Positions 1 to 64,000 of a stretch of DNA of 64,000 bases are shown here, in pieces; position 1 is the stretch's first letter, and every line of letters starts with the position of its first letter. The notes beneath the pieces are model-generated. The model was not told where the DNA came from. It worked only from the letters and a program-made list of their open reading frames with translations, and ran no database searches. The DNA lies in contig JAKFVC010000064.1 in the NCBI GenBank assembly GCA_021732415.1, forward strand, positions 30,720 to 94,719, read 5' to 3'. The stretch is from Planctomycetaceae bacterium (GTDB lineage Bacteria; Planctomycetota; Planctomycetia; Planctomycetales; Planctomycetaceae). Both the position numbers and the translations under genes were made by a program.

Positions 1-2152
1 CGCTGCTGATCCATAACTCAACACCGTGAGACCCATCTGTCGCGACAAAATACAGGGTGCCGTTGACATCAGTCAGTTGGGCCAGTTGAGCATCCCCCGA
101 GGGGTTCACATCGGCCACCAGCAGCGTCCCGTTGGCTGTGCCGTCCGACTTCCAAAGCTGATCGCCGTTGGCTCGGAAATAGAGTGTTGTTCCGACAGCG
201 ACCAGGTCTGCCGGTGAGGAACTTCCGCCCCCGTCAACGATATCCGCCACCCGCACAGTACCGTCCAGCGTGCCATCGCTCGTCCACAGTTCGCGGCCGG
301 AGGCATCGTCGGTGGCGATAAAGTACAGCGCCCCATTAAAGTTCACTAAATCCAGAGGGTCGGAACTTAAGACTCCCGGATTGACATCTTTAACAATCAC
401 GGTACCGACTGCAGTGCCATCGGTCATCCACAGTTCGCGGCCCAGTGACCCACTATTGGCGGTGAAATAAATCGTGTCATTGATGCGCACAAAATCGGCT
501 GGAGCCGAGCCCAGGGTTCCTGTGTTCGCATCGACAAGCAGCAGCGAACTACTCGCAATGCCCGTGCTGAACCAGATCTCATTGCCATGACTGCCGTCAT
601 TCGCCGCGAAGACAATGCCCCCCGGAGCACTCGTGATGGCGGACGGATACGAACCGACAGTCACCGGATTCACATCCTTGACGAGCTGCGTGCCACTGAC
701 CGTGCCATCGCTGCTCCACAGATCCAGCCCATGTGTACCGTCATCTGATGAGAACAGGACAATACTATTGAATGCCCCGAAAACGGCAGAATGGACGTCG
801 CTGGAACTGCCTTGGACTCCGGGCCGGATATCGCGAACCAACTGCGTCCCACCGACGGTCCCATCTGACTTCCACAGTTCGCGTCCATTCGCCCCATCAT
901 CGGCCGTGAAGTAAAGCGTACTGCCGACCACCCGCAGTCCGTCGGGAGTACTGCCGGTGGCGTTGGGAAAGATGTTCTTGAGCATCGCCGTGCCGACCGT
1001 GGTGCCATTACTCGTCCACAGCTCGGCGCCATTCACTCCGTCGTCCGCCACAAAAAAGAGCTGGCCTTGAAAGGCCACCAAATTCGTCTGCGACGATCCC
1101 GTGGCCCCCGATTGCACATCGGAAACCAGCATTGTTCCGCCGACACTCCCGTCGCTCTTCCACAATTCTTGTCCTGCGGCATTCGTGGTCGCCACGAAGA
1201 ACAGCGTGCTGCCGACGGCAGTCAACGAATGGGGATCGGAACTGGTCCCGCCCACGATGATATCCTTGACCAGCGCAGTGCCGGCAGCCGTACCATCGGT
1301 CTTCCAGAGCTCATCACCGGCCGCCCCATTGTCGGCAACGAAATACAACGTGGTCGCAGTCGCCGCGAGATGATCGGCGTCAAAGTGGGTGATCGCATCG
1401 GCACCCGGCTGCACTGCCTTCAACAGCGTTGTCCCGACGGTTGTGCCGTTGCTGGTCCACAACTGGGTACCGGCGGCGGCACTTTGGCGGGCGGCGAAGA
1501 TCAGACTGCCGTTGAAGCTGACAAGTTGAGTGTTCGCATCGATGGAATCTCCCGCGGGATTCAAATCGGTGATCCGCGTGGTGCCGCCAGCCGTGCCGTC
1601 ACTCTTCCAGAGTTCGCGGCCGTGAGACCCATCGTCCGCCGTGAAGTACAATTTCCCATTGAAGTTGACAAGTCCACTTGGAGCGCTGCTGGAATAGGCG
1701 TCTCCTCCCTGCAAATCAGAGACGAGCTGCGTTCCACCTTCGGTCCCGTCTGACTTCCAAAGTTCGGTCCCATTGATCCCGTCGTCAGCCGTGAAAAACA
1801 GGATCCCCCCGACGTTGGTTAACTGACTGGGATAGGAGCCCGCATAGATGCCGCCGGTCGGATGAATGTCCTTGACCTGGACCGTTCCGGCCGTCGTACC
1901 ATCGGTCTTCCACAACTCGCGACCATGAACGCCGTCATCGGCCGTAAAGTACGTGAGACTGCCAATTTGCAGAAAATCTTGGGGATCGGAATCGCGGCTG
2001 ATGACGTTGATATCATCGACGGGATGAATCGAGAGCAACATTCGCGGTTCGCAGCGTTCCGGCGCGCAGGAGACGGGCAGGGGGGAGATTCGACGGCAGG
2101 AACGGCGGCCGCGCAAGTTCGTCAGCCACTGTTTCCAACTAAATCCACGCAT
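1..2152 (-). CDS. ELWxxDGT-repeat exported protein (3' end outside window)
   Basis: A partial gene whose reading frame stays open from an ATG at 2152 to the left edge, giving 717 codons. Residues 35-41 read EPRMLLS, the motif found near the N-terminus of many large planctomycetal exoproteins. From about residue 78 the protein is a tandem array with a period of about 49 residues (147-150 bp). Each unit has the pattern ELWxSDGTxxGTxLVxDI...LYFxAxDGxHG; about 14 units are visible, some degenerate (EIWFSTGI near 570). This matches the ELWxxDGT repeat family, whose units probably form beta-propeller blades. The start is the first ATG after in-frame stops, with GGAG about 10 nt upstream. It is probably an extracellular or cell-surface protein; ligand and function are unknown. 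Confidence 0.85.
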   Translation of the reverse strand, partial: MRGFSWKQWLTNLRGRRSCRRISPLPVSCAPERCEPRMLLSIHPVDDINVISRDSDPQDFLQIGSLTYFTADDGVHGRELWKTDGTTAGTVQVKDIHPTGGIYAGSYPSQLTNVGGILFFTADDGINGTELWKSDGTEGGTQLVSDLQGGDAYSSSAPSGLVNFNGKLYFTADDGSHGRELWKSDGTAGGTTRITDLNPAGDSIDANTQLVSFNGSLIFAARQSAAAGTQLWTSNGTTVGTTLLKAVQPGADAITHFDADHLAATATTLYFVADNGAAGDELWKTDGTAAGTALVKDIIVGGTSSDPHSLTAVGSTLFFVATTNAAGQELWKSDGSVGGTMLVSDVQSGATGSSQTNLVAFQGQLFFVADDGVNGAELWTSNGTTVGTAMLKNIFPNATGSTPDGLRVVGSTLYFTADDGANGRELWKSDGTVGGTQLVRDIRPGVQGSSSDVHSAVFGAFNSIVLFSSDDGTHGLDLWSSDGTVSGTQLVKDVNPVTVGSYPSAITSAPGGIVFAANDGSHGNEIWFSTGIASSSLLLVDANTGTLGSAPADFVRINDTIYFTANSGSLGRELWMTDGTAVGTVIVKDVNPGVLSSDPLDLVNFNGALYFIATDDASGRELWTSDGTLDGTVRVADIVDGGGSSSPADLVAVGTTLYFRANGDQLWKSDGTANGTLLVADVNPSGDAQLAQLTDVNGTLYFVATDGSHGVELWISS

Positions 2153-2427
2153 TCCAACTGCTCCGGCTCAAGACAATTACCCATCCCGAGCGTGAAGTCA
2201 GACGTGGTTCTCTCCTTAGAATCCCTGATCGACGTCGGAAACGATGCGGCGGCCAGGCTGAAAAACCAACCTCAAAACGTCGCATCTCCTGATGCTATCT
2301 GGGGTCGAAGCGCGGTCAATGTCGATTCGCGTCGGGAGGGAAGCAACTCTCCCAGAATACGCAAAACTCCGAAAGGATTTGAGGTAATGTTGCAAAATGG
2401 ATTCGCCGCCGCGTGGCCCACAAAGCG

Positions 2428-2664
2428 CTATTTGTGAAGAATCAACTTCCCTTGCCGGGTCACCGAGAGGCGATAAATCTCATCGCCATGAATGATCTGG
2501 AGCTCTCGATCACCGTGGAGCAGCGTTTCTGATCGGACTTGTCGCGGTTGTTTGATGCCACTTCCGGTGATCGGGGCCGCTGGAACGGGGACACTGGTGC
2601 CTCCCGCCGATTGTGGATTTTCTGTGCTTTTATCCGGAGTTTGAGGGGTTTCGGACGGTGTCAT
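2428..2664 (-). CDS. hemP: Hemin uptake protein HemP family
   Basis: A 78-residue protein. The N-terminal 40 residues are low-complexity and rich in Pro, Thr and Ser. The C-terminal 35 residues carry the HemP pattern: a segment reading LQIIHGDEIYRLSVTRQGKL, followed by ILHK. HemP proteins are small, iron-regulated proteins encoded with haem-uptake genes; their biochemical role is poorly defined, and in some bacteria they act as activators of haem receptor genes. No haem receptor or TonB gene is in the window. A perfect palindrome resembling a Fur box lies 106 bp upstream, which supports an iron-starvation role. GGAG lies about 12 nt before the ATG. Confidence 0.8.
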   Translation of the reverse strand: MTPSETPQTPDKSTENPQSAGGTSVPVPAAPITGSGIKQPRQVRSETLLHGDRELQIIHGDEIYRLSVTRQGKLILHK

Positions 2665-2769
2665 GAGAACGTCTCTCCGCGTGCGAAGTCGTCGGGTACT
2701 GTGGATTCGGTCATTTTGAGTCGGTGGCGATTGACATCCTGCCGTCGGCCATCTATGCTCGTACTGTAA

Positions 2770-2784
2770 TGAGACTGAGTCTCA
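2770..2784. promoter_or_regulatory. Candidate Fur box between hemP and the Kelch gene
   Basis: TGAGACTGAGTCTCA is a perfect 7-1-7 inverted repeat. It matches the geometry and most positions of the classical Fur half-site arrangement TGATAATnATTATCA. It sits in the divergent intergenic region, 106 bp before hemP and 271 bp before the start at 3055, so it could control hemP or both genes. The binding assignment is inference. Confidence 0.6.
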
Positions 2785-3054
2785 GTTTCAACTCGAATGC
2801 TCGGCAGCCAGCTTATTGTCCGCATTTGGAGTGCGATGAATCTCGGATCAACCCGACGTGCGCTTCCAAATGGTCTCGGTATAGAGCGAGCCCCCTTGTG
2901 CGTGATTCAGGTCATCCTGGCACCCTGAATCTGTCTGCGCCGGCTGGTCTCCACTTCTGCAGGAGACCGCAGCATTCCCAAAAACGCCACCACGTGGATT
3001 CACGCTGACTGAACCTGACCGCCTAACAAATCCCCATTCAGGAGACTGCTGCCC

Positions 3055-4707
3055 ATGTTGTTTCGTCCCCTTGTCGCCATGTTGCTCGCCAGCCTGATCT
3101 GGTTGGCAGCCACGCCTGCTCAAGCTCACTTCCTGTGGATCTGGCAAACGAAAACGGAGTCTGGCGCTCCGGTCGTTCAAGCCCATTTCAGTGAAGCGGC
3201 TGATGACCCCGAACCCGAGTTATTGAAGCGACTCGAAGGCCTGCAGGTCTGGCATCGTCCGTCCGCCGGCGACGTCCAGGCCCTCGAGGTCAAGCAAACT
3301 CCGGAAGCATTTGAGATTGCCCTCCCCACTAAGCTCGACCCCGAGCATCCCGGCATCATCATCACCGAGAAGAACTTCGGTGTCACGGGCCGCGGCGATG
3401 TCAAATTCCTGTTGCAGTACTACGCCAAGCTTTATCCCGGCAATATCACCGATGCCGCGAAGCTCGGGGCGTCGAAGCAATTGCGATTGGATATCGTTCC
3501 GGTCCTCACGGGCAAGAAGCTGACTCTGAACGTCACCTGGGATGGGAAACCGGTCGCCGATTCTGAAGTCGTCGTCAAAGGCCCCGGGTTGAAGGGGGAC
3601 AAGCTGAAGACCGACGCTCAGGGAGTGGTGTCGGTCGATCTGGCCGACGCAGGGCTGCTCGAAATTCGGGCGCGTCACATTGAGGCCAGGGCGGGCAAGT
3701 TGGAAGACAAGGACTACACGGAAATCCGCCACTATTGCACGGTGACCTTGCCCTGGGCCGGTGCCGACAAGACCACCGCCAGCGTGGCCGCGCCTGCCAC
3801 CCCCGAATTGCCGTTGCTCCCCGAGGGACTCACCAGCTTCGGTGCTGCAGTCCACGGTGAGTGGTTGTATGTTTACGGCGGTCATCTGGCCAAGCCGCAT
3901 CAGTATTCGATGGAGACCCAGTCGCCTCGTCTGCGACGCGTGAACCTCAACGCACCCACCGTGTGGGAAGACCTGGCCTCGGGCCCGCGGTTGCAGGGAG
4001 TGGCGATGGTCACGTGTGGCGATCGTCTGGTCCGCATTGGTGGATTCTCAGCGCACAACGCCGCCGGTGAAAAGCAGAACCTGTGGTCGGTCTCTGAAGT
4101 CTCGGCCTACAATCCGACCAGCAATCAATGGTCGAGTTTGCCGCCGTTGCCCGCTCCACGCTCGTCGCACGATGCCGCGGTGATTGGCAACACGATCTAC
4201 GTAGCAGGTGGCTGGCAACTCCGGGGTTCTGACGGCAAACCCAGTTGGCACGACACGGCCTGGTCACTCGATCTTTCCGCAGAGAATCCTGCCTGGCAGC
4301 CGTTGGCGACGCCACCGTTTCAACGCCGCGCAGTGGCCGCGGCGGGTCTTGCTGGCAAGCTGTACGTGATCGGAGGTATGGAGAGTGATAACGGGATGAC
4401 GACCGAAGTCGCCGTCTATGATCCAGCGACTCGCGTCTGGTCAGCAGGTCCGGATCTCCCCGGCAACGACAGCGAAGGATTCGGAGCCTCGGCCTTTGCC
4501 GTGGAGAACAAGCTGTGTGTCAGCACACGTAACGGTCAGTTGCTGAGCTTGCAGTCGGGCGCCGACAAGTGGGAGACATTAGGAGCTCTCAAGCACCCCC
4601 GATTCTTCCATCGCCTGTTGGCGGGTCTCCACCAGGACGTAATCGTCGTGGGCGGATCGGCCGCCGATAAGGTGAAAGAGCTAGAAGTGGTTGCCGTGAC
4701 GAAGTAG
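3055..4707 (+). CDS. Exported DUF4198-like and Kelch-repeat protein
   Basis: 550 residues. A clear signal peptide ends near AQA-HFLWIW (residue 24). Residues 25-235 resemble DUF4198 proteins: the start HFLWIW, an all-beta fold, and a segment of the type DGKPVADSEVVVKGPG typical of a transthyretin-like carrier domain. DUF4198 proteins are periplasmic and often encoded near metal-transport genes. Residues about 260-550 are Kelch repeats (YVYGGH, RIGGF, YVAGGW, YVIGGM, VVGGS) that should close into a beta-propeller. The fusion suggests a periplasmic binding protein, possibly linked to metals because it diverges from hemP across a Fur-like palindrome. AGGAG lies 11 nt before the ATG. Ligand unknown. 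Confidence 0.7.
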   Translation: MLFRPLVAMLLASLIWLAATPAQAHFLWIWQTKTESGAPVVQAHFSEAADDPEPELLKRLEGLQVWHRPSAGDVQALEVKQTPEAFEIALPTKLDPEHPGIIITEKNFGVTGRGDVKFLLQYYAKLYPGNITDAAKLGASKQLRLDIVPVLTGKKLTLNVTWDGKPVADSEVVVKGPGLKGDKLKTDAQGVVSVDLADAGLLEIRARHIEARAGKLEDKDYTEIRHYCTVTLPWAGADKTTASVAAPATPELPLLPEGLTSFGAAVHGEWLYVYGGHLAKPHQYSMETQSPRLRRVNLNAPTVWEDLASGPRLQGVAMVTCGDRLVRIGGFSAHNAAGEKQNLWSVSEVSAYNPTSNQWSSLPPLPAPRSSHDAAVIGNTIYVAGGWQLRGSDGKPSWHDTAWSLDLSAENPAWQPLATPPFQRRAVAAAGLAGKLYVIGGMESDNGMTTEVAVYDPATRVWSAGPDLPGNDSEGFGASAFAVENKLCVSTRNGQLLSLQSGADKWETLGALKHPRFFHRLLAGLHQDVIVVGGSAADKVKELEVVAVTK

Positions 4708-4719
4708 TGCTGAATGACG

Positions 4720-4818
4720 TGGGGTCGGGTCTACGATTTTTCGAAATTGGCTGTCAACGGCGTACGAACGCGCGGTTGACTCAATCAGCCAATTTCCAAA
4801 AATCGTGGCCCCGACCCC
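4720..4818. repeat. Long inverted repeat, family C (copy 1)
   Basis: Arms at 4720-4753 and 4786-4818 pair over about 30 bases, beginning GGGGTCGGGTCTACGA; a smaller inner pair (GTCAACGG / GCGGTTGAC) lies in the loop. It sits 12 bp after the stop of the Kelch gene, in a convergent junction. A related copy is at 60012-60104. It could fold as a bidirectional terminator. Confidence 0.8.
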
Positions 4819-4848
4819 TGATAGAAGGACGGAGAAGAGTTTTTTGCG

Positions 4849-4950
4849 AACACTGATCCACACTAATAAACACTAATCAAAGACTGGAATACCACCGAGA
4901 ACTCAACGAAACAGTTCTTTATCAGTGGAGATTAGCGAAGATTAGTGTTC
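4849..4950. repeat. AT-rich inverted repeat (ACACTAATC type)
   Basis: Left arm GAACACTGATCCACACTAAT and right arm ATCAGTGGAGATTAGCGAAG followed by ATTAGTGTTC form an imperfect hairpin. The arms are built from short repeated words (ACTAAT). It lies between convergent genes, 36 bp from the stop of the Gfo/Idh gene. Confidence 0.7.
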
Positions 4951-4985
4951 CAGAATCCTTGCTTTGAAAACGCCGGGGTCGTGAT

Positions 4986-6098
4986 TTATGCCAGTGTAAA
5001 CTCTGGCAAGCGGACGATTTCTCCGCCTTTCAACGCCGATTCGTGGGCCAGAATTCCCACGCAGGTCCAGTTGGCGGACTGCACGGCATTCGGCCATGGG
5101 TCGCGATTGTTCGTCAGGGCGCTCACAAATTCGTTCACTAAGTGGGGATGTGATCCGCCGTGTCCGCCACCCTGCACGAACGACAGATGATTCGCGTCCT
5201 GGATCGAACGGGTGAATTTGCGAATGGGCTCGGGCAAGAGATGAGCGTAGTCCGGGACTTCCACCTTGGAGGGAATCTCGTGCTCAGGTTTTTTCGCCGT
5301 ATGGAGCACGTGCGGTTCGCCTTCGACCAGAGTCCACTCGAAACTTTTCTTGGTACCGTAAACGTCAAAGCTCTCGCGGTATTGCCGAGCCGTGTCGTAC
5401 AGGAAACGCCAGATGTGCGCCGAGACGTCCGAGTCCTTGATCTTGATATGACAGCTTTCGACGGCGAACTTGTTGCCTGACTTCTTCTGGATGTCTTCGC
5501 GGACCGTTCCTGAGCCAAAGCAGCTCACGTATTCCGCACGCCCATTGAGAAGTCCTAGAACTGGACTAACAACGTGCGTCGCATAGTGCATGGGAATCAT
5601 GCGTTCCCAATAGTCAGGCCAGCCGTCCATGTCCTGCGGATGCGATGCGGCCAGATGCTGGATCTTGCCGAGTTCACCCTTCTCGTACAATTCCTTGATG
5701 AACAGGAATTCGCGGGAATAGACGACCGTTTCAGCCATCATGTACTTCAAGCCGGTCTGCTTAACGAGCTCGCAGATCTGGCGGCATTCCTCCACGGTCG
5801 TGGCCATCGGGACGGTACACATGACGTGCTTGCCGGCCTTCAGCGCTTCCATCGACATCCAGGCATGGTCGGGGATCGGGCTGTTGATATGCACGAAATC
5901 AACTTGCGGATCTTTCAACACTTCCGAGAACTGCGTATAGCGTTTTTCGATGCCAAAGTGGTCGCCCACTTTGTTCATCTTTTCGGTATTCCGCTGGCAG
6001 ATGGCATAGACGTTGGCGTCCGGGTGGGCCTGGTAAATCGGAATAAACTCGGCCCCGAATCCGAGACCCACCATAGCAACATTAACGGGCTTTCCCAC
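4986..6098 (-). CDS. Gfo/Idh/MocA-family oxidoreductase
   Basis: 370 residues, GTG start with GGGAG 8 nt upstream. The N-terminal Rossmann domain begins VNVAMVGLGFGAEFIP, a GxGxxG-like NAD(P) site; residues about 130-340 form the usual C-terminal alpha/beta substrate domain with the segment PMHYATHVVSP. The family oxidises or isomerises sugars, inositols and amino sugars with a tightly bound NAD(P). The region that normally reads EKP, with the catalytic lysine, here reads CTVPMAT, so the lysine is replaced by Val. There is no Tat signal, so it is probably cytoplasmic. It is a single gene flanked by inverted repeats on both sides. Substrate not predictable. Confidence 0.85.
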   Translation of the reverse strand: MGKPVNVAMVGLGFGAEFIPIYQAHPDANVYAICQRNTEKMNKVGDHFGIEKRYTQFSEVLKDPQVDFVHINSPIPDHAWMSMEALKAGKHVMCTVPMATTVEECRQICELVKQTGLKYMMAETVVYSREFLFIKELYEKGELGKIQHLAASHPQDMDGWPDYWERMIPMHYATHVVSPVLGLLNGRAEYVSCFGSGTVREDIQKKSGNKFAVESCHIKIKDSDVSAHIWRFLYDTARQYRESFDVYGTKKSFEWTLVEGEPHVLHTAKKPEHEIPSKVEVPDYAHLLPEPIRKFTRSIQDANHLSFVQGGGHGGSHPHLVNEFVSALTNNRDPWPNAVQSANWTCVGILAHESALKGGEIVRLPEFTLA

Positions 6099-6159
6099 GA
6101 GACACTCCCCTTCTGCCGAGCGGCGATGACTTGATGTACTGCTCTTGTAATGAAATTCT

Positions 6160-6335
6160 TATTAGGAGTTTTTAGCCACAGATTAACACAGAAGAAACAC
6201 AGAATGGGTCAGCCTGTCGCGACGTCTGGTGACAATGCCAGAGCAATTAATAAGTACATAATCGACTCACATCGACGATGATCTATTCCGTGTTTCTTCT
6301 GTGTTCTTCTGTGGCCAAAAAACTCCGTCCTAATG
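6160..6335. repeat. AT-rich inverted repeat (CACAGAAG type)
   Basis: The left arm (6160-6205) contains TTTAGCCACAGATTAACACA; the right arm (6287-6333) contains TTCTTCTGTGGCCAAAAAAC. Flanking TTATTAGGAG / CTCCGTCCTAA extends the pairing. It fills the gap between gyrB and the upstream Gfo/Idh gene. A related element lies at 12921-13008. Confidence 0.8.
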
Positions 6336-6349
6336 ATTCATAAACGACG

Positions 6350-8908
<2,559 letters not shown>

Positions 8909-9018
8909 TCAATCCCTTCGAGCAGTGATATTCGTCGCTCTGATGAGCGGAATGGCGCTAGCCACCGATGTCTTCGTTCAATTTGCCACGGAAGAACCGG
9001 CGGCTAGCGTCGTGCCGC

Positions 9019-9348
9019 TCACTTCAATTCACGTTTTTTCAGATTCGTCTGGAGCTTGAACTTCAGATGTTTCACTTTGTATTCAGGTCGAGTTTGCTGC
9101 AGTGCGAGCAAGATGGCTGCCTTATGAAATCCATTCAATTCAGCCAGCAAGGCGGGATTGGCCACCATCACCTGCAACGTCCCGCGAGAGATCCCCGCCA
9201 CTCGCGTGTGAGGAGCGACTTCCGCCCCCGCTGCCTGATCCCAATCGGCTTGTAATTGAGCATCCCCCTGGACCCGAGCAAAGCCTCGCAACGCAATCAA
9301 CTCGGAGAGCGCTTTCGAGACATGCAGCGGACCGGGATCATGCGTCAT
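9019..9348 (-). CDS. dciA: DUF721 protein, DciA-like helicase loader
   Basis: 109 residues. The core (VSKALSELIALRGFARVQGD, then WDQAAGAEVAPHTRVAGIS, GTLQVMVANPALLAELN) is the DUF721 pattern. DUF721 includes DciA, the widespread loader or regulator of the replicative helicase DnaB in bacteria without DnaC or DnaI. The basic tail (KLQTNLKKRELK) fits DNA or helicase contact. Its position between dnaN and gyrB agrees with replication function. No strong Shine-Dalgarno is visible. Family assignment is confident; the loader function is inferred from the family. Confidence 0.82.
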   Translation of the reverse strand: MTHDPGPLHVSKALSELIALRGFARVQGDAQLQADWDQAAGAEVAPHTRVAGISRGTLQVMVANPALLAELNGFHKAAILLALQQTRPEYKVKHLKFKLQTNLKKRELK

Positions 9349-9393
9349 GTTGTCGGATCACTTAAATGCGAAATAGTTTAGTCCCGCTGATAT

Positions 9394-9482
9394 GGTGAGA
9401 GTGATAGAGGGTTAAGAATGTTCCAAGGAAGATCAAATCCAAGTCCTACCCCGTAACTCTCACACGCTCTTACTCTCACACC
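9394..9482. repeat. Inverted repeat between dciA and dnaN
   Basis: Left arm GGTGAGAGTGATAGAGGGTT at 9394 pairs imperfectly with TAACTCTCACACGCTCTTAC followed by TCTCACACC (9454-9482). It separates two co-directional replication genes and may attenuate or process the transcript. Confidence 0.65.
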
Positions 9483-9515
9483 GATTCAACAGCACAAATG
9501 CGGTGTCAATATACA

Positions 9516-10631
9516 TCAGCCATCTCGGGACAGCGGCATGATCACATAGGTGTATCCGTCATCCGTCATCAGCACGCCGGGATCTTCTTCCGTCGACAAC
9601 TTCAAGCTGACCTGCATTTCTGGTGGCAGCACTTTCAAGAAGTCCGAAATGAATCGCGGATCAAATCGAATCAGCAATTCCGATCCGGAATAACTGATCG
9701 GCATCTCGATCTTCGAGGTCCCGATGTCCGCGGCCTGGCTGCTGAGCAACAGCACTCCATCCGAGAACTTGAAGTCGACGCCGCGGCTTTCTTCGTTCGT
9801 CACGATCTGGGCCTGTCGCACGACCGAATGGAACTGACCGGCGAGCAACTCAATCGCGACGTCATGGCTCTTGGGGATCACGTCCTGATAGCGCGGGAAG
9901 CGACCTTCGACCAGGCGGCTGAAGATCGTCGCATTGGACGTCTTGAACAACACATCGTTCGGATGATGAATGGCGATGTGGACCGGGTCATCGTTGTCGG
10001 GAATCGTTCGCTCGAGCAACGACATCGTCTTCGAGGGAATGACAGGCGGAGCAGAGGGCACGACGGCATTGCCCTGCTTGGCCATCGGAGCATGCATCAG
10101 CGCCAGCCGGCGACTGTCCGTCGCGACCAGGCTCAGCTTGTCGGCACCGAATTCAAACAGAATGCCACCGAGGGCATAGCGTGAACTTTCGGGATCGGTC
10201 GCGAAGATCGTCCGGCGGATCATGTCTCGCAGGGTCTTGCCGGGGATCGTGAAGTAATCCTGGTCGTCAAATGCGGCGACGGGAGGATACTCGGCGGGAT
10301 CCGAAACCGGCAGGCGGAACTCACTGCGCTCACCACAGACGCGAACGGCATCCGCTTCGATGTGCAGGGTGACCCGGTCGTCACGCAACTCACGCAGAAT
10401 GTCGGAAACTCGCCGATTGGGCAGCAGAGCTTCCCCTGATCCCTGGCAGATGGCTTCAGGCACATCGTACCGAATGGCGATCTCGGAGTCGGTCCCGATG
10501 AGCGTTACCTTGCCCCCGGCCACCTGCAATTTGACGTTCTGCAGGATGGGTTTTGGGGTTCGCGTCGGAATCACGGCTCCTACGGCCCCGAACGCGGTGG
10601 CCAATATACTGCGACTGCACTCCAACTTCAT
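9516..10631 (-). CDS. dnaN: DNA polymerase III subunit beta (sliding clamp)
   Basis: 371 residues, the normal length. The three clamp domains are recognisable: N-terminal MKLECSRSILATAFGAVGAV with TPKPILQNVKL, a central domain with FATDPESSRYALGGILFE and VATDSRRLAL, and a C-terminal domain ending GYTYVIMPLSRDG, of the type that ends most DnaN proteins. The dimer forms a ring that tethers DNA polymerase III and other proteins to DNA. It is first in the replication block (dnaN, dciA, gyrB), with the candidate origin directly upstream. Confidence 0.96.
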   Translation of the reverse strand: MKLECSRSILATAFGAVGAVIPTRTPKPILQNVKLQVAGGKVTLIGTDSEIAIRYDVPEAICQGSGEALLPNRRVSDILRELRDDRVTLHIEADAVRVCGERSEFRLPVSDPAEYPPVAAFDDQDYFTIPGKTLRDMIRRTIFATDPESSRYALGGILFEFGADKLSLVATDSRRLALMHAPMAKQGNAVVPSAPPVIPSKTMSLLERTIPDNDDPVHIAIHHPNDVLFKTSNATIFSRLVEGRFPRYQDVIPKSHDVAIELLAGQFHSVVRQAQIVTNEESRGVDFKFSDGVLLLSSQAADIGTSKIEMPISYSGSELLIRFDPRFISDFLKVLPPEMQVSLKLSTEEDPGVLMTDDGYTYVIMPLSRDG

Positions 10632-10859
10632 CTTGATTCCGCCGCCTTTCCAACGTCCCGATACTGTACAGACACGAACCGCTTGGGAACTCGTCTTTCA
10701 CAGGCCCAATTCTAGCAAATTTCCGCTTCAAACGCACGGGACTCAGGCAGATTTTCCCAGGCAGTGTTCAGTGAGAATCGATGGTTCGAAATGTCTTCGG
10801 CAAGGAGTCGGTTTCCGGACGCAAAGTTTGCTGATCGACGTTGCAATCTGTCCGTCGAG

Positions 10860-11163
10860 TTTCCCACACATCAGAGCCGTCTTCGTCTTCTTTCTAATTA
10901 AGATTTTAAAATTAGAAGTCGTATTAATACCGGGCGGATAAAGTGTTGTCTGGCATTCTGAGCATGGCTGTAAGTATTTGTAATTACATGAGTTATGGAG
11001 TTTATGTTTGACCTTTTGGGTGTGCAAAACCTGTTTTATGGGAGTTATCAAACCGATATCTATCGGTGATAACTGGCCGAGTTACGATCACGGCCAAATG
11101 GCGTGGTTTTGGTGTGATCAGCCTGGAAACATTTGCCAACAGGTTGTTGACGACTTATCCACA
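10860..11163. other. Candidate chromosomal origin (oriC)
   Basis: The gap upstream of dnaN has no convincing gene. It contains a perfect DnaA box TTATCCACA at 11155-11163, a consensus box TTTTGCACA on the minus strand (11021-11029), and a one-mismatch box TTTCCCACA at 10861-10869. An AT-rich tract (about 10890-10930) could be the unwinding element, and a dyad built on GTTATC/GATAAC lies at 11044-11073. Placement beside dnaN, dciA and gyrB supports an origin. The number of boxes is low and dnaA is absent, so this remains a candidate. Confidence 0.5.
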
Positions 11164-11215
11164 GCCGGCATCGGGGACTGTATCGAGAATCTGACGGCAG
11201 CTGAATTGCGGTTGC

Positions 11216-11698
11216 CTAGTTCATCGAGAAGATCCACCGATCGATACGATAGAAGACGACCCCTTGAATGAACAGGACGATCAGCGCGAGCAGGCTCCTC
11301 ACGAACCACACCATGAAGATGTCCTTGCCGGCCATCGAACGGATGACTCGATCGATGCGTTGCCCGGCGTTGATGATGGCGGACAGCACGACCCAACCCA
11401 CTGCGGAGATTCTCGCACCTACGGCAGAAAAAAACCTTCGCAGAGCCAGGCCAGCGGCGACACCGGCCGGGTCAGGTGACGTTGCGGCCTGCACGGCGCG
11501 GTCTCCGCGAAGTCCGATCAGCATGCCCCAGTACAGCATGCCCATCGAGTAGAGCTGGACACCGAGCACTCGCAGAATGACGCCAATGACGCAACACGCC
11601 TTGTACGCCAAATAACAGCCACCCACGACGATCGTGCCGAGGACCGCGATGACGAACCCGCATCCCTGAGCGTCTCGCGAATAACGGCCCCGGCGCAT
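11216..11698 (-). CDS. Hypothetical membrane protein
   Basis: 160 residues, not matched to a named family. Hydrophobic segments are visible at about residues 13-60 (GFVIAVLGTIVVGGCYLAYK and VIGVILRVLGVQLYSMGMLY), 95-110 and 130-148 (FMVWFVRSLLALIVLFIQGV), giving three or four membrane spans. It lies 28 bp downstream of the J-domain/MshEN gene on the same strand, so it is probably co-transcribed with that chaperone-related gene and may act at the same membrane site. Confidence 0.65.
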   Translation of the reverse strand: MRRGRYSRDAQGCGFVIAVLGTIVVGGCYLAYKACCVIGVILRVLGVQLYSMGMLYWGMLIGLRGDRAVQAATSPDPAGVAAGLALRRFFSAVGARISAVGWVVLSAIINAGQRIDRVIRSMAGKDIFMVWFVRSLLALIVLFIQGVVFYRIDRWIFSMN

Positions 11699-11726
11699 CG
11701 TCCACCTTTGTCACGCCGAAAGCGGA

Positions 11727-12755
11727 TTACCGTTTGAAACATTTCACCCAGAGCAGATAGCCGGCAATCGGCGTGACGACCAATGTCAGACAGAACATTC
11801 CCAGCAACTTGAAGCCAGGGGGAACGACATAAGTATCCAACAGCCCGGAGGGAATTACCGTCCAGCAAAAGGCGAGAATCCCCATGGTTTGACGCTGTTT
11901 CAGCTCTTCCGGAGTCAGTTGCGTCAAGGCCTTCCTGGGTTCTTTCTTGGCCGGTGCAGACGACGATGAGGAACTCGTTCCCTTGGTCGTCTTGCCACTT
12001 TTCGTCACAGCTTCGACGGTCTCATTACGGGCACCTGGCGCATAGTACTTGGCGATGCCTTGATTGATGTTCAACGGCGTCGCCAGAACCGCGCGGACCG
12101 GGTGGTTCAGTCGCAGCCGCAGCTCTTCCTCCAGGTCGGCATCGGGAGGATGCGTGCAGGCGATCAGCAGCACATCATCATCAACAAACAACGGCAGGAT
12201 CGAATGCTGTTTCACCAGTTTCTTCGGTACCTGATCGAGGATATTGTCATCGGGAATCAGATCGGTCAGATCGATGAAGGGCAGGCCCAGCTCTTCTGCA
12301 TAGGCTTGGGTGGCGATGGTCTGATCGACCAGCTTCAACTGCACGACGACGTCGCGCATGTCGAGACCCGTCTTCTGCGAATGGTTGCGCGCTTCCTCGG
12401 CCTGCGACTGGCTGATCAGTTGCTTTTGGGTGAGGATCACTTCCAGCGGGCGGCGGCCGGTCTCTTCGACGGCCTCGACTTCACGGCCCAGGCTGATGTC
12501 GTATTCACGTTTGCGTTCGTCGTCGGTCAGGCAGAGCATGGCCTTGGCGAGTTCGTTCAGCAATTCCTGTGAACGGACCGAATGCTTGCCGGCTGCGTAT
12601 TTGCGGACGTGACCGTTGAGCTTCTTGTAATTGTTGCGGATCTTCTCGGCTTCGTCTTCGAACTGGACCAACCGCAGTAACTGGTAATGATCCGGCGGAC
12701 GATCGCCCTCAGGGATGCCGAGCCAATCCTTGTAGACGTCAATCTCGTCGGACAT
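11727..12755 (-). CDS. Membrane protein with J-like and MshEN domains
   Basis: 342 residues from an ATG with GGGAG 8 nt upstream; a longer frame to 12830 is open but less likely. Residues 5-75 resemble a divergent J domain (DWLGIPEGDRPPDHYQLLRL, later ELAKAMLCLTDDERKREYD); the canonical HPD tripeptide is replaced by the PPD of RPPDHY. Residues about 85-240 look like the MshEN domain (N-terminal domain of GspE/PilB ATPases; LEVILTQKQLISQSQAEEAR and AEELGLPFIDL), without any ATPase. A Ser/Lys-rich linker is followed by two C-terminal membrane spans. The Hsp70-like gene lies directly upstream on the same strand. I infer a membrane-tethered Hsp70 partner; the MshEN domain could bind a cyclic dinucleotide. 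Confidence 0.65.
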   Translation of the reverse strand: MSDEIDVYKDWLGIPEGDRPPDHYQLLRLVQFEDEAEKIRNNYKKLNGHVRKYAAGKHSVRSQELLNELAKAMLCLTDDERKREYDISLGREVEAVEETGRRPLEVILTQKQLISQSQAEEARNHSQKTGLDMRDVVVQLKLVDQTIATQAYAEELGLPFIDLTDLIPDDNILDQVPKKLVKQHSILPLFVDDDVLLIACTHPPDADLEEELRLRLNHPVRAVLATPLNINQGIAKYYAPGARNETVEAVTKSGKTTKGTSSSSSSAPAKKEPRKALTQLTPEELKQRQTMGILAFCWTVIPSGLLDTYVVPPGFKLLGMFCLTLVVTPIAGYLLWVKCFKR

Positions 12756-12920
12756 GCGGACACTCCCTCGATTCCAGCACGGATTTTTGCAGATTCCGTG
12801 GCCAGACCACAGAACGTCTGGAACGGACAATCACATACAGTCACACCTTCCGTGAGTGTAACGATACTTTGGCGCCGATTCATGCTCGCGCAAAGTCAAC
12901 CGACCAGAAATGGGGCAGAG

Positions 12921-13008
12921 CAATTAGCCACAGAAGGACACAGAAAAACACAGAAAAGTCATTTCCTGTTTTTCTTCTGTGCTTTTCTGTGTCCTTCTGT
13001 GGCTAATG
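12921..13008. repeat. AT-rich inverted repeat (CACAGAAG type)
   Basis: The left arm contains TTAGCCACAGAAGGACACAG and the right arm CTGTGTCCTTCTGTGGCTAA, a perfect 20-base match with further imperfect pairing inward. It lies between the Hsp70 gene and the J-domain gene. The words match the element at 6160-6335. Confidence 0.85.
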
Positions 13009-13087
13009 AAATTCTTTTTATCGAACCAGATTGTCCGGGGCCTCACGGCACCAGTTCGTCAGGTTCATTTGATTTGCGATTTGCCCG

Positions 13088-14674
13088 TTACTCCACCGTG
13101 TACGACTTGGTGAGGGTCTCGAAGGCGTCTTCCACGTTGCCTTCCGTTAGACCACTGTCGCGGACAATCTGCGTGGCGGCTTCGTTGTTTCCAATCAAAT
13201 CGCGTGCGGTGGCATTGATACGACCATTCGCATCGTATTTGTAGGTCAACTCCACCGGCGAACCGGCCGGCAGGTTGGGGGGCAGATTGAGGATCCGGAA
13301 ATCACCAATCAGCGTGCAACCGTCGACGTCGTGGGTTTCCCCCTGCAATAGCTTCACATGCACCCGCTGCTGATTGGGTACAGTGGTCGAGAACCGCTGG
13401 TTCACCAGGCACGGAATGGCAGTATTCCGCGGAATCATGATGTGATTCATCTTCTTCTTGCGGTCGTTGGGATCGGTGATCTCCACGCCCAGCGAGTGCG
13501 AATTGACGTCGATCGCACTGACCGAACGCAACCGGTTGATGACACTCTTGGCCATGCGGCTTTCGCCACCTGTCGCCCGCGCTTCCAGAATGGCGGCGTG
13601 AATCGCGGCACCCTGGGCGACCGCTTCTTCCGGGCTGAGTTCGCGCGACGGCGTGCGTTCGCAGACTTCGCGGAGCATCGTTTCGATGATCGGCATGTAG
13701 GTCGAACCACCCACCAGCACGACTTCGTCCAACTGGCCCGGCTTGACGTGGGCCTGTTGCATCACGAGCTCGGTGGTGTCCTTCGTCCGCTGCATCAGGT
13801 CTGACGTAATGCGTTCGAAGTCGCCGCGGGTCATCGAGATCGTCAGCGATTTTCCCTTGAAATAGACTCCGATCGGCACCTGGGCCTTCGTCGACAGCGT
13901 CCGCTTCGCCTTTTCGCATTCGTCCGTCAGGGTCAGCATGGACTCCGGTTCGGTGCGGGGATCGGCACCGCCGAACTTGCGGGCGAACTGTTCCGACACG
14001 TGATCGACCACGCGGCGCGTCCAGTCGAGACCGCCCAGCATCACGTCGCCGTCTGTCGCCAGCACGCGGAATGAGGTCGGCGTATAGCGGACCACTGTCA
14101 CGTCGAACGTACCACCACCCAGGTCATAGACCATGATCGTGCGTTCGATGTCGCGGCCTTCGGACCGGCCCAACTCACCGCGCTGCCAGGCATAACACAG
14201 GGTCGCGGCAGTCGGTTCGTTGATGATGTCGATGACGTTCAGGCCAGCGATGCGGCCGGCGTCTTGAGTCGCCTTGCGGCGCACGTCATTAAAATAGTAA
14301 GGAACGGTGATGACCGCATTGGCGATCGGGCCGATCTGCTTTTCGGCGTCCTGTTTGAGCTTCTTCAAGATCAGGGCCGAAATGAATTCCGGCGTCAGCT
14401 TCTTGTTCTGGTAGAGCTTGAACCACTCTTTGTTGCCCATCTGGCGTTTGACGGCTTCGACCACGTGATCGGGCGGTTCGAGCGAAATGCGTTCAAAAGA
14501 TGGTCCGACAAGCACGTGGCCATCTTCTCCCAGCAAGACGACGGACGGCGTGATTTTCTTGCCGTCGGTGTTCAAGAGCGAAACGGGCTCACCCTTATCG
14601 TTGATTTGCGAGATCGTGGAGTAGGTCGTTCCGAGGTCGATACCGACAGTTTGTCCTGGCAGAAGCTTGATCAT
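13088..14674 (-). CDS. DnaK-like Hsp70 family protein
   Basis: 528 residues from the ATG at 14674; an alternative GTG at 14713 adds 13 residues. The Hsp70 ATPase domain is complete: phosphate-1 GIDLGTTYSTISQI, connect-1 INEPTAATLCYAW, phosphate-2 YDLGGGTFDVTVV, and the adenosine motif VVLVGGSTYMPII. A substrate-binding domain follows (SVSAIDVNSHSLGVEI and LPAGSPVELTYKYDANGRIN). The protein is about 100 residues shorter than DnaK because most of the alpha-helical lid is missing, so it is a specialised paralogue rather than housekeeping DnaK. The downstream J-like membrane gene is a plausible partner. Client unknown. Confidence 0.88.
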   Translation of the reverse strand: MIKLLPGQTVGIDLGTTYSTISQINDKGEPVSLLNTDGKKITPSVVLLGEDGHVLVGPSFERISLEPPDHVVEAVKRQMGNKEWFKLYQNKKLTPEFISALILKKLKQDAEKQIGPIANAVITVPYYFNDVRRKATQDAGRIAGLNVIDIINEPTAATLCYAWQRGELGRSEGRDIERTIMVYDLGGGTFDVTVVRYTPTSFRVLATDGDVMLGGLDWTRRVVDHVSEQFARKFGGADPRTEPESMLTLTDECEKAKRTLSTKAQVPIGVYFKGKSLTISMTRGDFERITSDLMQRTKDTTELVMQQAHVKPGQLDEVVLVGGSTYMPIIETMLREVCERTPSRELSPEEAVAQGAAIHAAILEARATGGESRMAKSVINRLRSVSAIDVNSHSLGVEITDPNDRKKKMNHIMIPRNTAIPCLVNQRFSTTVPNQQRVHVKLLQGETHDVDGCTLIGDFRILNLPPNLPAGSPVELTYKYDANGRINATARDLIGNNEAATQIVRDSGLTEGNVEDAFETLTKSYTVE

Positions 14675-15042
14675 AAGTGCTCGAAATTCCTTGAAAACAC
14701 GGGCCCCCAGCACGGGGCCTACCTCTTACTAACCAGGCCAGTCAGGCCGACAGTAATCGCTCACTCGTTTCGATCCCCTGCGCAGACCGAAAGTCTGGCC
14801 TCGTCGAAGGGACGAATTCCATCGATTATGAGCATCTCGAGGTAAAGTGGGCGATCTTTTATATTCTGATCGACAAAGGGAGGGGAATCAAGCACGACAC
14901 CTCGCCGACGAAATGTACACTGTTCTAGCCCACATGGGTTGGAAAACCGAGTGGAACTGCTGGTGAGAAGGGATCCGGTGGCTGCGGAGGGGACGGATTT
15001 GAGGTGCGTCCGTGGACAGAAAGGATGCTCTTCACAGGGAAT
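14675..15042. other. Intergenic region, no gene seen
   Basis: 368 bp upstream of the Hsp70 gene and downstream of the HisA-like gene. Only short overlapping frames without family features occur. The promoter of the Hsp70 gene probably lies here, but no convincing -35/-10 pair or CIRCE element was seen. Confidence 0.5.
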
Positions 15043-15780
15043 TCACAGCCCAAAGTCGACTTCCAGATCGCTTCTCACGATCCGCCCATCGTGCAAAGCC
15101 GAGGCAATCAGCACTCCATCGATTCTGAGATTCTTCAACAATTGAAGATCATCCCGATTGCGAACGCCGCCTCCGGTGATCAACTCCAAGTCAGGATTCT
15201 GGGAGCGAATGGCCGCACACAGTTCCAACGTCGAGATCCCCGCAGCGATGCCCACCTGTGCGAGGTCCAGCACGATAAGGCGCTTGATACCCTGCTGAAT
15301 TGCGGTCTGTGCGAACTGTAGAGGAGACATTCCCGACCAGGCACCGTCACCAATCAGCGGTCGACCGTTCTGCAGATCGAGGCTGAAGAGGATTTTTTTA
15401 GGACCGCATTGCGCGACGAGTGCCTGCAGCAGGGCGGGATTGGGAATCGATTCAAGCCCCGCAATGATCGAATGGGCACCCGTCTTGAGGACGGTTGCCG
15501 CGGTCGCCAGATCACGGATTCCGGCGTCAATGAGCAGCGAAAACCCGTCTTGCGACAGTTGTCGGTAAATCTCGAGGTTCGGCCGGTGGTGGAGGATGGC
15601 ATCGAGATCTGCCACGTACAACCGGTCGAGACCAAACTGATCTCGAAAAGCCCGTGCGATCGCGAGAGGTTCGGACGACGAGCAAATCTGGCTTTCAATC
15701 GGCCGGTACGTTTCACGCCGCCCCGCGACTCCCCGCACGACGACACCATTGAGTAGGTCGAGTACGGGGAGGATTTGCAT
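15043..15780 (-). CDS. HisA/HisF-related TIM-barrel protein
   Basis: 245 residues from ATG 15780 with CGGA about 10 nt upstream; an upstream GTG at 15825 would overlap serA. It begins MQILPVLDLLNGVVVRGVAG, like HisA, keeping the first catalytic Asp (PVLDL) and a second Asp in SLDLQNG. The C-terminal phosphate-binding loops ITGGGVRNRDDL and GVLIASALHDG are present. HisA isomerises ProFAR in histidine synthesis, but this protein is divergent and is not in a his operon, so another phosphosugar substrate is likely. Similar HisA-like paralogues occur, as I recall, in planctomycetes and in some archaea and methylotrophs. It follows serA closely and may be co-transcribed with it. Confidence 0.7.
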   Translation of the reverse strand: MQILPVLDLLNGVVVRGVAGRRETYRPIESQICSSSEPLAIARAFRDQFGLDRLYVADLDAILHHRPNLEIYRQLSQDGFSLLIDAGIRDLATAATVLKTGAHSIIAGLESIPNPALLQALVAQCGPKKILFSLDLQNGRPLIGDGAWSGMSPLQFAQTAIQQGIKRLIVLDLAQVGIAAGISTLELCAAIRSQNPDLELITGGGVRNRDDLQLLKNLRIDGVLIASALHDGRIVRSDLEVDFGL

Positions 15781-15806
15781 AAAGTATTTTCCGTTGGACG
15801 GGTCCT

Positions 15807-17456
15807 CTACTTCGAAACCAACCACGGCAACGGTGCGCCAGCCTTCGGCAGCTTCACGACTTCAACTCCCGTCACTTCGGGATGTTTCTTGATCTCTTCC
15901 AGAACTTCATTCGAAGGTTCGCTGTCGAGATTCAAAATAGCGACCGAATCGCCCCCCTGCCGTTCCTGCAAGCGCCCCAGGGCCATCGCGGCGATGTTGA
16001 CTTGATGCCGCCCGCAGATCTGGCCGATGTAGCCGATCAGACCGGGGACGTCGCGGTGCCGGTAGATCAGCATCGTGCCATCCAGGTAGGCGTCGATGGA
16101 AAATTTGCCGAGCCGTACCAACCGTAGGAATTGCTTGCCGAAAATCGTCCCCGAGGCTGTCAATTCGCCGCTGTCGGTCTGCACAATTGCCTGCACCATC
16201 GTGTGGAAATCGGACGGTTCGGTGGATGTGGTTTCGGTGATCTCGATGCCCCGTTCGCGGGCCAGCAACTCGGCGTTGACGATGTTCACGCTCTCGTCGA
16301 GAGCCGATTCCAGCAGACCACAGGCAAACGCGTTGGTGATGAGCTTCGTCTTCTTCGAGGCCGCTTCACCACGATAGTTGACCACCGCCGATTTGACGCC
16401 GGTCGACTTGTTTTGTTGAGCGAGCAGCAGCCCCAAACGCCGGCCCAGATCCAGATAGGCCTTCATGTCGGCCATTTCCGTACTGGTGATCGGCGCCATG
16501 TTGACGGCGTGCCGGACTTCGTTGCGGATCAGGAAACCCGAGATGATTTCCGCGGCTTCGATCGCGACCGATTCCTGGGCTTCTTCGGTCGAAGCACCCA
16601 GGTGCGGCGTGGTCAGCAGGTTCTTGGTCTTCAGCAATCGAGAATCGGCCGGCAGCGGTTCGGTTTCGAACACGTCCAGCGCGGCTCCAGCGACATGACC
16701 AGATTCCAGCGCGTCGGCGAGGGCCGTTTCGTCGATAATCCCGCCACGAGCACAGTTAATCAGTCGGACGCCTTTGCGCATCTTGGCGATCCGCTCGGCG
16801 CTGATCAAGCTCTTGGTTTCCGCACCGCCGGGAGTGTGTACCGTCAGGTAATCGCACAGCGGTAGCAGTTCGTCGATATCGCGATAGAGCGTAATTCCCT
16901 GCTCCGCAGCCTTCTCGATGGAGAGGAACGGATCGTAACCCACGACCTTCATTTCCAAGCCAATGGCCCGGCGAGCGACCGATTGTCCAATGCGGCCGAG
17001 ACCCACTACGGCCAGGGTTTTTCCAGCCAACTGTGTTCCGGTGAAACTCTTCTTGTCCCACTTGCCGGCCTTCATGCTGGCATCCGCAGGAGCGATATAG
17101 CGGGACAGGGCCATCATCATGGTGACGGCGTGTTCCGCGGTGCTGGTCGTGTTGCCAGCTGGGGTGTTCATGACGACGATACCGGCCCGGGTCGCGGCAT
17201 CCAGGTCGATGTTGTCGACTCCCACGCCTGCTCGGACGATGATCTTCAGACGCGGCTGATCTTTCAGGATCTCCGGCGTCATCTTGGTATCCGAGCGAAT
17301 GATCACCCCGTCGGCTTCGCGGAGGAGTTCGCGGATTCCCGCTGCGCCCAGCTTATCGGCTTTCTCGTTGTTGACGATGACATTCAGACCAGGCGTGGCC
17401 TGCAGCAAATTGATACCGGCAATCGACAAGCTATCCCGACACAACACATTGAACAT
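15807..17456 (-). CDS. serA: D-3-phosphoglycerate dehydrogenase
   Basis: 549 residues, the long SerA form. It oxidises 3-phosphoglycerate with NAD+, the first step of serine synthesis, in the cytoplasm. The catalytic and NAD domains are intact: LAGKTLAVVGLGRIGQSVA (Rossmann loop), NCARGGIIDE (catalytic Arg), and TTPHLGASTEEAQ (catalytic His). An intervening ASB-type domain (about 320-450) and a C-terminal ACT domain (LIYRHRDVPGLIGYIGQICG) suggest allosteric control by serine. The chosen ATG gives the usual start MFNVLCRDSLS; an upstream in-frame start at 17489 adds 11 unlikely residues. The HisA-like gene follows within 30 bp. Confidence 0.95.
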   Translation of the reverse strand: MFNVLCRDSLSIAGINLLQATPGLNVIVNNEKADKLGAAGIRELLREADGVIIRSDTKMTPEILKDQPRLKIIVRAGVGVDNIDLDAATRAGIVVMNTPAGNTTSTAEHAVTMMMALSRYIAPADASMKAGKWDKKSFTGTQLAGKTLAVVGLGRIGQSVARRAIGLEMKVVGYDPFLSIEKAAEQGITLYRDIDELLPLCDYLTVHTPGGAETKSLISAERIAKMRKGVRLINCARGGIIDETALADALESGHVAGAALDVFETEPLPADSRLLKTKNLLTTPHLGASTEEAQESVAIEAAEIISGFLIRNEVRHAVNMAPITSTEMADMKAYLDLGRRLGLLLAQQNKSTGVKSAVVNYRGEAASKKTKLITNAFACGLLESALDESVNIVNAELLARERGIEITETTSTEPSDFHTMVQAIVQTDSGELTASGTIFGKQFLRLVRLGKFSIDAYLDGTMLIYRHRDVPGLIGYIGQICGRHQVNIAAMALGRLQERQGGDSVAILNLDSEPSNEVLEEIKKHPEVTGVEVVKLPKAGAPLPWLVSK

Positions 17457-17821
17457 GACTGGCGTCTCACACTTCACTGGGGGCGACAACAGACGGCCCG
17501 CAACGAGGGGGCTCAGCCGGGGCCGCGGAACAATATCGGAGGGCTGATATCAGCCTAACTGAATATTTGGTAAACGATTGCGGCAAGCGATCAGATCCTG
17601 ATGGGATGAGCTGCCAACTCGCGCAAATGTGGCCGGTATGGTAGGGGGAGGGAGCCCAATTCGTAAAGGGCAGGCTGGGACACACCAATTCAGGATGCGG
17701 TTCGCACGACATCCATCAGTCCCATAGGTCCTATCAGTCCCCATTTGTCCCATTTAAATTGCATGAGACAATGCGACTGTCGGCCGACTGGAAAGCCTGA
17801 CCGAAGCTGGCGGGTGAATGC
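17457..17821. other. Intergenic region, no gene seen
   Basis: 365 bp upstream of serA. A short imperfect direct repeat of CATCAGTCCC/TATCAGTCCC lies at 17713-17742, and several short frames in different phases lack family features. No clear promoter was picked out. Confidence 0.4.
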
Positions 17822-18094
17822 TTAAACCCCAGACAACCAAGGGTTTAGCAGAATTCGATACCCGTGGTAGAAGGTGTCGATCGCCTCGGAATTCATACGT
17901 GCGCTGGTCAACGGCGAATATAAGAAGGCGATGGAGTTCATGAACCACAGGGGAGCATCGAGAACTCGACATAGAGCGATCAACCACGGTGGCGACAACG
18001 CATAAGCGATGAGACCTGTCATCGAGAAGCAGAACAGGTCCGAACCGGTTAGGGCGCGCGGTTGGTGATGGTACGTAGCGATGTGCAGCAACAT
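17822..18094 (-). CDS. Small hypothetical membrane protein
   Basis: 90 residues from an ATG at 18094. The same frame is open to 18460, but the upstream part looks non-coding (His/Arg/Pro-rich and overlapping an inverted repeat region), so only the C-terminal part is proposed. Two hydrophobic stretches (DLFCFSMTGLIAYALSPPWL and LWFMNSIAFLYSPL) suggest one or two membrane spans. The end FYHGYRILLNPWLSGV is aromatic. GGGA lies about 12 nt before the ATG. No family recognised; it could still be a chance frame. Confidence 0.35.
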   Translation of the reverse strand: MLLHIATYHHQPRALTGSDLFCFSMTGLIAYALSPPWLIALCRVLDAPLWFMNSIAFLYSPLTSARMNSEAIDTFYHGYRILLNPWLSGV

Positions 18095-18489
18095 AGTCGC
18101 GGTTCCCGAGTCAATAGCTGAGCGGGGCGTACTGGATTTTACCGACTGAAATTGAGATCTAACCCACGATGCGCCGAACGGCGCGAACTTCGACGGGAGC
18201 ACCACAGATGCAGATTTTCGCGGTGGCCCACAACCAATAAAACGATTTTCGCGTCTGATTGTCTCCCGCAATCTGGGGTGTTGGAGGTTGTTTTCCACAT
18301 CCGACGGGGATTGGACAATTTTTAAGGATTTTGCCGGCTGGTGCAGCGGTATCGCTCTGTTCAACGCATCGTTGATGGCGACATGTTTTGATGCGAAAAC
18401 GGGGCAAAAGATCGCAAATGTGCGGTAAACCCCGCATTTTGGTGTCGAGCCAATTCGCACTTCGATGCAGAAGACTCTAACATCACGGT

Positions 18490-18610
18490 ATGTAGGTCAA
18501 CTCGTCGTACCCGCATCTCGCCAGAGTGCGGGCCTTGCCAGTTACTCGCCCGCGTTCTGGCGAAACGCGGCTACAGATATCAATATCGCGTCAGGCACAG
18601 CCTGACCTAC
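18490..18610. repeat. Nested inverted repeat upstream of the methyltransferase gene
   Basis: An outer pair GTAGGTCA / TGACCTAC surrounds an inner imperfect pair CCGCATCTCGCCAGAGTGCG / CGCGTTCTGGCGAAACGCGG. It lies 23 bp before the start at 18633 and could shape the 5' leader of that mRNA. Confidence 0.65.
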
Positions 18611-18632
18611 TCCGTCGCGAAAATCATCTTGA

Positions 18633-19814
18633 ATGGGATCCGTATCCAACCCGGGCATTGACTGGAACGAATGGCAGACGTTGTGCGCCTTGCGCGACAC
18701 GCCCGCCATTTTTGCCCGGCTCCAGGAGTCCTCGGGATCGGAACTTCAGGTACAGGCTCGGTTACGAAAAGAGTTTCCCGAAGCGCTGGTGCGGGGTGCT
18801 ATTTCTTTGCAGGAACTGCGCCACAAGGCGCTCGCGAAGTTTGCGCTGGGCGATCAACTGTGGCTGGATCGAGTGGGCCTGGAACAATGCACCAGCGAGC
18901 TCGTCGCGGCACACAAGTCGGCTCGGTTTTCAGGTCAGGTCTGGGACTACTGCACTGGAATCGGGTCCGACGCCGCGGCATTGGCCAAAAGTGGTTGCGA
19001 TGTCGTGACCGTGGATACCGACCCCGCCTGCAGCCTGCGAGCGAAATGGAACGCCGCGATCCTCTCGCCAGAACGATCACCGCTGTATGTGACGGCCCGA
19101 GCCGAAGACCTGACCGACCGTTCGGGCTGGCTGCACGTCGATCCCGATCGCCGGGCGAGCCAGGCCACACGTGCCGTGCGGATCGAAGACTATGTACCGG
19201 GCCTCGAACAGATGCAGAACTGGATCCGCGAGTTTGCCGGAGGAGCGATCAAGCTCAGTCCAGCGGCGAATTTCGGGGGCAAGTTCAACGACGCCGAAAT
19301 CGAGTTAATTAGTGTACACGGCGAATGCAAGGAAGCGACCGTCTGGTTCGGCCGGCTGGCGGGTGAAAAGCCCTGGCGCGCCACAGCGTTGCCCTCCGGC
19401 GAGACGCTCGCAGGAGAGCCGATGGAAGCGGTTGCCGATATCCTGCCGCTGGGACGATATCTATTCGATCCCGACCCCGCGATCGTACGTGCCGGATTGG
19501 TGGATTTGCTGGCCGAGCGGTTAGGATTGGCCCGCTTGGATGCGGCGGAAGAGTATCTCACTGGGGATTCGCTCGTGGATTCCGCGTTCGTCCGAGCCTT
19601 TGAGGTGGAGGCGGAGTTGTCGAACAATCCGAAGGACGTGCGAGCCTATTATCGAACATCACCGTTTGGTCAGTTGGAAATCAAATGCCGGCATATTCCC
19701 GTGGAGATCGACCGGTTACGAAAGCAATTGGATCTACCAGGAAAGGAAGCGGGGGTATTGATTTTCGCGCGCGTGTCAGGGAAGGCAAGGGCGGTGGTAG
19801 CGCGACGCGTGTGA
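18633..19814 (+). CDS. SAM-dependent methyltransferase with THUMP-like domain
   Basis: 393 residues. Residues 105-118 (DYCTGIGSDAAALA) are the SAM-binding motif I of a class I methyltransferase, followed by the acidic strand VVTVDTDP. LHVDPDRRAS at about 167-176 fills the place of the catalytic (N/D)PP motif. The C-terminal region (about 320-390, ending IFARVSGKARAVVARR) fits the THUMP-like domain found in this bacterial group, which suggests RNA, possibly tRNA, as substrate. The fold resembles Trm5-type enzymes, but the modified base cannot be told. It is monocistronic, with the REP/RAYT element 36 bp after its stop. Confidence 0.8.
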   Translation: MGSVSNPGIDWNEWQTLCALRDTPAIFARLQESSGSELQVQARLRKEFPEALVRGAISLQELRHKALAKFALGDQLWLDRVGLEQCTSELVAAHKSARFSGQVWDYCTGIGSDAAALAKSGCDVVTVDTDPACSLRAKWNAAILSPERSPLYVTARAEDLTDRSGWLHVDPDRRASQATRAVRIEDYVPGLEQMQNWIREFAGGAIKLSPAANFGGKFNDAEIELISVHGECKEATVWFGRLAGEKPWRATALPSGETLAGEPMEAVADILPLGRYLFDPDPAIVRAGLVDLLAERLGLARLDAAEEYLTGDSLVDSAFVRAFEVEAELSNNPKDVRAYYRTSPFGQLEIKCRHIPVEIDRLRKQLDLPGKEAGVLIFARVSGKARAVVARRV

Positions 19815-19849
19815 CCGTTTCGTACGAGTGTATCGAGTCTCGAATCAAA

Positions 19850-20607
19850 GGTCTTCGCCCCGGAGGGGCCGACGTAGGTAGCCAGGGGCGGAAGCCCCTG
19901 GAAAGGCACGTTAACGTGACCATCACGCCCCGGAGGGGCCGGCGAACGAGGATTCTCTTCGGCCCCGGCAAATGCCAACTCCCTGCGGAACCACACATCT
20001 ATTCCCAAATATATCGTTCATCAAATTCGATCTCATGACGAATCAGCAAATCGAGAAACTCTTCCTTAAAAGAACGCGTTCGATGATGTTTCTTTTGGTT
20101 TTGAACGTACCTAAAAACCGTTGCCTCGTTAGATTTGCTCACCGAAAATGCTCCGTAACCAATCTGCCAACCAAAAGCCTTTTGGTCCGGGAGTTCACGA
20201 TGAATCCACGCGGATGAATTTGATTTCAGGTCGCGGACCAAGTCGGCTACGGATTCGGTTGGATGTTGTCCAACAAGCAAATGAATATGGTCTCCCGTAC
20301 CTCCGCCTGCCAATAGGACATGTTTGCGATTCCGGAGGACTCCGGCGATGTATTCGAATAATCTGGCTTCCCACGAAGCGTCAATGAGGGATTTGCGATC
20401 CTTGGTGCTCCAAACCAAATGAACTCGCAGGTTGCAATAGGAGCTTGACACTATGAGTCTCCGGAGTGTGATCTTTACCGAATAGTCCCAATTCGGCAGT
20501 CGAATGTTTATCGTTCGCCGGCCCCTCCGGGGCGGGGTTGTCATTCGGTCGCATTTTCCAGGGGCTTCCGCCCCTGGCTACCTACGTCGGCCCCTCCGGG
20601 GCGAAGA
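19850..20607. mobile_element. REP/RAYT element with mirror-image REP pairs
   Basis: A 0.76-kb unit: a pair of palindromic REP units, a transposase gene, and the same pair in inverted orientation. Left units: CGCCCCGGAGGGGCC (about 19854), CCAGGGGCGGAAGCCCCTGG (about 19882) and a second CGCCCCGGAGGGGCC (about 19926). Right units: the reverse complements at about 20522, 20559 and 20590. The flanks ACGTAGGTAG / CTACCTACGT also mirror. It sits between convergent genes, which limits damage. Confidence 0.85.
19999..20451 (-). CDS. REP-associated tyrosine transposase (RAYT, IS200-like)
   Basis: 150 residues of the Y1 transposase family. The HUH motif appears as GDHIHLLVG; the catalytic Tyr is in VFRYVQNQKKHH, with the following HH typical of the family. 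The N-terminus SSSYCNLRVHLVWSTKDR is the usual start, and a GTG at 20451 has GGAG 7 nt upstream; the frame is open to 20544 but that extension reads through the REP sequence. RAYT proteins cut and rejoin single-stranded REP DNA. The gene looks intact and is bracketed by REP pairs, so it may be active. Confidence 0.88.
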   Translation of the reverse strand: MSSSYCNLRVHLVWSTKDRKSLIDASWEARLFEYIAGVLRNRKHVLLAGGGTGDHIHLLVGQHPTESVADLVRDLKSNSSAWIHRELPDQKAFGWQIGYGAFSVSKSNEATVFRYVQNQKKHHRTRSFKEEFLDLLIRHEIEFDERYIWE

Positions 20608-20636
20608 CATGCGGAATTCTACGTTTTCGTGTTGCT

Positions 20637-22814
20637 TCACTCGTCACTCGTCTGATTCCTCAAGCACGCCACTGCGATCCGGATTTCCTCGTAGGTCACC
20701 TCTTCGCTGAGATGGTCGAAGATCGGTTTCAGGCGCTCGACACCGACTTGGTGGGCGGCGTCGCGAATGCGGGCGAAGGTACTGGATGCGACCCACGGGG
20801 TCGGATCGGTGATCCGTTCGGCCTCGAGGTATCCTTGCAGATACTGACCGACGGTCGCGGGTGCCCGGTTGAGTTGCGCGGCGACCTCGGCGAGGGATTC
20901 GCCTTGTCGGAATAGCTCGTAGGCGCGGTTTTGTGCGGCCGGGATACTTTTGGGTTCGGTGGACTCGACAGGCTTGGGTTTGATTATCGTCCCGGGTGCC
21001 AAGACGTCGCCTGGCAGGTTGTTGGTCGCGCAGTATTTGGCGATGCAGCCCACAAACTGTGCGCCATAGTCGGTGCTCTTTTTATCGCCGACCCCGTTCA
21101 CTAAATGGAACGCAGGAATCGTCGTCGGTCGCAGGCGGGCCATGTCACGCAGCGAAGCATCACTGAAGACCATGAAGCTTTGCAAGTCACGCGCTTCGGC
21201 GATCTGCCGGCGCAGGCCACGCAATTCTTCGAAGAGCCCCCGGTCGACACCCTCCCAGGCGTTGGTTTCCGCACGGGAAACTTTCTGCTTCTTCTTCTCG
21301 GCCGGGCGCAGCAGCTTGGGAGTGACTTCGCCTTTCAGAACGGCCCGCGCGGCGGCTGTCAGTTGCAGAACTTGATATTCCCCTTCGCGAGTGAGAAATC
21401 CCTGACCGATAAGCTGTTCAATCCAGCCGCGGATGTCCTTCTTGCCGTGATCTTCCAGCAGGCCGTAGGTGCTCAGCTTGTCGTGACCGTTTTCGAGTAT
21501 CCGTTGTTCCTTCGAACCCAGCAGCACCTGGGCCGTGTAGTCAGCTCCAAACTTCTGTTGCAGTCGCACAACGCACGACAAGATCTTTTGTGAGATGATC
21601 AGTGCATCACCCACGAGGTCCAGTTCGTCGAGGCAGACGTCACAGGCTGAGCAACTTTCGCCGGGATATTCCTGGCCGAAGTATTCCACGAGATGACGAT
21701 GCCGGCAGGCTGCGCCGCCACAGAATTCCTGCATCGAGCGTAGCGTGGCTTCGGCCGCAATGGCGGCTTCGCCTGTTAACTCGCTCTGCATCTTTCTCCA
21801 GAGCATGAAATCCTGCCCCGAATGGAGAATGACGCATTCGGCTTCCAGCCCGTCGCGGCCGGCGCGGCCACTTTCTTGCTGATAAGCTTCCAATGACTTC
21901 GGCGCGCCGCAGTGGATGACGTAGCGCACGTTCGATTTATCAATGCCCATTCCGAAGGCCACCGTCGCGACGATGGTCTCGATTTCGTCCTTCAGAAAAG
22001 CGTCCTGGTTGGCGCCGCGATCGTAGTCGGACAGACCGGCATGATAAGGGCGGCTATGGAAACCGAGCCGATTCAACGACGCCGAGAGTTCTTCGCAATC
22101 GGTGCGGCGGATGCAGTAGATGACGCCCGCTTCTCCCTTGTGCCGGTCGAGAATTTCGCGGACCTGCTTCAACTGGTCAGACCGCGACTGAACGCGATAG
22201 ACGAGGTTCGGGCGGTCAAACGAACCGACATGAAAGATGGGCCCGTCGAGATTGAGCTGGCGGGCAATGTCTTCGCGGACGGGTTCGGTGGCGGTGGCCG
22301 TGTAGGCATGGACGGCCACGCCGGGGAAATCCTCTTTGAGTTGGCCCAGCATGCGGTATTCGGGCCGAAAATCGTGACCCCAACTGCTGATGCAATGGGC
22401 TTCATCGATCGCGAAGAACGAGATTTGCTGTTGCTGCAGGAACTGCCGTGTTTGTTCGTTGCAGAGTCTCTCTGGTGCGACATAGAGGAGTTTCAGGTGG
22501 CCGCTACTCATGTCATCGGCGACGCGGCGGCGTTCGCCTGGCGTGAGACTGCTGTTGATGCAGGCGGCGGGGACTCCGCATTCGGTCAGGGCATCGACCT
22601 GGTCCTTCATGAGCGAAATCAAGGGCGAAACGACAACCGCCAGGCCCGGCATTTGAACGGCGGGTGCCTGAAAGCAGAGCGATTTGCCGCCCCCAGTGGG
22701 CAACACGACGACAGAATCGCGGCCCTCCAGGACAGCCGTCATGGCTTCCTGTTGCAGCGGGCGAAAATTGTCGTATCCCCAGTATTTTTGGAGAATTTTA
22801 CGGAGCTGGTCCAC
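20637..22814 (-). CDS. recQ: ATP-dependent DNA helicase RecQ
   Basis: 725 residues, GTG start with GAGG 8 nt upstream. RecQ is a 3'-5' helicase in recombination and repair. The helicase core has the Walker A LPTGGGKS (39-46), DEAH (137-140) with the RecQ loop [14 protein letters not shown], and motif [12 protein letters not shown]. The Zn-binding RQC region ([11 protein letters not shown]...CSACDVC, about 372-402), a winged helix, an HRDC domain (about 525-605, [20 protein letters not shown]) and a C-terminal helix-turn-helix extension (about 640-725, [20 protein letters not shown]) follow. The extension is longer than E. coli RecQ and typical of RecQ proteins with an HTH_40-like tail. Confidence 0.95.
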
Positions 22815-22978
22815 TCAGGAGCCTCGGAAGTTGGCGGGTGTTTTTCGATTGGATGGTCGACATGGATTTTATCCCCGTGGAGAGGCTCGCGACAACACTT
22901 GCCATTTGAATTGGGGATTTCGTGGCAGAAACCGTAGGATACCTATCCTACGATATGTTTCATGCCCATTGATGCGTA

Positions 22979-23042
22979 GCCTGACTCTCCAGAGTCGGGC
23001 GCATCTTCATGAGCGAATTCGCCCGACTCTGGAGAGTCAGGC
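22979..23042. repeat. Inverted repeat, family B (GACTCTCCAGAGTC type)
   Basis: A near-perfect hairpin: GCCTGACTCTCCAGAGTCGG at 22979 pairs with CCGACTCTGGAGAGTCAGGC at 23023, with an 18-base loop. A separate palindrome CGTAGGATACCTATCCTACG lies at 22933-22952. It is in the divergent recQ/OsmC region, ending 21 bp before the OsmC start. Relatives: 42031, 42226, 43363, 52917, 58490. Confidence 0.85.
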
Positions 23043-23063
23043 AACGGCAAAGGTTGACTCATC

Positions 23064-23573
23064 GTGAATGCTGCTGAATTACGTGCTGTGCAGGCTCCGT
23101 TTAAGGAGCGTTATCGAAGCGATCCGGCCACGGCCTTAAAGACGCTGACGGCCGAGGGTCAGTTGGGTGTCGGGTCTCAGACCTGCCGGTTGGAGATGCC
23201 GTGCGGCATGGTGTCTGCCGGTTTGCATCCTGCTGCGGGAGGCGACGGCAGCGGGGCTTGTTCGGCGGAGATCCTGCTGCAATCTCTCGTCGCCTGTGCC
23301 GGGGTGACGCTGACGGCCGTCGCGACCGCGATGGAATTACCGGTGCAGGGCGGGACGATCACCGCGGAGGGGGATCTGGATTTCCGTGGTACCCTGGGGG
23401 TGAGCAAAGAGGTTCCGGCGGGCTTCACGGCGATCCGGTTGCGGTTTCAATTGCAGTCGACGGCGACTCCTGAGCAACTGGCGACGCTGATTAAATTGAC
23501 CGAACGGTATTGCGTCATCTTTCAGACGCTGCGGACTCCGCCGGCGATTACGACGGAGTTGAGTGTGGTGTAG
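23064..23573 (+). CDS. OsmC-family peroxiredoxin-like protein
   Basis: 169 residues, GTG start with AAGG upstream. OsmC/Ohr proteins reduce organic hydroperoxides through a pair of cysteines, and both are present: C78 in SLVACAGVTL and C150 in LTERYCVIFQTL. The segment GACSAEILLQSL and the C-terminal strand TPPAITTELSV fit the fold. The first Cys motif resembles OsmC/YhfA-like members rather than Ohr. Extra cysteines at 41, 47 and 66 are unusual. It is monocistronic, with a long hairpin on each side. Confidence 0.85.
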   Translation: MNAAELRAVQAPFKERYRSDPATALKTLTAEGQLGVGSQTCRLEMPCGMVSAGLHPAAGGDGSGACSAEILLQSLVACAGVTLTAVATAMELPVQGGTITAEGDLDFRGTLGVSKEVPAGFTAIRLRFQLQSTATPEQLATLIKLTERYCVIFQTLRTPPAITTELSVV

Positions 23574-23580
23574 CGAAACC

Positions 23581-23785
23581 GTGGGACGGGTCTCCAGGCC
23601 CGTCCGTCCGGTTCTTCTGCTTTCTTCCTTCGTGACCTTTGTGGCCTTCTGTTTAAAAAAGAAATTAGAACAGAAGGCCACAAAGGTCACGAAGGCTTAA
23701 CAGTCCGATTACGCTAATTTGTTGCCGAAATCTAGACCTGTGGTCTCAAGGCGACTGGACGGACGGGCCTGGAGACCCGTCCCAC
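23581..23785. repeat. Nested inverted repeat: family A pair around an AT-rich hairpin
   Basis: Outer arms: a plus copy of GGACGGGTCTCCAGGCCCGT at about 23584-23603 and a minus copy at about 23761-23780. Inner hairpin 23628-23695: CCTTCGTGACCTTTGTGGCC and its exact complement, about 26 bp of perfect stem. It lies in the convergent OsmC/ftsW junction, and the right outer arm is inside the ftsW reading frame. Confidence 0.9.
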
Positions 23786-25050
23786 GATGCGGTTGGTTCT
23801 TCCACGACCGCGGGTTTGGGCGCTTTTGGCGTGCGGCGGCGAGGTGGCTTTACCGGAGGAGCTGCCGGCGGTTCGGGTGCTGCTGGTGGGAGATTGATCG
23901 TTCGGCGGTTGATGACGAGCGAGCGACGTTCTGCGAAAATGGGTTCCGAGATCGGTCGGCGCGGGGCGCTGGACAGGCTGACGATCACCCCCAGCGAAAT
24001 CAGGCTGACTACCAGATTGCTGCCGCCGCAGCTGATCAGGGGATGCGAAATCCCTTTGGGTGGCACCAATGCTGTCACTACGGCGATGTTCAAAGCCGCT
24101 TGGAATACGAGCTGCATTAACAACGTTGTGGCCACGGTGCGTTCGAAACTGCCTCGTTCCAGGGGCGATAACAGTCGCAGGCCGAAATGCAGCAGGCCCG
24201 CCCACAGGGCGACCACGCTGAGTGTTCCCAGCATCCCGAGTTCCTCGCCAATCACGGCGAAGACGAAGTCGGTATTGGCTTCGGGCAGGAAGCTGAGTTT
24301 CTGCCAGCCCTTTCCCAGGCCGACACCCCAGAATCCCCCTGCGCCCAACGTCGCCAGCGATTGCTGGATCTGATACGGAGCCTGGTTGAGATCGGTCCAG
24401 GTCGCGACGAAACCCGTGATTCTCTGCAACATGTAGGGTTTATTGATCACGATATAGACCACGGCCGGAATGGCAGCCGCCAGGCCTGCCAGAAAATTCC
24501 TCAGTGGCCAACCCGATAACCACAGCATGATCGCCGCACTGAAACAGAGGAATAGCGTCGTCCCCAGATCAGGTTCGAGCAACACCAGTGGCACCATCAG
24601 CGCGGCAGGCAGGCAGAAGAGGACCGGGCCGAAGACCCAGCTTCTCAGGTAATGGCGATAGCGATCAAGCAGGGCACCCAGCAGGAGCGGCAGGGCAAGT
24701 TTGGCGAGTTCTGACGGTTGTAGCGAGATGGGTCCGAAGCGTAGCCAGCGCTGGGCCCCTTTGACTCGAGTTCCGATTCCCGGGACCAGCACAATGACCA
24801 ACAGGGCGAGAGTCGCGACGAAAAGCCATGGAGCAAGGGCACGTAACGTGCGTGCGGGAGTCACCGCTGCGATGGCCGCCACGGCTAAGCCCAAGGTGAC
24901 GAACATCAAATGACGTGACAGGTGAATTTGTTCGAAGTTGGTGGGGCGCGAGGTGATGCTGGCGCTGTGGACCATCAGGACCCCAAAGCCCAACAGCACG
25001 GCAGCCAGCGTGATAAACCAACGACGATCCTGTTCCACGGTGGATTCCAT
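23746..25050 (-). CDS. ftsW: FtsW/RodA/SpoVE-family peptidoglycan polymerase
   Basis: 434 residues. SEDS proteins are membrane glycosyltransferases that polymerise lipid II with a class B PBP. About ten membrane spans are visible, with family signatures RWLRFGPISLQPSELAKLAL, FLPEANTDFVFAVIGEELG and PPKGISHPLISCGGSNLV. The TDFVFAVIGEELG form points to FtsW rather than RodA. A Pro/Arg-rich cytoplasmic tail (about 385-434) follows the last span. Residues 422-431 (SWDGSPGPSV) are encoded by a copy of the family A intergenic repeat, so the end of the protein is recent. No clear Shine-Dalgarno. No other division gene is nearby. Confidence 0.9.
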   Translation of the reverse strand: MESTVEQDRRWFITLAAVLLGFGVLMVHSASITSRPTNFEQIHLSRHLMFVTLGLAVAAIAAVTPARTLRALAPWLFVATLALLVIVLVPGIGTRVKGAQRWLRFGPISLQPSELAKLALPLLLGALLDRYRHYLRSWVFGPVLFCLPAALMVPLVLLEPDLGTTLFLCFSAAIMLWLSGWPLRNFLAGLAAAIPAVVYIVINKPYMLQRITGFVATWTDLNQAPYQIQQSLATLGAGGFWGVGLGKGWQKLSFLPEANTDFVFAVIGEELGMLGTLSVVALWAGLLHFGLRLLSPLERGSFERTVATTLLMQLVFQAALNIAVVTALVPPKGISHPLISCGGSNLVVSLISLGVIVSLSSAPRRPISEPIFAERRSLVINRRTINLPPAAPEPPAAPPVKPPRRRTPKAPKPAVVEEPTASWDGSPGPSVQSP

Positions 25051-26420
25051 TGAAGGAAGTACTGACAGACGGTCTGCCGAACGTTGTTAGATCGGCGATC
25101 GGAATCGGGCGAATGCAGAAGGTCGTTGGTAGAGACTGAGATATCGCGTTGAAGTTCTTTAAGAAATCGTGTCGCAGCGGTCGCGCGGTCCATGTCGAGT
25201 CGCGCACGAGGGGATTTATGCGAGCCAGGTGCTATAAAGTCCTGGACAATTCGAGATGCCGTCAAACACCCGGTCCGGTGCCTTACGGCACCCGGCTCAC
25301 ATGATCGTTTGGTTTGCGGCGGTGATTTGATGACCCATGAGCTTTCGCCGATGAATGGCCATCGCACACCGCTACAGGAACTTGAACGAATCACAGAACT
25401 CTGGCGGAGGTAATCGCCACCAACCGGTGCGGATTAGCCGGTCTACTTTTGAGGTGATATCCGCAAAGGCGGCAGCATCGTTTCGATTCTCAGAACTCGG
25501 GGATACCCACCCCCGAACTGCGCGGTACTTATCTTTGGGGGTTTGCATTCCTGCCGAATATGATTCCGACAAACCTCGTTACGCAGGGGTGTTCCCACTT
25601 GCAGTCATTCCAACGCCAATTCACTTGGCAAGCTGAGGCGAATGCCTCGAAGAGTTGGGTTGATCTGAAAAATAGGGTTGTAGCGATTTTTTGGAATTGC
25701 GAACGGTCTTTCCGCTGGGCTATGTTGGCCGGTTGGCGGAATGGCCCACGCAGTTGCCGCAGTGATCCGTTAGGAATTGCAGTAATTGGAGTTCGGCCGA
25801 GCCTGAGATCCGTCCTCTTTCATCAATCAGTCAGCGATCACCAGTTTTTTCTGCTCCCCAATCCGATCTGGCAGGGGGGTTGGGAACGCTTCTCGGCTGT
25901 TTTACGTCCAAGCCGGGAACGGGATTGCGCAGTGATCGAATAGACAACGTGTCTAGCGTGGTTATTGTCGGACACAGTCAGTTGCAAAGACGGGCTGTCC
26001 GAGGTCGGTGCCAGGGTTGATTAGATATTGTATGTACTTGACAGCAAAAGTCTTAAGTCCAATTTTTGGCCGTTGAACAGCAGCGAAATCGCTGTCGATG
26101 GTCGATGTGTGTAGCGGAATCTCGTAAGAGTTCCGCCGAGTCTTGGAGACGCTCGGGCGGAACTCTTACGAGATGCCGCTACAGAGATTGACTCCAAAAT
26201 TGCGGGTCGGACTTTCAAATGTCTGAGCAGTGTTCTGCAGTGCGTTTACGGTGAGTAGTTTGCAGTGAGTAAGTAGGTCGCTGACTTGGGGTGTTGAACT
26301 GGCCACAGGGATTTCTTCTCTGCGCCAGATCTTGCCATTCAGACTGCTCCGGTCTGAATGTCTCGCCCTGTTGGTGGCTTGGAATGTTCAACATCTTCGA
26401 GAGAATCTGAGGTCGTCCCG
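25051..26420. other. 1.37-kb intergenic region upstream of the giant gene
   Basis: This is the longest gap in the window. It contains only short frames without family features (for example 25560-25943). A small palindrome GGTGCCTTACGGCACC lies at 25279-25294 and an inverted repeat at 26110-26183. It probably holds the promoter and a long leader of the giant gene, but no specific promoter was identified. Confidence 0.5.
26110..26183. repeat. Inverted repeat upstream of the giant exoprotein gene
   Basis: Arms at 26110-26136 and 26157-26183 (TGTAGCGGAATCTCGTAAGA and complement) pair over 27 bases with one mismatch and a 20-base loop. The position, 240 bp before the giant gene start, would fit a leader or promoter element. 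Confidence 0.8.
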
Positions 26421-29400
26421 ATGTTCATCAGACCGTGGCTGGAAGCTCTGAAGTCGCGCTGGATGCCTGGGAAACGCCGTACACCCAAGCGGTTAATGAA
26501 TGACAAACCGCTGCAATCCCAGGTGGAAACCCTCGAAGAAAAGATCGTGCTGTCGGCGTTCGACCTGGTCACGGTCATCCCGAATCAAGGGGTCTTTCTC
26601 GCGAACAACACGACGCTGAGCGAAGCGCCGCGCGAGTTGACTCTGCGGTTCAGCCCCGGCCAGACGATCGACACGACCACGCTGTCGGCGATCACGGTCA
26701 CTCGCGCGGGCCTGGATGGCATCTTCGACGATCCGGCAACGCCTGCCATTGAGAGCTCGGACGACGTCTCGGTCGGCTTGGGCTACGTCGGTGCAGGGGA
26801 CAATCCGAACGAAGTCATCGTTCGCTTTGCCTCCACGCTGCCCGACGATAAGTATCAGGTGCGGATCCAGGCCACGGGTGCCAATGCCCTTGGCGGGAAT
26901 GTCGGCGACTCGCTGACACCTGATAATGGCAAGACCTATAAGTCATTCAATTACGAACTCGACCTGGGAGCACAGGTTGAGTCCGTCATCCCGCAGCCGG
27001 TCATTCGCGATCAGGTCTTTTCGACCACCCAGTTGAGCAATCTCACTGACGGCGATCTCGTGTTGATCAGCGCGGGGCCGTATTCGTATCGGTTCGAGAT
27101 CAATCTGCTGCCGGATGCCGTGACCAATGTTGGTAACATTCCGGTCAATATCGCGCCGGGGTCAACCGCCAGTCAGATTGCTGATGCCCTGGTGACGGCG
27201 ATCAATACCAATGCTGGTACGCAGTTGACGGCCAGCGACAGCGCGAATGTGCTCACCGTCGCGGGAGCTTCTTACGAACCGGTTGTCAGCTTTAGCACGA
27301 CAAAGTTTGCGGCATTCGCGAAGGCCAATTTGAATGTGGTGGGTAACGGGGCCGCGCTGGCGGACGGCGACGTGGTCCGTTTGACGCTGACCAATCCCGT
27401 CACATCGATCAATTCCGTCTTTACGTTTGAACTCAATAAGTCCCCCAGCAACAGTGTGGGTCTGGGTGCGATCCGGGTCGATTTCGCCGCCGGTGACAGC
27501 CAGGCGACCATCGCCGGCAAGCTGGCCACAGCGATCAATTCGGTGAGCGCGAGTATCAATGCAATCGTCGTCGGAAACTCGATTTTCGTGACTTCGGCAC
27601 CTGCTCTGGGGACACCGGCGTTGTCCGTTACCACAGCGACCGCTGGTCTGCTGACGCAATCCGTAGGTGCCTTGTCGCAGAAGACCGACAAGGTCATTGT
27701 CTATTTCAACCAGGATCAGCTTAATAGTGCGATCGCTCAAGATCCGACCTACTACCGCTTGATCAATGTCGCCTCCGGTGCGGTGCTGCTGCCGCAGACG
27801 GTCACCTATCAATATAATCCTCAGAATGGCTTGAGCGCCGCGGTGTTGACGTTTGCGTCGTCACTGGCGAATTCCTCGTACAATTTGAAGGTCGGCGTTT
27901 CGTCGGAACCGAACGGCACTTTGGTCAGTGTGGCCAATGCGGTCAAAGTCGGGACTGTATTTACTGGGCAGCCGTTTATCACCAACGAATACCTGGGTGA
28001 CGGCAGTGGAAACAGCTCGGATAACACCGACGTCGATATCTATCAATTCTCGACGGTTCTCGGCGGTACTTATACGTTGACACTCGACTCGAGCGCGACT
28101 CTGGATGGGGTCATCGAGTTTCTCAACTCCGGCGGAGGCGTCGTCCTCACGCAAAATGCCACTGGTACCGGTGGGACAGAAGTCATCAATACGGGTGCTC
28201 TGGGCGCGGATACGTTCTACGTCCGAGTCACCAGCAACGGCGGTACTGGTGGATACAAGCTGACGATTGCTTCCACGGAAGCGAGCAGCGCCAGTGACGA
28301 TAACTCCAGCTTCTCGACAGCCACGAACCTGGGCAATCTCGGTAATGGCGGCGTGACTTTGACTTCGCAGATTGAAGCTCAGGGTGCGTTCGTGACGCTG
28401 CCGCCGCTGCCGGGTGGACCGGATGAACCGGGCCACCGCGATCTGCCGGGTGGTGCGTTCACTGGATTCTCGGCTCCGGAAGTGGGACACGGAATCGGCG
28501 GGGGTGAAACTCCTTATACGCCTGGTTCGATTCCCGAACTGACATATTCGTTCCCGTCAACTTATGGTCCGGGTTACACGAACCAGATCACGCCCGAGCA
28601 AAAAGAAATCATTCGCCAGATCTTCCAGATCTATTCCTACTACACGGGAGTGCAGTTCCGTGAAGTTGCTGTGGGTGGCAACGAACAGATCGTGGTGGGT
28701 GATATTCGTGTCAATGCGCCGAACTTGGACCCGGGTGCGGCCGGTGGTATTTCCGGTAGCCCGATTATCATTAACGCGATTTATTACGCGAACGACAACA
28801 CTTATGGTGGTGGCTTTACGGGCACAGCCTTCCATGAAATCGGTCACAATCTGGGACTGGGGCACTCGTACGATGTGCCGAGCGTTCAGGGTGCGGGCGT
28901 CAGCGGCGAGAATGTCCTGCCGGGCGATAACGATCTGATCCACCTGCTCCGTCTCCTGCCGAACAACGCCAGCGACATCGATCTGTACCAGTTCAACGTC
29001 ACGCAGGCAGGAACTCTGTCTGCCCAGACGATCGCCCAGCGGTTGGCGGCGACCGATTTGCTGAATACGGAATTGACGCTGTACCGCCAGGAACCATCGG
29101 GTGCGAAGACGGTCATTGCCCGCAATGACGACTTCTACTCGAAGGATTCCGGGTTGGAAATTGCGCTGCAGCCAGGGACCTACTTCATTGGTGTGACGAG
29201 TACCGGTAACGACAACTACGACCCGTCCATTTCCAACAGCGGCTTCGGCGGTACGTCCGACGGAACATATCAACTGCAGTTGGATTTCAAACCGGACACG
29301 CCCGTCACGAGCGGCTTGCGGGATACCACCGGACAGGTTCTGGATGGCGATCATGACGGTCAGACGGGTGGCGAATACAACACCTGGTTCACCGTCGCGA

Positions 29401-32400
29401 ATACCATTTTCGTAGACAAAATGGCTCCGGCGGGCGGGACTGGAACGGTCGGTTCGCCTTATCAGACCATCAGCGCCGGTTTGGCGGCGGCCGCATCCGG
29501 CAGCATCGTGCGGATCGTCGGGAACGGTGGTGCGGACGGCAATGCCAGCACGGTCACGGACAACGTGCCGTATGCGATTGGGCGCGACTTTATTTCGAAT
29601 AATCCTCTGGCAGATGGAAGCACCTTCCAGGTACCGCAGGGCGTGACTGTCATGATCGATGCGGGAGCGTTGATCAAGGTTCGTGGCCAGACGATCGACG
29701 TAGGTACGTCTTCGCAAGGCACCGACCGCAGCGGGGGTGCGTTGCAGGTGCTGGGGACTCCAGTCAATAACGTCACCTTTACCTCGTGGCGCGATGATGC
29801 GAAGGGCAGTATTGATGACGGCACGAACGGCGCCGCCACGGGTGCGGACTGGGGCGGTATCGTGTTCCGTCAAGACTCCGACGTCAATTCGGGGCTGTCG
29901 GGCGTCTTCTTGAATCAGGTGGATCATGCCACGCTGCAATATGGCGGCGGGCAAGTCGGTGTCGATGGCGGACCGCTGCGCGTGTACAACGTCATCGATC
30001 TCGAGACGTCACGCCCCACGATCGTCAACAACACGATCATGAACAACGCTGACGCGGCGATTTCCGCAAATCCCGACAGCTTCAAGGCCGACGACGGCCG
30101 CATCGGTCCGGACATTTACGGCAATACCGTCACTCAGAACTCGACCAACGGTTTGTTCATCCGGATTCAGACGGCCCTGGGTGCTGCCGCTGAGACGTTG
30201 AATGTGATCGCCCGGTTCGATGACACCGACATCACGCATGTCATCGCGCAGAACTTGATCATCAGCGGCGGGCCGGCTGCTGAACTGAGCAGTCCGTTGT
30301 CCGCCCGGTTGATGATCGATCCGGGAACGATTGTGAAGCTGTCGGGTGCCCGTATCGAAACAGGATTAGGAAGTTCCAACCTGATTGCTGAAGGAACTCC
30401 CGAGAATCCCATCCGCTTCACCAGCCAGCAAGACGACAAGTTTGGTGCGGGCGGAACGTTCGACTTGAAGAACGACGGGTTTGCCGCGAATGCTCAACCC
30501 ACCCCCGGCAACTGGTCCGGTATCTTCCTCCAACCCACGTCGACTGCCAGCCTGGATAACGTCTCCATCACGTTTGCCGGTGGTACGTCGGAAATCGCCG
30601 GTGGTACCGACTTCTTCAATCCAATCGAGGATTGGCAGGCCAAGCTGCGCGTGTCGAACAGCACATTCGAGGACAATCTCGGTGGCCAGGCAGCGACAGG
30701 TCGCGGTGGTCGCGGAGGGAATGATGCCTCGGTGATCTACGTGCGTGGTGCGCAGCCGATCATCGTCGACAACGTCTTCCGCGACAATCTCGGCAACGTC
30801 ATCAGCATCAACGCGAATTCGTTGCAAGCTGTGGTCATGCCCGACTATGGCCGCAGCACGGGCGCCATCGAACGCTATGCGTCGTTTGATGACAACTATG
30901 GCCCGCTGGTCCGATTGAACAAGTATGAGAATAACACGATCAACGGCATGAATATCCGTGCCGAAGAATTGACGATCGAAAGCGTGTGGGACGATACCGA
31001 CATCGCCCACGTGCTCACCGGCACGATTACCTCGAATGAATTTCATACCTATGGCGGACTGCGGCTGCAAAGTAGCGCGACCGGCAGCCTGGTGGTCAAA
31101 CTGCAGGGTGCGGGTGCGGGGTTCTCTGCCACGGGTGATCCGCTGGAAATCGACGACCGCGTCGGTGGGACAGTGCAGATTGTGGGGCAGCCTGGGTTCC
31201 CGGTCATTCTGACTTCCTTGAAGGACGATACGGTCAGCACGGGCTTCCTGCCGAACGGCTTCCCACTGTTCGATACCAACAATGACGGCGCGGCCACGAC
31301 CGCTGCGCCTGGCGACTGGAACAGCATTAAGTTCGATCAATACAGCAACGATCGCAACGTGGCAGTCGTCAATGAAACCGAATCGGCCCTGACCCAGGGG
31401 AATGACATCAATTCGACCGTGGGCAATCCGCAGTCGCTGGGCAACCTGGCCCCGAATGAGAACAGTGGCGATGAGAATCGACGCCTGGGCTTTGAAGTGC
31501 ATGGCTTCATCAGTCCCGATTCGCCGGGTGATGTCGACGTTTACAGCTTCACGGCGAATGCCGGGACCGAAGTCTGGATCGATCTGGATCAGACCAGCTA
31601 CGCCCTGGATTCGATGGTTGAGCTGGTGAATTCTGCCGGTGTCGTGCTGGCCAGGTCCTTGAATTCGCAATCCGAAGCGGCCGGGTTGACCTCCTTGAGC
31701 GGAACGCTGCTGAATACCGTTGATGGCGCTCCTGGTGGGCCGGGGAATAGTGATCTCAATACACTCACCAAGGATGCCACGCTGGGTGGGGACTTCTATA
31801 CCAGCAATTTCATGGATGCCGGTTTCCGCGCGGTCTTGCCGGGTATCGCAGGATCGCTTAACACCTACTTCATCCGGGTGCGAAGCCAGCCAGTCGCCGG
31901 GCAGGAAGCGGCCGCAATTCCCGTTGGCGGTAACGGTCTGACCTCGGGCAAGTACGAGCTGCAGTTGCGCCTGCGTCAGCAGGACGAACAGCCTGGTTCG
32001 ACAGTCCGGTATGCTGACATTCGCTACGCCACGAATGGTGTTGAGCTACAGGGTCTGCCAGCTCACTCAATCATTATGGGTGAATCCGCAGAACAAACTG
32101 GCAATAACAATTCGCCTGATGGCAGTCAGTATCTGGGACCCTTCCTGCAGACCGATCGTAATACGCTCAGCGTATCTGGCAGTCTAAGTTCCAGTACCGA
32201 TGTGGATTTCTACCAGTTCACGGTGGATTACAGCCAGGTCCAGGTCATTGGCGGCGCCAGTGACGGTGGCAAGTTCTTCCCGACGATGTTCGACATCGAC
32301 TGGGCCGATGGGCTGACGCGTCCCGATACGACGATCGCCGTGTACAATTCTCAGCGAACACTGATTTATATTGGTCGGGCCTCGGATCTGGCTGATGACC

Positions 32401-35400
32401 AGCCGGCGCCGGGCCAGGGCCAGGATCTGGATGATCTGTCACGGGGCAGTCTGGGTACGCTGGATCCGTCGATTGGCACGGTCAATCTACCGGCCGGCGT
32501 CGCGGGTAGCAGCGAAGCGGGCGGCGTGAATCCGAATCCGCCCCCGGCAGGTTTGACGACCTACTACGTGGCCGTGTTCTCCAACGGCAACCTGCCCACA
32601 GCCTTGACCGCGAATTTCAACGGTGCTGCCGACGCTGCAACGCAAGCGGTCCGGCTGGAGCCGATTAACTCGATCAAGCGCGTGGTCGAGGATCACATCG
32701 GTTACACGGGTTACGGTTCGCAAGGTTCAAGTGTGGACCCGGTCAACGGGCCACTCTTTACGTTGACGAGTTCCATTTCGCTGACTGCCAACATCCGGCC
32801 GTTTAGCCTGTCCGATGTCAATCTATTCGTGACGTCGCAAAGCCGCCTGAGCGTCGTGGATCCGTTCAACGGAGCGACGGAAATCTCTTATGGCCAGTAC
32901 GGGCAGCAGGCCGTCCAGGACCTCGATATGCGTTCTGACGGCACTCTGTGGGCCGTGCGCTTCAATAATGGCGACTCGCGTCAGGGTGTCCTGGTGCAGT
33001 TGGATACGGGTACTGCCGGAGATGCGCAGCCGAATTTGAGTGACGGCATTGGCGATGTCGATGGCGACGGGGCAACTCAACGCTTCCAAAGCAACAATGC
33101 GGCATCGACTGCGCTGGCCTTCCGGCGGAACGGGGTCTCCAGCTATGACATCGTCTTCTATGCCACGGCGGACAGCGACGACTATCCGAGCAGCGCCGGA
33201 GTCGGTGGCGTTTCCAAGCTCTATCGTGGCAGTGCCGCGAATGGCAGTGCCGCCTGGGCGGCAGGCAACCTGGGTGCGACCGGTATTATCACCGACTTCG
33301 CGGGGACCATCACGACCCAGACCACGGGCATGCAGCTCTTCCAGGGCAGCCTCTGGGGGGTCAGCGCCGGTAATCAGTTATACACGATCAGTCAGCAGGG
33401 TTCGATTGGTAATGACGGCGGCACAAACGTCGGAAATCCCGACTCTGCCAACCCCGCGATCAATGCGGCATTGACCCCGCGGCTGGTCAATAGCACGATT
33501 TGGGATTACACCGCCTTACTGAATGTCAATGAGCGATTCGCGGGCATCACTGATGCACCGCAGAATGTCGAGAACCAGAAATACGCCGACTTCCTGTTCA
33601 TTATCACGAATCAGGGCCGAATTCTGTGCGTCGACCCGAATGCCGCCGATGCCGCGAGTTCCTTGCAAACTGTGTTCGATTCGGACGGCGACAATATCGC
33701 TGACAGCCAGTTCCTGCAGACGAGCATCACCAATCCCACCGGGTTGGCCTTCTCGCCTGTCGACTACAACTTGTGGCACCCGACAGCACTGCGTAGCGGC
33801 GATGCTGGTCACGGGATCAACACGACCGAGGGGACGTCTGCCAACCCCAGTGTCGACAACTCGAGAACCCCCAGTACGCAGTTCGACACGGTTTCCGCTG
33901 GCACCGAGAGCCTGACCACCAGCGAGAATGTCGGCGGCGCCAGCATGTACTTCGGCATCGAGAACTATAATCCCGGAGCAGGTGGTAACTACTTCCAATA
34001 TGACAGCGGCGGCCAGTACGGCGTCGAGAGCAGCGTCAGTCAGCAGGATTTGACGAATGGTATCAGTACCATTCACAACAATTACAACGTGCCTGGTGGA
34101 ACTGCCGGCAGTCTGGTCACGAATTCGTTCGATCTGGAAGGCTATGCTCCCGGCGATCAGCCCACACTGTACTTCAACTATTGGCTGCAGACGGAAGGCG
34201 CGAACGGGAAGAACTCGAATACGATGCGCGACAGTGCGCGAGTGTACGTCTCGACCGACAACGGCCTCACCTGGGACTTGCTGGCGACGAATAATTCGAC
34301 CTTGTCGAACTCGCTATTCGAAGACGCCGAACTGCCCGCTTACCTGTCGACGAACAGCGATGCCTCCAGCAAGTCGAATCAGGGAGTTCAAGAACTCTAC
34401 GAGACTTCAACCTGGCGTCAGGCCCGTGTGGATCTGAAAGACTATGTGGGCAATCCACAGGTCAAATTGCGATTCGACTTCAGCACCTCGGGCAACACGG
34501 GAACGGTCATTGATCCAGTCACTGGCCTGCGAGTGGCCAGCGACGATAAGAGCAATCCGACCTTCAGCGGAGATACCGGTAGTTCCTTCGGTGTCAACAG
34601 CGTGACCAACGCCCCCGCGGGGGCGCAGAATAACACGTCTGAAGGCTTCTACGTTGACGACATCATCATCGGCTTTGCAGGCCGAGGCGAAATGGTCACG
34701 GGTGTCCAGACTGGTCTGGGTTCCGCCTTTACCGACTTGAATACCAATGGTGTTGTCGGGCTGGGTGGTCGTCCCACGCTGGATCCCGATCCCAGTGCGG
34801 CGAAGCAGTTGTTGACCGGCCAGTATCAGCTCGAAATCCGCCGCGGTGAAGAATACGGCGCCCTGTTTGATCCCACGAAGAACAATGTCGTGGTCAATCC
34901 GACTCTCGACATCAACGATCGTTTGACGACCGGTCAGACGATCATGGTGGGGAATAATGTCACCGACGGAAATACGGTCACCATTTATGACGGTTTGATT
35001 ACCAAGACATTCGAATTCGATACCAACGGGTCAGTGACCCCCGGGAATATCCAGGTGAACATCTTGGGTCTCAATCCGGTGACGCAGAAGGGTGCGATTG
35101 CCTCGGCTTTGGCCTCGCGGATTACGACCAGCTTCGCAGGACGCAATACGGTCATCGCCAAGGCTGTCGGCGCCGGAGTGAACAGTGATCGGGTTGATAT
35201 CTTCGACGCCATCACCGTCTCCGCCATTGGTACGACACCGGTCATCGTGCCAATCGCCATCCCGGATCAGGTCGAAGACAACGACACGATTGCAACCGCG
35301 ACGGACTCGACCATCACGGGCGCGTCGAGCGGCACTTTCACCGCGTCTGGACAAGTTGGTGACGGAACGAATGTGGATCTGGACGTCGATATGTACTCGA

Positions 35401-38400
35401 TGGTCCTGACTGCCGGTCAGGCGATCTCGATCGACGTCGATTTTGCCGTGTTTAGCGGTGATTCGATTCTGCGAATTTTCGATTCTGCAGGAACTCCGTT
35501 GGCCTTCAGTGACGATACTGCGGCACCTGGAGAAGCCTCCAGCAATTTGGAATCGTATATCAGTTTTGTCGCTCCCGCTGCTGGCACCTACTACTTTGGC
35601 GTCAGTGGCTACAATAACAGAACTTACGATCCGACGACTGCCGGAAGTGGAACGAGTGGTGATACGTTTGCCTATACGTTGAATATCATCACCGGCGCTC
35701 CCTTGGTCACGATGACCGTGGATACCTACAACCGCCGTGGTGACGACAACCTGCAGCGACAGCAGGGACAGTTCATCGTCGAGAACAACACCATCCTGCA
35801 TTCGTCGAATATCGGCGTCTTCGTCAATGACAACGACCGGTTCGGCAGTGTTCCGCACCCCGGTGCGGCCATGAACACCCCGGTGACTTCTCAGAACCTG
35901 GTGACTGGGCTGTATATTCAGAACAATGTGATCGCCGGCTTCGGTCAGAGCGGTATCAATATTTTGGGCGATTCGAATGCCGCCCTGGGCACCCCTATTA
36001 CGCCGTTCGTGAAGGTCGTGAACAATACGATTGTGAACACCGGGAATGTGGGCGTCGGCATCAATGTGGGGGCCAATACCAGTCCCACATTGATGAACAA
36101 CGCGATTGTCGGGACGGCCACTGGCATTCTGATTGCTCCCACCTCGGGCACGACGGAAGTGGAAGCCAACCTGTTCCAGAACAATACCGTGAATGGCACG
36201 ACCGGCAATAATTCGCTGCTGGTGGCCAACGCTGTGCAACTGTTCGTAAATCCTGCCTCGGATAACTACTATCCCGCCCCCGGCAGCCCGCTGGTTGACA
36301 GTTCACGCAGCGTGTTCAACGACCGGGCGGCTTATATCGCGGTGGTGGGCCCGTTGCTCATTCCGCAATCGCCGATCATTGCTCCGATCACCGACCGGTT
36401 CGGTCAATTGCGCGTGGACGACACCAATCAGCCCGGCCCGGCAAATCAGCCCGGCCTGGGTCAGAATCCGTTCCAGGACCGCGGTGCGCTGGAACGAGCT
36501 GACTTCGAAGGTGGCGTCGTGATTCCGACCTCTCCTCAAGACAACGATGGCAGCGGCGTCGATCTCGATCCGACCGCCACGAGCATCTGGATCGACGCGG
36601 CGACCGTCTCGTCACCGTTCAGCATTCTGACGAGTCTCACGCTGCAGTTAATCGACAACGGTATTGGTATCGATGACAGCACGGTCGACAAGACCGACTT
36701 CCTGCTGTTGGAAAACGGTCAGCCGCTGGTGGAAGGTGCCGATTACTTCTTCACCTACAATCAGAACACGAACGAATGCATCTTCACCTCGGTGTCGACG
36801 TTCAAGCTCGATGCTCGCTACCAGATCATCGTCGATAATCCGGCGGTGGTCGATCCGCTCAATCCGACACGCGGCATCACGGACTATGCGGGTAACTTCC
36901 TGCAGAACAACCAGGCCAATCCCGTCAGCCCGGTCAATCCGAATCTGCCGCCGACATCCCCGTTCATTTCCAGCTTGTTGTATGTCAATTACGTTGTGAC
37001 AGACGGCAAGAACGACGCGCCGGTGACGTCTTACAATGGGACTGCGCTCCCCGCATCTCCTGCGACGGGTTCGTCAGTCGCCACCAACGAAGATACGCCG
37101 ATCACGTTCTCGTCGGCGACTGGCAACGCCATCACCGTATTTGACAAGGACGCCTACCTGGCCAACGACGGAGACGTGACCACGGGTGCTCAGGGTGGTC
37201 GGATTCAGATCACCATTTCGGTCCCCAGTGCGATGGGCTCGCTGCTCCTCGCTCCGGGCTCGTCAGACAATCTCGTCCTGGACGGTGGCAGCGTCACTTC
37301 GACCGGTTCCCCGTTGATCTATCAATACGTGCTGGAAGGCCGGATTGATGATATCAACACGGCCCTGGACGGCATCACGTTTACTCCGGCTCTGGACTAT
37401 CCGATCGGACTGCCGGCAGCCACGGTCAATATCACGATCTTCGCCGAGGACCTCGGCAAGTTCGGCCCGCCGGCACCCGGGACGACCGATCCGCAGACTT
37501 CGACCAGCCTCGTCCCGGTCGTGATCACTCCGATCAATGACCAGCCGACACTGACCATCGATACCCCGGCGCCCATTACGATCCTCGAAGACAAGGTTGC
37601 TGTCACGCAGATCGACTTGTCGAACATCAGCGCTGGTGGTGGCGAGAATCAGAACTTGACGATTACGGTGACCAGCGGCAATCCTGGCGTGATCCCGCAG
37701 GGGAATATCACGACGAATTACACCAGCGCCAACGCGACCGGTAACATCCAGTTCACGGCTGCGGCCAACCGGTCCGGTAGCTCGCTCCTGACGATCACTG
37801 TCACCGATGACGGTCTGGATGGCATCGCGGGTAACGCGGATGACCGGTCTGTTTCCCAGACGATCCAGGTGAATGTGACCGAGGTCAATGATCAGCCGAC
37901 GATCAACCAGCCGGGCAATGTGACAGTTCTCGAAGATGCTGTGACGCAGACCGTCAACTTGTCGGGGATTGGTTACGGGGGCCTGGAGACTACCCCGAAC
38001 CAGACGTTGACACTGACGGCGACCAGCAGCGATCAGACGCTGATTCCCGATTCCGCGATTTCCATTACCTATAGTCAGGGCTCGCCAACCGCCACGCTCT
38101 TCTACACGCCGGCGGCCGATCGGAATGGCGGTCCTGTGACGATTACGATCACCGCGAAGGATAGCGGTGGTACGCTGAATGGCGGCGTCGATACGGCCAC
38201 GACGACATTCACAGTGACGGTGACTGCGGTGAACGATGAACCGACCGTCACGGTGCCTGGGCCGATCACGATCAATGAAGACGATGCTGGCAATCCGCAG
38301 CACATCACGTTGACAGGGATCAGCCCGGGGCCATTTGAGCCGTTGCAGAACATCGCCACGATTACGGTCACCAGCGACAACCAGTCGGTGATTCCGGATG

Positions 38401-41400
38401 GGAACATCGTGCTGGGAGCGTTGAGCGGCGGCAACCTGCCGTTGACCATCACGCCGTTGGCGAATCAGTCTGGTCTGGTCACGATCACCGTGACTATTAC
38501 CGATGATGGGCCGAATGGTGGCATCAATGCGGACGACAACACGGTCACCAAGACCTTCACGATCAACGTCCTGCCGGTGAATGATCAGCCGACCTTCACG
38601 CTGACCCCGCCACTGCCTCCGTTCACGGTTCTGGAAGACGCGGCTCAGCAGACGCTGACGCTGACGGGGATCTCGGCTGGCCCGGCCAACGAATCTGGTC
38701 AGGGGCTGATCTTGTCGGCTGTCAGCTCGGACCCGACGCTCATCGCGTCCCCGATCGTCAGCAGTATCGTGGGCGGTCAGGCCACGGTGAAATACACACC
38801 AGTCGCCAACGCCAACGGACATGCCACGATCACGGTCACTCTGAAAGACAATGGTGGCACGGCGAACGGTGGTAACGACACCTTGACTCAGATTTACGAC
38901 GTGTTTGTCACGGCGGTGAATGACGCTCCGACGTTGAGTCCGATCTCTAACCCGGCCCCCATCCTGGAAGATGTCGGGCAGCAGACGATCAATCTGTCCG
39001 GGATTACTACCGGTCCGGCGAACGAAAGCACACAAGGGCTGACGATCACGGCGGCGATTACCAGCGGCAATCTGAATCTGGTGAACAACTTCATCGCGAG
39101 TACCATCAATGGTGCCGGTCAGGCGACGTTGAAATACACGCCGGTCGCGAACGAATTTGGGACCGCGACCGTCACTGTCACCATCACCGACAGCGGTGCG
39201 AATGGCGGGGGTAACGGCGATGTGAACTTCGTCACGAAAACGTTCGACATCACGATCACTCCGGTCAACGATCGTCCGACATTGACGACCATCAACGATC
39301 AAATTTCGAACGAAGATGCCGGTACGCAGACCGTGAACCTGACGGGGATTTCGGTGGGACAACCCAACGAAGCACCGCCGCAGACTCTGACATTTATCGT
39401 GGTCAGCGACAATCCGGCGCTGATTCCGAACAATACGTCGAACCTGAGCGTGGTCTACAATCAGGGCGACTCGATCGGCCAACTGTTGTACAAGGCTGTT
39501 CCCAATGGATACGGCACGGCCAACATCACGTTGACTTTGAGGGACGATGGCTTAACGGCCAACGGCGGTGCCGATACGCTCGTCCGGACGTTCAAGATCA
39601 CCGTCAACCAGGTCCAGGATGCTCCGACCGATATCCTCCTGTCTGGAACCTCGGTCTTCGAGAATCAGTCGGTGGGAACGTTTGTCGGCAACTTCTCCAT
39701 GACGGTGCTGACAGACGTCGATCTGCCGGATGACAGCTTCACCTACAGCATTGTGGGCGGTACAGGAGCGAGCTTCTTCCAGGTCGCTGGCAGCCAGTTG
39801 CAGACCGCCCAGGTGCTGGACTACGAAGCGACTCCCAGCTTCACGGTCACGGTCCGCGTGACTGATCGCTTTGGGCTGACCTTCGACAAGACATTCACGA
39901 TTAACGTGCAGGATCTGAATGATGCACCGACACTCGATTCGCTCAGTCCGGTGACGTTCAGCGAAGATCCAGTGAATCCCGTGGTGATCAACCTGACCGG
40001 CATCAGTGCCGGAACGGGAGAAGTTCAGAATATCACGATCACCGCGACCAGCAGCAACTCGGCTCTGTTCACGAACCCGATTCCAGTGAGCTACACCGCG
40101 GGCCAACCCACGGGAACGTTGACGTTGTCGCCGAATTTGAATGCCAATGGTACGGCGACGATCACCGTCACGATGCACGACAACGGCGGTACGCTGAATG
40201 GCGGAGTCGATACGATCGTGCGGACCTTCCTGGTGACGGTCAACCCGGTGAACGATCCGCCTTCCGATATTCTGCTGACCAACGACACGATTGCCGAAAT
40301 TCCGGCGGGAACGCCGTTGCCAGCCAACGTGCTGGTGGGTGACTTGTCGTCGATCGATCCAGACAATCCCGCCGCCGGCGACACGTTCGATTACACTCTG
40401 GTGAATGGTGCCGGTTCGACAGACAACACCAAGTTCGCGATTGTTGGTGACGAGCTGTTTGCCATCGGAAACATTGATTTCGATACACAGCCGAATTACA
40501 CGATTCGCGTCCGCTCGACTGACAATGGCACGCCGACCGAGTTCTTCGACAAAGTGTTTATTATTCATTCGACGAACGTCAACGAACCGGCGACATCCAT
40601 CACGACGTCTCCCAATCTGATCTCTGGAGTGCCCAACAGCATTCCCGAGAACCGACCGGTTGACTCCGTGGTCGGGACACTGATCGCGGGCGATCCGGAT
40701 GCCGGTGAGGTCACCACCTTCGCTCTGGTGACCGGTACGGGCTCGGGCGACAACTCGTTGTTCAAGATCGTGAATGGTCAGTTGGTCGCTAATGTGACGT
40801 TCAATTACGAAGTCAAGAACAGCTACTCAGTACGCATCCGGGCAACCGATTCGCACGGGTTGGTGTTCGAGGGACCGGTCACGATCTCCATCACGAATGT
40901 GAATGAGACGCCGACCAACATTAATCTGACGAACAGCACGGTGGTCGAGAATTCCGCCCCGGGCACGACGATTGGCAGCTTCTCGACGATCGATCCCGAT
41001 GCGGGCGACACGTTCGGCTATACCCTGGTGTCGGGTGCCGGGGCCACGGACAATGCCAAGTTCGACATTGTGAATGGCCAACTGGTCGTCATCACGCCGC
41101 CGAACTACGAAGATCCAGGTCACTTCTACTCGATTCGCGTCCGGTCGACCGATAGTGGCGCACTGACCGTGGAGAAGGTGTTCACGATCACGATCCTGAA
41201 TGTGAACGAAGCACCGACCGCGTTGACCTTGTCGAATCAAACTGTCGCTGAGAACAAACCGATCGGCACGGTGGTGGGGACGCTGGGCACTGACGACGAG
41301 GACGTTCCCGAATCCTTCAACTATGCGTTGGTGTCGGGAGTTGGCTCGGCCGACAACAACATGTTCGCCATCTCTGGTGACAAGCTTGTGACCAATGCCA

Positions 41401-41960
41401 GCTTCGACTTCGAGACCCGCACGACCTACAACGTGCGTGTCCGAACGACCGACAGTGGTGCACATTCGATCGAGAAATCCTTCACGATCACCATCAACAA
41501 TGCGAACGATGGCCCGGTCATTGTGCTCAACGGTTCGGCTGGTTCGACGACCGGACGTAAAGCCGTGCTGGTCGATTCGTCAGCTCAAATCAGCGACATC
41601 GATTCGCCGAACTTCGACAACGGCAAGCTGGTGGTGAAGATTCAGAGCGGCGAACAGACGGGTGACACGCTGAGCATCATGAAGGGTTCGTTCAATGGAC
41701 TGACCCTGAAAACGGTCAAGGGCCATACGGTACTCCGACTGGGCAAACAGGACATCGCGTCGGTGTCGGGCGGTACTAGCGGAATCCCGTTGACGATTCA
41801 ATTCGGTGGCGGAATCTCCACCGAACTGTTCCAGAAGGTCATGCAGAGCGTCACCTTCAAGGGCAAGCCGTTCGCGGCCCCGCGAGTGATCTCGATGCAG
41901 GCCTACGACGACACGGGTCTGCCCAGCAATATTGCGACACGCAATATCAACGTGTCGTAG
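26421..41960 (+). CDS. Giant multidomain exoprotein (metzincin-like, PPC, beta-helix, cadherin-like)
   Basis: 5,179 residues from the ATG at 26421 (GAGG 10 nt upstream; the frame is open to 26358). The N-terminus MFIRPWLEALKSRW...VETLEEKIVLSA is the planctomycetal export motif. In order: beta-rich region; PPC-type domain (about 530-620); zinc-protease-like domain with HEIGHNLGLGH at 805-815 (metzincin HExxHxxGxxH); a second PPC (about 860-960); beta-helix-like region (1000-1560); PPC regions near 1700, 1950 and 3000; propeller-like and jelly-roll-like regions (2100-2750); another beta-helix stretch near 3100-3290; then about 13 cadherin/Ig-like repeats of about 115 residues joined by NDxPT linkers (3528-5030). 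No PEP-CTERM or LPXTG anchor is visible. It is probably cell-surface adhesion or an extracellular matrix component; protease activity is uncertain because no Met-turn is evident. Confidence 0.88.
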   Translation: MFIRPWLEALKSRWMPGKRRTPKRLMNDKPLQSQVETLEEKIVLSAFDLVTVIPNQGVFLANNTTLSEAPRELTLRFSPGQTIDTTTLSAITVTRAGLDGIFDDPATPAIESSDDVSVGLGYVGAGDNPNEVIVRFASTLPDDKYQVRIQATGANALGGNVGDSLTPDNGKTYKSFNYELDLGAQVESVIPQPVIRDQVFSTTQLSNLTDGDLVLISAGPYSYRFEINLLPDAVTNVGNIPVNIAPGSTASQIADALVTAINTNAGTQLTASDSANVLTVAGASYEPVVSFSTTKFAAFAKANLNVVGNGAALADGDVVRLTLTNPVTSINSVFTFELNKSPSNSVGLGAIRVDFAAGDSQATIAGKLATAINSVSASINAIVVGNSIFVTSAPALGTPALSVTTATAGLLTQSVGALSQKTDKVIVYFNQDQLNSAIAQDPTYYRLINVASGAVLLPQTVTYQYNPQNGLSAAVLTFASSLANSSYNLKVGVSSEPNGTLVSVANAVKVGTVFTGQPFITNEYLGDGSGNSSDNTDVDIYQFSTVLGGTYTLTLDSSATLDGVIEFLNSGGGVVLTQNATGTGGTEVINTGALGADTFYVRVTSNGGTGGYKLTIASTEASSASDDNSSFSTATNLGNLGNGGVTLTSQIEAQGAFVTLPPLPGGPDEPGHRDLPGGAFTGFSAPEVGHGIGGGETPYTPGSIPELTYSFPSTYGPGYTNQITPEQKEIIRQIFQIYSYYTGVQFREVAVGGNEQIVVGDIRVNAPNLDPGAAGGISGSPIIINAIYYANDNTYGGGFTGTAFHEIGHNLGLGHSYDVPSVQGAGVSGENVLPGDNDLIHLLRLLPNNASDIDLYQFNVTQAGTLSAQTIAQRLAATDLLNTELTLYRQEPSGAKTVIARNDDFYSKDSGLEIALQPGTYFIGVTSTGNDNYDPSISNSGFGGTSDGTYQLQLDFKPDTPVTSGLRDTTGQVLDGDHDGQTGGEYNTWFTVANTIFVDKMAPAGGTGTVGSPYQTISAGLAAAASGSIVRIVGNGGADGNASTVTDNVPYAIGRDFISNNPLADGSTFQVPQGVTVMIDAGALIKVRGQTIDVGTSSQGTDRSGGALQVLGTPVNNVTFTSWRDDAKGSIDDGTNGAATGADWGGIVFRQDSDVNSGLSGVFLNQVDHATLQYGGGQVGVDGGPLRVYNVIDLETSRPTIVNNTIMNNADAAISANPDSFKADDGRIGPDIYGNTVTQNSTNGLFIRIQTALGAAAETLNVIARFDDTDITHVIAQNLIISGGPAAELSSPLSARLMIDPGTIVKLSGARIETGLGSSNLIAEGTPENPIRFTSQQDDKFGAGGTFDLKNDGFAANAQPTPGNWSGIFLQPTSTASLDNVSITFAGGTSEIAGGTDFFNPIEDWQAKLRVSNSTFEDNLGGQAATGRGGRGGNDASVIYVRGAQPIIVDNVFRDNLGNVISINANSLQAVVMPDYGRSTGAIERYASFDDNYGPLVRLNKYENNTINGMNIRAEELTIESVWDDTDIAHVLTGTITSNEFHTYGGLRLQSSATGSLVVKLQGAGAGFSATGDPLEIDDRVGGTVQIVGQPGFPVILTSLKDDTVSTGFLPNGFPLFDTNNDGAATTAAPGDWNSIKFDQYSNDRNVAVVNETESALTQGNDINSTVGNPQSLGNLAPNENSGDENRRLGFEVHGFISPDSPGDVDVYSFTANAGTEVWIDLDQTSYALDSMVELVNSAGVVLARSLNSQSEAAGLTSLSGTLLNTVDGAPGGPGNSDLNTLTKDATLGGDFYTSNFMDAGFRAVLPGIAGSLNTYFIRVRSQPVAGQEAAAIPVGGNGLTSGKYELQLRLRQQDEQPGSTVRYADIRYATNGVELQGLPAHSIIMGESAEQTGNNNSPDGSQYLGPFLQTDRNTLSVSGSLSSSTDVDFYQFTVDYSQVQVIGGASDGGKFFPTMFDIDWADGLTRPDTTIAVYNSQRTLIYIGRASDLADDQPAPGQGQDLDDLSRGSLGTLDPSIGTVNLPAGVAGSSEAGGVNPNPPPAGLTTYYVAVFSNGNLPTALTANFNGAADAATQAVRLEPINSIKRVVEDHIGYTGYGSQGSSVDPVNGPLFTLTSSISLTANIRPFSLSDVNLFVTSQSRLSVVDPFNGATEISYGQYGQQAVQDLDMRSDGTLWAVRFNNGDSRQGVLVQLDTGTAGDAQPNLSDGIGDVDGDGATQRFQSNNAASTALAFRRNGVSSYDIVFYATADSDDYPSSAGVGGVSKLYRGSAANGSAAWAAGNLGATGIITDFAGTITTQTTGMQLFQGSLWGVSAGNQLYTISQQGSIGNDGGTNVGNPDSANPAINAALTPRLVNSTIWDYTALLNVNERFAGITDAPQNVENQKYADFLFIITNQGRILCVDPNAADAASSLQTVFDSDGDNIADSQFLQTSITNPTGLAFSPVDYNLWHPTALRSGDAGHGINTTEGTSANPSVDNSRTPSTQFDTVSAGTESLTTSENVGGASMYFGIENYNPGAGGNYFQYDSGGQYGVESSVSQQDLTNGISTIHNNYNVPGGTAGSLVTNSFDLEGYAPGDQPTLYFNYWLQTEGANGKNSNTMRDSARVYVSTDNGLTWDLLATNNSTLSNSLFEDAELPAYLSTNSDASSKSNQGVQELYETSTWRQARVDLKDYVGNPQVKLRFDFSTSGNTGTVIDPVTGLRVASDDKSNPTFSGDTGSSFGVNSVTNAPAGAQNNTSEGFYVDDIIIGFAGRGEMVTGVQTGLGSAFTDLNTNGVVGLGGRPTLDPDPSAAKQLLTGQYQLEIRRGEEYGALFDPTKNNVVVNPTLDINDRLTTGQTIMVGNNVTDGNTVTIYDGLITKTFEFDTNGSVTPGNIQVNILGLNPVTQKGAIASALASRITTSFAGRNTVIAKAVGAGVNSDRVDIFDAITVSAIGTTPVIVPIAIPDQVEDNDTIATATDSTITGASSGTFTASGQVGDGTNVDLDVDMYSMVLTAGQAISIDVDFAVFSGDSILRIFDSAGTPLAFSDDTAAPGEASSNLESYISFVAPAAGTYYFGVSGYNNRTYDPTTAGSGTSGDTFAYTLNIITGAPLVTMTVDTYNRRGDDNLQRQQGQFIVENNTILHSSNIGVFVNDNDRFGSVPHPGAAMNTPVTSQNLVTGLYIQNNVIAGFGQSGINILGDSNAALGTPITPFVKVVNNTIVNTGNVGVGINVGANTSPTLMNNAIVGTATGILIAPTSGTTEVEANLFQNNTVNGTTGNNSLLVANAVQLFVNPASDNYYPAPGSPLVDSSRSVFNDRAAYIAVVGPLLIPQSPIIAPITDRFGQLRVDDTNQPGPANQPGLGQNPFQDRGALERADFEGGVVIPTSPQDNDGSGVDLDPTATSIWIDAATVSSPFSILTSLTLQLIDNGIGIDDSTVDKTDFLLLENGQPLVEGADYFFTYNQNTNECIFTSVSTFKLDARYQIIVDNPAVVDPLNPTRGITDYAGNFLQNNQANPVSPVNPNLPPTSPFISSLLYVNYVVTDGKNDAPVTSYNGTALPASPATGSSVATNEDTPITFSSATGNAITVFDKDAYLANDGDVTTGAQGGRIQITISVPSAMGSLLLAPGSSDNLVLDGGSVTSTGSPLIYQYVLEGRIDDINTALDGITFTPALDYPIGLPAATVNITIFAEDLGKFGPPAPGTTDPQTSTSLVPVVITPINDQPTLTIDTPAPITILEDKVAVTQIDLSNISAGGGENQNLTITVTSGNPGVIPQGNITTNYTSANATGNIQFTAAANRSGSSLLTITVTDDGLDGIAGNADDRSVSQTIQVNVTEVNDQPTINQPGNVTVLEDAVTQTVNLSGIGYGGLETTPNQTLTLTATSSDQTLIPDSAISITYSQGSPTATLFYTPAADRNGGPVTITITAKDSGGTLNGGVDTATTTFTVTVTAVNDEPTVTVPGPITINEDDAGNPQHITLTGISPGPFEPLQNIATITVTSDNQSVIPDGNIVLGALSGGNLPLTITPLANQSGLVTITVTITDDGPNGGINADDNTVTKTFTINVLPVNDQPTFTLTPPLPPFTVLEDAAQQTLTLTGISAGPANESGQGLILSAVSSDPTLIASPIVSSIVGGQATVKYTPVANANGHATITVTLKDNGGTANGGNDTLTQIYDVFVTAVNDAPTLSPISNPAPILEDVGQQTINLSGITTGPANESTQGLTITAAITSGNLNLVNNFIASTINGAGQATLKYTPVANEFGTATVTVTITDSGANGGGNGDVNFVTKTFDITITPVNDRPTLTTINDQISNEDAGTQTVNLTGISVGQPNEAPPQTLTFIVVSDNPALIPNNTSNLSVVYNQGDSIGQLLYKAVPNGYGTANITLTLRDDGLTANGGADTLVRTFKITVNQVQDAPTDILLSGTSVFENQSVGTFVGNFSMTVLTDVDLPDDSFTYSIVGGTGASFFQVAGSQLQTAQVLDYEATPSFTVTVRVTDRFGLTFDKTFTINVQDLNDAPTLDSLSPVTFSEDPVNPVVINLTGISAGTGEVQNITITATSSNSALFTNPIPVSYTAGQPTGTLTLSPNLNANGTATITVTMHDNGGTLNGGVDTIVRTFLVTVNPVNDPPSDILLTNDTIAEIPAGTPLPANVLVGDLSSIDPDNPAAGDTFDYTLVNGAGSTDNTKFAIVGDELFAIGNIDFDTQPNYTIRVRSTDNGTPTEFFDKVFIIHSTNVNEPATSITTSPNLISGVPNSIPENRPVDSVVGTLIAGDPDAGEVTTFALVTGTGSGDNSLFKIVNGQLVANVTFNYEVKNSYSVRIRATDSHGLVFEGPVTISITNVNETPTNINLTNSTVVENSAPGTTIGSFSTIDPDAGDTFGYTLVSGAGATDNAKFDIVNGQLVVITPPNYEDPGHFYSIRVRSTDSGALTVEKVFTITILNVNEAPTALTLSNQTVAENKPIGTVVGTLGTDDEDVPESFNYALVSGVGSADNNMFAISGDKLVTNASFDFETRTTYNVRVRTTDSGAHSIEKSFTITINNANDGPVIVLNGSAGSTTGRKAVLVDSSAQISDIDSPNFDNGKLVVKIQSGEQTGDTLSIMKGSFNGLTLKTVKGHTVLRLGKQDIASVSGGTSGIPLTIQFGGGISTELFQKVMQSVTFKGKPFAAPRVISMQAYDDTGLPSNIATRNINVS

Positions 41961-41980
41961 TATCCGTTAGACAATTAAAG

Positions 41981-42016
41981 AACCCGGCGATCCATCAAGG
42001 GCCGTCGGGTTTTTTT
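41981..42016 (+). terminator. Rho-independent terminator of the giant gene
   Basis: AACCCGGCG and the complementary GCCGTCGGGTT form a stem around a short loop, followed by seven T residues, 20 bp after the stop codon. Confidence 0.85.
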
Positions 42017-42030
42017 ATGCGCCGAGCAAT

Positions 42031-42249
42031 GTAGCCTGACTCTCCAGAGTCGGGCGAATGATTCCGGCGCATTGTCCAAGTCTTTAAAAGACAAGATCTC
42101 ACGCAAAGGTGCCAAGAACGAAGAGTTGAATTCTTTGCGCCTTGGCGCCTTTGCGTGAGATCATTCTTCTGGAAATCACCGGCTACCGCTGAGAACAAAA
42201 CGTGAGTCGCTGAATTGCGAAGATCGCTCGACTCTGGAGAGTCAAGCTA
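42031..42249. repeat. Nested inverted repeat: family B pair around a CACGCAAAGG hairpin
   Basis: Outer arms: TAGCCTGACTCTCCAGAGTC at 42031 and GACTCTGGAGAGTCAAGCTA ending at 42249. Inner hairpin 42095-42162: GATCTCACGCAAAGGTGCCA with TGGCGCCTTTGCGTGAGATC. The last CTA of the right arm is the TAG stop codon of the downstream minus-strand lactonase gene. Confidence 0.85.
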
Positions 42250-43230
42250 CTTAGCCGGCCACACGGGCCGACCGGGCGTATTGACTCGGACGCTCCACAA
42301 GGTCCCGCCAGCAGTGACGAACAAGGTCTTCAGATCGTCACCCCCGAAGGCACAATTCGTCGTCTCATCGCGCGGAATGGGAATGAACTGCAGGAGCTGC
42401 CCCGCTGGCGAGAACACATAGATCCCCGCCGTGGGCGAGTCGGCCGTTTCGTGAGGCGGGTTGGGTTTATTCAACCCGGCCGCGACAAACAGCCGCCCCG
42501 CCGCATCCAGCTTCATGCCATCCGGACCACGGGTGGCTTTCCAGTCGTGAATCAGTTTTTGTGATGCGCAATCGACGGTACCATCGGCCCGCAGCTCAAA
42601 CCGCCACAACTTCCGCGCGCCGCCTGCCTCGTTATTATTGTTGTCTGCGACGAACAGATAACGATCATCAGGAGTCACAATCAGGCCGTTGGGCCGATCG
42701 ACTTCATGCGTGATGATCCGAGTGACCGTACCGTTCAGATCAATCCGATAGACCCCTTCGATCTTCCGTCCAGCGGCGTCGGCCAGCTCCATCTGGGAAC
42801 GGTCACCGTAGCAGGGGTCGGAGAAATAGATCCGATTCTTGCCGTCGATCGTGAGATCATTCGGTTGATTGAAGTGCTTTCCCTCATACCGATCAGCCAG
42901 GACGGTGAGCGTACCGTCGGCCTCCAATCGCGAGACTCGTCGTTTGACAGGCTCGCAAATCACCAACCGCCCCTGGCGATCAAACAGCAATCCATTGGAT
43001 CCCGCGCCCTCGCGATAGACCGAACGCTTTCCAGTTCGATCGCGGAGATTGATGTTTCCATCACCGCTGGTCAGCAACCCCAACTGAGGATGCCAGGCTG
43101 GCCCTTCGCCCGCCCCTTGCTCCTGCAACAATTCGGGCTTGGCACCCGGAGCCAGAATCTGGTCGTCGGCATGCACAAGGATCGGGCTTAGACCCAACAG
43201 GACTGACAAGAACGCAGTGAGACGCAACAT
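42247..43230 (-). CDS. SMP-30/gluconolactonase-family protein
   Basis: 327 residues from ATG 43230 (AAGGA 9 nt upstream; GTG at 43251 is an alternative). A signal peptide (LRLTAFLSVLLGLSPILVHA) predicts export. The six-bladed propeller motifs are present: GEGPAWHP with the metal Glu, FNQPNDLTIDGKNRIYFSDP, DRPNGLIVTPDDRYLFVADN, and TRGPDGMKLDAAGRLFVA. The family hydrolyses sugar lactones such as gluconolactone with a divalent cation. Planctomycetes have many secreted members; the substrate is not predictable. The TAG stop lies within the end of a family B repeat. Confidence 0.85.
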   Translation of the reverse strand: MLRLTAFLSVLLGLSPILVHADDQILAPGAKPELLQEQGAGEGPAWHPQLGLLTSGDGNINLRDRTGKRSVYREGAGSNGLLFDRQGRLVICEPVKRRVSRLEADGTLTVLADRYEGKHFNQPNDLTIDGKNRIYFSDPCYGDRSQMELADAAGRKIEGVYRIDLNGTVTRIITHEVDRPNGLIVTPDDRYLFVADNNNNEAGGARKLWRFELRADGTVDCASQKLIHDWKATRGPDGMKLDAAGRLFVAAGLNKPNPPHETADSPTAGIYVFSPAGQLLQFIPIPRDETTNCAFGGDDLKTLFVTAGGTLWSVRVNTPGRPVWPAK

Positions 43231-43331
43231 GATTTCAAATCCTTGGTTCACAATGACTGGACCGAGTTGTCACAATCGTAGAAGATCCCCGCCAGCAGTT
43301 CCATGATAGTCATTGTCCGCCCCTATCGCTT

Positions 43332-43408
43332 GACTCTGCGAGTCTGGAGGATAGAACGAAAACTACCCGACTCGGAGAGTCGGGCTACAGGCTCGGCTGA
43401 CGCCTCGC
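43332..43408. repeat. Family B repeat with a 30-bp extension
   Basis: CTTGACTCTGCGAGTCTGG (from about 43329) and CCGACTCGGAGAGTCGGGCT (about 43368) form an imperfect hairpin. The following CTACAGGCTCGGCTGACGCC recurs at 52977 in the same position relative to a gene. The repeat ends exactly at the stop codon (43409-43411) of the next minus-strand gene. Confidence 0.75.
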
Positions 43409-43819
43409 TTACGAGGATGGCCGCAGGCAGCTCCAGCATTCGAACTCCGCGTTCTCCGTGCAGGTCATTGCGGCGATCATGGCCTGGTTGTCGAATCCTG
43501 GCAACTTCAATAGCCGGTCAAATAACTCAGATTCGCCCTCGGCACCGTGCGGTATCAGGCAATGTTGATCACCTGCAGAGAGCACCCAGAAGACATCTTC
43601 CACGCCGGGACCTTCGTCAGTCGTCCGGATCGCGACCCGTTGAATGTTCTGAAACTCCAACCGCAATTCGGGTCCCCGGTCGCGCGTCGCAGTCAGACCG
43701 CGGTCGTCGATTCGCACGGCCTCACACCAGAAGGGAGACTCGGGTGGGCGCAACGCGGGCAGCGGGATGATATCAGGCTCGGCATCGCGCCGGCGTCGAA
43801 ACCAGTCCAGCAGTCCCAT
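43409..43819 (-). CDS. Conserved-looking hypothetical protein
   Basis: 136 residues, no named family recognised. It begins MGLLDWFRRRRDAEPDIIPL, a short amphipathic basic start that may contact the membrane, followed by a compact alpha/beta or PH-like stretch (WCEAVRIDDRGLTATRDRGP, LRLEFQNIQRVAIRTTDEGP, DVFWVLSAGDQHCLIPHGAE) and a helix (ESELFDRLLKLPGFDNQAMI). The end CTENAEFECWSCLRPSS has three Cys. AGGAACA lies upstream of the ATG. Codon use looks like the neighbours, so it is probably real. Confidence 0.7.
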   Translation of the reverse strand: MGLLDWFRRRRDAEPDIIPLPALRPPESPFWCEAVRIDDRGLTATRDRGPELRLEFQNIQRVAIRTTDEGPGVEDVFWVLSAGDQHCLIPHGAEGESELFDRLLKLPGFDNQAMIAAMTCTENAEFECWSCLRPSS

Positions 43820-43971
43820 GAGTGGTTGTTCCTATCCTACGAAGTCATGACTAGCAGTATAGCGCGCTTGGAGAAAATCTCAAATTGGACTTCAGGCGGT
43901 TCAGACTATAACATCACGAACACGCGACTGGCGCTTCGTTGGCTCGACCACCCTTCTGACTGAGGAACACC

Positions 43972-44835
43972 ATGCGAGTCTTTCCGCGAATCTCTGTGTG
44001 TACGGTCCTGGCGATTGTTTGTGGCTGTGGCCTGTCGGTCTCGCACCTGCGGGCGGCCGATGGCAAGGTGAGCAAGTATGCTCGCTTTCAGGCAGGCAAG
44101 ACGATCGCTTATGGAGTCATCGAAGGGGACAAGATCACCCAAATCGAAGGTGATCTGTTTGGCACCTGGAAGAAGACGGCTCAGTCACACGATTTGAAGT
44201 CGGTCAAGCTACTGGTTCCGACGCAGCCGACCCAAGTTTTGGCGATGGCCGGCAACTATAAGAGCCACATTAAAAACACGCCGGTCCCGGAGAAATTCCA
44301 GATCCCGCAAGCCTTCTTCAAAAGCCCCTCGTGCCTGATCCCCGATGGTGCTGAAGTCGTCATTCCTCCCGGCACCAAAGAAGTGCATTACGAGGCCGAA
44401 TTGGTGGTTGTCATCGGCAAGCTGGCAAAGAATGTGCCGGAAGACAAGGCCCTGGACTATGTGTTCGGTGTGACGTGCGGCAACGATATCAGTGCCCGCG
44501 ACTGGCAGAAGAACGACGTCCAATGGTGGCGCGCCAAGGGAAGCGATACCTTCGGCCCCTGCGGTCCGATTATTGTTTCGGGCCTGAATTACGACGATCT
44601 GCAAGTTCAAATGCGGCTGAATGGCAAGGTGGTCCAGGACCAGAGCAGCAAGGACCTGATTCACAGTGTCTCGAAGACGGTCAGTTTTCTCAGCCAGCAC
44701 ATTACGCTGCATCCGGGTGATTTGATTTACACCGGCACCCCGGGCGAGACTGCCGTAATTAAGCCGGGAGATTTTATGGAAGTGGATGTCGCAGGTGTGG
44801 GCGTGTTGAAAAACAAGGTTGCTGAGACTAAGTAA
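43972..44835 (+). CDS. Exported fumarylacetoacetate hydrolase-family protein
   Basis: 287 residues, GAGGAACACC directly before the ATG. A signal peptide (VCTVLAIVCGCGLSVSHLRA-AD) is followed by the FAH C-terminal fold: AMAGNYKSHIKNTP, the metal-binding HYEAELVVVIGK, VFGVTCGNDISARDWQ, and HPGDLIYTGTPGETAVIKPG. Family members are metal-dependent C-C hydrolases, decarboxylases or isomerases of acylpyruvate-like substrates, normally cytoplasmic; the signal peptide here is unusual. DWQKNDVQWWRAKGSDTFGP is the lid region. Substrate unknown. It ends at a convergent junction with a nested inverted repeat. Confidence 0.85.
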   Translation: MRVFPRISVCTVLAIVCGCGLSVSHLRAADGKVSKYARFQAGKTIAYGVIEGDKITQIEGDLFGTWKKTAQSHDLKSVKLLVPTQPTQVLAMAGNYKSHIKNTPVPEKFQIPQAFFKSPSCLIPDGAEVVIPPGTKEVHYEAELVVVIGKLAKNVPEDKALDYVFGVTCGNDISARDWQKNDVQWWRAKGSDTFGPCGPIIVSGLNYDDLQVQMRLNGKVVQDQSSKDLIHSVSKTVSFLSQHITLHPGDLIYTGTPGETAVIKPGDFMEVDVAGVGVLKNKVAETK

Positions 44836-44854
44836 CGATCTCCCAATATTGCCC

Positions 44855-45010
44855 AGGCGAGCCGGGTGACGTAAGCCCCCGGATTCTGTTGAATTTCAGT
44901 TTGGAAACACAGAGGCACAGAGAAATGCAACTACTCTGTGTTCTCTGTGCCTCTGTGTTTCCAAATCTGTATTAAAGGGAATCCGGGGGCTTACGCCACC
45001 CGGCTCGCCT
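44855..45010. repeat. Nested inverted repeat between convergent genes
   Basis: Outer arms 44855-44886 and 44979-45010 (AGGCGAGCCGGGTGACGTAA and complement, about 32 bp with one mismatch). Inner hairpin 44901-44964: TTGGAAACACAGAGGCACAG and its perfect complement, 24 bp. The inner words resemble those at 6160 and 12921. Confidence 0.9.
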
Positions 45011-45028
45011 AGTCACATGCTTGTTGGT

Positions 45029-46132
45029 TCAGCAACATCCGTCCGATCCGCAGTCGCCGCTGATTTGCAACAGCGGCAGCGCCATCGGCCCGGTGGCTTT
45101 CGTCTCTTTCGGATCTCTGACCGCATCCACTTTGCAATTAAACGGCCGGGCCTCGGCGAGTGGAATGTCGGTCACCGGCGGCACCAGCGTGATGGCGTCA
45201 GCGTACGGCGCTCGTGAGTAGATCTGGAACGTCTTGTCGCAGACGGCCATCCGCTTTCCGCGGTAGAGGGTATGTCCGTCGTCATCAATGACGGACTTCC
45301 ACGGCCCGTTGTAAATCACCGCCTGATGCCGTTCGAAGCAGGGGCCCGCTTTGCCTTTGAAGGCTTGCACCGTGATGCTGCGCAATTCAATCCCAGCAAT
45401 CGTGACTTGAGGTTCCGCGCGCCGAGCAACGACTTCCATGCCATGAAATCCGGCTGCCTCCAAGGCTTCAAGTAGCATGTCTTCCCGACAGGCTCCTTGC
45501 CCCCAGTTGTTCCACAGAGCGGAATCGTTCTGGAAGTCGGCGGGCACTTGCTCATCGCTGACGACCTCGCGGATGACGACCCGCCCATTGCGCTTCAGGA
45601 CGCGGTAGATCTCGGCCAAAGTCTGCGGCCGATCCGTCTGTGGGACGAGATTCAGAACGCGGTGGCCGAGCACGACGTCGATAGAATCAGAAGAAATCAG
45701 CGGAGACGATCGTCGCAATTGCTCGGCGTGGGCCTCAGCCTGTAACCAGTCGTGGCTGGAGCGCGCGGGATGAGATTGCAGCCAGGCATCCCATTGCTCC
45801 AAGTCGAGCTGCAAATCCTGGGGGCGGCCTTTCCGAAACTCGACGTTCGCGGCACCTGCTTGATCCTGTCGACTGATCGCGAGTTGAGCGTCACTGGAAT
45901 CGATACTGATCACTCGACCGGATGGTCCAGCCAGAGAACCGAGTTTGGTGTGAAGTGAACCGAGGTTGAGAACAACGTCCCCGGAACTGACGTACTTGGA
46001 CAGATCTGTCAGGTCGGCTTCGTGCTCAAGTACCTCCGCCTGGCCTGACAGCCGGTTGGAGTTTGCACCCCCTGCCGAATTGCAGCAGGCACCCTGGTGA
46101 TTGGCGGTCGTTGATTCAGCTTCATGTTGCAT
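45029..46132 (-). CDS. ArsM-like methyltransferase with Cys-rich ends
   Basis: 367 residues from ATG 46132 (a TTG at 46165 is possible). The organisation resembles arsenite methyltransferase-type proteins: a Cys pair near the N-terminus (QGACCNSAGG), a class I methyltransferase domain (about 45-270, with SGRVISIDSSDAQL, LIYR-type EIYRVLKRNGRVVIREVV, and the final LEALEAAGFHGMEVVARR), then a C-terminal domain (VQAFKGKAGPCFERHQAVIY, RMAVCDKTFQIY) and the tail SGDCGSDGCC. SAM motif I is degenerate (VVLNLGSLHTKLGSLAGP instead of DLGCGxG). A role in arsenic methylation is inferred; no other ars gene is nearby. Confidence 0.6.
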   Translation of the reverse strand: MQHEAESTTANHQGACCNSAGGANSNRLSGQAEVLEHEADLTDLSKYVSSGDVVLNLGSLHTKLGSLAGPSGRVISIDSSDAQLAISRQDQAGAANVEFRKGRPQDLQLDLEQWDAWLQSHPARSSHDWLQAEAHAEQLRRSSPLISSDSIDVVLGHRVLNLVPQTDRPQTLAEIYRVLKRNGRVVIREVVSDEQVPADFQNDSALWNNWGQGACREDMLLEALEAAGFHGMEVVARRAEPQVTIAGIELRSITVQAFKGKAGPCFERHQAVIYNGPWKSVIDDDGHTLYRGKRMAVCDKTFQIYSRAPYADAITLVPPVTDIPLAEARPFNCKVDAVRDPKETKATGPMALPLLQISGDCGSDGCC

Positions 46133-46271
46133 GGCGGGCAATTTCCAGCGTCGGATGAGGCTCAATCAACATCGCGACCGGCGTAGGGTTCAGGCTTTGA
46201 GGCCACTTCCAATGACCCTGCATTTTTCATTTATCATCCATAAGTATAGCGAACTGTCGGCCGGAGTGGAC

Positions 46272-46405
46272 CGTAGGATAGGCTTCCAGCCTGTCGGGTA
46301 TGGGCCGCCAAAAGAAATTGGACGGGGCTCACCTGACGATCTCAAAGGAGACGACGTGTGGCTGCTTGTTGATTTAACACGGACAGGCAGGATGCCTATC
46401 CTAAG
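46272..46405. repeat. Inverted repeat (TAGGATAGG type)
   Basis: CGTAGGATAGGCTTCCAGCC at 46272 and GGCAGGATGCCTATCCTAAG ending at 46405 are imperfect complements about 24 bases long, 86 bp apart, in the gap between the ArsM-like and DgkA-like genes. The right arm ends 3 bp from the stop of the latter. Confidence 0.65.
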
Positions 46406-46408
46406 ACT

Positions 46409-46828
46409 CTAACCCAGCATTTCCGCAATCCGCTGCCCGAGAGTCAACCCAGCAATCACGAGCGCGCCGCACAGCGCCAGCATGCTGGCGGCAGTGCTCA
46501 TTCCCAGGGCTTGTTGAACGGGTGCGGGCGTGACTTCGCCGAAGGCTTGGGCCATCGATTTCAACGCCTGGTTAAACAGTTCCGCTACGAACAGCATGAT
46601 CAGCGAACTGACCACCAGCATCCATTGCCAGTGGAGCAATCCGAACACCCCGCCGGCCAGCAGGATGATGGTCGACGTGAAAATGTGGACGAAGAAGATG
46701 CTGTCCTGTCGCGCACCGTTGCCGATACCTCGTTCGGCCTGCACCAGGCGTTGTCGCCAGGCGGCGCGCGGCTTGTGAAGTTTTGCGGGTTTGGTCTCGG
46801 GCGTGGCGATGGTCGTGGTTGTGGACAT
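46409..46828 (-). CDS. Diacylglycerol kinase (DgkA)-family protein
   Basis: 139 residues. Residues 30-139 match the small trimeric DagK fold: ERGIGNGARQDSIFFVHIF, a pair of membrane spans (TSTIILLAGGVFGLLHWQWM and VVSSLIMLFVAELFNQALKS) and a third span (MSTAASMLALCGALVIAGLT). The active-site motif normally reads ExxNTA; here AELFNQALKS keeps the Glu and Asn. The family phosphorylates diacylglycerol or undecaprenol at the membrane. The N-terminal 30 residues are Thr/Pro/Lys-rich and additional. The LptD-like gene ends (complement) 5 bp upstream, so the two are probably one operon. Confidence 0.72.
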   Translation of the reverse strand: MSTTTTIATPETKPAKLHKPRAAWRQRLVQAERGIGNGARQDSIFFVHIFTSTIILLAGGVFGLLHWQWMLVVSSLIMLFVAELFNQALKSMAQAFGEVTPAPVQQALGMSTAASMLALCGALVIAGLTLGQRIAEMLG

Positions 46829-46833
46829 GATCG

Positions 46834-49800
46834 TTAGTAACCTCTTCCTGCGAGAGAGCCCATTTGGGGATTCATCTGATTCGTAGCGGTACTGCCGGAG
46901 GAGAAAGGCATGAACCGCGGTTCCACGGAAATCATAAAGCCAGCGTTGTTCTTGCTGGCGTCAAACGTTGCGCCGAAGTGCGTCAGGAAGTCACGCCCGA
47001 TGCGGGTCACGGTCAGCGACTGGCCACGATTGCGACCCTCGGCCAGATCGTAGGCCGTACCAAACGTCGAGACCCAGTTGGGGCTCATCTGATAGGTATA
47101 GCTGGCGGTCAGGATCTGGCTGTCGAGCCCCGCCCCCTTGACCTGCCGCACACCCACATAAACACTGCCACGTTCACTCCGCTGACTGACCACGCCCACG
47201 TTCCACAGCTGCTGGGCGTTGTCGAACAGATCGTAATAAGCATTCGCCAGGATCGAGGTCCGTTCGCTGACATTCCAGGCATAGCGACCACCCAGCAGAC
47301 CAAAGGACTGTCCAAAGTTGTCACGATTGGCATCGGGGAAGTAAGACGCATCCAGGTCGAGTGTCATCCAATCCCGTACACGCGGGTTGTCGATCGGTCC
47401 GGCTTGTGTCTGCAGTCGATGCCGCCAGCCCATTCGCAAGACTTGCTGGGCATCGACCAGTTCATAATACGGGGCAGTGACGTTGTGTGCGGCTCCCGAG
47501 CGGACGGCATAGAACCGCGGATCGAATTGATCGGGCAGGAAGCCACCGAAGGTGTTCGTGACCAATCGGTCGCGGAAGCGGTACTGTGCCTGGTCGTCGA
47601 ACTCATTGTACTGGGCCACATCGCCGAGGCTCTGATTCGAATCCGAGTACGAGTAATCGAAGTCAAACACCATCTTGTGCACGAGGCCGCGCAGACCGAG
47701 TATCGAGCTTTGCACCTCAGGCATCACTTTAGTGAACATCATGCTGCCCCGCACGCCGGCGCTGCCATACAGGCGGGTCATGTCGTTGCCATTCAGGTCT
47801 TCGCTCCAATAGGCCACTTCACCCAGAGCATACGGCACAATCTTCATCTGCCCGACGTTCATCGGTGCTGAGATTTCATGCCGGGACATCGTCACCAAAC
47901 CTTCGCTGTCGGCGACGAAGGGCAGGGGGGTGAAGACGTCAGCCGGATTGGTCGGAGGAGTCGCGGGGCTGAGGTGTCCATAGCCAATCGAACTGTGCGA
48001 GCTCCAGTTCACCCGACCGTCGAAGAAAGACCGTCCGAGAACGTACAGATCGCCCTTGGGGAGCCAGCTGGTGCTCGTGTCAAAGTCGTTGATCTTCTCG
48101 CGGCCTGTGACGGACCACGCAGTGTCGCCGTCTTGATGTTTGAGGTACGCCAGCGTTTCGTTGTCTTTTCCCGTATCCCACTCGATTTCGTTGTATTGCT
48201 CGAGGTAGTTCCGATCGCTGATGTAACCGATTTCGGTCATCAAAGTGAACTCGTCACCAATCTCCTGACGGTCACGGAACTGGAAGCGTCCGCGCATCGG
48301 GTCGGGTGGTGGCAGGCTGCGGCGATCGAGACCCAGGTTGTCGTTGCCGTCATCATGAATGATGTAAGCATTGATGAGCCCCTTGGCATTGCCCCAGCCG
48401 AATCGATCCTCAATCTGATAGCTGCTGATGAGACCACCCGCGGGACCACGCTTACTGAGGTAATCGGCGAGCAACATGGCATCGACACCGGCCGGAGCTT
48501 CGCGGCCGAACAGTTTGAACGGATCCCAGCCGGTGCGAATTTGGGCTCCGAAGACGCGGTCGTTTTCGAAGGTCGCCCGGGTCAGCGGGGTGCTCATCGA
48601 TTGTGGCGTGCCGCTCATGGAGGGCAACCAGAAGATGGGTGTGTCTTCGATGCGGACGATCGGATTAACCGTCGTGATCCAGGGGGCAGTCGCTGGCGGA
48701 GCAATGCCCGTGGCTTGCCCCGGCTCTTCACCCGAGACCTGTTGGATGGGGGAATCCACCGGCTTGGCCGGGCGGCCGGTGGGGCGCTGCTCGAAGATGA
48801 CGTCGCTGGCGGCGACTCGATAACCCGGCTTGCCGAACTTGCTGGTTGAGACCCACGCGTTCAACGCATGGAACGAGGACTTCGATTGCTGGCGGATTTC
48901 TTCGGCATTGATGCGGACCGTCAACGGCAGGCCCGGCGTTTTGATTTTGACTTCGACCCGTTGCAGGATGGCCCGGTTCTCGCGGATGTCGAAGAAGGCC
49001 CGTGAGGCATTCGTGACGATCTTCCCCTGCTGCGGATCGTTCTGACGGACGATGATGTTTCCTTCGAGGTAGATTTGCAGCGGAGCATCACCGCGCTGTA
49101 CCAGGGTTTCCGTGGCCTGCTGATCGAATCCCGAAGCGGCCTGAGTCCAGACCACCACGTGATCAGCCGACAGATCGATGGTGCCGATCTCGGCTACTCC
49201 GTCGATGACCAGATTGACCCCACCCGTGATCACGAGGACTTGTTCGGCGGGCATCGTATTGGGCGATTCGGAACTGAACGCGTTGAACGGCGTATTGCTG
49301 CGCGGGAAGAAACGCAGCCGCCGCTGGCCGACTGGTTGCTCATCTTTTGCATCGGGGAAGATCACCGAGCTGGAGGATGTTCCGTCGGCGGTCTGCACGG
49401 CGGACGCCTGCTTGATTTTGCTATCGCTGACTTTCGCGGGAGCCTGTTCGCTCCAGCGCTGGCGTGCCCGCCGATAGACGACATCCTCGTCGCGGTTCTC
49501 AGCCTGGTCAGCCGGTGTCGTCTCGATTTCAAACTTCAGGCTGTCCGTCGAACGGAGTTCCGTGACGAATAACGCGGGCGTACGTCGCGTCTGACCGCGT
49601 TCAACGCTAACGTCCCCTTCGAGATAGATTTGCACACGTTGTTCGCGCGAGCGAGGCCCAACAGAATGGACCCACAGCACGGCGCGTTGGGCTTTGAGAA
49701 TGGTCGCACCCTGTTCGATGACGACTTCGCCTCGCAGCAGATGGATGCGGCCTCCGCCATCAGCCGGTTGCCAGTTGGAACCTAACTGAGATGAAATCAA

Positions 49801-50043
49801 AATCGGCTGTTTGCTGGTACCCTTGTCAGCCGATACTTCGGATAGGTTTGCAGGTTGAGCATCGGTTTCTGAGTCGGAAGATCGCTCTGGTCGCTGTACT
49901 GGGTACGCACCGCGAGCGGGCACCGGTTCCCGAGCATCCAGCCGGGATAGAACGGCGTACGACAGACCAAACAGGACGGCGATTGCCGCCACCAACCGTG
50001 GGATTCGCAAGTAAGCCTCAGCCCCTTTCGGGCGCTGCTGCAC
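46834..50043 (-). CDS. LptD/OstA-like outer-membrane protein
   Basis: 1,069 residues, GTG start with GAGGG 6 nt upstream. An N-terminal hydrophobic segment (LRIPRLVAAIAVLFGLSYAV) is followed by OstA/LptA-type beta-jellyroll sequence (LLRGEVVIEQGATILKAQRA, VQIYLEGDVSVERG, IYLEGNIIVRQ) to about residue 400. A beta-barrel then occupies about 480-1069, rich in alternating aromatic strands and ending with an aromatic residue (RGY), as outer-membrane barrels do. LptD inserts lipopolysaccharide in the outer membrane. The barrel is divergent, so whether LPS is the substrate is inference, but it supports a diderm envelope. Confidence 0.75.
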   Translation of the reverse strand: MQQRPKGAEAYLRIPRLVAAIAVLFGLSYAVLSRLDAREPVPARGAYPVQRPERSSDSETDAQPANLSEVSADKGTSKQPILISSQLGSNWQPADGGGRIHLLRGEVVIEQGATILKAQRAVLWVHSVGPRSREQRVQIYLEGDVSVERGQTRRTPALFVTELRSTDSLKFEIETTPADQAENRDEDVVYRRARQRWSEQAPAKVSDSKIKQASAVQTADGTSSSSVIFPDAKDEQPVGQRRLRFFPRSNTPFNAFSSESPNTMPAEQVLVITGGVNLVIDGVAEIGTIDLSADHVVVWTQAASGFDQQATETLVQRGDAPLQIYLEGNIIVRQNDPQQGKIVTNASRAFFDIRENRAILQRVEVKIKTPGLPLTVRINAEEIRQQSKSSFHALNAWVSTSKFGKPGYRVAASDVIFEQRPTGRPAKPVDSPIQQVSGEEPGQATGIAPPATAPWITTVNPIVRIEDTPIFWLPSMSGTPQSMSTPLTRATFENDRVFGAQIRTGWDPFKLFGREAPAGVDAMLLADYLSKRGPAGGLISSYQIEDRFGWGNAKGLINAYIIHDDGNDNLGLDRRSLPPPDPMRGRFQFRDRQEIGDEFTLMTEIGYISDRNYLEQYNEIEWDTGKDNETLAYLKHQDGDTAWSVTGREKINDFDTSTSWLPKGDLYVLGRSFFDGRVNWSSHSSIGYGHLSPATPPTNPADVFTPLPFVADSEGLVTMSRHEISAPMNVGQMKIVPYALGEVAYWSEDLNGNDMTRLYGSAGVRGSMMFTKVMPEVQSSILGLRGLVHKMVFDFDYSYSDSNQSLGDVAQYNEFDDQAQYRFRDRLVTNTFGGFLPDQFDPRFYAVRSGAAHNVTAPYYELVDAQQVLRMGWRHRLQTQAGPIDNPRVRDWMTLDLDASYFPDANRDNFGQSFGLLGGRYAWNVSERTSILANAYYDLFDNAQQLWNVGVVSQRSERGSVYVGVRQVKGAGLDSQILTASYTYQMSPNWVSTFGTAYDLAEGRNRGQSLTVTRIGRDFLTHFGATFDASKNNAGFMISVEPRFMPFSSGSTATNQMNPQMGSLAGRGY

Positions 50044-50385
50044 GCAACCCTCGACCGGTCACACCCCGTCCGACATCCATGTCGAGACAACCAGGGTGGG
50101 GTCTTTCACTCCATACTCTTCCCCTCCCCAACCCCGGTCCTCCCATTGAGGGCGCACCGGGGGCAGGTTGAGGTGGGCGGGATTATAGGCCGGATCCAGA
50201 AACTCGGGCAATACCGGGTTGGCTGCTTTGGTGTGCCGTAAGTTGTTATATCATAATTCGTTGCGACAACACGCGAGTGTCGGGTTCGTGGTTCTTGAAA
50301 CGCCAACTCTGTCAAGTCCAGCATTTGGGTGGAAGTGACCCGAGATTCCAATGGGGCAAGGAGATACGTCTGGGACGGATTGCAG

Positions 50386-50572
50386 CGTCATGGGAGGGTG
50401 AGGCTCCTGCCGAACCGCAAGCGTTAATCGGCTCTCGCTAGACTATCCGGTTCGGCGGGAGCCTCACCCTCCCATGACGTCGAAATAGCTTTCACGTCGA
50501 GCCGTCCGGGCTGAATACCTGATTCCCAAAACATGACTAGGAAGACTGACGGGCCTGGAGACCCGTCCCACG
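50386..50572. repeat. Inverted repeat plus a lone family A copy in a divergent region
   Basis: Arms at 50386-50416 and 50449-50479 (CGTCATGGGAGGGTGAGGCT and complement) pair over 31 bases with one mismatch. A minus-oriented family A copy (ACGGGCCTGGAGACCCGTCC) follows at about 50549-50568, the only one without a partner. The region lies between the divergent LptD-like gene and the gene at 50648; the rest (50044-50385) shows nothing clear. Confidence 0.8.
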
Positions 50573-50647
50573 GTAGTTCGTCGGGCTGCGGGGCGGTACG
50601 ATCTGGAGAGTTCCCCACATCGAGCGCTCTCACATCAGGAACAGCAC

Positions 50648-51682
50648 ATGACGACACCGTTCGCAATGCCCGAGGACCGAGGGATGAGCCGCCGAGGTCT
50701 CATGCAATCGACATTGGCCGCCACGGGATTGGTCGCCCTCAATGGAGCGGTGGAGGCCGCCGCGGGGCAGGGCGGGTCCAACTCGAAAAAGCCAGTGCCG
50801 CGCTATGCGATGAAGAAGTCGATCAACCAGTGGGCCTTCCCGTATCCCGACAAGATGTCGCTGGAACAATGCCTGCGACTGGCCAAGTCGGCGGGGTTTG
50901 ATGGCATCGAACTCAACTATGATCTCGACAACGATCTGTCGCCCAAGTCGGGAACGAAAGAGTATACGGCGATCCGCAAGCTGGCCGAGAAAATCGGGAT
51001 CCAGATTAGTGGACTTTGTTCCTTCTTGTTCTGGCCCTATCCCTTCACCAGCCACGACCCGGCCAAACGCGATCGCGCATTAGAGCTGGCCGGGTTGATG
51101 ACGCAGGCGGCGCATGACCTGGGAACGGAGAACCTGCTGGTCGTACCGGGAGCCGTGCACATCCCGTGGCGTACAGACTACGAACCGGTCGCGAATGATC
51201 TCTGCGACAAGCGAGCCCGGGAAGCCATCGGCAAACTGGTAAAAGGGGCCGAACAGCTCAAGGTGAATCTCAACATCGAGAACATCTTCTTCAACGGCTA
51301 TTTGATGACGCCGATGGAAATGGCCACCTTCGTCGACAGTTTTCAAAGCGAACGCGTGCATGTCCATTTCGATACGGGAAACATCATGCAGTACCAGTTC
51401 CCCGAGCACTGGATTGCGTACCTCGGCAAGCGGATCAAAAACGTCCATCTCAAAGAGTTTACTAAGAAGGGAACCGATTCGTCGCTCGAATCGTTCCGCC
51501 CATTACTCGATGGGACCACCAATTGGCCCGCCGTTATGGAAGCATTTCAGACGACGGGATATCAGGGGTATCTGACGTTCGAGTATTTCCATCCGTATCA
51601 GCATTATCCCGAGGCGCTGATTTATCAGACGGCCGATTCGCTGGATCGAATGCTGGGGATTAAGGTGAGCGGTGGAGTTTGA
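50648..51682 (+). CDS. Sugar phosphate isomerase/epimerase-family TIM barrel, exported
   Basis: 344 residues, GGAAC 7 nt before the ATG. A Tat-like signal (MSRRGLMQSTLAATGLVALN) precedes a xylose-isomerase-like TIM barrel: FDGIELNYDLD, LLVVPGAVHIPW, LNLNIENIFFNG (metal Glu), VHVHFDTGNIM (metal Asp), IKNVHLKEFT (His), and GYLTFEYFHPY (Glu). The family includes hydroxypyruvate isomerase, tagatose epimerase and myo-inositol catabolic enzymes. Exported members are numerous in planctomycetes, and substrates cannot be assigned by sequence. It is monocistronic, facing the PfkB kinase gene across a perfect 38-bp inverted repeat. Confidence 0.83.
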   Translation: MTTPFAMPEDRGMSRRGLMQSTLAATGLVALNGAVEAAAGQGGSNSKKPVPRYAMKKSINQWAFPYPDKMSLEQCLRLAKSAGFDGIELNYDLDNDLSPKSGTKEYTAIRKLAEKIGIQISGLCSFLFWPYPFTSHDPAKRDRALELAGLMTQAAHDLGTENLLVVPGAVHIPWRTDYEPVANDLCDKRAREAIGKLVKGAEQLKVNLNIENIFFNGYLMTPMEMATFVDSFQSERVHVHFDTGNIMQYQFPEHWIAYLGKRIKNVHLKEFTKKGTDSSLESFRPLLDGTTNWPAVMEAFQTTGYQGYLTFEYFHPYQHYPEALIYQTADSLDRMLGIKVSGGV

Positions 51683-51747
51683 TTTAGCGTAACGATTTGG
51701 CGGAATGTCGGGACATGGTCTATTCGCACTTATCCCGGAGGGATTAA

Positions 51748-51931
51748 AGAGAGTAGCCGGTGGTTGAGCGCAGCGACACCACCGGAAAAGGCAACCGAAG
51801 GAATTCCGACCCTGGAGGGGTCACAGAAGCGTTGATCTGCGACCCCTCCAGGGTCGAACACACTCAATGCGACCAACCGGTGGTGTCGCTGCGCTCAACC
51901 ACCGGCTACTCTCTGCGACCCCTCCGGGGTC
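51748..51931. repeat. Nested inverted repeat with 38-bp perfect arms
   Basis: Outer arms 51748-51785 and 51877-51914 (AGAGAGTAGCCGGTGGTTGA and complement) are perfect over 38 bp. Inner palindromic units GACCCTGGAGGGGTC (51808) and GACCCCTCCAGGGTC (51841) pair with each other; a further unit GACCCCTCCGGGGTC (51917-51931) runs into the stop codon (51930-51932) of the PfkB gene. Confidence 0.92.
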
Positions 51932-52856
51932 AAAGAAGACATCTCATCCCGTGATCGACGATTTCATTTCGCAATTCGTCAGGAATCCGCGGCGTCGCTC
52001 CGCGTTGCGTGCAAACAAAACTAGCCAGCCTGGCGGCTCGATCGTGGATCACGTCAAGATCGTCCTGATGCAGCAGGCCCATCACGAGCGCCGCTGTGAA
52101 GGAATCCCCCGCTCCGACTGTATCGGCGATCCGTTCAACGCGATGTCCTGGATGATGGGAGACCCGCCAAGTAGTATACAGACTGCTGCCGTCTCCACCG
52201 CGTGTCAGGGCAACAAGTCGCAAGCCAAAACGCTGGAGAAGTTCACGGATAGTCGCCTCAGGATCTGACGGCAGCTTCAGGAGGCTCGCGACGATGGGCA
52301 GCTCTTCGTGGTTGAGTTTTAAGACTTGCGACAGTTCCAGCGAGGCCTGGATCGTGGCCGTGTCGTAGTAGTGCTGACGCAGGTTGATATCAAATACCCG
52401 GCAGCAATCCTGCCGAGTGGCTCGCAGGAACGACTGCAGGCTCTGGCGCGACGCAGGTGATCGCTGAGCCAGACTACCGAAGCAGACGGCATCCGCGTGC
52501 TCGGCGAGGCTGTTCAATTCGTCATCGAAGGGGAGAGAATCCCAGGCGACATCGGTGTGGATTGTGTAGGACGGTTGTCCGTCGACCGTTGCGACTGTCA
52601 CGGTGCTGGTGGGGTGGGGGACTCGTCGGAGGCCTGTGGTTGCCAGTCCCAGTTGCCCCAGCGCGTCGACGATTTGCTGGCCAAGATCGTCGTTTCCCAC
52701 GGCGCTGACGACGTGGCCTCGGGCGCCGAGTTGATTCGCGTGGAACGCGAAATTCGCGGGGGCACCGCCGAGGAATGTCCCTGACGGCAGCATGTCCCAG
52801 AGGATTTCTCCGAGGCCGATGATGCAGGGGGGATTGAACGATACGTTGGCAGACAT
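51930..52856 (-). CDS. PfkB-family carbohydrate kinase (fructokinase-like)
   Basis: 308 residues. The ribokinase fold is clear: IIGLGEILWDMLPSG with FLGGAPANFAFHANQLG (PfkB signature 1), VSAVGNDDLGQQIVDAL, INLRQHYY, and the ATP/anion-hole motif DTVGAGDSFTAALVMG with the catalytic Asp. The N-terminus resembles fructokinases. It would phosphorylate a ketose or nucleoside-type sugar with ATP in the cytoplasm. It diverges from no sugar transporter here, so the substrate is not supported by context. No good Shine-Dalgarno is visible. The stop codon overlaps an inverted-repeat unit. Confidence 0.88.
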   Translation of the reverse strand: MSANVSFNPPCIIGLGEILWDMLPSGTFLGGAPANFAFHANQLGARGHVVSAVGNDDLGQQIVDALGQLGLATTGLRRVPHPTSTVTVATVDGQPSYTIHTDVAWDSLPFDDELNSLAEHADAVCFGSLAQRSPASRQSLQSFLRATRQDCCRVFDINLRQHYYDTATIQASLELSQVLKLNHEELPIVASLLKLPSDPEATIRELLQRFGLRLVALTRGGDGSSLYTTWRVSHHPGHRVERIADTVGAGDSFTAALVMGLLHQDDLDVIHDRAARLASFVCTQRGATPRIPDELRNEIVDHGMRCLL

Positions 52857-52916
52857 CGGAAAATCGGTCCGGAGTAAATTGTCGGTGTGGATGGGTGAGG
52901 CGAATGCCGAACCTGT

Positions 52917-53000
52917 AGCCTGAGTCTCCGAGTCGGGTACTCCTCGTCGAAATGCTCCCGACTCAGAGAGTCGGGCTACAGGCTCGGCTGACGCCTCGCA
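52917..53000. repeat. Family B repeat with extension
   Basis: TAGCCTGAGTCTCCGAGTCG (52917) and CCCGACTCAGAGAGTCGGGC (about 52957) form a hairpin. The tail CTACAGGCTCGGCTGACGCC matches the copy at 43386-43405, and as there the unit ends at the stop codon of the adjacent minus-strand gene (53001-53003). Confidence 0.8.
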
Positions 53001-54338
53001 TTATTCGGGTCGATGGCGGGTCATTTCGGCTTTGAAATCTCCCAGGCTCGACCAATGCAGCCGGCGGTTTAAGTCGACTTCGGTGATGGCGATCGTGCCC
53101 CATTCCTTGGCTTGAGTCAGCACCTGGCCATCTTGTCCGTAGACGGCGGAGATCATCCATTTCGCCGAGGGATCGGTATAGGTGCTGCTAATTAGATAGA
53201 CGTGGTTTTCGCAGGCTCGTGCCGCGGCCAGCAACGGGTTGCAGCCCCACACCGGCCAGGCGATGACTTCTGCCCCGCGATTGCTCAATTCTCGAGCGAC
53301 CTCGGGAAAGAAGCCGTCATAACAGACCATCATGCCGACCTTGCCGAAGCGGGTGTCGAAGACCGGATAATCTTTGCCGGGTTGAACTCCCGCTTCGATC
53401 TCGGTCCGTGGCAGGCAGACTTTGCGGTACTTGCCGACGATGTCCCCGTCGGGACCGAGCAGCACGGCCACGTTGTAAACGAGATGCTGATCGCGTTCCA
53501 CAAGTCCCGCGACGATGTAGAGTTTGTGCTGCTTGGCAAGTTCACTAAAGTATTGTGTTGAGGGCCCGGGGATGGGTTCGGCGCAGTCCGCCATGCTCAA
53601 CCCGGTGCCGAAGTATGTCAACGTTTCTGGCAACACGATGAGATCGGCCTTTTGGCGGGCCGCATCGGCGATCAATGGGGCAAACAGGCGGCATTTATCG
53701 GCCGGAGTCTTGCCCGCTTTGGGTTGGAAATGGACTGTGGCGAGTCGGACTTTTCTCGGTGCGGGGGTGGCGACTTCGTTGAAGGAGACTCCTGACCATT
53801 CTACCGTCGCGGCCGGTGCCCAGCGGAAATGAAGTTCGACCTCGGCGCGTTTGGCCTTGGCGGGGGCGCGATAGATGTCCGAGACTTCGGTCCAGCCGGT
53901 GGCGTTGGTTTGCTTGTCGAGGGGATACTCAGGTTCGGCACGAGGAATTGCGCCCGGTTGATAGGTGGCGAAGGAGGGCTCGTCGTGCGAGACCGGGTTT
54001 CCGGAGGCATCCTGCCAGAGGACGCGGACGACTCCGGTGCGGCGGGGTGACGTGACGTTTTCGGTCTTACGCCAGGCCAGGAAGCGGTAGGATTTTTCTC
54101 CGTCTACGGGAAACGACTTCTTCCAGTATCCAGCCAGACCTTCGCGGTTGTCGGAACGGGAGATCAAGCTTCCCTGGCCATCGGGGCCACCCTTGGGATC
54201 AAACGAGAATTGTGGGGCGATTTCCTCGCGCGGCACCACTGAGGTCCAACCTGCGGGTGCGGGTGGAGTTTTCTCGGCGGCTTGGTTGTGGCTGGTGGTG
54301 AGACACAGCAGGGCCAACAGAACGAATTGCGTGCGCAT
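53001..54338 (-). CDS. Exported nitrilase-superfamily carbon-nitrogen hydrolase
   Basis: 445 residues. A signal peptide (FVLLALLCLTTSHNQAAE) is followed by a beta-sandwich domain (about 30-190) and a C-terminal nitrilase domain with the full catalytic triad: Glu in LIVLPETLTYFG, Lys in GKYRKVCLPRTEIEAG, and Cys in VGMMVCYDGFFPEVA. Nitrilase-superfamily enzymes hydrolyse amides or nitriles through the Cys thiolate. The combination of a secretion signal, a possible ligand-binding domain and the hydrolase suggests an extracytoplasmic amidase. GAAGGATG lies 8-10 nt before the ATG. Substrate unknown. Confidence 0.85.
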   Translation of the reverse strand: MRTQFVLLALLCLTTSHNQAAEKTPPAPAGWTSVVPREEIAPQFSFDPKGGPDGQGSLISRSDNREGLAGYWKKSFPVDGEKSYRFLAWRKTENVTSPRRTGVVRVLWQDASGNPVSHDEPSFATYQPGAIPRAEPEYPLDKQTNATGWTEVSDIYRAPAKAKRAEVELHFRWAPAATVEWSGVSFNEVATPAPRKVRLATVHFQPKAGKTPADKCRLFAPLIADAARQKADLIVLPETLTYFGTGLSMADCAEPIPGPSTQYFSELAKQHKLYIVAGLVERDQHLVYNVAVLLGPDGDIVGKYRKVCLPRTEIEAGVQPGKDYPVFDTRFGKVGMMVCYDGFFPEVARELSNRGAEVIAWPVWGCNPLLAAARACENHVYLISSTYTDPSAKWMISAVYGQDGQVLTQAKEWGTIAITEVDLNRRLHWSSLGDFKAEMTRHRPE

Positions 54339-54450
54339 AGGACACCATCCTTCATCAAGCGTTTGGGCTGGATTGCAGTCGTCGATCGGTGGAGCGCGAT
54401 ATCGAAGGAGTTATTCTAGCGTGAATTTGACATCGTCGAGTATCGACAAT

Positions 54451-54525
54451 ACAAGCTCGAAGCGCAAGCGAGTGAATTTCCTGGACAAACCACAGGGAAT
54501 GCACTCGCTTGCGCTTCGAGCTTGT
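54451..54525. repeat. Inverted repeat (AAGCTCGAAGCGCAAGCG type)
   Basis: ACAAGCTCGAAGCGCAAGCG and its complement (54451-54474 with 54502-54525) pair perfectly over 24 bp with a 27-base loop. It lies upstream of the nitrilase gene and just downstream of the small gene at 54547. Confidence 0.9.
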
Positions 54526-54546
54526 ATGTCCGTCACGGCGTGACGC

Positions 54547-54825
54547 CTATTCGGTCAGCATCCTCTGTCGCAGGGCGAATTCCGTGTGCAATGAAAACTC
54601 CTTGAGGAGCGTAATGCCGCGGTCTCCCTTGCTGGCACCGTCGATGTGGAGGTCGTGAAAGCCTTGCTGATCCATGTTGCTCAAGATCGACTTCAGTTCT
54701 CCCGTCGCGGCTTCGATCCGGCGGATGATTTCCGCCAATTGTGATCGTGTGAAGGGTTGTTTCCGCAAAGCACGACCGTCCGAGGCCAGTTTGGTGGCCA
54801 CGGTGGTGACTTTTTTCCTCGCCAT
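54547..54825 (-). CDS. Small basic hypothetical protein
   Basis: 92 residues from ATG 54825, with AGGAG 11 nt upstream. It is basic at the N-terminus (MARKKVTTVATKLASDGRAL), then helical (SQLAEIIRRIEAATGELKSI), with FHDLHIDGASKGDRGITLLK and a charged end (FALRQRMLTE). No family recognised. The frame is open to 55083, but the extension runs into repeat-type sequence and lacks a start signal as good as this one. It may be a nucleic-acid-binding or regulatory protein; this is a guess from composition. Confidence 0.55.
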   Translation of the reverse strand: MARKKVTTVATKLASDGRALRKQPFTRSQLAEIIRRIEAATGELKSILSNMDQQGFHDLHIDGASKGDRGITLLKEFSLHTEFALRQRMLTE

Positions 54826-55147
54826 TGCAGCTTGTCTCCTGTTGGATTCCTTGGATGTGCAAACACAATCACGGCTGAAGAGTGGCGTGGGTAAGCCAGC
54901 GATCAGTGATGAGCCGTTCCATTCAGTGCGTGGGTAGAAACGGTGCGTCCAGAGTATGCGTGGGGTCGTATGTCGGGCATCAGCACGCTGGCATTGCCGG
55001 AAGCGATGAGCGGGGTAGTTCCAGATCGTGCGTATCCATCTTGTAACACAAGAGATAAGTCGTCGACAATACTTGAGACACAACTGTTAGCCGCGCTTAG
55101 CAATAATCTGTCATAGAAGCGCGAATTGGGAAGTTTAGGGCGAAACC

Positions 55148-55492
55148 GTGGGACGGGTCTCCTGGCCCGTCCGTCCAGCGCGAACAGTCGAGACGCACGT
55201 TCTTTTGAAGAGTGTTATCCGCAGATTTCGCAGATTCGCGCAGATGAATTCAGACAAAGACGGAGTAGGAGACGCTCAAAGGCATCCTCGAAATCTGCGT
55301 CAATCTGCGGACCAATGATCCCGAACAGTATGTGCTTGGAGAAGCTCGTTCTGCGCGAGCATCACAGAAATTGCGTGCGATCGTTGATTAGAGCGCGATC
55401 AACCGTGGAGAATTGCGACGGCCGGGGCGGCCATCCTACGGGTCTGCTGCGCAGATTGCAGGGTGGACGGACGGGCCTGGAGACCCGTCCCA
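55148..55492. repeat. Nested inverted repeat: family A pair around a CAGATT hairpin
   Basis: Outer family A copies: plus at about 55148-55176, minus at about 55464-55492. Inner imperfect hairpin 55217-55311: ATCCGCAGATTTCGCAGATT and AATCTGCGTCAATCTGCGGA. A copy of GACGGCCGGGGCGGCCATCC (family D) is at about 55418. It lies downstream of pstB. Confidence 0.85.
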
Positions 55493-55508
55493 CTCACTCA
55501 CTGAAGCA

Positions 55509-56360
55509 TCAGCCAAACCGTCCGGTGATGTAGTCTTCGGTCTCTTTTTCCTTGGGTTTGGTGAAGAGCTGGTCGGTGCGATCCATCTCAATCAGCTTGC
55601 CTTGGAAGAAGAAGGCGGTCCATTCGCTGACGCGGGCGGCCTGCTGCATGTTGTGGGTGACGATGACGATCGTGTAGTTGCGGCGGAGTTCGAAGATCAA
55701 ATCTTCGACGCGGGCCGTCGACGCCGGATCGAGTGCCGAAGCGGGCTCGTCCATCAACAACACTTCGGGATCGGTGGCCAACGCGCGGGCAATACACAGC
55801 CGCTGTTGCTGGCCACCGGACAGGGCGAGGGCCGAATCCTTTAGGCGGTGGCTGACTTCTTCCCACAGGGCGGCTCGTTTGAGGCACGATTCGACAATTT
55901 CGCCGAGTTTCTTGCGGTCGGTCATGCCGGCAATGCGGGGGCCGAAGGCGACGTTGTCGAATACTGATTTGGGGAACGGGTTCGACTTCTGAAAGACCAT
56001 GCCCACGCGTTTCCGGAGTGAGACCACGTCAATGTTTGGGCGATAGATATCGGTTCCGTCGAGCTGCACCGAACCTTCGATGCGGGCTCCATCGACGATA
56101 TCGTTCATGCGGTTCAGCGTGCGCAAGAAGGTACTTTTGCCGCAGCCTGACGGGCCGATCAGTGCGGTGACATTGCGTTGAGGTACCTGGATGCTGATAT
56201 CAAACAGAGCCTGCCGCTGGCCATAATAGAAGTTCAAGTTCTGTGTCTGGATTTTAGGCATGCCGGTATCGTGCGTTCCATGGACCGTTGAGCCTTGCCC
56301 TTGATGGGGTGGCTGTCCGGCTTTTTTCTCGGCGATAACTTGGCTTAATGACGGGAGCAC
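55509..56360 (-). CDS. pstB: Phosphate ABC transporter ATP-binding protein PstB
   Basis: 283 residues, GTG start with GGAG 7 nt upstream; the normal PstB core starts near residue 34 ([14 protein letters not shown]), so there is an N-terminal extension. Walker [10 protein letters not shown] (69-77), ABC signature LSGGQQQR (180-187) and Walker B LLMDEP (201-206) are present, with the PstB-specific segments TLNRMNDIV and [20 protein letters not shown]. It powers high-affinity phosphate uptake with PstC and PstA. It is last in the minus-strand pstS-pstC-pstA-pstB order; a 189-bp gap separates it from pstA, and no phoU follows. Confidence 0.96.
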
Positions 56361-56549
56361 AGGCTCTCCTTCAGGTTGTTTTCAACTCGCGGGCGCGAAT
56401 GAGACTTTCTCAGTTTCAGCGCCGCGATCTCGGTCTACAGCCAGCGTTGACCCTAATGATGTTGCTGGCCCCGGAATGCAGCATCTTGCCGCTACTTATC
56501 TTACCACGGACATCTGCGGGTGATACAGATGTTGTGAATTCGGTCTGTC

Positions 56550-57527
56550 TTACCAGCGAATCCAGCTCTGGAAACGCTGGCGAATGATGACGGCGGTCGT
56601 ATTCATCAGCAATAACACTGCCAGCAACACGACAATGCCGGCCGCTGACAGAGATTGATAGATTTCATCTGGTTGCGAGGCCCAATTGTAAATCACCAGC
56701 GGCATCGCGGTGAACCGGTCAAATGGGGCCTGGATAATTCCGTGCGGTTTGGTGAAGAAATCGGACACGCTGCCGATATTGCCGGGGGTAGAGCTGACGT
56801 AGGTCAACGCCCCGATCATGATCAACGGCGCCGATTCCCCGACCGCTCGCGACAAGGCCAGGATGATTCCGGTCAAAATTCCCGGCAACGACGCGGGCAA
56901 TACCTGATAACGAATGGTCTGCCACTGTGTCGCGCCCAATGCCAGCGAGGAATGCCGCAAAGAGGCGGGGATCGATCGCAGTGCTTCTTGCGTGGAAATG
57001 ATCACGACCGGCAGAATCAGCAGACTCAGGGTGAGGGCGCCGGTTAAGACCTTGTCACCAAACGGCAAGTGCCAGACGGCTTCACGTGGCCAGTCACCAA
57101 ACACTCCGAACATATGTCCGAAAACGGTGACTCCCAGGATGCCGTACACGACGGACGGCACGCCTGCCAGGTTGAGAATATTCAATTGAATGAGCCGCGT
57201 CACCCAATTCGGTTTCGCGTATTCTTCGAGGTACACGGCCGCCCCAATGCCGACCGGGATCGAGAACATGGCGGTCAGGATGATCAGCCAGAAGCTGCCC
57301 CACAAACCGGCTTTAATACCGGCGGTCTCGGGTTCGATTTGCGAATCGAAGTGGGTCAGGAATCCCCAATTGAGATGCGGCCAGCCTTTCACCACGACTC
57401 CGACCAGCATGATCGCCAGGAAGAGCAAACACATCCAGGTGGCAATCGCGCAGGCCCATTCAAACATCCGGCCCCAGCGATGCCGTGCTGCCAATTGCGG
57501 ATCGGTAGAAAATGACGCTTCGTTCAT
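56550..57527 (-). CDS. pstA: Phosphate ABC transporter permease PstA
   Basis: 325 residues with six membrane spans. The start overlaps the pstC stop by 4 bp (ATGA), so the two are translationally coupled. The permease loop ([50 protein letters not shown]) is the EAA-type contact for PstB. The long N-terminus and periplasmic segment ([20 protein letters not shown]) are typical of PstA. It forms the inner-membrane channel with PstC. Confidence 0.94.
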
Positions 57528-58480
57528 TGGTACACATTCCGATAACGCCGGAGAATGAATCGCGCGATGATGTTCATCACGAGCGTAATCAGGAACAACG
57601 ACATGGCCACGACGTACAGACTGCGATACTCGATCGAGCCAACCGATGCTTCGCCCAGGCTGACCATCACGATGTAGGCTGTCATCGTTTCAATCGACCG
57701 GAAGATATTTAATGACAGATCAGGCTGGCTGCCCGCCGCGATCGTCACGGCCATCGTTTCACCGACCGCTCGCGACAGTGCGAGGAGAAACGCGGCCATG
57801 ATGCCCGACAGGGCGGCTGGCAATACGATTCGCACGCTGACATCGAACTTAGTCGAACCCAACGCTAGACCGGCCTCGCGCAGACCGCGTGGCACAGACC
57901 GCAGGACGTCTTCGCTCAAGGAAGAAATCGTCGGGACAATCATGATGCCGACTACGATTCCCGCACTGAGCACGTTGAACCCGCCGACCTCAATCCCGAA
58001 CACGTTCATGAACAGCGGTTGCAGGACATAAGGGGTCAAAAACACCAATGCGAAGTAACCGTAGACAATCGACGGAATGCCCGCGAGCACCTCCAGTGTC
58101 GGCTTCAGGTAGGAGCGGCTGCGTTCGGAGGCGTATTCACTGAGATAGAGTGCCGACAGCAGGCCGAGCGGCATGCCGATCAACCCGGCGATACCCGCAA
58201 TCAGGAACGTACCGCACGCCAGGGGCCAGATCCCAAACCGGGGATTGTCCTGTGACTGAGGCTGCCAGACGGTGTCACCGAAAAACGAGACCACCGAGAC
58301 TTGCGAGAAGAACAGTACCGTCTCTGAAAACAGAACCAGAATGATTCCGGCCGTGGTGGCGACCGATAACAGCGCGCAACCGAACAAGACCAGCCGAATG
58401 CACTGTTCTTTGAGTGTTGTCAGCGACCACCGCTTTTGCAGCGAGGGCCGTTCAGCAGCGGACTGCGTGGCAATAGTCAA
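57524..58480 (-). CDS. pstC: Phosphate ABC transporter permease PstC
   Basis: 318 residues with six membrane spans, TTG start. PstC signatures: [52 protein letters not shown], and the EAA-type loop [36 protein letters not shown] is typical of PstC. Charged residues in the membrane segments that carry phosphate are conserved in this family. It is coupled to pstA by a 4-bp overlap and separated from pstS by a 171-bp gap containing a stem-loop. Confidence 0.94.
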
Positions 58481-58489
58481 ACGGGCACC

Positions 58490-58636
58490 TGTAGCCCGAC
58501 TCTCTGAGTCGGGAGTTTATTTGATATCACATCCCCACCGAGCTTGTCTCGGTGGTTGTGGGGCCTCTGCACTACTTCCGGTTCCGGCCTCTGCGTAGTG
58601 CAAAGGCCCGAATCCACCGAGACAAGCTCGGTGGGG
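58490..58636. repeat. Nested inverted repeat between pstS and pstC
   Basis: Outer arms 58531-58555 and 58614-58636 (CCCCACCGAGCTTGTCTCGG and complement); inner arms GGCCTCTGCACTAC (58562) and GTAGTGCAAAGGCC (58595). A family B unit (TGTAGCCCGACTCTCTGAGT) lies at 58490. In the pst operon this hairpin may reduce read-through or stabilise the pstS mRNA, giving more binding protein than permease. Confidence 0.85.
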
Positions 58637-58651
58637 TTTAGTTGGAGCCTC

Positions 58652-59704
58652 TTATTTCTTCTCAGTCTTAGCAGGAATAATCCCCACCGCCTTGAGCTTC
58701 TTCCGGTTCTTATCGTAGTAGGAGTAACCGAAATACCCCAGTGCATGCTTGTTGGTCGAAATCCCGATGACCAGTTGATTGTCTTCAGAACTGGCCGTGT
58801 AGTCGGAACGGCTGGATTTGGCCTTGCCGACGATCACTTCCGTAAAATAGTCGAACGTTCCAGAATCGGTATCCGCGCCGAACAATTCGATGTCGACGTC
58901 AGGCCAGGCGGGATTCAGTTCCTTCCATTTCTTGATCTTACTCTCGGGTTCCCACAAAGCCTTCAATTGTTCGACCGTCAGGCAACTACACCAGTCGTTG
59001 GCAGGATTGACGCAGACCGTGAGTCCGTCAATGCAGACGGTCAGCTCGATGTATTCGACCTGATTCGCTTTGCATTTGTCGATTTCACTTTGTTTGATGG
59101 GACGTGACGCATTGCTGATGTCCGTTTCACCGATGCAAAACTTCTCAAACCCCCCGCCCGTGCCCTTCTTGCCGACCGTGACGCGAACATTTTCATTCGC
59201 TTTTTCGAAGAGTTCGGCGGCGACCACACTGAACGGAAAAACGGTGCTCGAACCGTTGGCCGAAACGGATCCTGAAGTGAGCTTCTCAGGGATCTTGACG
59301 TCGGCAATTTCCGCTTCGAGTTTGGCCTGTTGTTCCTTGAGCAAGGATTCCTTCAATTTGATGAAGCCGGCTTTTTCGACATAGTCCTGGGCCTTGCCAA
59401 GCAGTACCTTGACGTACCCAGCGACTTCGGGCTTCTGCAAAGCCTTCTTATTGACGTAAACGAACAACGGTCGGGACAACGGGGTGTATTCACCCTTTTC
59501 AATGGTTTCCAGGCTGGGCACAACCGCCCCTTCACAGCCCGGCACATCGGCCACCGACGCCGCTTCCTTAGGAGCCGTCGCTCCCGTGGTCCCCCCGGTA
59601 GCACCACCCGTTGGACCTTCCTTCTTTTTCTCAGCACACCCGGCCACCAGGCTCAATACCAACACCAGACAGGCCCATTTGGACCACTGTTGTCCAGAAC
59701 GCAT
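58652..59704 (-). CDS. pstS: PstS phosphate-binding lipoprotein with permuted domain order
   Basis: 350 residues, AAGGAAG 11 nt before the ATG. A lipoprotein signal ends at LVAGC (Cys23), then a Gly/Thr linker. Residues 56-131 (CEGAVVPSLETIEKGEYTPL, SRPLFVYVNKKALQKPEV, LKESLLKEQQAKLE) match the C-terminal part of ordinary PstS, while residues 145-342 match its N-terminal and central parts: NGSSTVFPFSVVAAELFE, KKGTGGGFEKFCIGETDISN, ASRPI, VNPANDW, TDSGTFDYFTEVIVG, ending LGYFGYSYYDKNRKKLKAV, after which the usual PstS would continue with the VPS...TPLSRPL segment. The phosphate-binding Ser/Thr/Gly/Asp residues are kept. It is therefore a circular permutation, not a truncation. It is the first gene of the pst operon and presumably functional. 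Confidence 0.88.
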   Translation of the reverse strand: MRSGQQWSKWACLVLVLSLVAGCAEKKKEGPTGGATGGTTGATAPKEAASVADVPGCEGAVVPSLETIEKGEYTPLSRPLFVYVNKKALQKPEVAGYVKVLLGKAQDYVEKAGFIKLKESLLKEQQAKLEAEIADVKIPEKLTSGSVSANGSSTVFPFSVVAAELFEKANENVRVTVGKKGTGGGFEKFCIGETDISNASRPIKQSEIDKCKANQVEYIELTVCIDGLTVCVNPANDWCSCLTVEQLKALWEPESKIKKWKELNPAWPDVDIELFGADTDSGTFDYFTEVIVGKAKSSRSDYTASSEDNQLVIGISTNKHALGYFGYSYYDKNRKKLKAVGIIPAKTEKK

Positions 59705-59821
59705 AGAATCTGCTTCCTTGATAACTCATTGGAGCTGCGGTGATATTTACCTCGGCCAATCACGGATCGGCCTCCCCACCGCAGTACGTACCTTGCTCAC
59801 GAGGATGTCAACGTCACCAGT

Positions 59822-59864
59822 TTGTTAAGAGATCAGTGAAATTACTACTTTCCAATTGTTAAGA
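59822..59864. promoter_or_regulatory. Direct repeat upstream of pstS, possible Pho-box-like site
   Basis: TTGTTAAGA occurs at 59822-59830 and 59856-59864, 34 bp apart (about three helical turns). Read towards pstS this is TCTTAACAA, similar to the TTAACA words bound by phosphate-response regulators in some bacteria. It lies 118-160 bp before the pstS start. The remaining region to 60011 shows nothing clear. Confidence 0.35.
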
Positions 59865-60011
59865 TTGTGTGAAGGCAGCCATCTTTGGTGCGGCTTTTTC
59901 AAGAGTTTTTGGCGGTGATTCATGCGTTGTCCGCGATTTGTCTGCAAACTGTGATTGCAGAAGGGTTTGAGACAAATGCCGAAAGGCTGATGCGAGTCAA
60001 CAGCGGCGTCG

Positions 60012-60104
60012 GGTCGGGTCTACAATTTTTCGAAAGTGGCCGGCTTAATGTTGAATTGCAACGGTGACTCGCGCTGGCCAATTTCCAAAAATCGTGGCCG
60101 CGAC
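60012..60104. repeat. Long inverted repeat, family C (copy 2)
   Basis: GTCGGGTCTACAATTTTTCG (60012) and CCAATTTCCAAAAATCGTGG (about 60078) pair as in the copy at 4720-4818. Arms share about 25 bases between the two copies, with different loops. Confidence 0.8.
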
Positions 60105-60269
60105 GATCGTAGGATGGCCGCCCCGGCCGTCTGCTTTCGACTCTCAAAAATCAACCGAGTCAAAGTGCCAATCCAAACAGTGTGCCGCAAATTTCAGAGC
60201 CCTCTTTGAATTGTTTGCCCAAATTGCTCGTCGGCAGTTGGGCACTCGACGGCCGGGGCGGCCATCCTA
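60105..60269. repeat. Family D inverted pair (GGCCGGGGCGGCC)
   Basis: A minus copy (TAGGATGGCCGCCCCGGCCG at about 60110) and a plus copy (CGGCCGGGGCGGCCATCCTA ending 60269) face each other 100 bp apart. A further plus copy is at about 55418. The final CTA of the right arm is the TAG stop codon of the cysteine desulfurase gene. Confidence 0.85.
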
Positions 60270-61436
60270 TGCCTGTCCGCGTAACCGCCGAACCGTCTCG
60301 GCCACATAGTTGATCGTGAAATCGATCTGCTCGGCAGTTGTTTCACGGCCGAGTCCAAATCGCAGGCTCGCCAGCGAGCGGGCTTCCGAGATCCCCATGG
60401 CTCGCAGGACATGACTGGGTTCCGGATCGGCCGAGGTGCATGCAGATCCGGAGCTGACGGCGATCTCTTTAAGATTGGCGAGCAGGGCTGCTCCATCGAT
60501 ACCGAGAAAACTGACGTGCATGTTGCCCGGCAGTCGCCTGAAGTTTCCTTCAGAATTGGGCTCTTCGGAGGGGCCGTTAAAATCGATCCCTTGCAGTTTG
60601 TGTCGCAGTCCGTAACGCAGTCGATGAGCCAAACCTGCCAGCCGTTTGGCCTCGGCGGCCATCTCCTGCCCCGCGATTTCGCAAGCCGCTCCCAGTCCCA
60701 CAATTAACGCGACGGGCGAGGTGCCACTCCGTAGCCGGCCTTCATGTCCACCACCGTCGAACAGCGGCTCCAGGCGTATGCGCGGTTCTCCCTGTCTCAC
60801 GACCAGTGCACCGATTCCTTGTGGCGCATACAGCTTGTGCCCCGATAGACTCAGCAGGTCGACATCAATTCGCCCCAAATCGAGCGGCAGTTTGCCTACC
60901 GCTTGTGCGGCATCGGTATGCAGAAGTACGCCACGGAGTTTGCAGAGCAGGTTGATCTCCGAGATGGGCTGAATTGTTCCGACCTCATTGTTCGCCCACA
61001 TCACCGAAACCAGGACGGTCTCCGGTCTGATGGCATCGGCAATCTGTTTGGGGGAGACTTCACCATTGCCATCCACGGGGACAATCGTGACACCGTATCC
61101 CTGCCGTTGCAGCTTCTTCAGCGGATCGAGCACCGCCTTATGCTCGGTGGCCACAGTGACGACGTGACTGCGTGCGGGGGCCGCACGCAGGACACCCTTC
61201 AACGCGAGATTGTTGGCTTCCGTGGCCCCGCTCGTGAAGACGATGGACTTGGGCGTGACATTCAACAAGTCCGCGACTTGCTGCCGGGCCTTCTCGACTG
61301 CTTCTGCGGCACGCCAACCGAACGCATGGTTGACGCTGGCCGCATTCCCGAATTGCTCGCGGAAATAAGGCAGCATCCGCTCGAGAACGCGTTCATCGAC
61401 GGGCGTGGTGGAATGATGGTCGAGGTAAATCGGCAT
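60267..61436 (-). CDS. Cysteine desulfurase (IscS/NifS family)
   Basis: 389 residues from ATG 61436 (an upstream start at 61454 adds 6 residues). It converts cysteine to alanine and enzyme-bound persulfide, supplying sulfur for Fe-S clusters or tRNA thiolation. PLP-site motifs are intact: YLDHHSTTPVDERVL, FTSGATEANNLAL, ATEHKAVLDP, and SLSGHKLYAPQGIGALVV with Lys201. The catalytic Cys333 lies in SSGSACTSADPEPSHVL, the longer-loop IscS/NifS arrangement. No iscU, iscR or nifU is adjacent. The stop TAG is supplied by a family D repeat end. Confidence 0.93.
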   Translation of the reverse strand: MPIYLDHHSTTPVDERVLERMLPYFREQFGNAASVNHAFGWRAAEAVEKARQQVADLLNVTPKSIVFTSGATEANNLALKGVLRAAPARSHVVTVATEHKAVLDPLKKLQRQGYGVTIVPVDGNGEVSPKQIADAIRPETVLVSVMWANNEVGTIQPISEINLLCKLRGVLLHTDAAQAVGKLPLDLGRIDVDLLSLSGHKLYAPQGIGALVVRQGEPRIRLEPLFDGGGHEGRLRSGTSPVALIVGLGAACEIAGQEMAAEAKRLAGLAHRLRYGLRHKLQGIDFNGPSEEPNSEGNFRRLPGNMHVSFLGIDGAALLANLKEIAVSSGSACTSADPEPSHVLRAMGISEARSLASLRFGLGRETTAEQIDFTINYVAETVRRLRGQA

Positions 61437-61579
61437 TGAATCGGGATCTCGCAAAAAGCGAATTGGCCACAGGAAATTCTATCACTCAGGCGTTGTTGCG
61501 ATACAATGGAGGCTCTCGATTTCGAAGCGCATGGCGAAATTCCAATTAACTGATGTGTGGCTGTTCGAGACGTTGCTCA

Positions 61580-61936
61580 ATGGTTGTCGCTGAAATTGAT
61601 CCCAGTCAATCTGCTATAGTTCCCACGCCTGGTGCCCGCGTGCCAGATGAGTGGTTCGTGCGGATCGTGCTGATTGGATATGGCACAATCGCCTGGACTA
61701 GCCTACTGATGTATGTTGCGGCGTATCTCTACGCTTATTCGTTCGATCCGTGGCTGACGCTGCGTCGTACGCCATCGATGATCGTGTTTCAGCACGTGCA
61801 GATGCTTCATCTTACCGTCACAGGCTATTTGTGGATTCTGAGTCCGTGTGCGTGGGTCTTGACCTCGAGTCGGCGTACTCACATTGTATTGGTGGCACAT
61901 CTGATAGTGCTCTTCGGGTCTTGCTGGTGCTTCTAA
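61580..61936 (+). CDS. Hypothetical membrane protein
   Basis: 118 residues from ATG 61580; the frame is open to an ATG at 61553, and neither has a strong Shine-Dalgarno. Three hydrophobic spans are visible: FVRIVLIGYGTIAWTSLLMY with VAAYLYAY, VQMLHLTVTGYLWILSPCAW, and IVLVAHLIVLFGSCW. No family recognised. It ends 15 bp before the DUF1501 gene on the same strand, so it may be co-transcribed with that gene. Confidence 0.5.
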   Translation: MVVAEIDPSQSAIVPTPGARVPDEWFVRIVLIGYGTIAWTSLLMYVAAYLYAYSFDPWLTLRRTPSMIVFQHVQMLHLTVTGYLWILSPCAWVLTSSRRTHIVLVAHLIVLFGSCWCF

Positions 61937-61951
61937 TAGAGGCTTTCCAAG

Positions 61952-63355
61952 ATGAACTTACCGTATGATTGGTCGCCCCTCTCTCGCCGCGCCTTCCTGG
62001 CCTCCCAAGCCACCGGGATTGGTTCGATCGCCCTCGCCAGTTTGCTGCAGACGGGGGCCTCGGCGAACGAACAGCCGGCCGCTGCGCCCGGCAAAAAGGC
62101 GAAGTCGGTGATCTGCCTGTTCCAGCATGGCGGGCCGAGTCAGATGGATCTGTTTGATCCCAAGCCCGAATTACAAAAATGGCATGGCAAACCCTATCCC
62201 GGGGGCAATCTGGAGATTCACTTTGATAAGCAGGCGGGGAATGTGCTCGGCAGTCCGTACAAGTTTAACAAGCACGGACAGTGCGGCATGGACTTGTGCG
62301 AGTTGCTGCCGCACACGGGATCCATTGCCGACGACATCTGCCTGGTCCGTTCCATGAGCACCGAGTCGGTCGATCACGAAGCGGCGTTGCGGCTGATTCA
62401 CTCGGGCAAATTGATGGCCGGAATGCCGGCGTGGGGTTCGTGGGTGGTGTATGCCCTCGGGACGGAGAACGCGAATCTGCCCGCCTATGTGGTGCTGGGC
62501 GATCCCGGAGGCCTGCCGGTCGACGGCGAAAAGAACTGGAGTTCCGGCTGGTTGCCCGCGGTGTACCAGGGGACGATGTTTCGGGCGGGTCCGTCGCCCG
62601 TCTTCAACCTGCAGCCACCGGAAGGCACGAAACTCTCGGCCCGCGAGAAGCAGTTGCGGCTGCTGGAGACCCTGAATCGCCAACATCTGCGAAAGCACCC
62701 CGAGAATACCGAATTGGCGGCCCGCATCTCTAATTTTGAGACCGCCGCCCGCATGCAGACTGCCGTTCCCGATGTCCTGGATCTTTCGCAAGAGACGGCG
62801 GCGACGCGCGAAATGTACGGTCTCAACCGACCGGAATCGGAAGAATACGGCAAGCGCTGTTTATTGGCGCGGCGGCTCATTGAGCGCGGGGTCCGGTTCG
62901 TGCAGCTCTTTATGAGCGGCCAGCCGTGGGATACACACAGCAAGAATGCGGAAAGTCTGAAGGGTTTGTGTGCCCGCACTGATCAGCCGAGTGCTGCGTT
63001 GGTGAAAGATCTCAAGCAGCGCGGGTTGCTGGAGGACACGATCGTGATGTGGACCGGCGAATTCGGGCGCCTGCCGGTGTCGCAGGGAGCGGACGGTCGC
63101 GATCACAATCGCCATGCGTTTTCGCTGTGGATTGCCGGTGGCGGCTTCAAGCCGGGCTACGTTCACGGGGCGACGGACGATTTTGGATATGCATCGGTGC
63201 AGGACGTGGTCAACGTCCATGATCTCCACGCGACATTGCTCCATCGCCTCGGGTTAGACCATCACCGATTGACGCATCCGAATGACGGCCGCGAAGCCAG
63301 CTTGACGGATGCCGAAGTGACCAAGGCCCAGATCAATTCGAAGCTGCTGGCCTAA
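61952..63355 (+). CDS. DUF1501 Tat-exported sulfatase-like protein
   Basis: 467 residues, AGAGG 11 nt before the ATG. A Tat-type signal (SRRAFLASQATGIGSIAL) starts the protein, followed by the DUF1501 alkaline-phosphatase-like domain: SVICLFQHGGPSQMDLFDPK, HTGSIADDICLVRSMSTESV, GKRCLLARRLIERGVRFVQL, the metal-site region VMWTGEFGRLPVSQGADGRD, HNRHAFSLWIAGGGFKPGYV, and VNVHDLHATLLHRLG. DUF1501 proteins are abundant in planctomycetes, usually next to a DUF1549/DUF1553 (PSCyt) cytochrome-containing partner; none is adjacent here. Biochemical role unknown; it is periplasmic by signal. Confidence 0.9.
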   Translation: MNLPYDWSPLSRRAFLASQATGIGSIALASLLQTGASANEQPAAAPGKKAKSVICLFQHGGPSQMDLFDPKPELQKWHGKPYPGGNLEIHFDKQAGNVLGSPYKFNKHGQCGMDLCELLPHTGSIADDICLVRSMSTESVDHEAALRLIHSGKLMAGMPAWGSWVVYALGTENANLPAYVVLGDPGGLPVDGEKNWSSGWLPAVYQGTMFRAGPSPVFNLQPPEGTKLSAREKQLRLLETLNRQHLRKHPENTELAARISNFETAARMQTAVPDVLDLSQETAATREMYGLNRPESEEYGKRCLLARRLIERGVRFVQLFMSGQPWDTHSKNAESLKGLCARTDQPSAALVKDLKQRGLLEDTIVMWTGEFGRLPVSQGADGRDHNRHAFSLWIAGGGFKPGYVHGATDDFGYASVQDVVNVHDLHATLLHRLGLDHHRLTHPNDGREASLTDAEVTKAQINSKLLA

Positions 63356-63367
63356 AGTCGCGGTATC

Positions 63368-63763
63368 GTGGGACGGGTCTCCAGGCCCGTCCGTCCAGGA
63401 TTCTTTCGCAGAAAATCGAATAAATCTTCGTGTCCTTTGCGACCTTTTGTTCAAATCTTGTTTTTAACAGAAGGTCACAAAGGACACGAAGAAAGAAGAG
63501 AATTCAAGAGAGCGAATTATCGAAAGCTGGAGCTTGTGACACATCGTTTATGGAGTGAGCAAGCATTTATTTTGAACCACGAATATTTCGAATGACACGA
63601 ATTTGGAGGAAGGATCGCAGTTCCTTCGCGTGCCATTTTCAGAATTCTGATTCGTGTCATTGGTGTGATTCGTGGTTCACACTCGACATCAACCAGATAC
63701 TTTTTTAGCGGCGCTCAGCTTGGAACACATAAAACGGACGGACGGGCCTGGAGACCCGTCCCA
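63368..63763. repeat. Nested inverted repeat: family A pair around two AT-rich hairpins
   Basis: Outer family A copies: plus at about 63368-63396, minus at about 63735-63763. Inner hairpin 1 (63426-63491): CTTCGTGTCCTTTGCGACCT and AGGTCACAAAGGACACGAAG, like the one at 23628. Inner hairpin 2 (63573-63679): TGAACCACGAATATTTCGAA and ATTCGTGTCATTGGTGTGAT followed by TCGTGGTTCA. It fills a convergent junction. Confidence 0.9.
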
Positions 63764-63894
63764 CGATGCGGCTGACGCTTGAAATCTATTAGAAACTGGA
63801 ATTGGCGAGGGCTGCTCGTGCTTGTCGAGCAGACTCCTCGCTAATCTTCCAGGTTGAGAACTCTTATCAAGTGGTTCTGATTTCCGGGCACCCA

Positions 63895-64000
63895 CTACCA
63901 GCCGAATCCGATTCCAAATCCGGGACGATAGTAGCTACCATACCCCCCGCCGTATCCCCCGCCATAGCCGTATCCACCGTATCCGCTGCCGTAACCACCG
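63895..64000 (-). CDS. Gly/Tyr-rich protein, C-terminal part only
   Basis: The last 35 codons of a minus-strand gene entering from the right edge, with stop TAG at 63895-63897. The visible residues are GGYG-type repeats (GGYGSGYGGYGYGGGYGGGY) ending YYRPGFGIGFGW. Such tails occur in small secreted or surface proteins of planctomycetes. Start, signal and length are outside the window. Confidence 0.7.
   Translation of the reverse strand, partial: GGYGSGYGGYGYGGGYGGGYGSYYRPGFGIGFGW

Follow-up and report, generated by a model that had tools for sequence, protein, structure and literature searches.

The window, i.e., the whole stretch of 64,000 nucleotides analysed here from a Planctomycetaceae bacterium, contains a pstS gene that raises the question of whether its product is built in the order of ordinary PstS, and, if not, whether the order changed once or repeatedly. 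In ordinary PstS, a core is followed by a C-terminal segment, here termed the C-segment. In the window PstS, as judged from sequence comparison, the C-segment comes first and the core second. The gene and its parts are as follows.

58652..59704, minus strand: pstS, circularly permuted, 350 residues with an ATG start (ORF, TIGR02136 and 4jwo matches).
59636..59704, minus strand: signal peptide with lipobox LVAGC and Cys23, residues 1-23 (sequence and pattern scan).
59537..59635, minus strand: G/T/A-rich spacer, residues 24-56 (sequence; low pLDDT in the model).
59312..59536, minus strand: C-segment, residues 57-131, C-terminal in ordinary PstS (4jwo match, alignment).
59288..59311, minus strand: new linker from C-segment to core, residues 132-139 (alignment).
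58679..59287, minus strand: PstS core, residues 140-342, with GSST, GTG and SGT motifs (profile, 4jwo match).
58655..58678, minus strand: tail after the core, residues 343-350, at the point where ordinary PstS runs on into the C-segment (sequence).

The PstS family profile TIGR02136 matched the window protein at 270.6 bits (cut-off 206.6), with the match falling into two stretches. In a search of PDB sequences, the best match was 4jwo_A (341 residues), of which positions 58-262 aligned with query residues 142-346 (246 bits) and positions 267-336 with query residues 61-129 (50.8 bits, i-Evalue 1.2e-12). Given the reversed order and a TIGR02136 score above the cut-off, the protein is by profile a member of the PstS family, yet a permuted one. 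Every part is present once, the old ends are joined and the new ends lie inside the old chain, as in a circular permutant, and the order of core then C-segment is absent; the curated cut-off, the motifs and the pstC, pstA and pstB neighbourhood all agree with assignment to PstS. The initial annotation, which had proposed a circular permutation with each part present once, is thus borne out by the two-stretch profile match, the 4jwo blocks and the lack of a second copy described below; its boundaries (residues 56-131 and 145-342) proved correct to within a few residues of those used here (57-131 and 140-342).

Across 74 aligned permuted proteins, GSST-V (151-155; G151-V155), GTG (G181-G183), R201, D226 and SGT (S281-T283) were invariant. 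GSST, GTG, the aspartate and SGT are taken here to be ligand-site motifs with a part in phosphate binding, and the permuted PstS has probably kept its function. Cys23 within LVAGC was assigned using the lipobox pattern; the lipid tether of the permuted protein would sit on the former C-terminal segment, as opposed to the core in ordinary PstS. Third-position G+C is alike in the two blocks (0.667 and 0.670) and therefore gives no sign of a foreign block.

When the protein was used as query in a tblastn search of the window and its flanks, no second pstS copy was detected beyond the gene itself, the remaining hits being a weak reverse-strand match inside pstS (E 0.3-0.4) and a chance match elsewhere (E 6.2). 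Likewise, neither tblastn nor blastn revealed a C-terminal copy or remnants beside pstS, and a second C-terminal copy downstream, which would have spoken against a permutation, was sought by tblastn and not found. Searches with the protein and with PF12849 returned the window locus as the sole match in the 9.87 Mb genome, which is 98.32% complete. With a single locus matched in a near-complete genome, uptake of phosphate by Pst, if used, likely proceeds via the window PstS.

The permuted pstS is the first gene of a pstC-pstA-pstB operon. That this operon is otherwise normal, as had been claimed earlier, held true, with each of the remaining genes scoring above its NCBIfam cut-off.

57524..58480, minus strand: pstC, permease (TIGR02138, 276.3 bits, cut-off 196.45).
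56550..57527, minus strand: pstA, permease (TIGR00974, 252.4 bits, cut-off 193.45).
55509..56360, minus strand: pstB, ATPase (TIGR00972, 402.1 bits, cut-off 343.2).

Between pstS and pstC lies a nested inverted repeat (window 58525-58640; RNA fold -85.7 kcal/mol, z -10.5). This repeat is found at seven places in the genome (14 BLAST matches), its exact arm four times, and, given such recurrence, resembles a dispersed element of the REP or MITE type. Upstream of pstS, at 60267-61454 on the minus strand, is a cysteine desulfurase of the IscS/NifS kind that scores below all curated cut-offs. In many relatives, a conserved ORF of 222-244 residues, presumably phoU, directly follows pstB; in the window's genome, PhoU domains are encoded on contigs C87 and C123, apart from the pst genes.

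To what extent the permuted order extends beyond the window was considered in a set of 256 homologues assembled from three protein searches, each listing the best 120. These comprised 127 proteins ordered C-segment-core, 106 ordered core-C-segment, 20 ordered core-C-segment-core-C-segment, two ordered core-C-segment-core and one ordered C-segment-core-C-segment, proportions that are no measure of prevalence, as the queries were themselves permuted. Within the window's family, 136 of 170 genomes gave a match (E 1e-20), 10 of them in permuted order among the matches listed, namely all four of the window's genus together with G435, G291, G525, G523, G450 and G448. In the class sample, 249 of 397 genomes matched, with eight permuted among the matches listed, including G536 and G696 from two other families. 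In the phylum sample (248 of 392 genomes matching), a permuted order covering both blocks was seen, among the matches listed, only in the window's genome (G000) and in G291. The 80 best-scoring loci listed in a contig scan, drawn from several phyla, included no permuted pstS and one tandem, L062. Relatives of both orders lie in pst operons. The permuted order is no one-off but recurs across homologues and families. Many of the records are metagenome assemblies, such that an artefact of assembly or annotation might be suspected; the same order is, however, found in four assemblies of one genus, in many unrelated records and in the single-contig assemblies G291 and G696. Recurrence in 127 of 256 homologues, in the three other genomes of the genus and in single-contig G291 excludes chance or misassembly, and the probability of an artefact is considered negligible.

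Opposite orders are encountered among close relatives. Permuted P0228 and normal P0069 are 86% identical (core 87%, C-segment 84%), with like signal peptides both ending in MAGCGDGSA; further such pairs are P0157/P0156 (81%), P0034/P0050 (76%) and P0036/P0219 (75%). Genus g2 contains permuted genomes (G525 and G523) as well as normal ones (G194 and G137), with the same gene, 84-85% identical between the orders, lying directly upstream of pstS in all four. On the operon tree, the permuted pair is sister to the normal pair. G024, also coded g2, has the normal order and another upstream gene, and is placed apart from these pairs.

Trees were calculated after both blocks had been set in one register. 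In a first pstS tree (73 of 249 rows, chosen by identity), seven changes of the permuted label are needed, four of them forced by starred branches, and a single permuted clade was rejected by the AU test (lnL 116 lower, p 4.2e-4). A second tree (95 of 358 rows) needs 14 changes, seven forced; in neither case had the bootstrap settled. With the core block alone and the same 95 rows, 14 changes were again needed and one permuted clade was rejected (lnL 252 lower). A tree of pstC, pstA and pstB without pstS (51 of 57 fetched operons) needs four changes, all forced, and rejects a single permuted clade (lnL 175 lower, p 5.8e-20), while a pstC and pstA tree of 60 of 72 operons, which includes G536 and omits four operons on long branches as well as rows in which parts were missing or over-long, needs five, four forced. 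Many deep branches are weak, and the counts do not separate gain from loss. On the trees of two independent data sets, the permuted genes do not form one clade, at least four changes of order being called for. The block order appears to have changed several times, not once, which goes beyond what was initially annotated.

Were the permuted gene the product of a single permutation that then spread by horizontal transfer into several genomes, permuted genomes would be scattered on the pstC, pstA and pstB tree, as they are. Transfer would also keep the permuted genes together on the pstS trees; such union was rejected, also with the core block alone, and this weakens the case for spread. Moreover, in genus g2 the two orders occupy one locus and share the same upstream neighbour. 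Horizontal spread is accordingly deemed very unlikely. It could also be that one or a few permutations were followed by coexistence of permuted and normal copies homogenised by gene conversion, the order of each remaining unchanged. Conversion in the shared core would mimic repeated change, and the copies within three single tandem proteins (P0013, P0020 and L062) are 89-98% identical. Against this, a further match at E 1e-20 is absent from all 10 permuted genomes of the family, and the similarity of P0228 and P0069 extends over core, C-segment and signal peptide. Gene conversion is as such considered unlikely. The reading preferred here, in which we have fairly high confidence, is that PstS was permuted at the loop between core and C-segment, likely folds and binds phosphate for PstCAB, and that the two orders replaced each other repeatedly.

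In terms of mechanism, an in-frame tandem duplication of pstS would yield core-C-segment-core-C-segment, or its permuted counterpart, and deletion of the outermost block on both sides would then leave the other order. The loop between core and C-segment would act as a flexible linker, such that a cut there would cost little. Tandem proteins are the intermediates expected from permutation by duplication, as described in PMC3320104. Duplication and trimming had been suggested in the initial annotation; the suggestion fits the 20 tandem proteins among 256 homologues, whereas no tandem or half-trimmed pstS was found among 72 same-phylum loci examined. As Chloroflexota are the source of both tandems whose organism is named (L062 and P0180), the duplication step is proposed by analogy, and the route is one that we infer.

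Tandem forms are found in those 20 homologues and at L062. Two near-identical full units per chain are seen in L062 (1081-3481), P0020, P0121-P0131 and P0213, and many of the tandem proteins of 570-577 residues start at the core with no visible signal peptide. In P0031, P0062, P0133, P0180 and P0245, the front of the first core is absent, and these are therefore regarded as incomplete or truncated tandems. P0215, P0187 and P0216, from contigs of up to 3.9 Mb, contain a second partial core or a shortened core between two C-segments; it is possible that they are products of recombination inside a tandem pstS. P0115, the protein ordered C-segment-core-C-segment, was rejected as an intermediate, being an odd fragment with a partial C-segment at its start and an unrelated-looking end.

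The two blocks could, alternatively, have become separate genes that were rejoined in the other order, fission and fusion being a recognised path to circular permutation according to PMC3320104. Yet no split pstS was present among the 72 loci. The sole core-only locus, L190 (G459:C236), considered as a candidate split gene, was rejected, as neither a C-segment ORF nor pstC or pstA was detected in its vicinity; fission and fusion is thus judged quite unlikely. The L190 core, which also lacks a signal peptide, is probably a decayed stray copy.

The new ends lie in the linker that joins a core strand (LKAVGI.P) to the C-segment. What precedes the C-segment in permuted proteins is similar to the core-to-C-segment linker of normal relatives, as with YLPxGAV in P0157/P0156 and ECKGA in P0228/P0069. 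The core-to-C-segment linker has a median of seven residues in 106 normal proteins; the new C-segment-to-core linker has 12-21 (median 16) in 127 permuted proteins. Linkers of 22-31 residues occur in four of 225 normal genes, namely P0219, P0156 and the identical P0155 and L031, for which permuted relatives with 75-81% identity exist and whose linkers look like lipoprotein spacers. These sequences suggest reversion from a permuted ancestor, by which some genes would have returned to the normal order with a lipoprotein-spacer-like stretch kept as an over-long internal linker. Linker length goes with nearness to permuted genes (rho 0.65), a correlation confounded by relatedness, and the canonical groups L023 and L027 lie near permuted genes, yet have linkers of five. 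That planctomycete pstS is a reversible two-state gene, switched many times at one loop, with reversions leaving a lipoprotein spacer inside the chain, is a reading that we favour by a little.

Natural circular permutations are usually regarded as ancient one-time events distinguishing distant proteins. In pstS, an essential-looking transport gene, both orders are found in relatives as near as 86% identity. If the two-state reading is true, these close relatives in both orders offer a natural experiment on circular permutation, opening to test its origin at the DNA level, its neutrality, its reversal and the effect of the lipid-tether site. Annotation by profile (TIGR02136, PF12849) overlooks such change in block order. 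The literature searched, which mostly did not extend to subscription papers, yielded no account of a permuted PstS or of a PstS that repeatedly changed order.

Canonical PstS, as represented by TIGR02136 and by 4jwo from Planctomyces limnophilus, has the same two blocks and motifs as the window PstS and differs in that its C-segment is C-terminal rather than N-terminal. The best sequence and fold matches of the window protein are PstS proteins. Its structure model is confident, with low pLDDT in spacer residues 24-56, and the core is 56% identical to 4jwo in the structure alignment; the usual two-lobed fold is predicted, with the chain connections alone altered. Foldseek and VIA-align, which keep chain order, aligned only the core of the model to 4jwo. 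A single-sequence model of P0228 gave a pLDDT of 34. In structure comparison, the C-segment and N-terminal half of the window model matched 4h1x, PstS 2 (SP_2084) of Streptococcus pneumoniae TIGR4. By our comparison, 4h1x appears to be a PstS permutant with a different cut: the permuted profile aligned with it in a single stretch (51-255 to chain 84-263), as did a profile ordered second core half, C-segment, first core half (7-286 to chain 11-263), whereas of 12 other chains compared with the latter profile, seven matched in two stretches, four in one part only and one not at all. In 4h1x, the chain begins at the latter core half, its cut falling within the core ahead of the SGT half, whereas in the window PstS the cut lies between core and C-segment. 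The literature search found no description of 4h1x as permuted; a permuted PstS may hence already stand unremarked in the PDB.

Among other ABC binding proteins, TpMglB-2 (Tp0684) of Treponema pallidum is permuted, has been proposed as Type Ic/Cluster Bc, and had its ligand binding and conformational change measured (PMC4990184). It is a glucose-binding Type I/Cluster B protein, of another family and with another cut than the window PstS, and the available text of that paper reports no repeated order change, unlike what is proposed here for pstS. In saposins and DNA methyltransferases, permutation by duplication, the same route as proposed for pstS, concerns unrelated proteins, with intermediates documented in the methyltransferases; the available part of that source (PMC3320104) mentions no near-identical proteins in opposite orders, unlike the situation in pstS. 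Permuted ABC binding proteins are thus already known, and what sets pstS apart, to judge from the sequences compared, is the repeated and probably two-way change of order at one locus.
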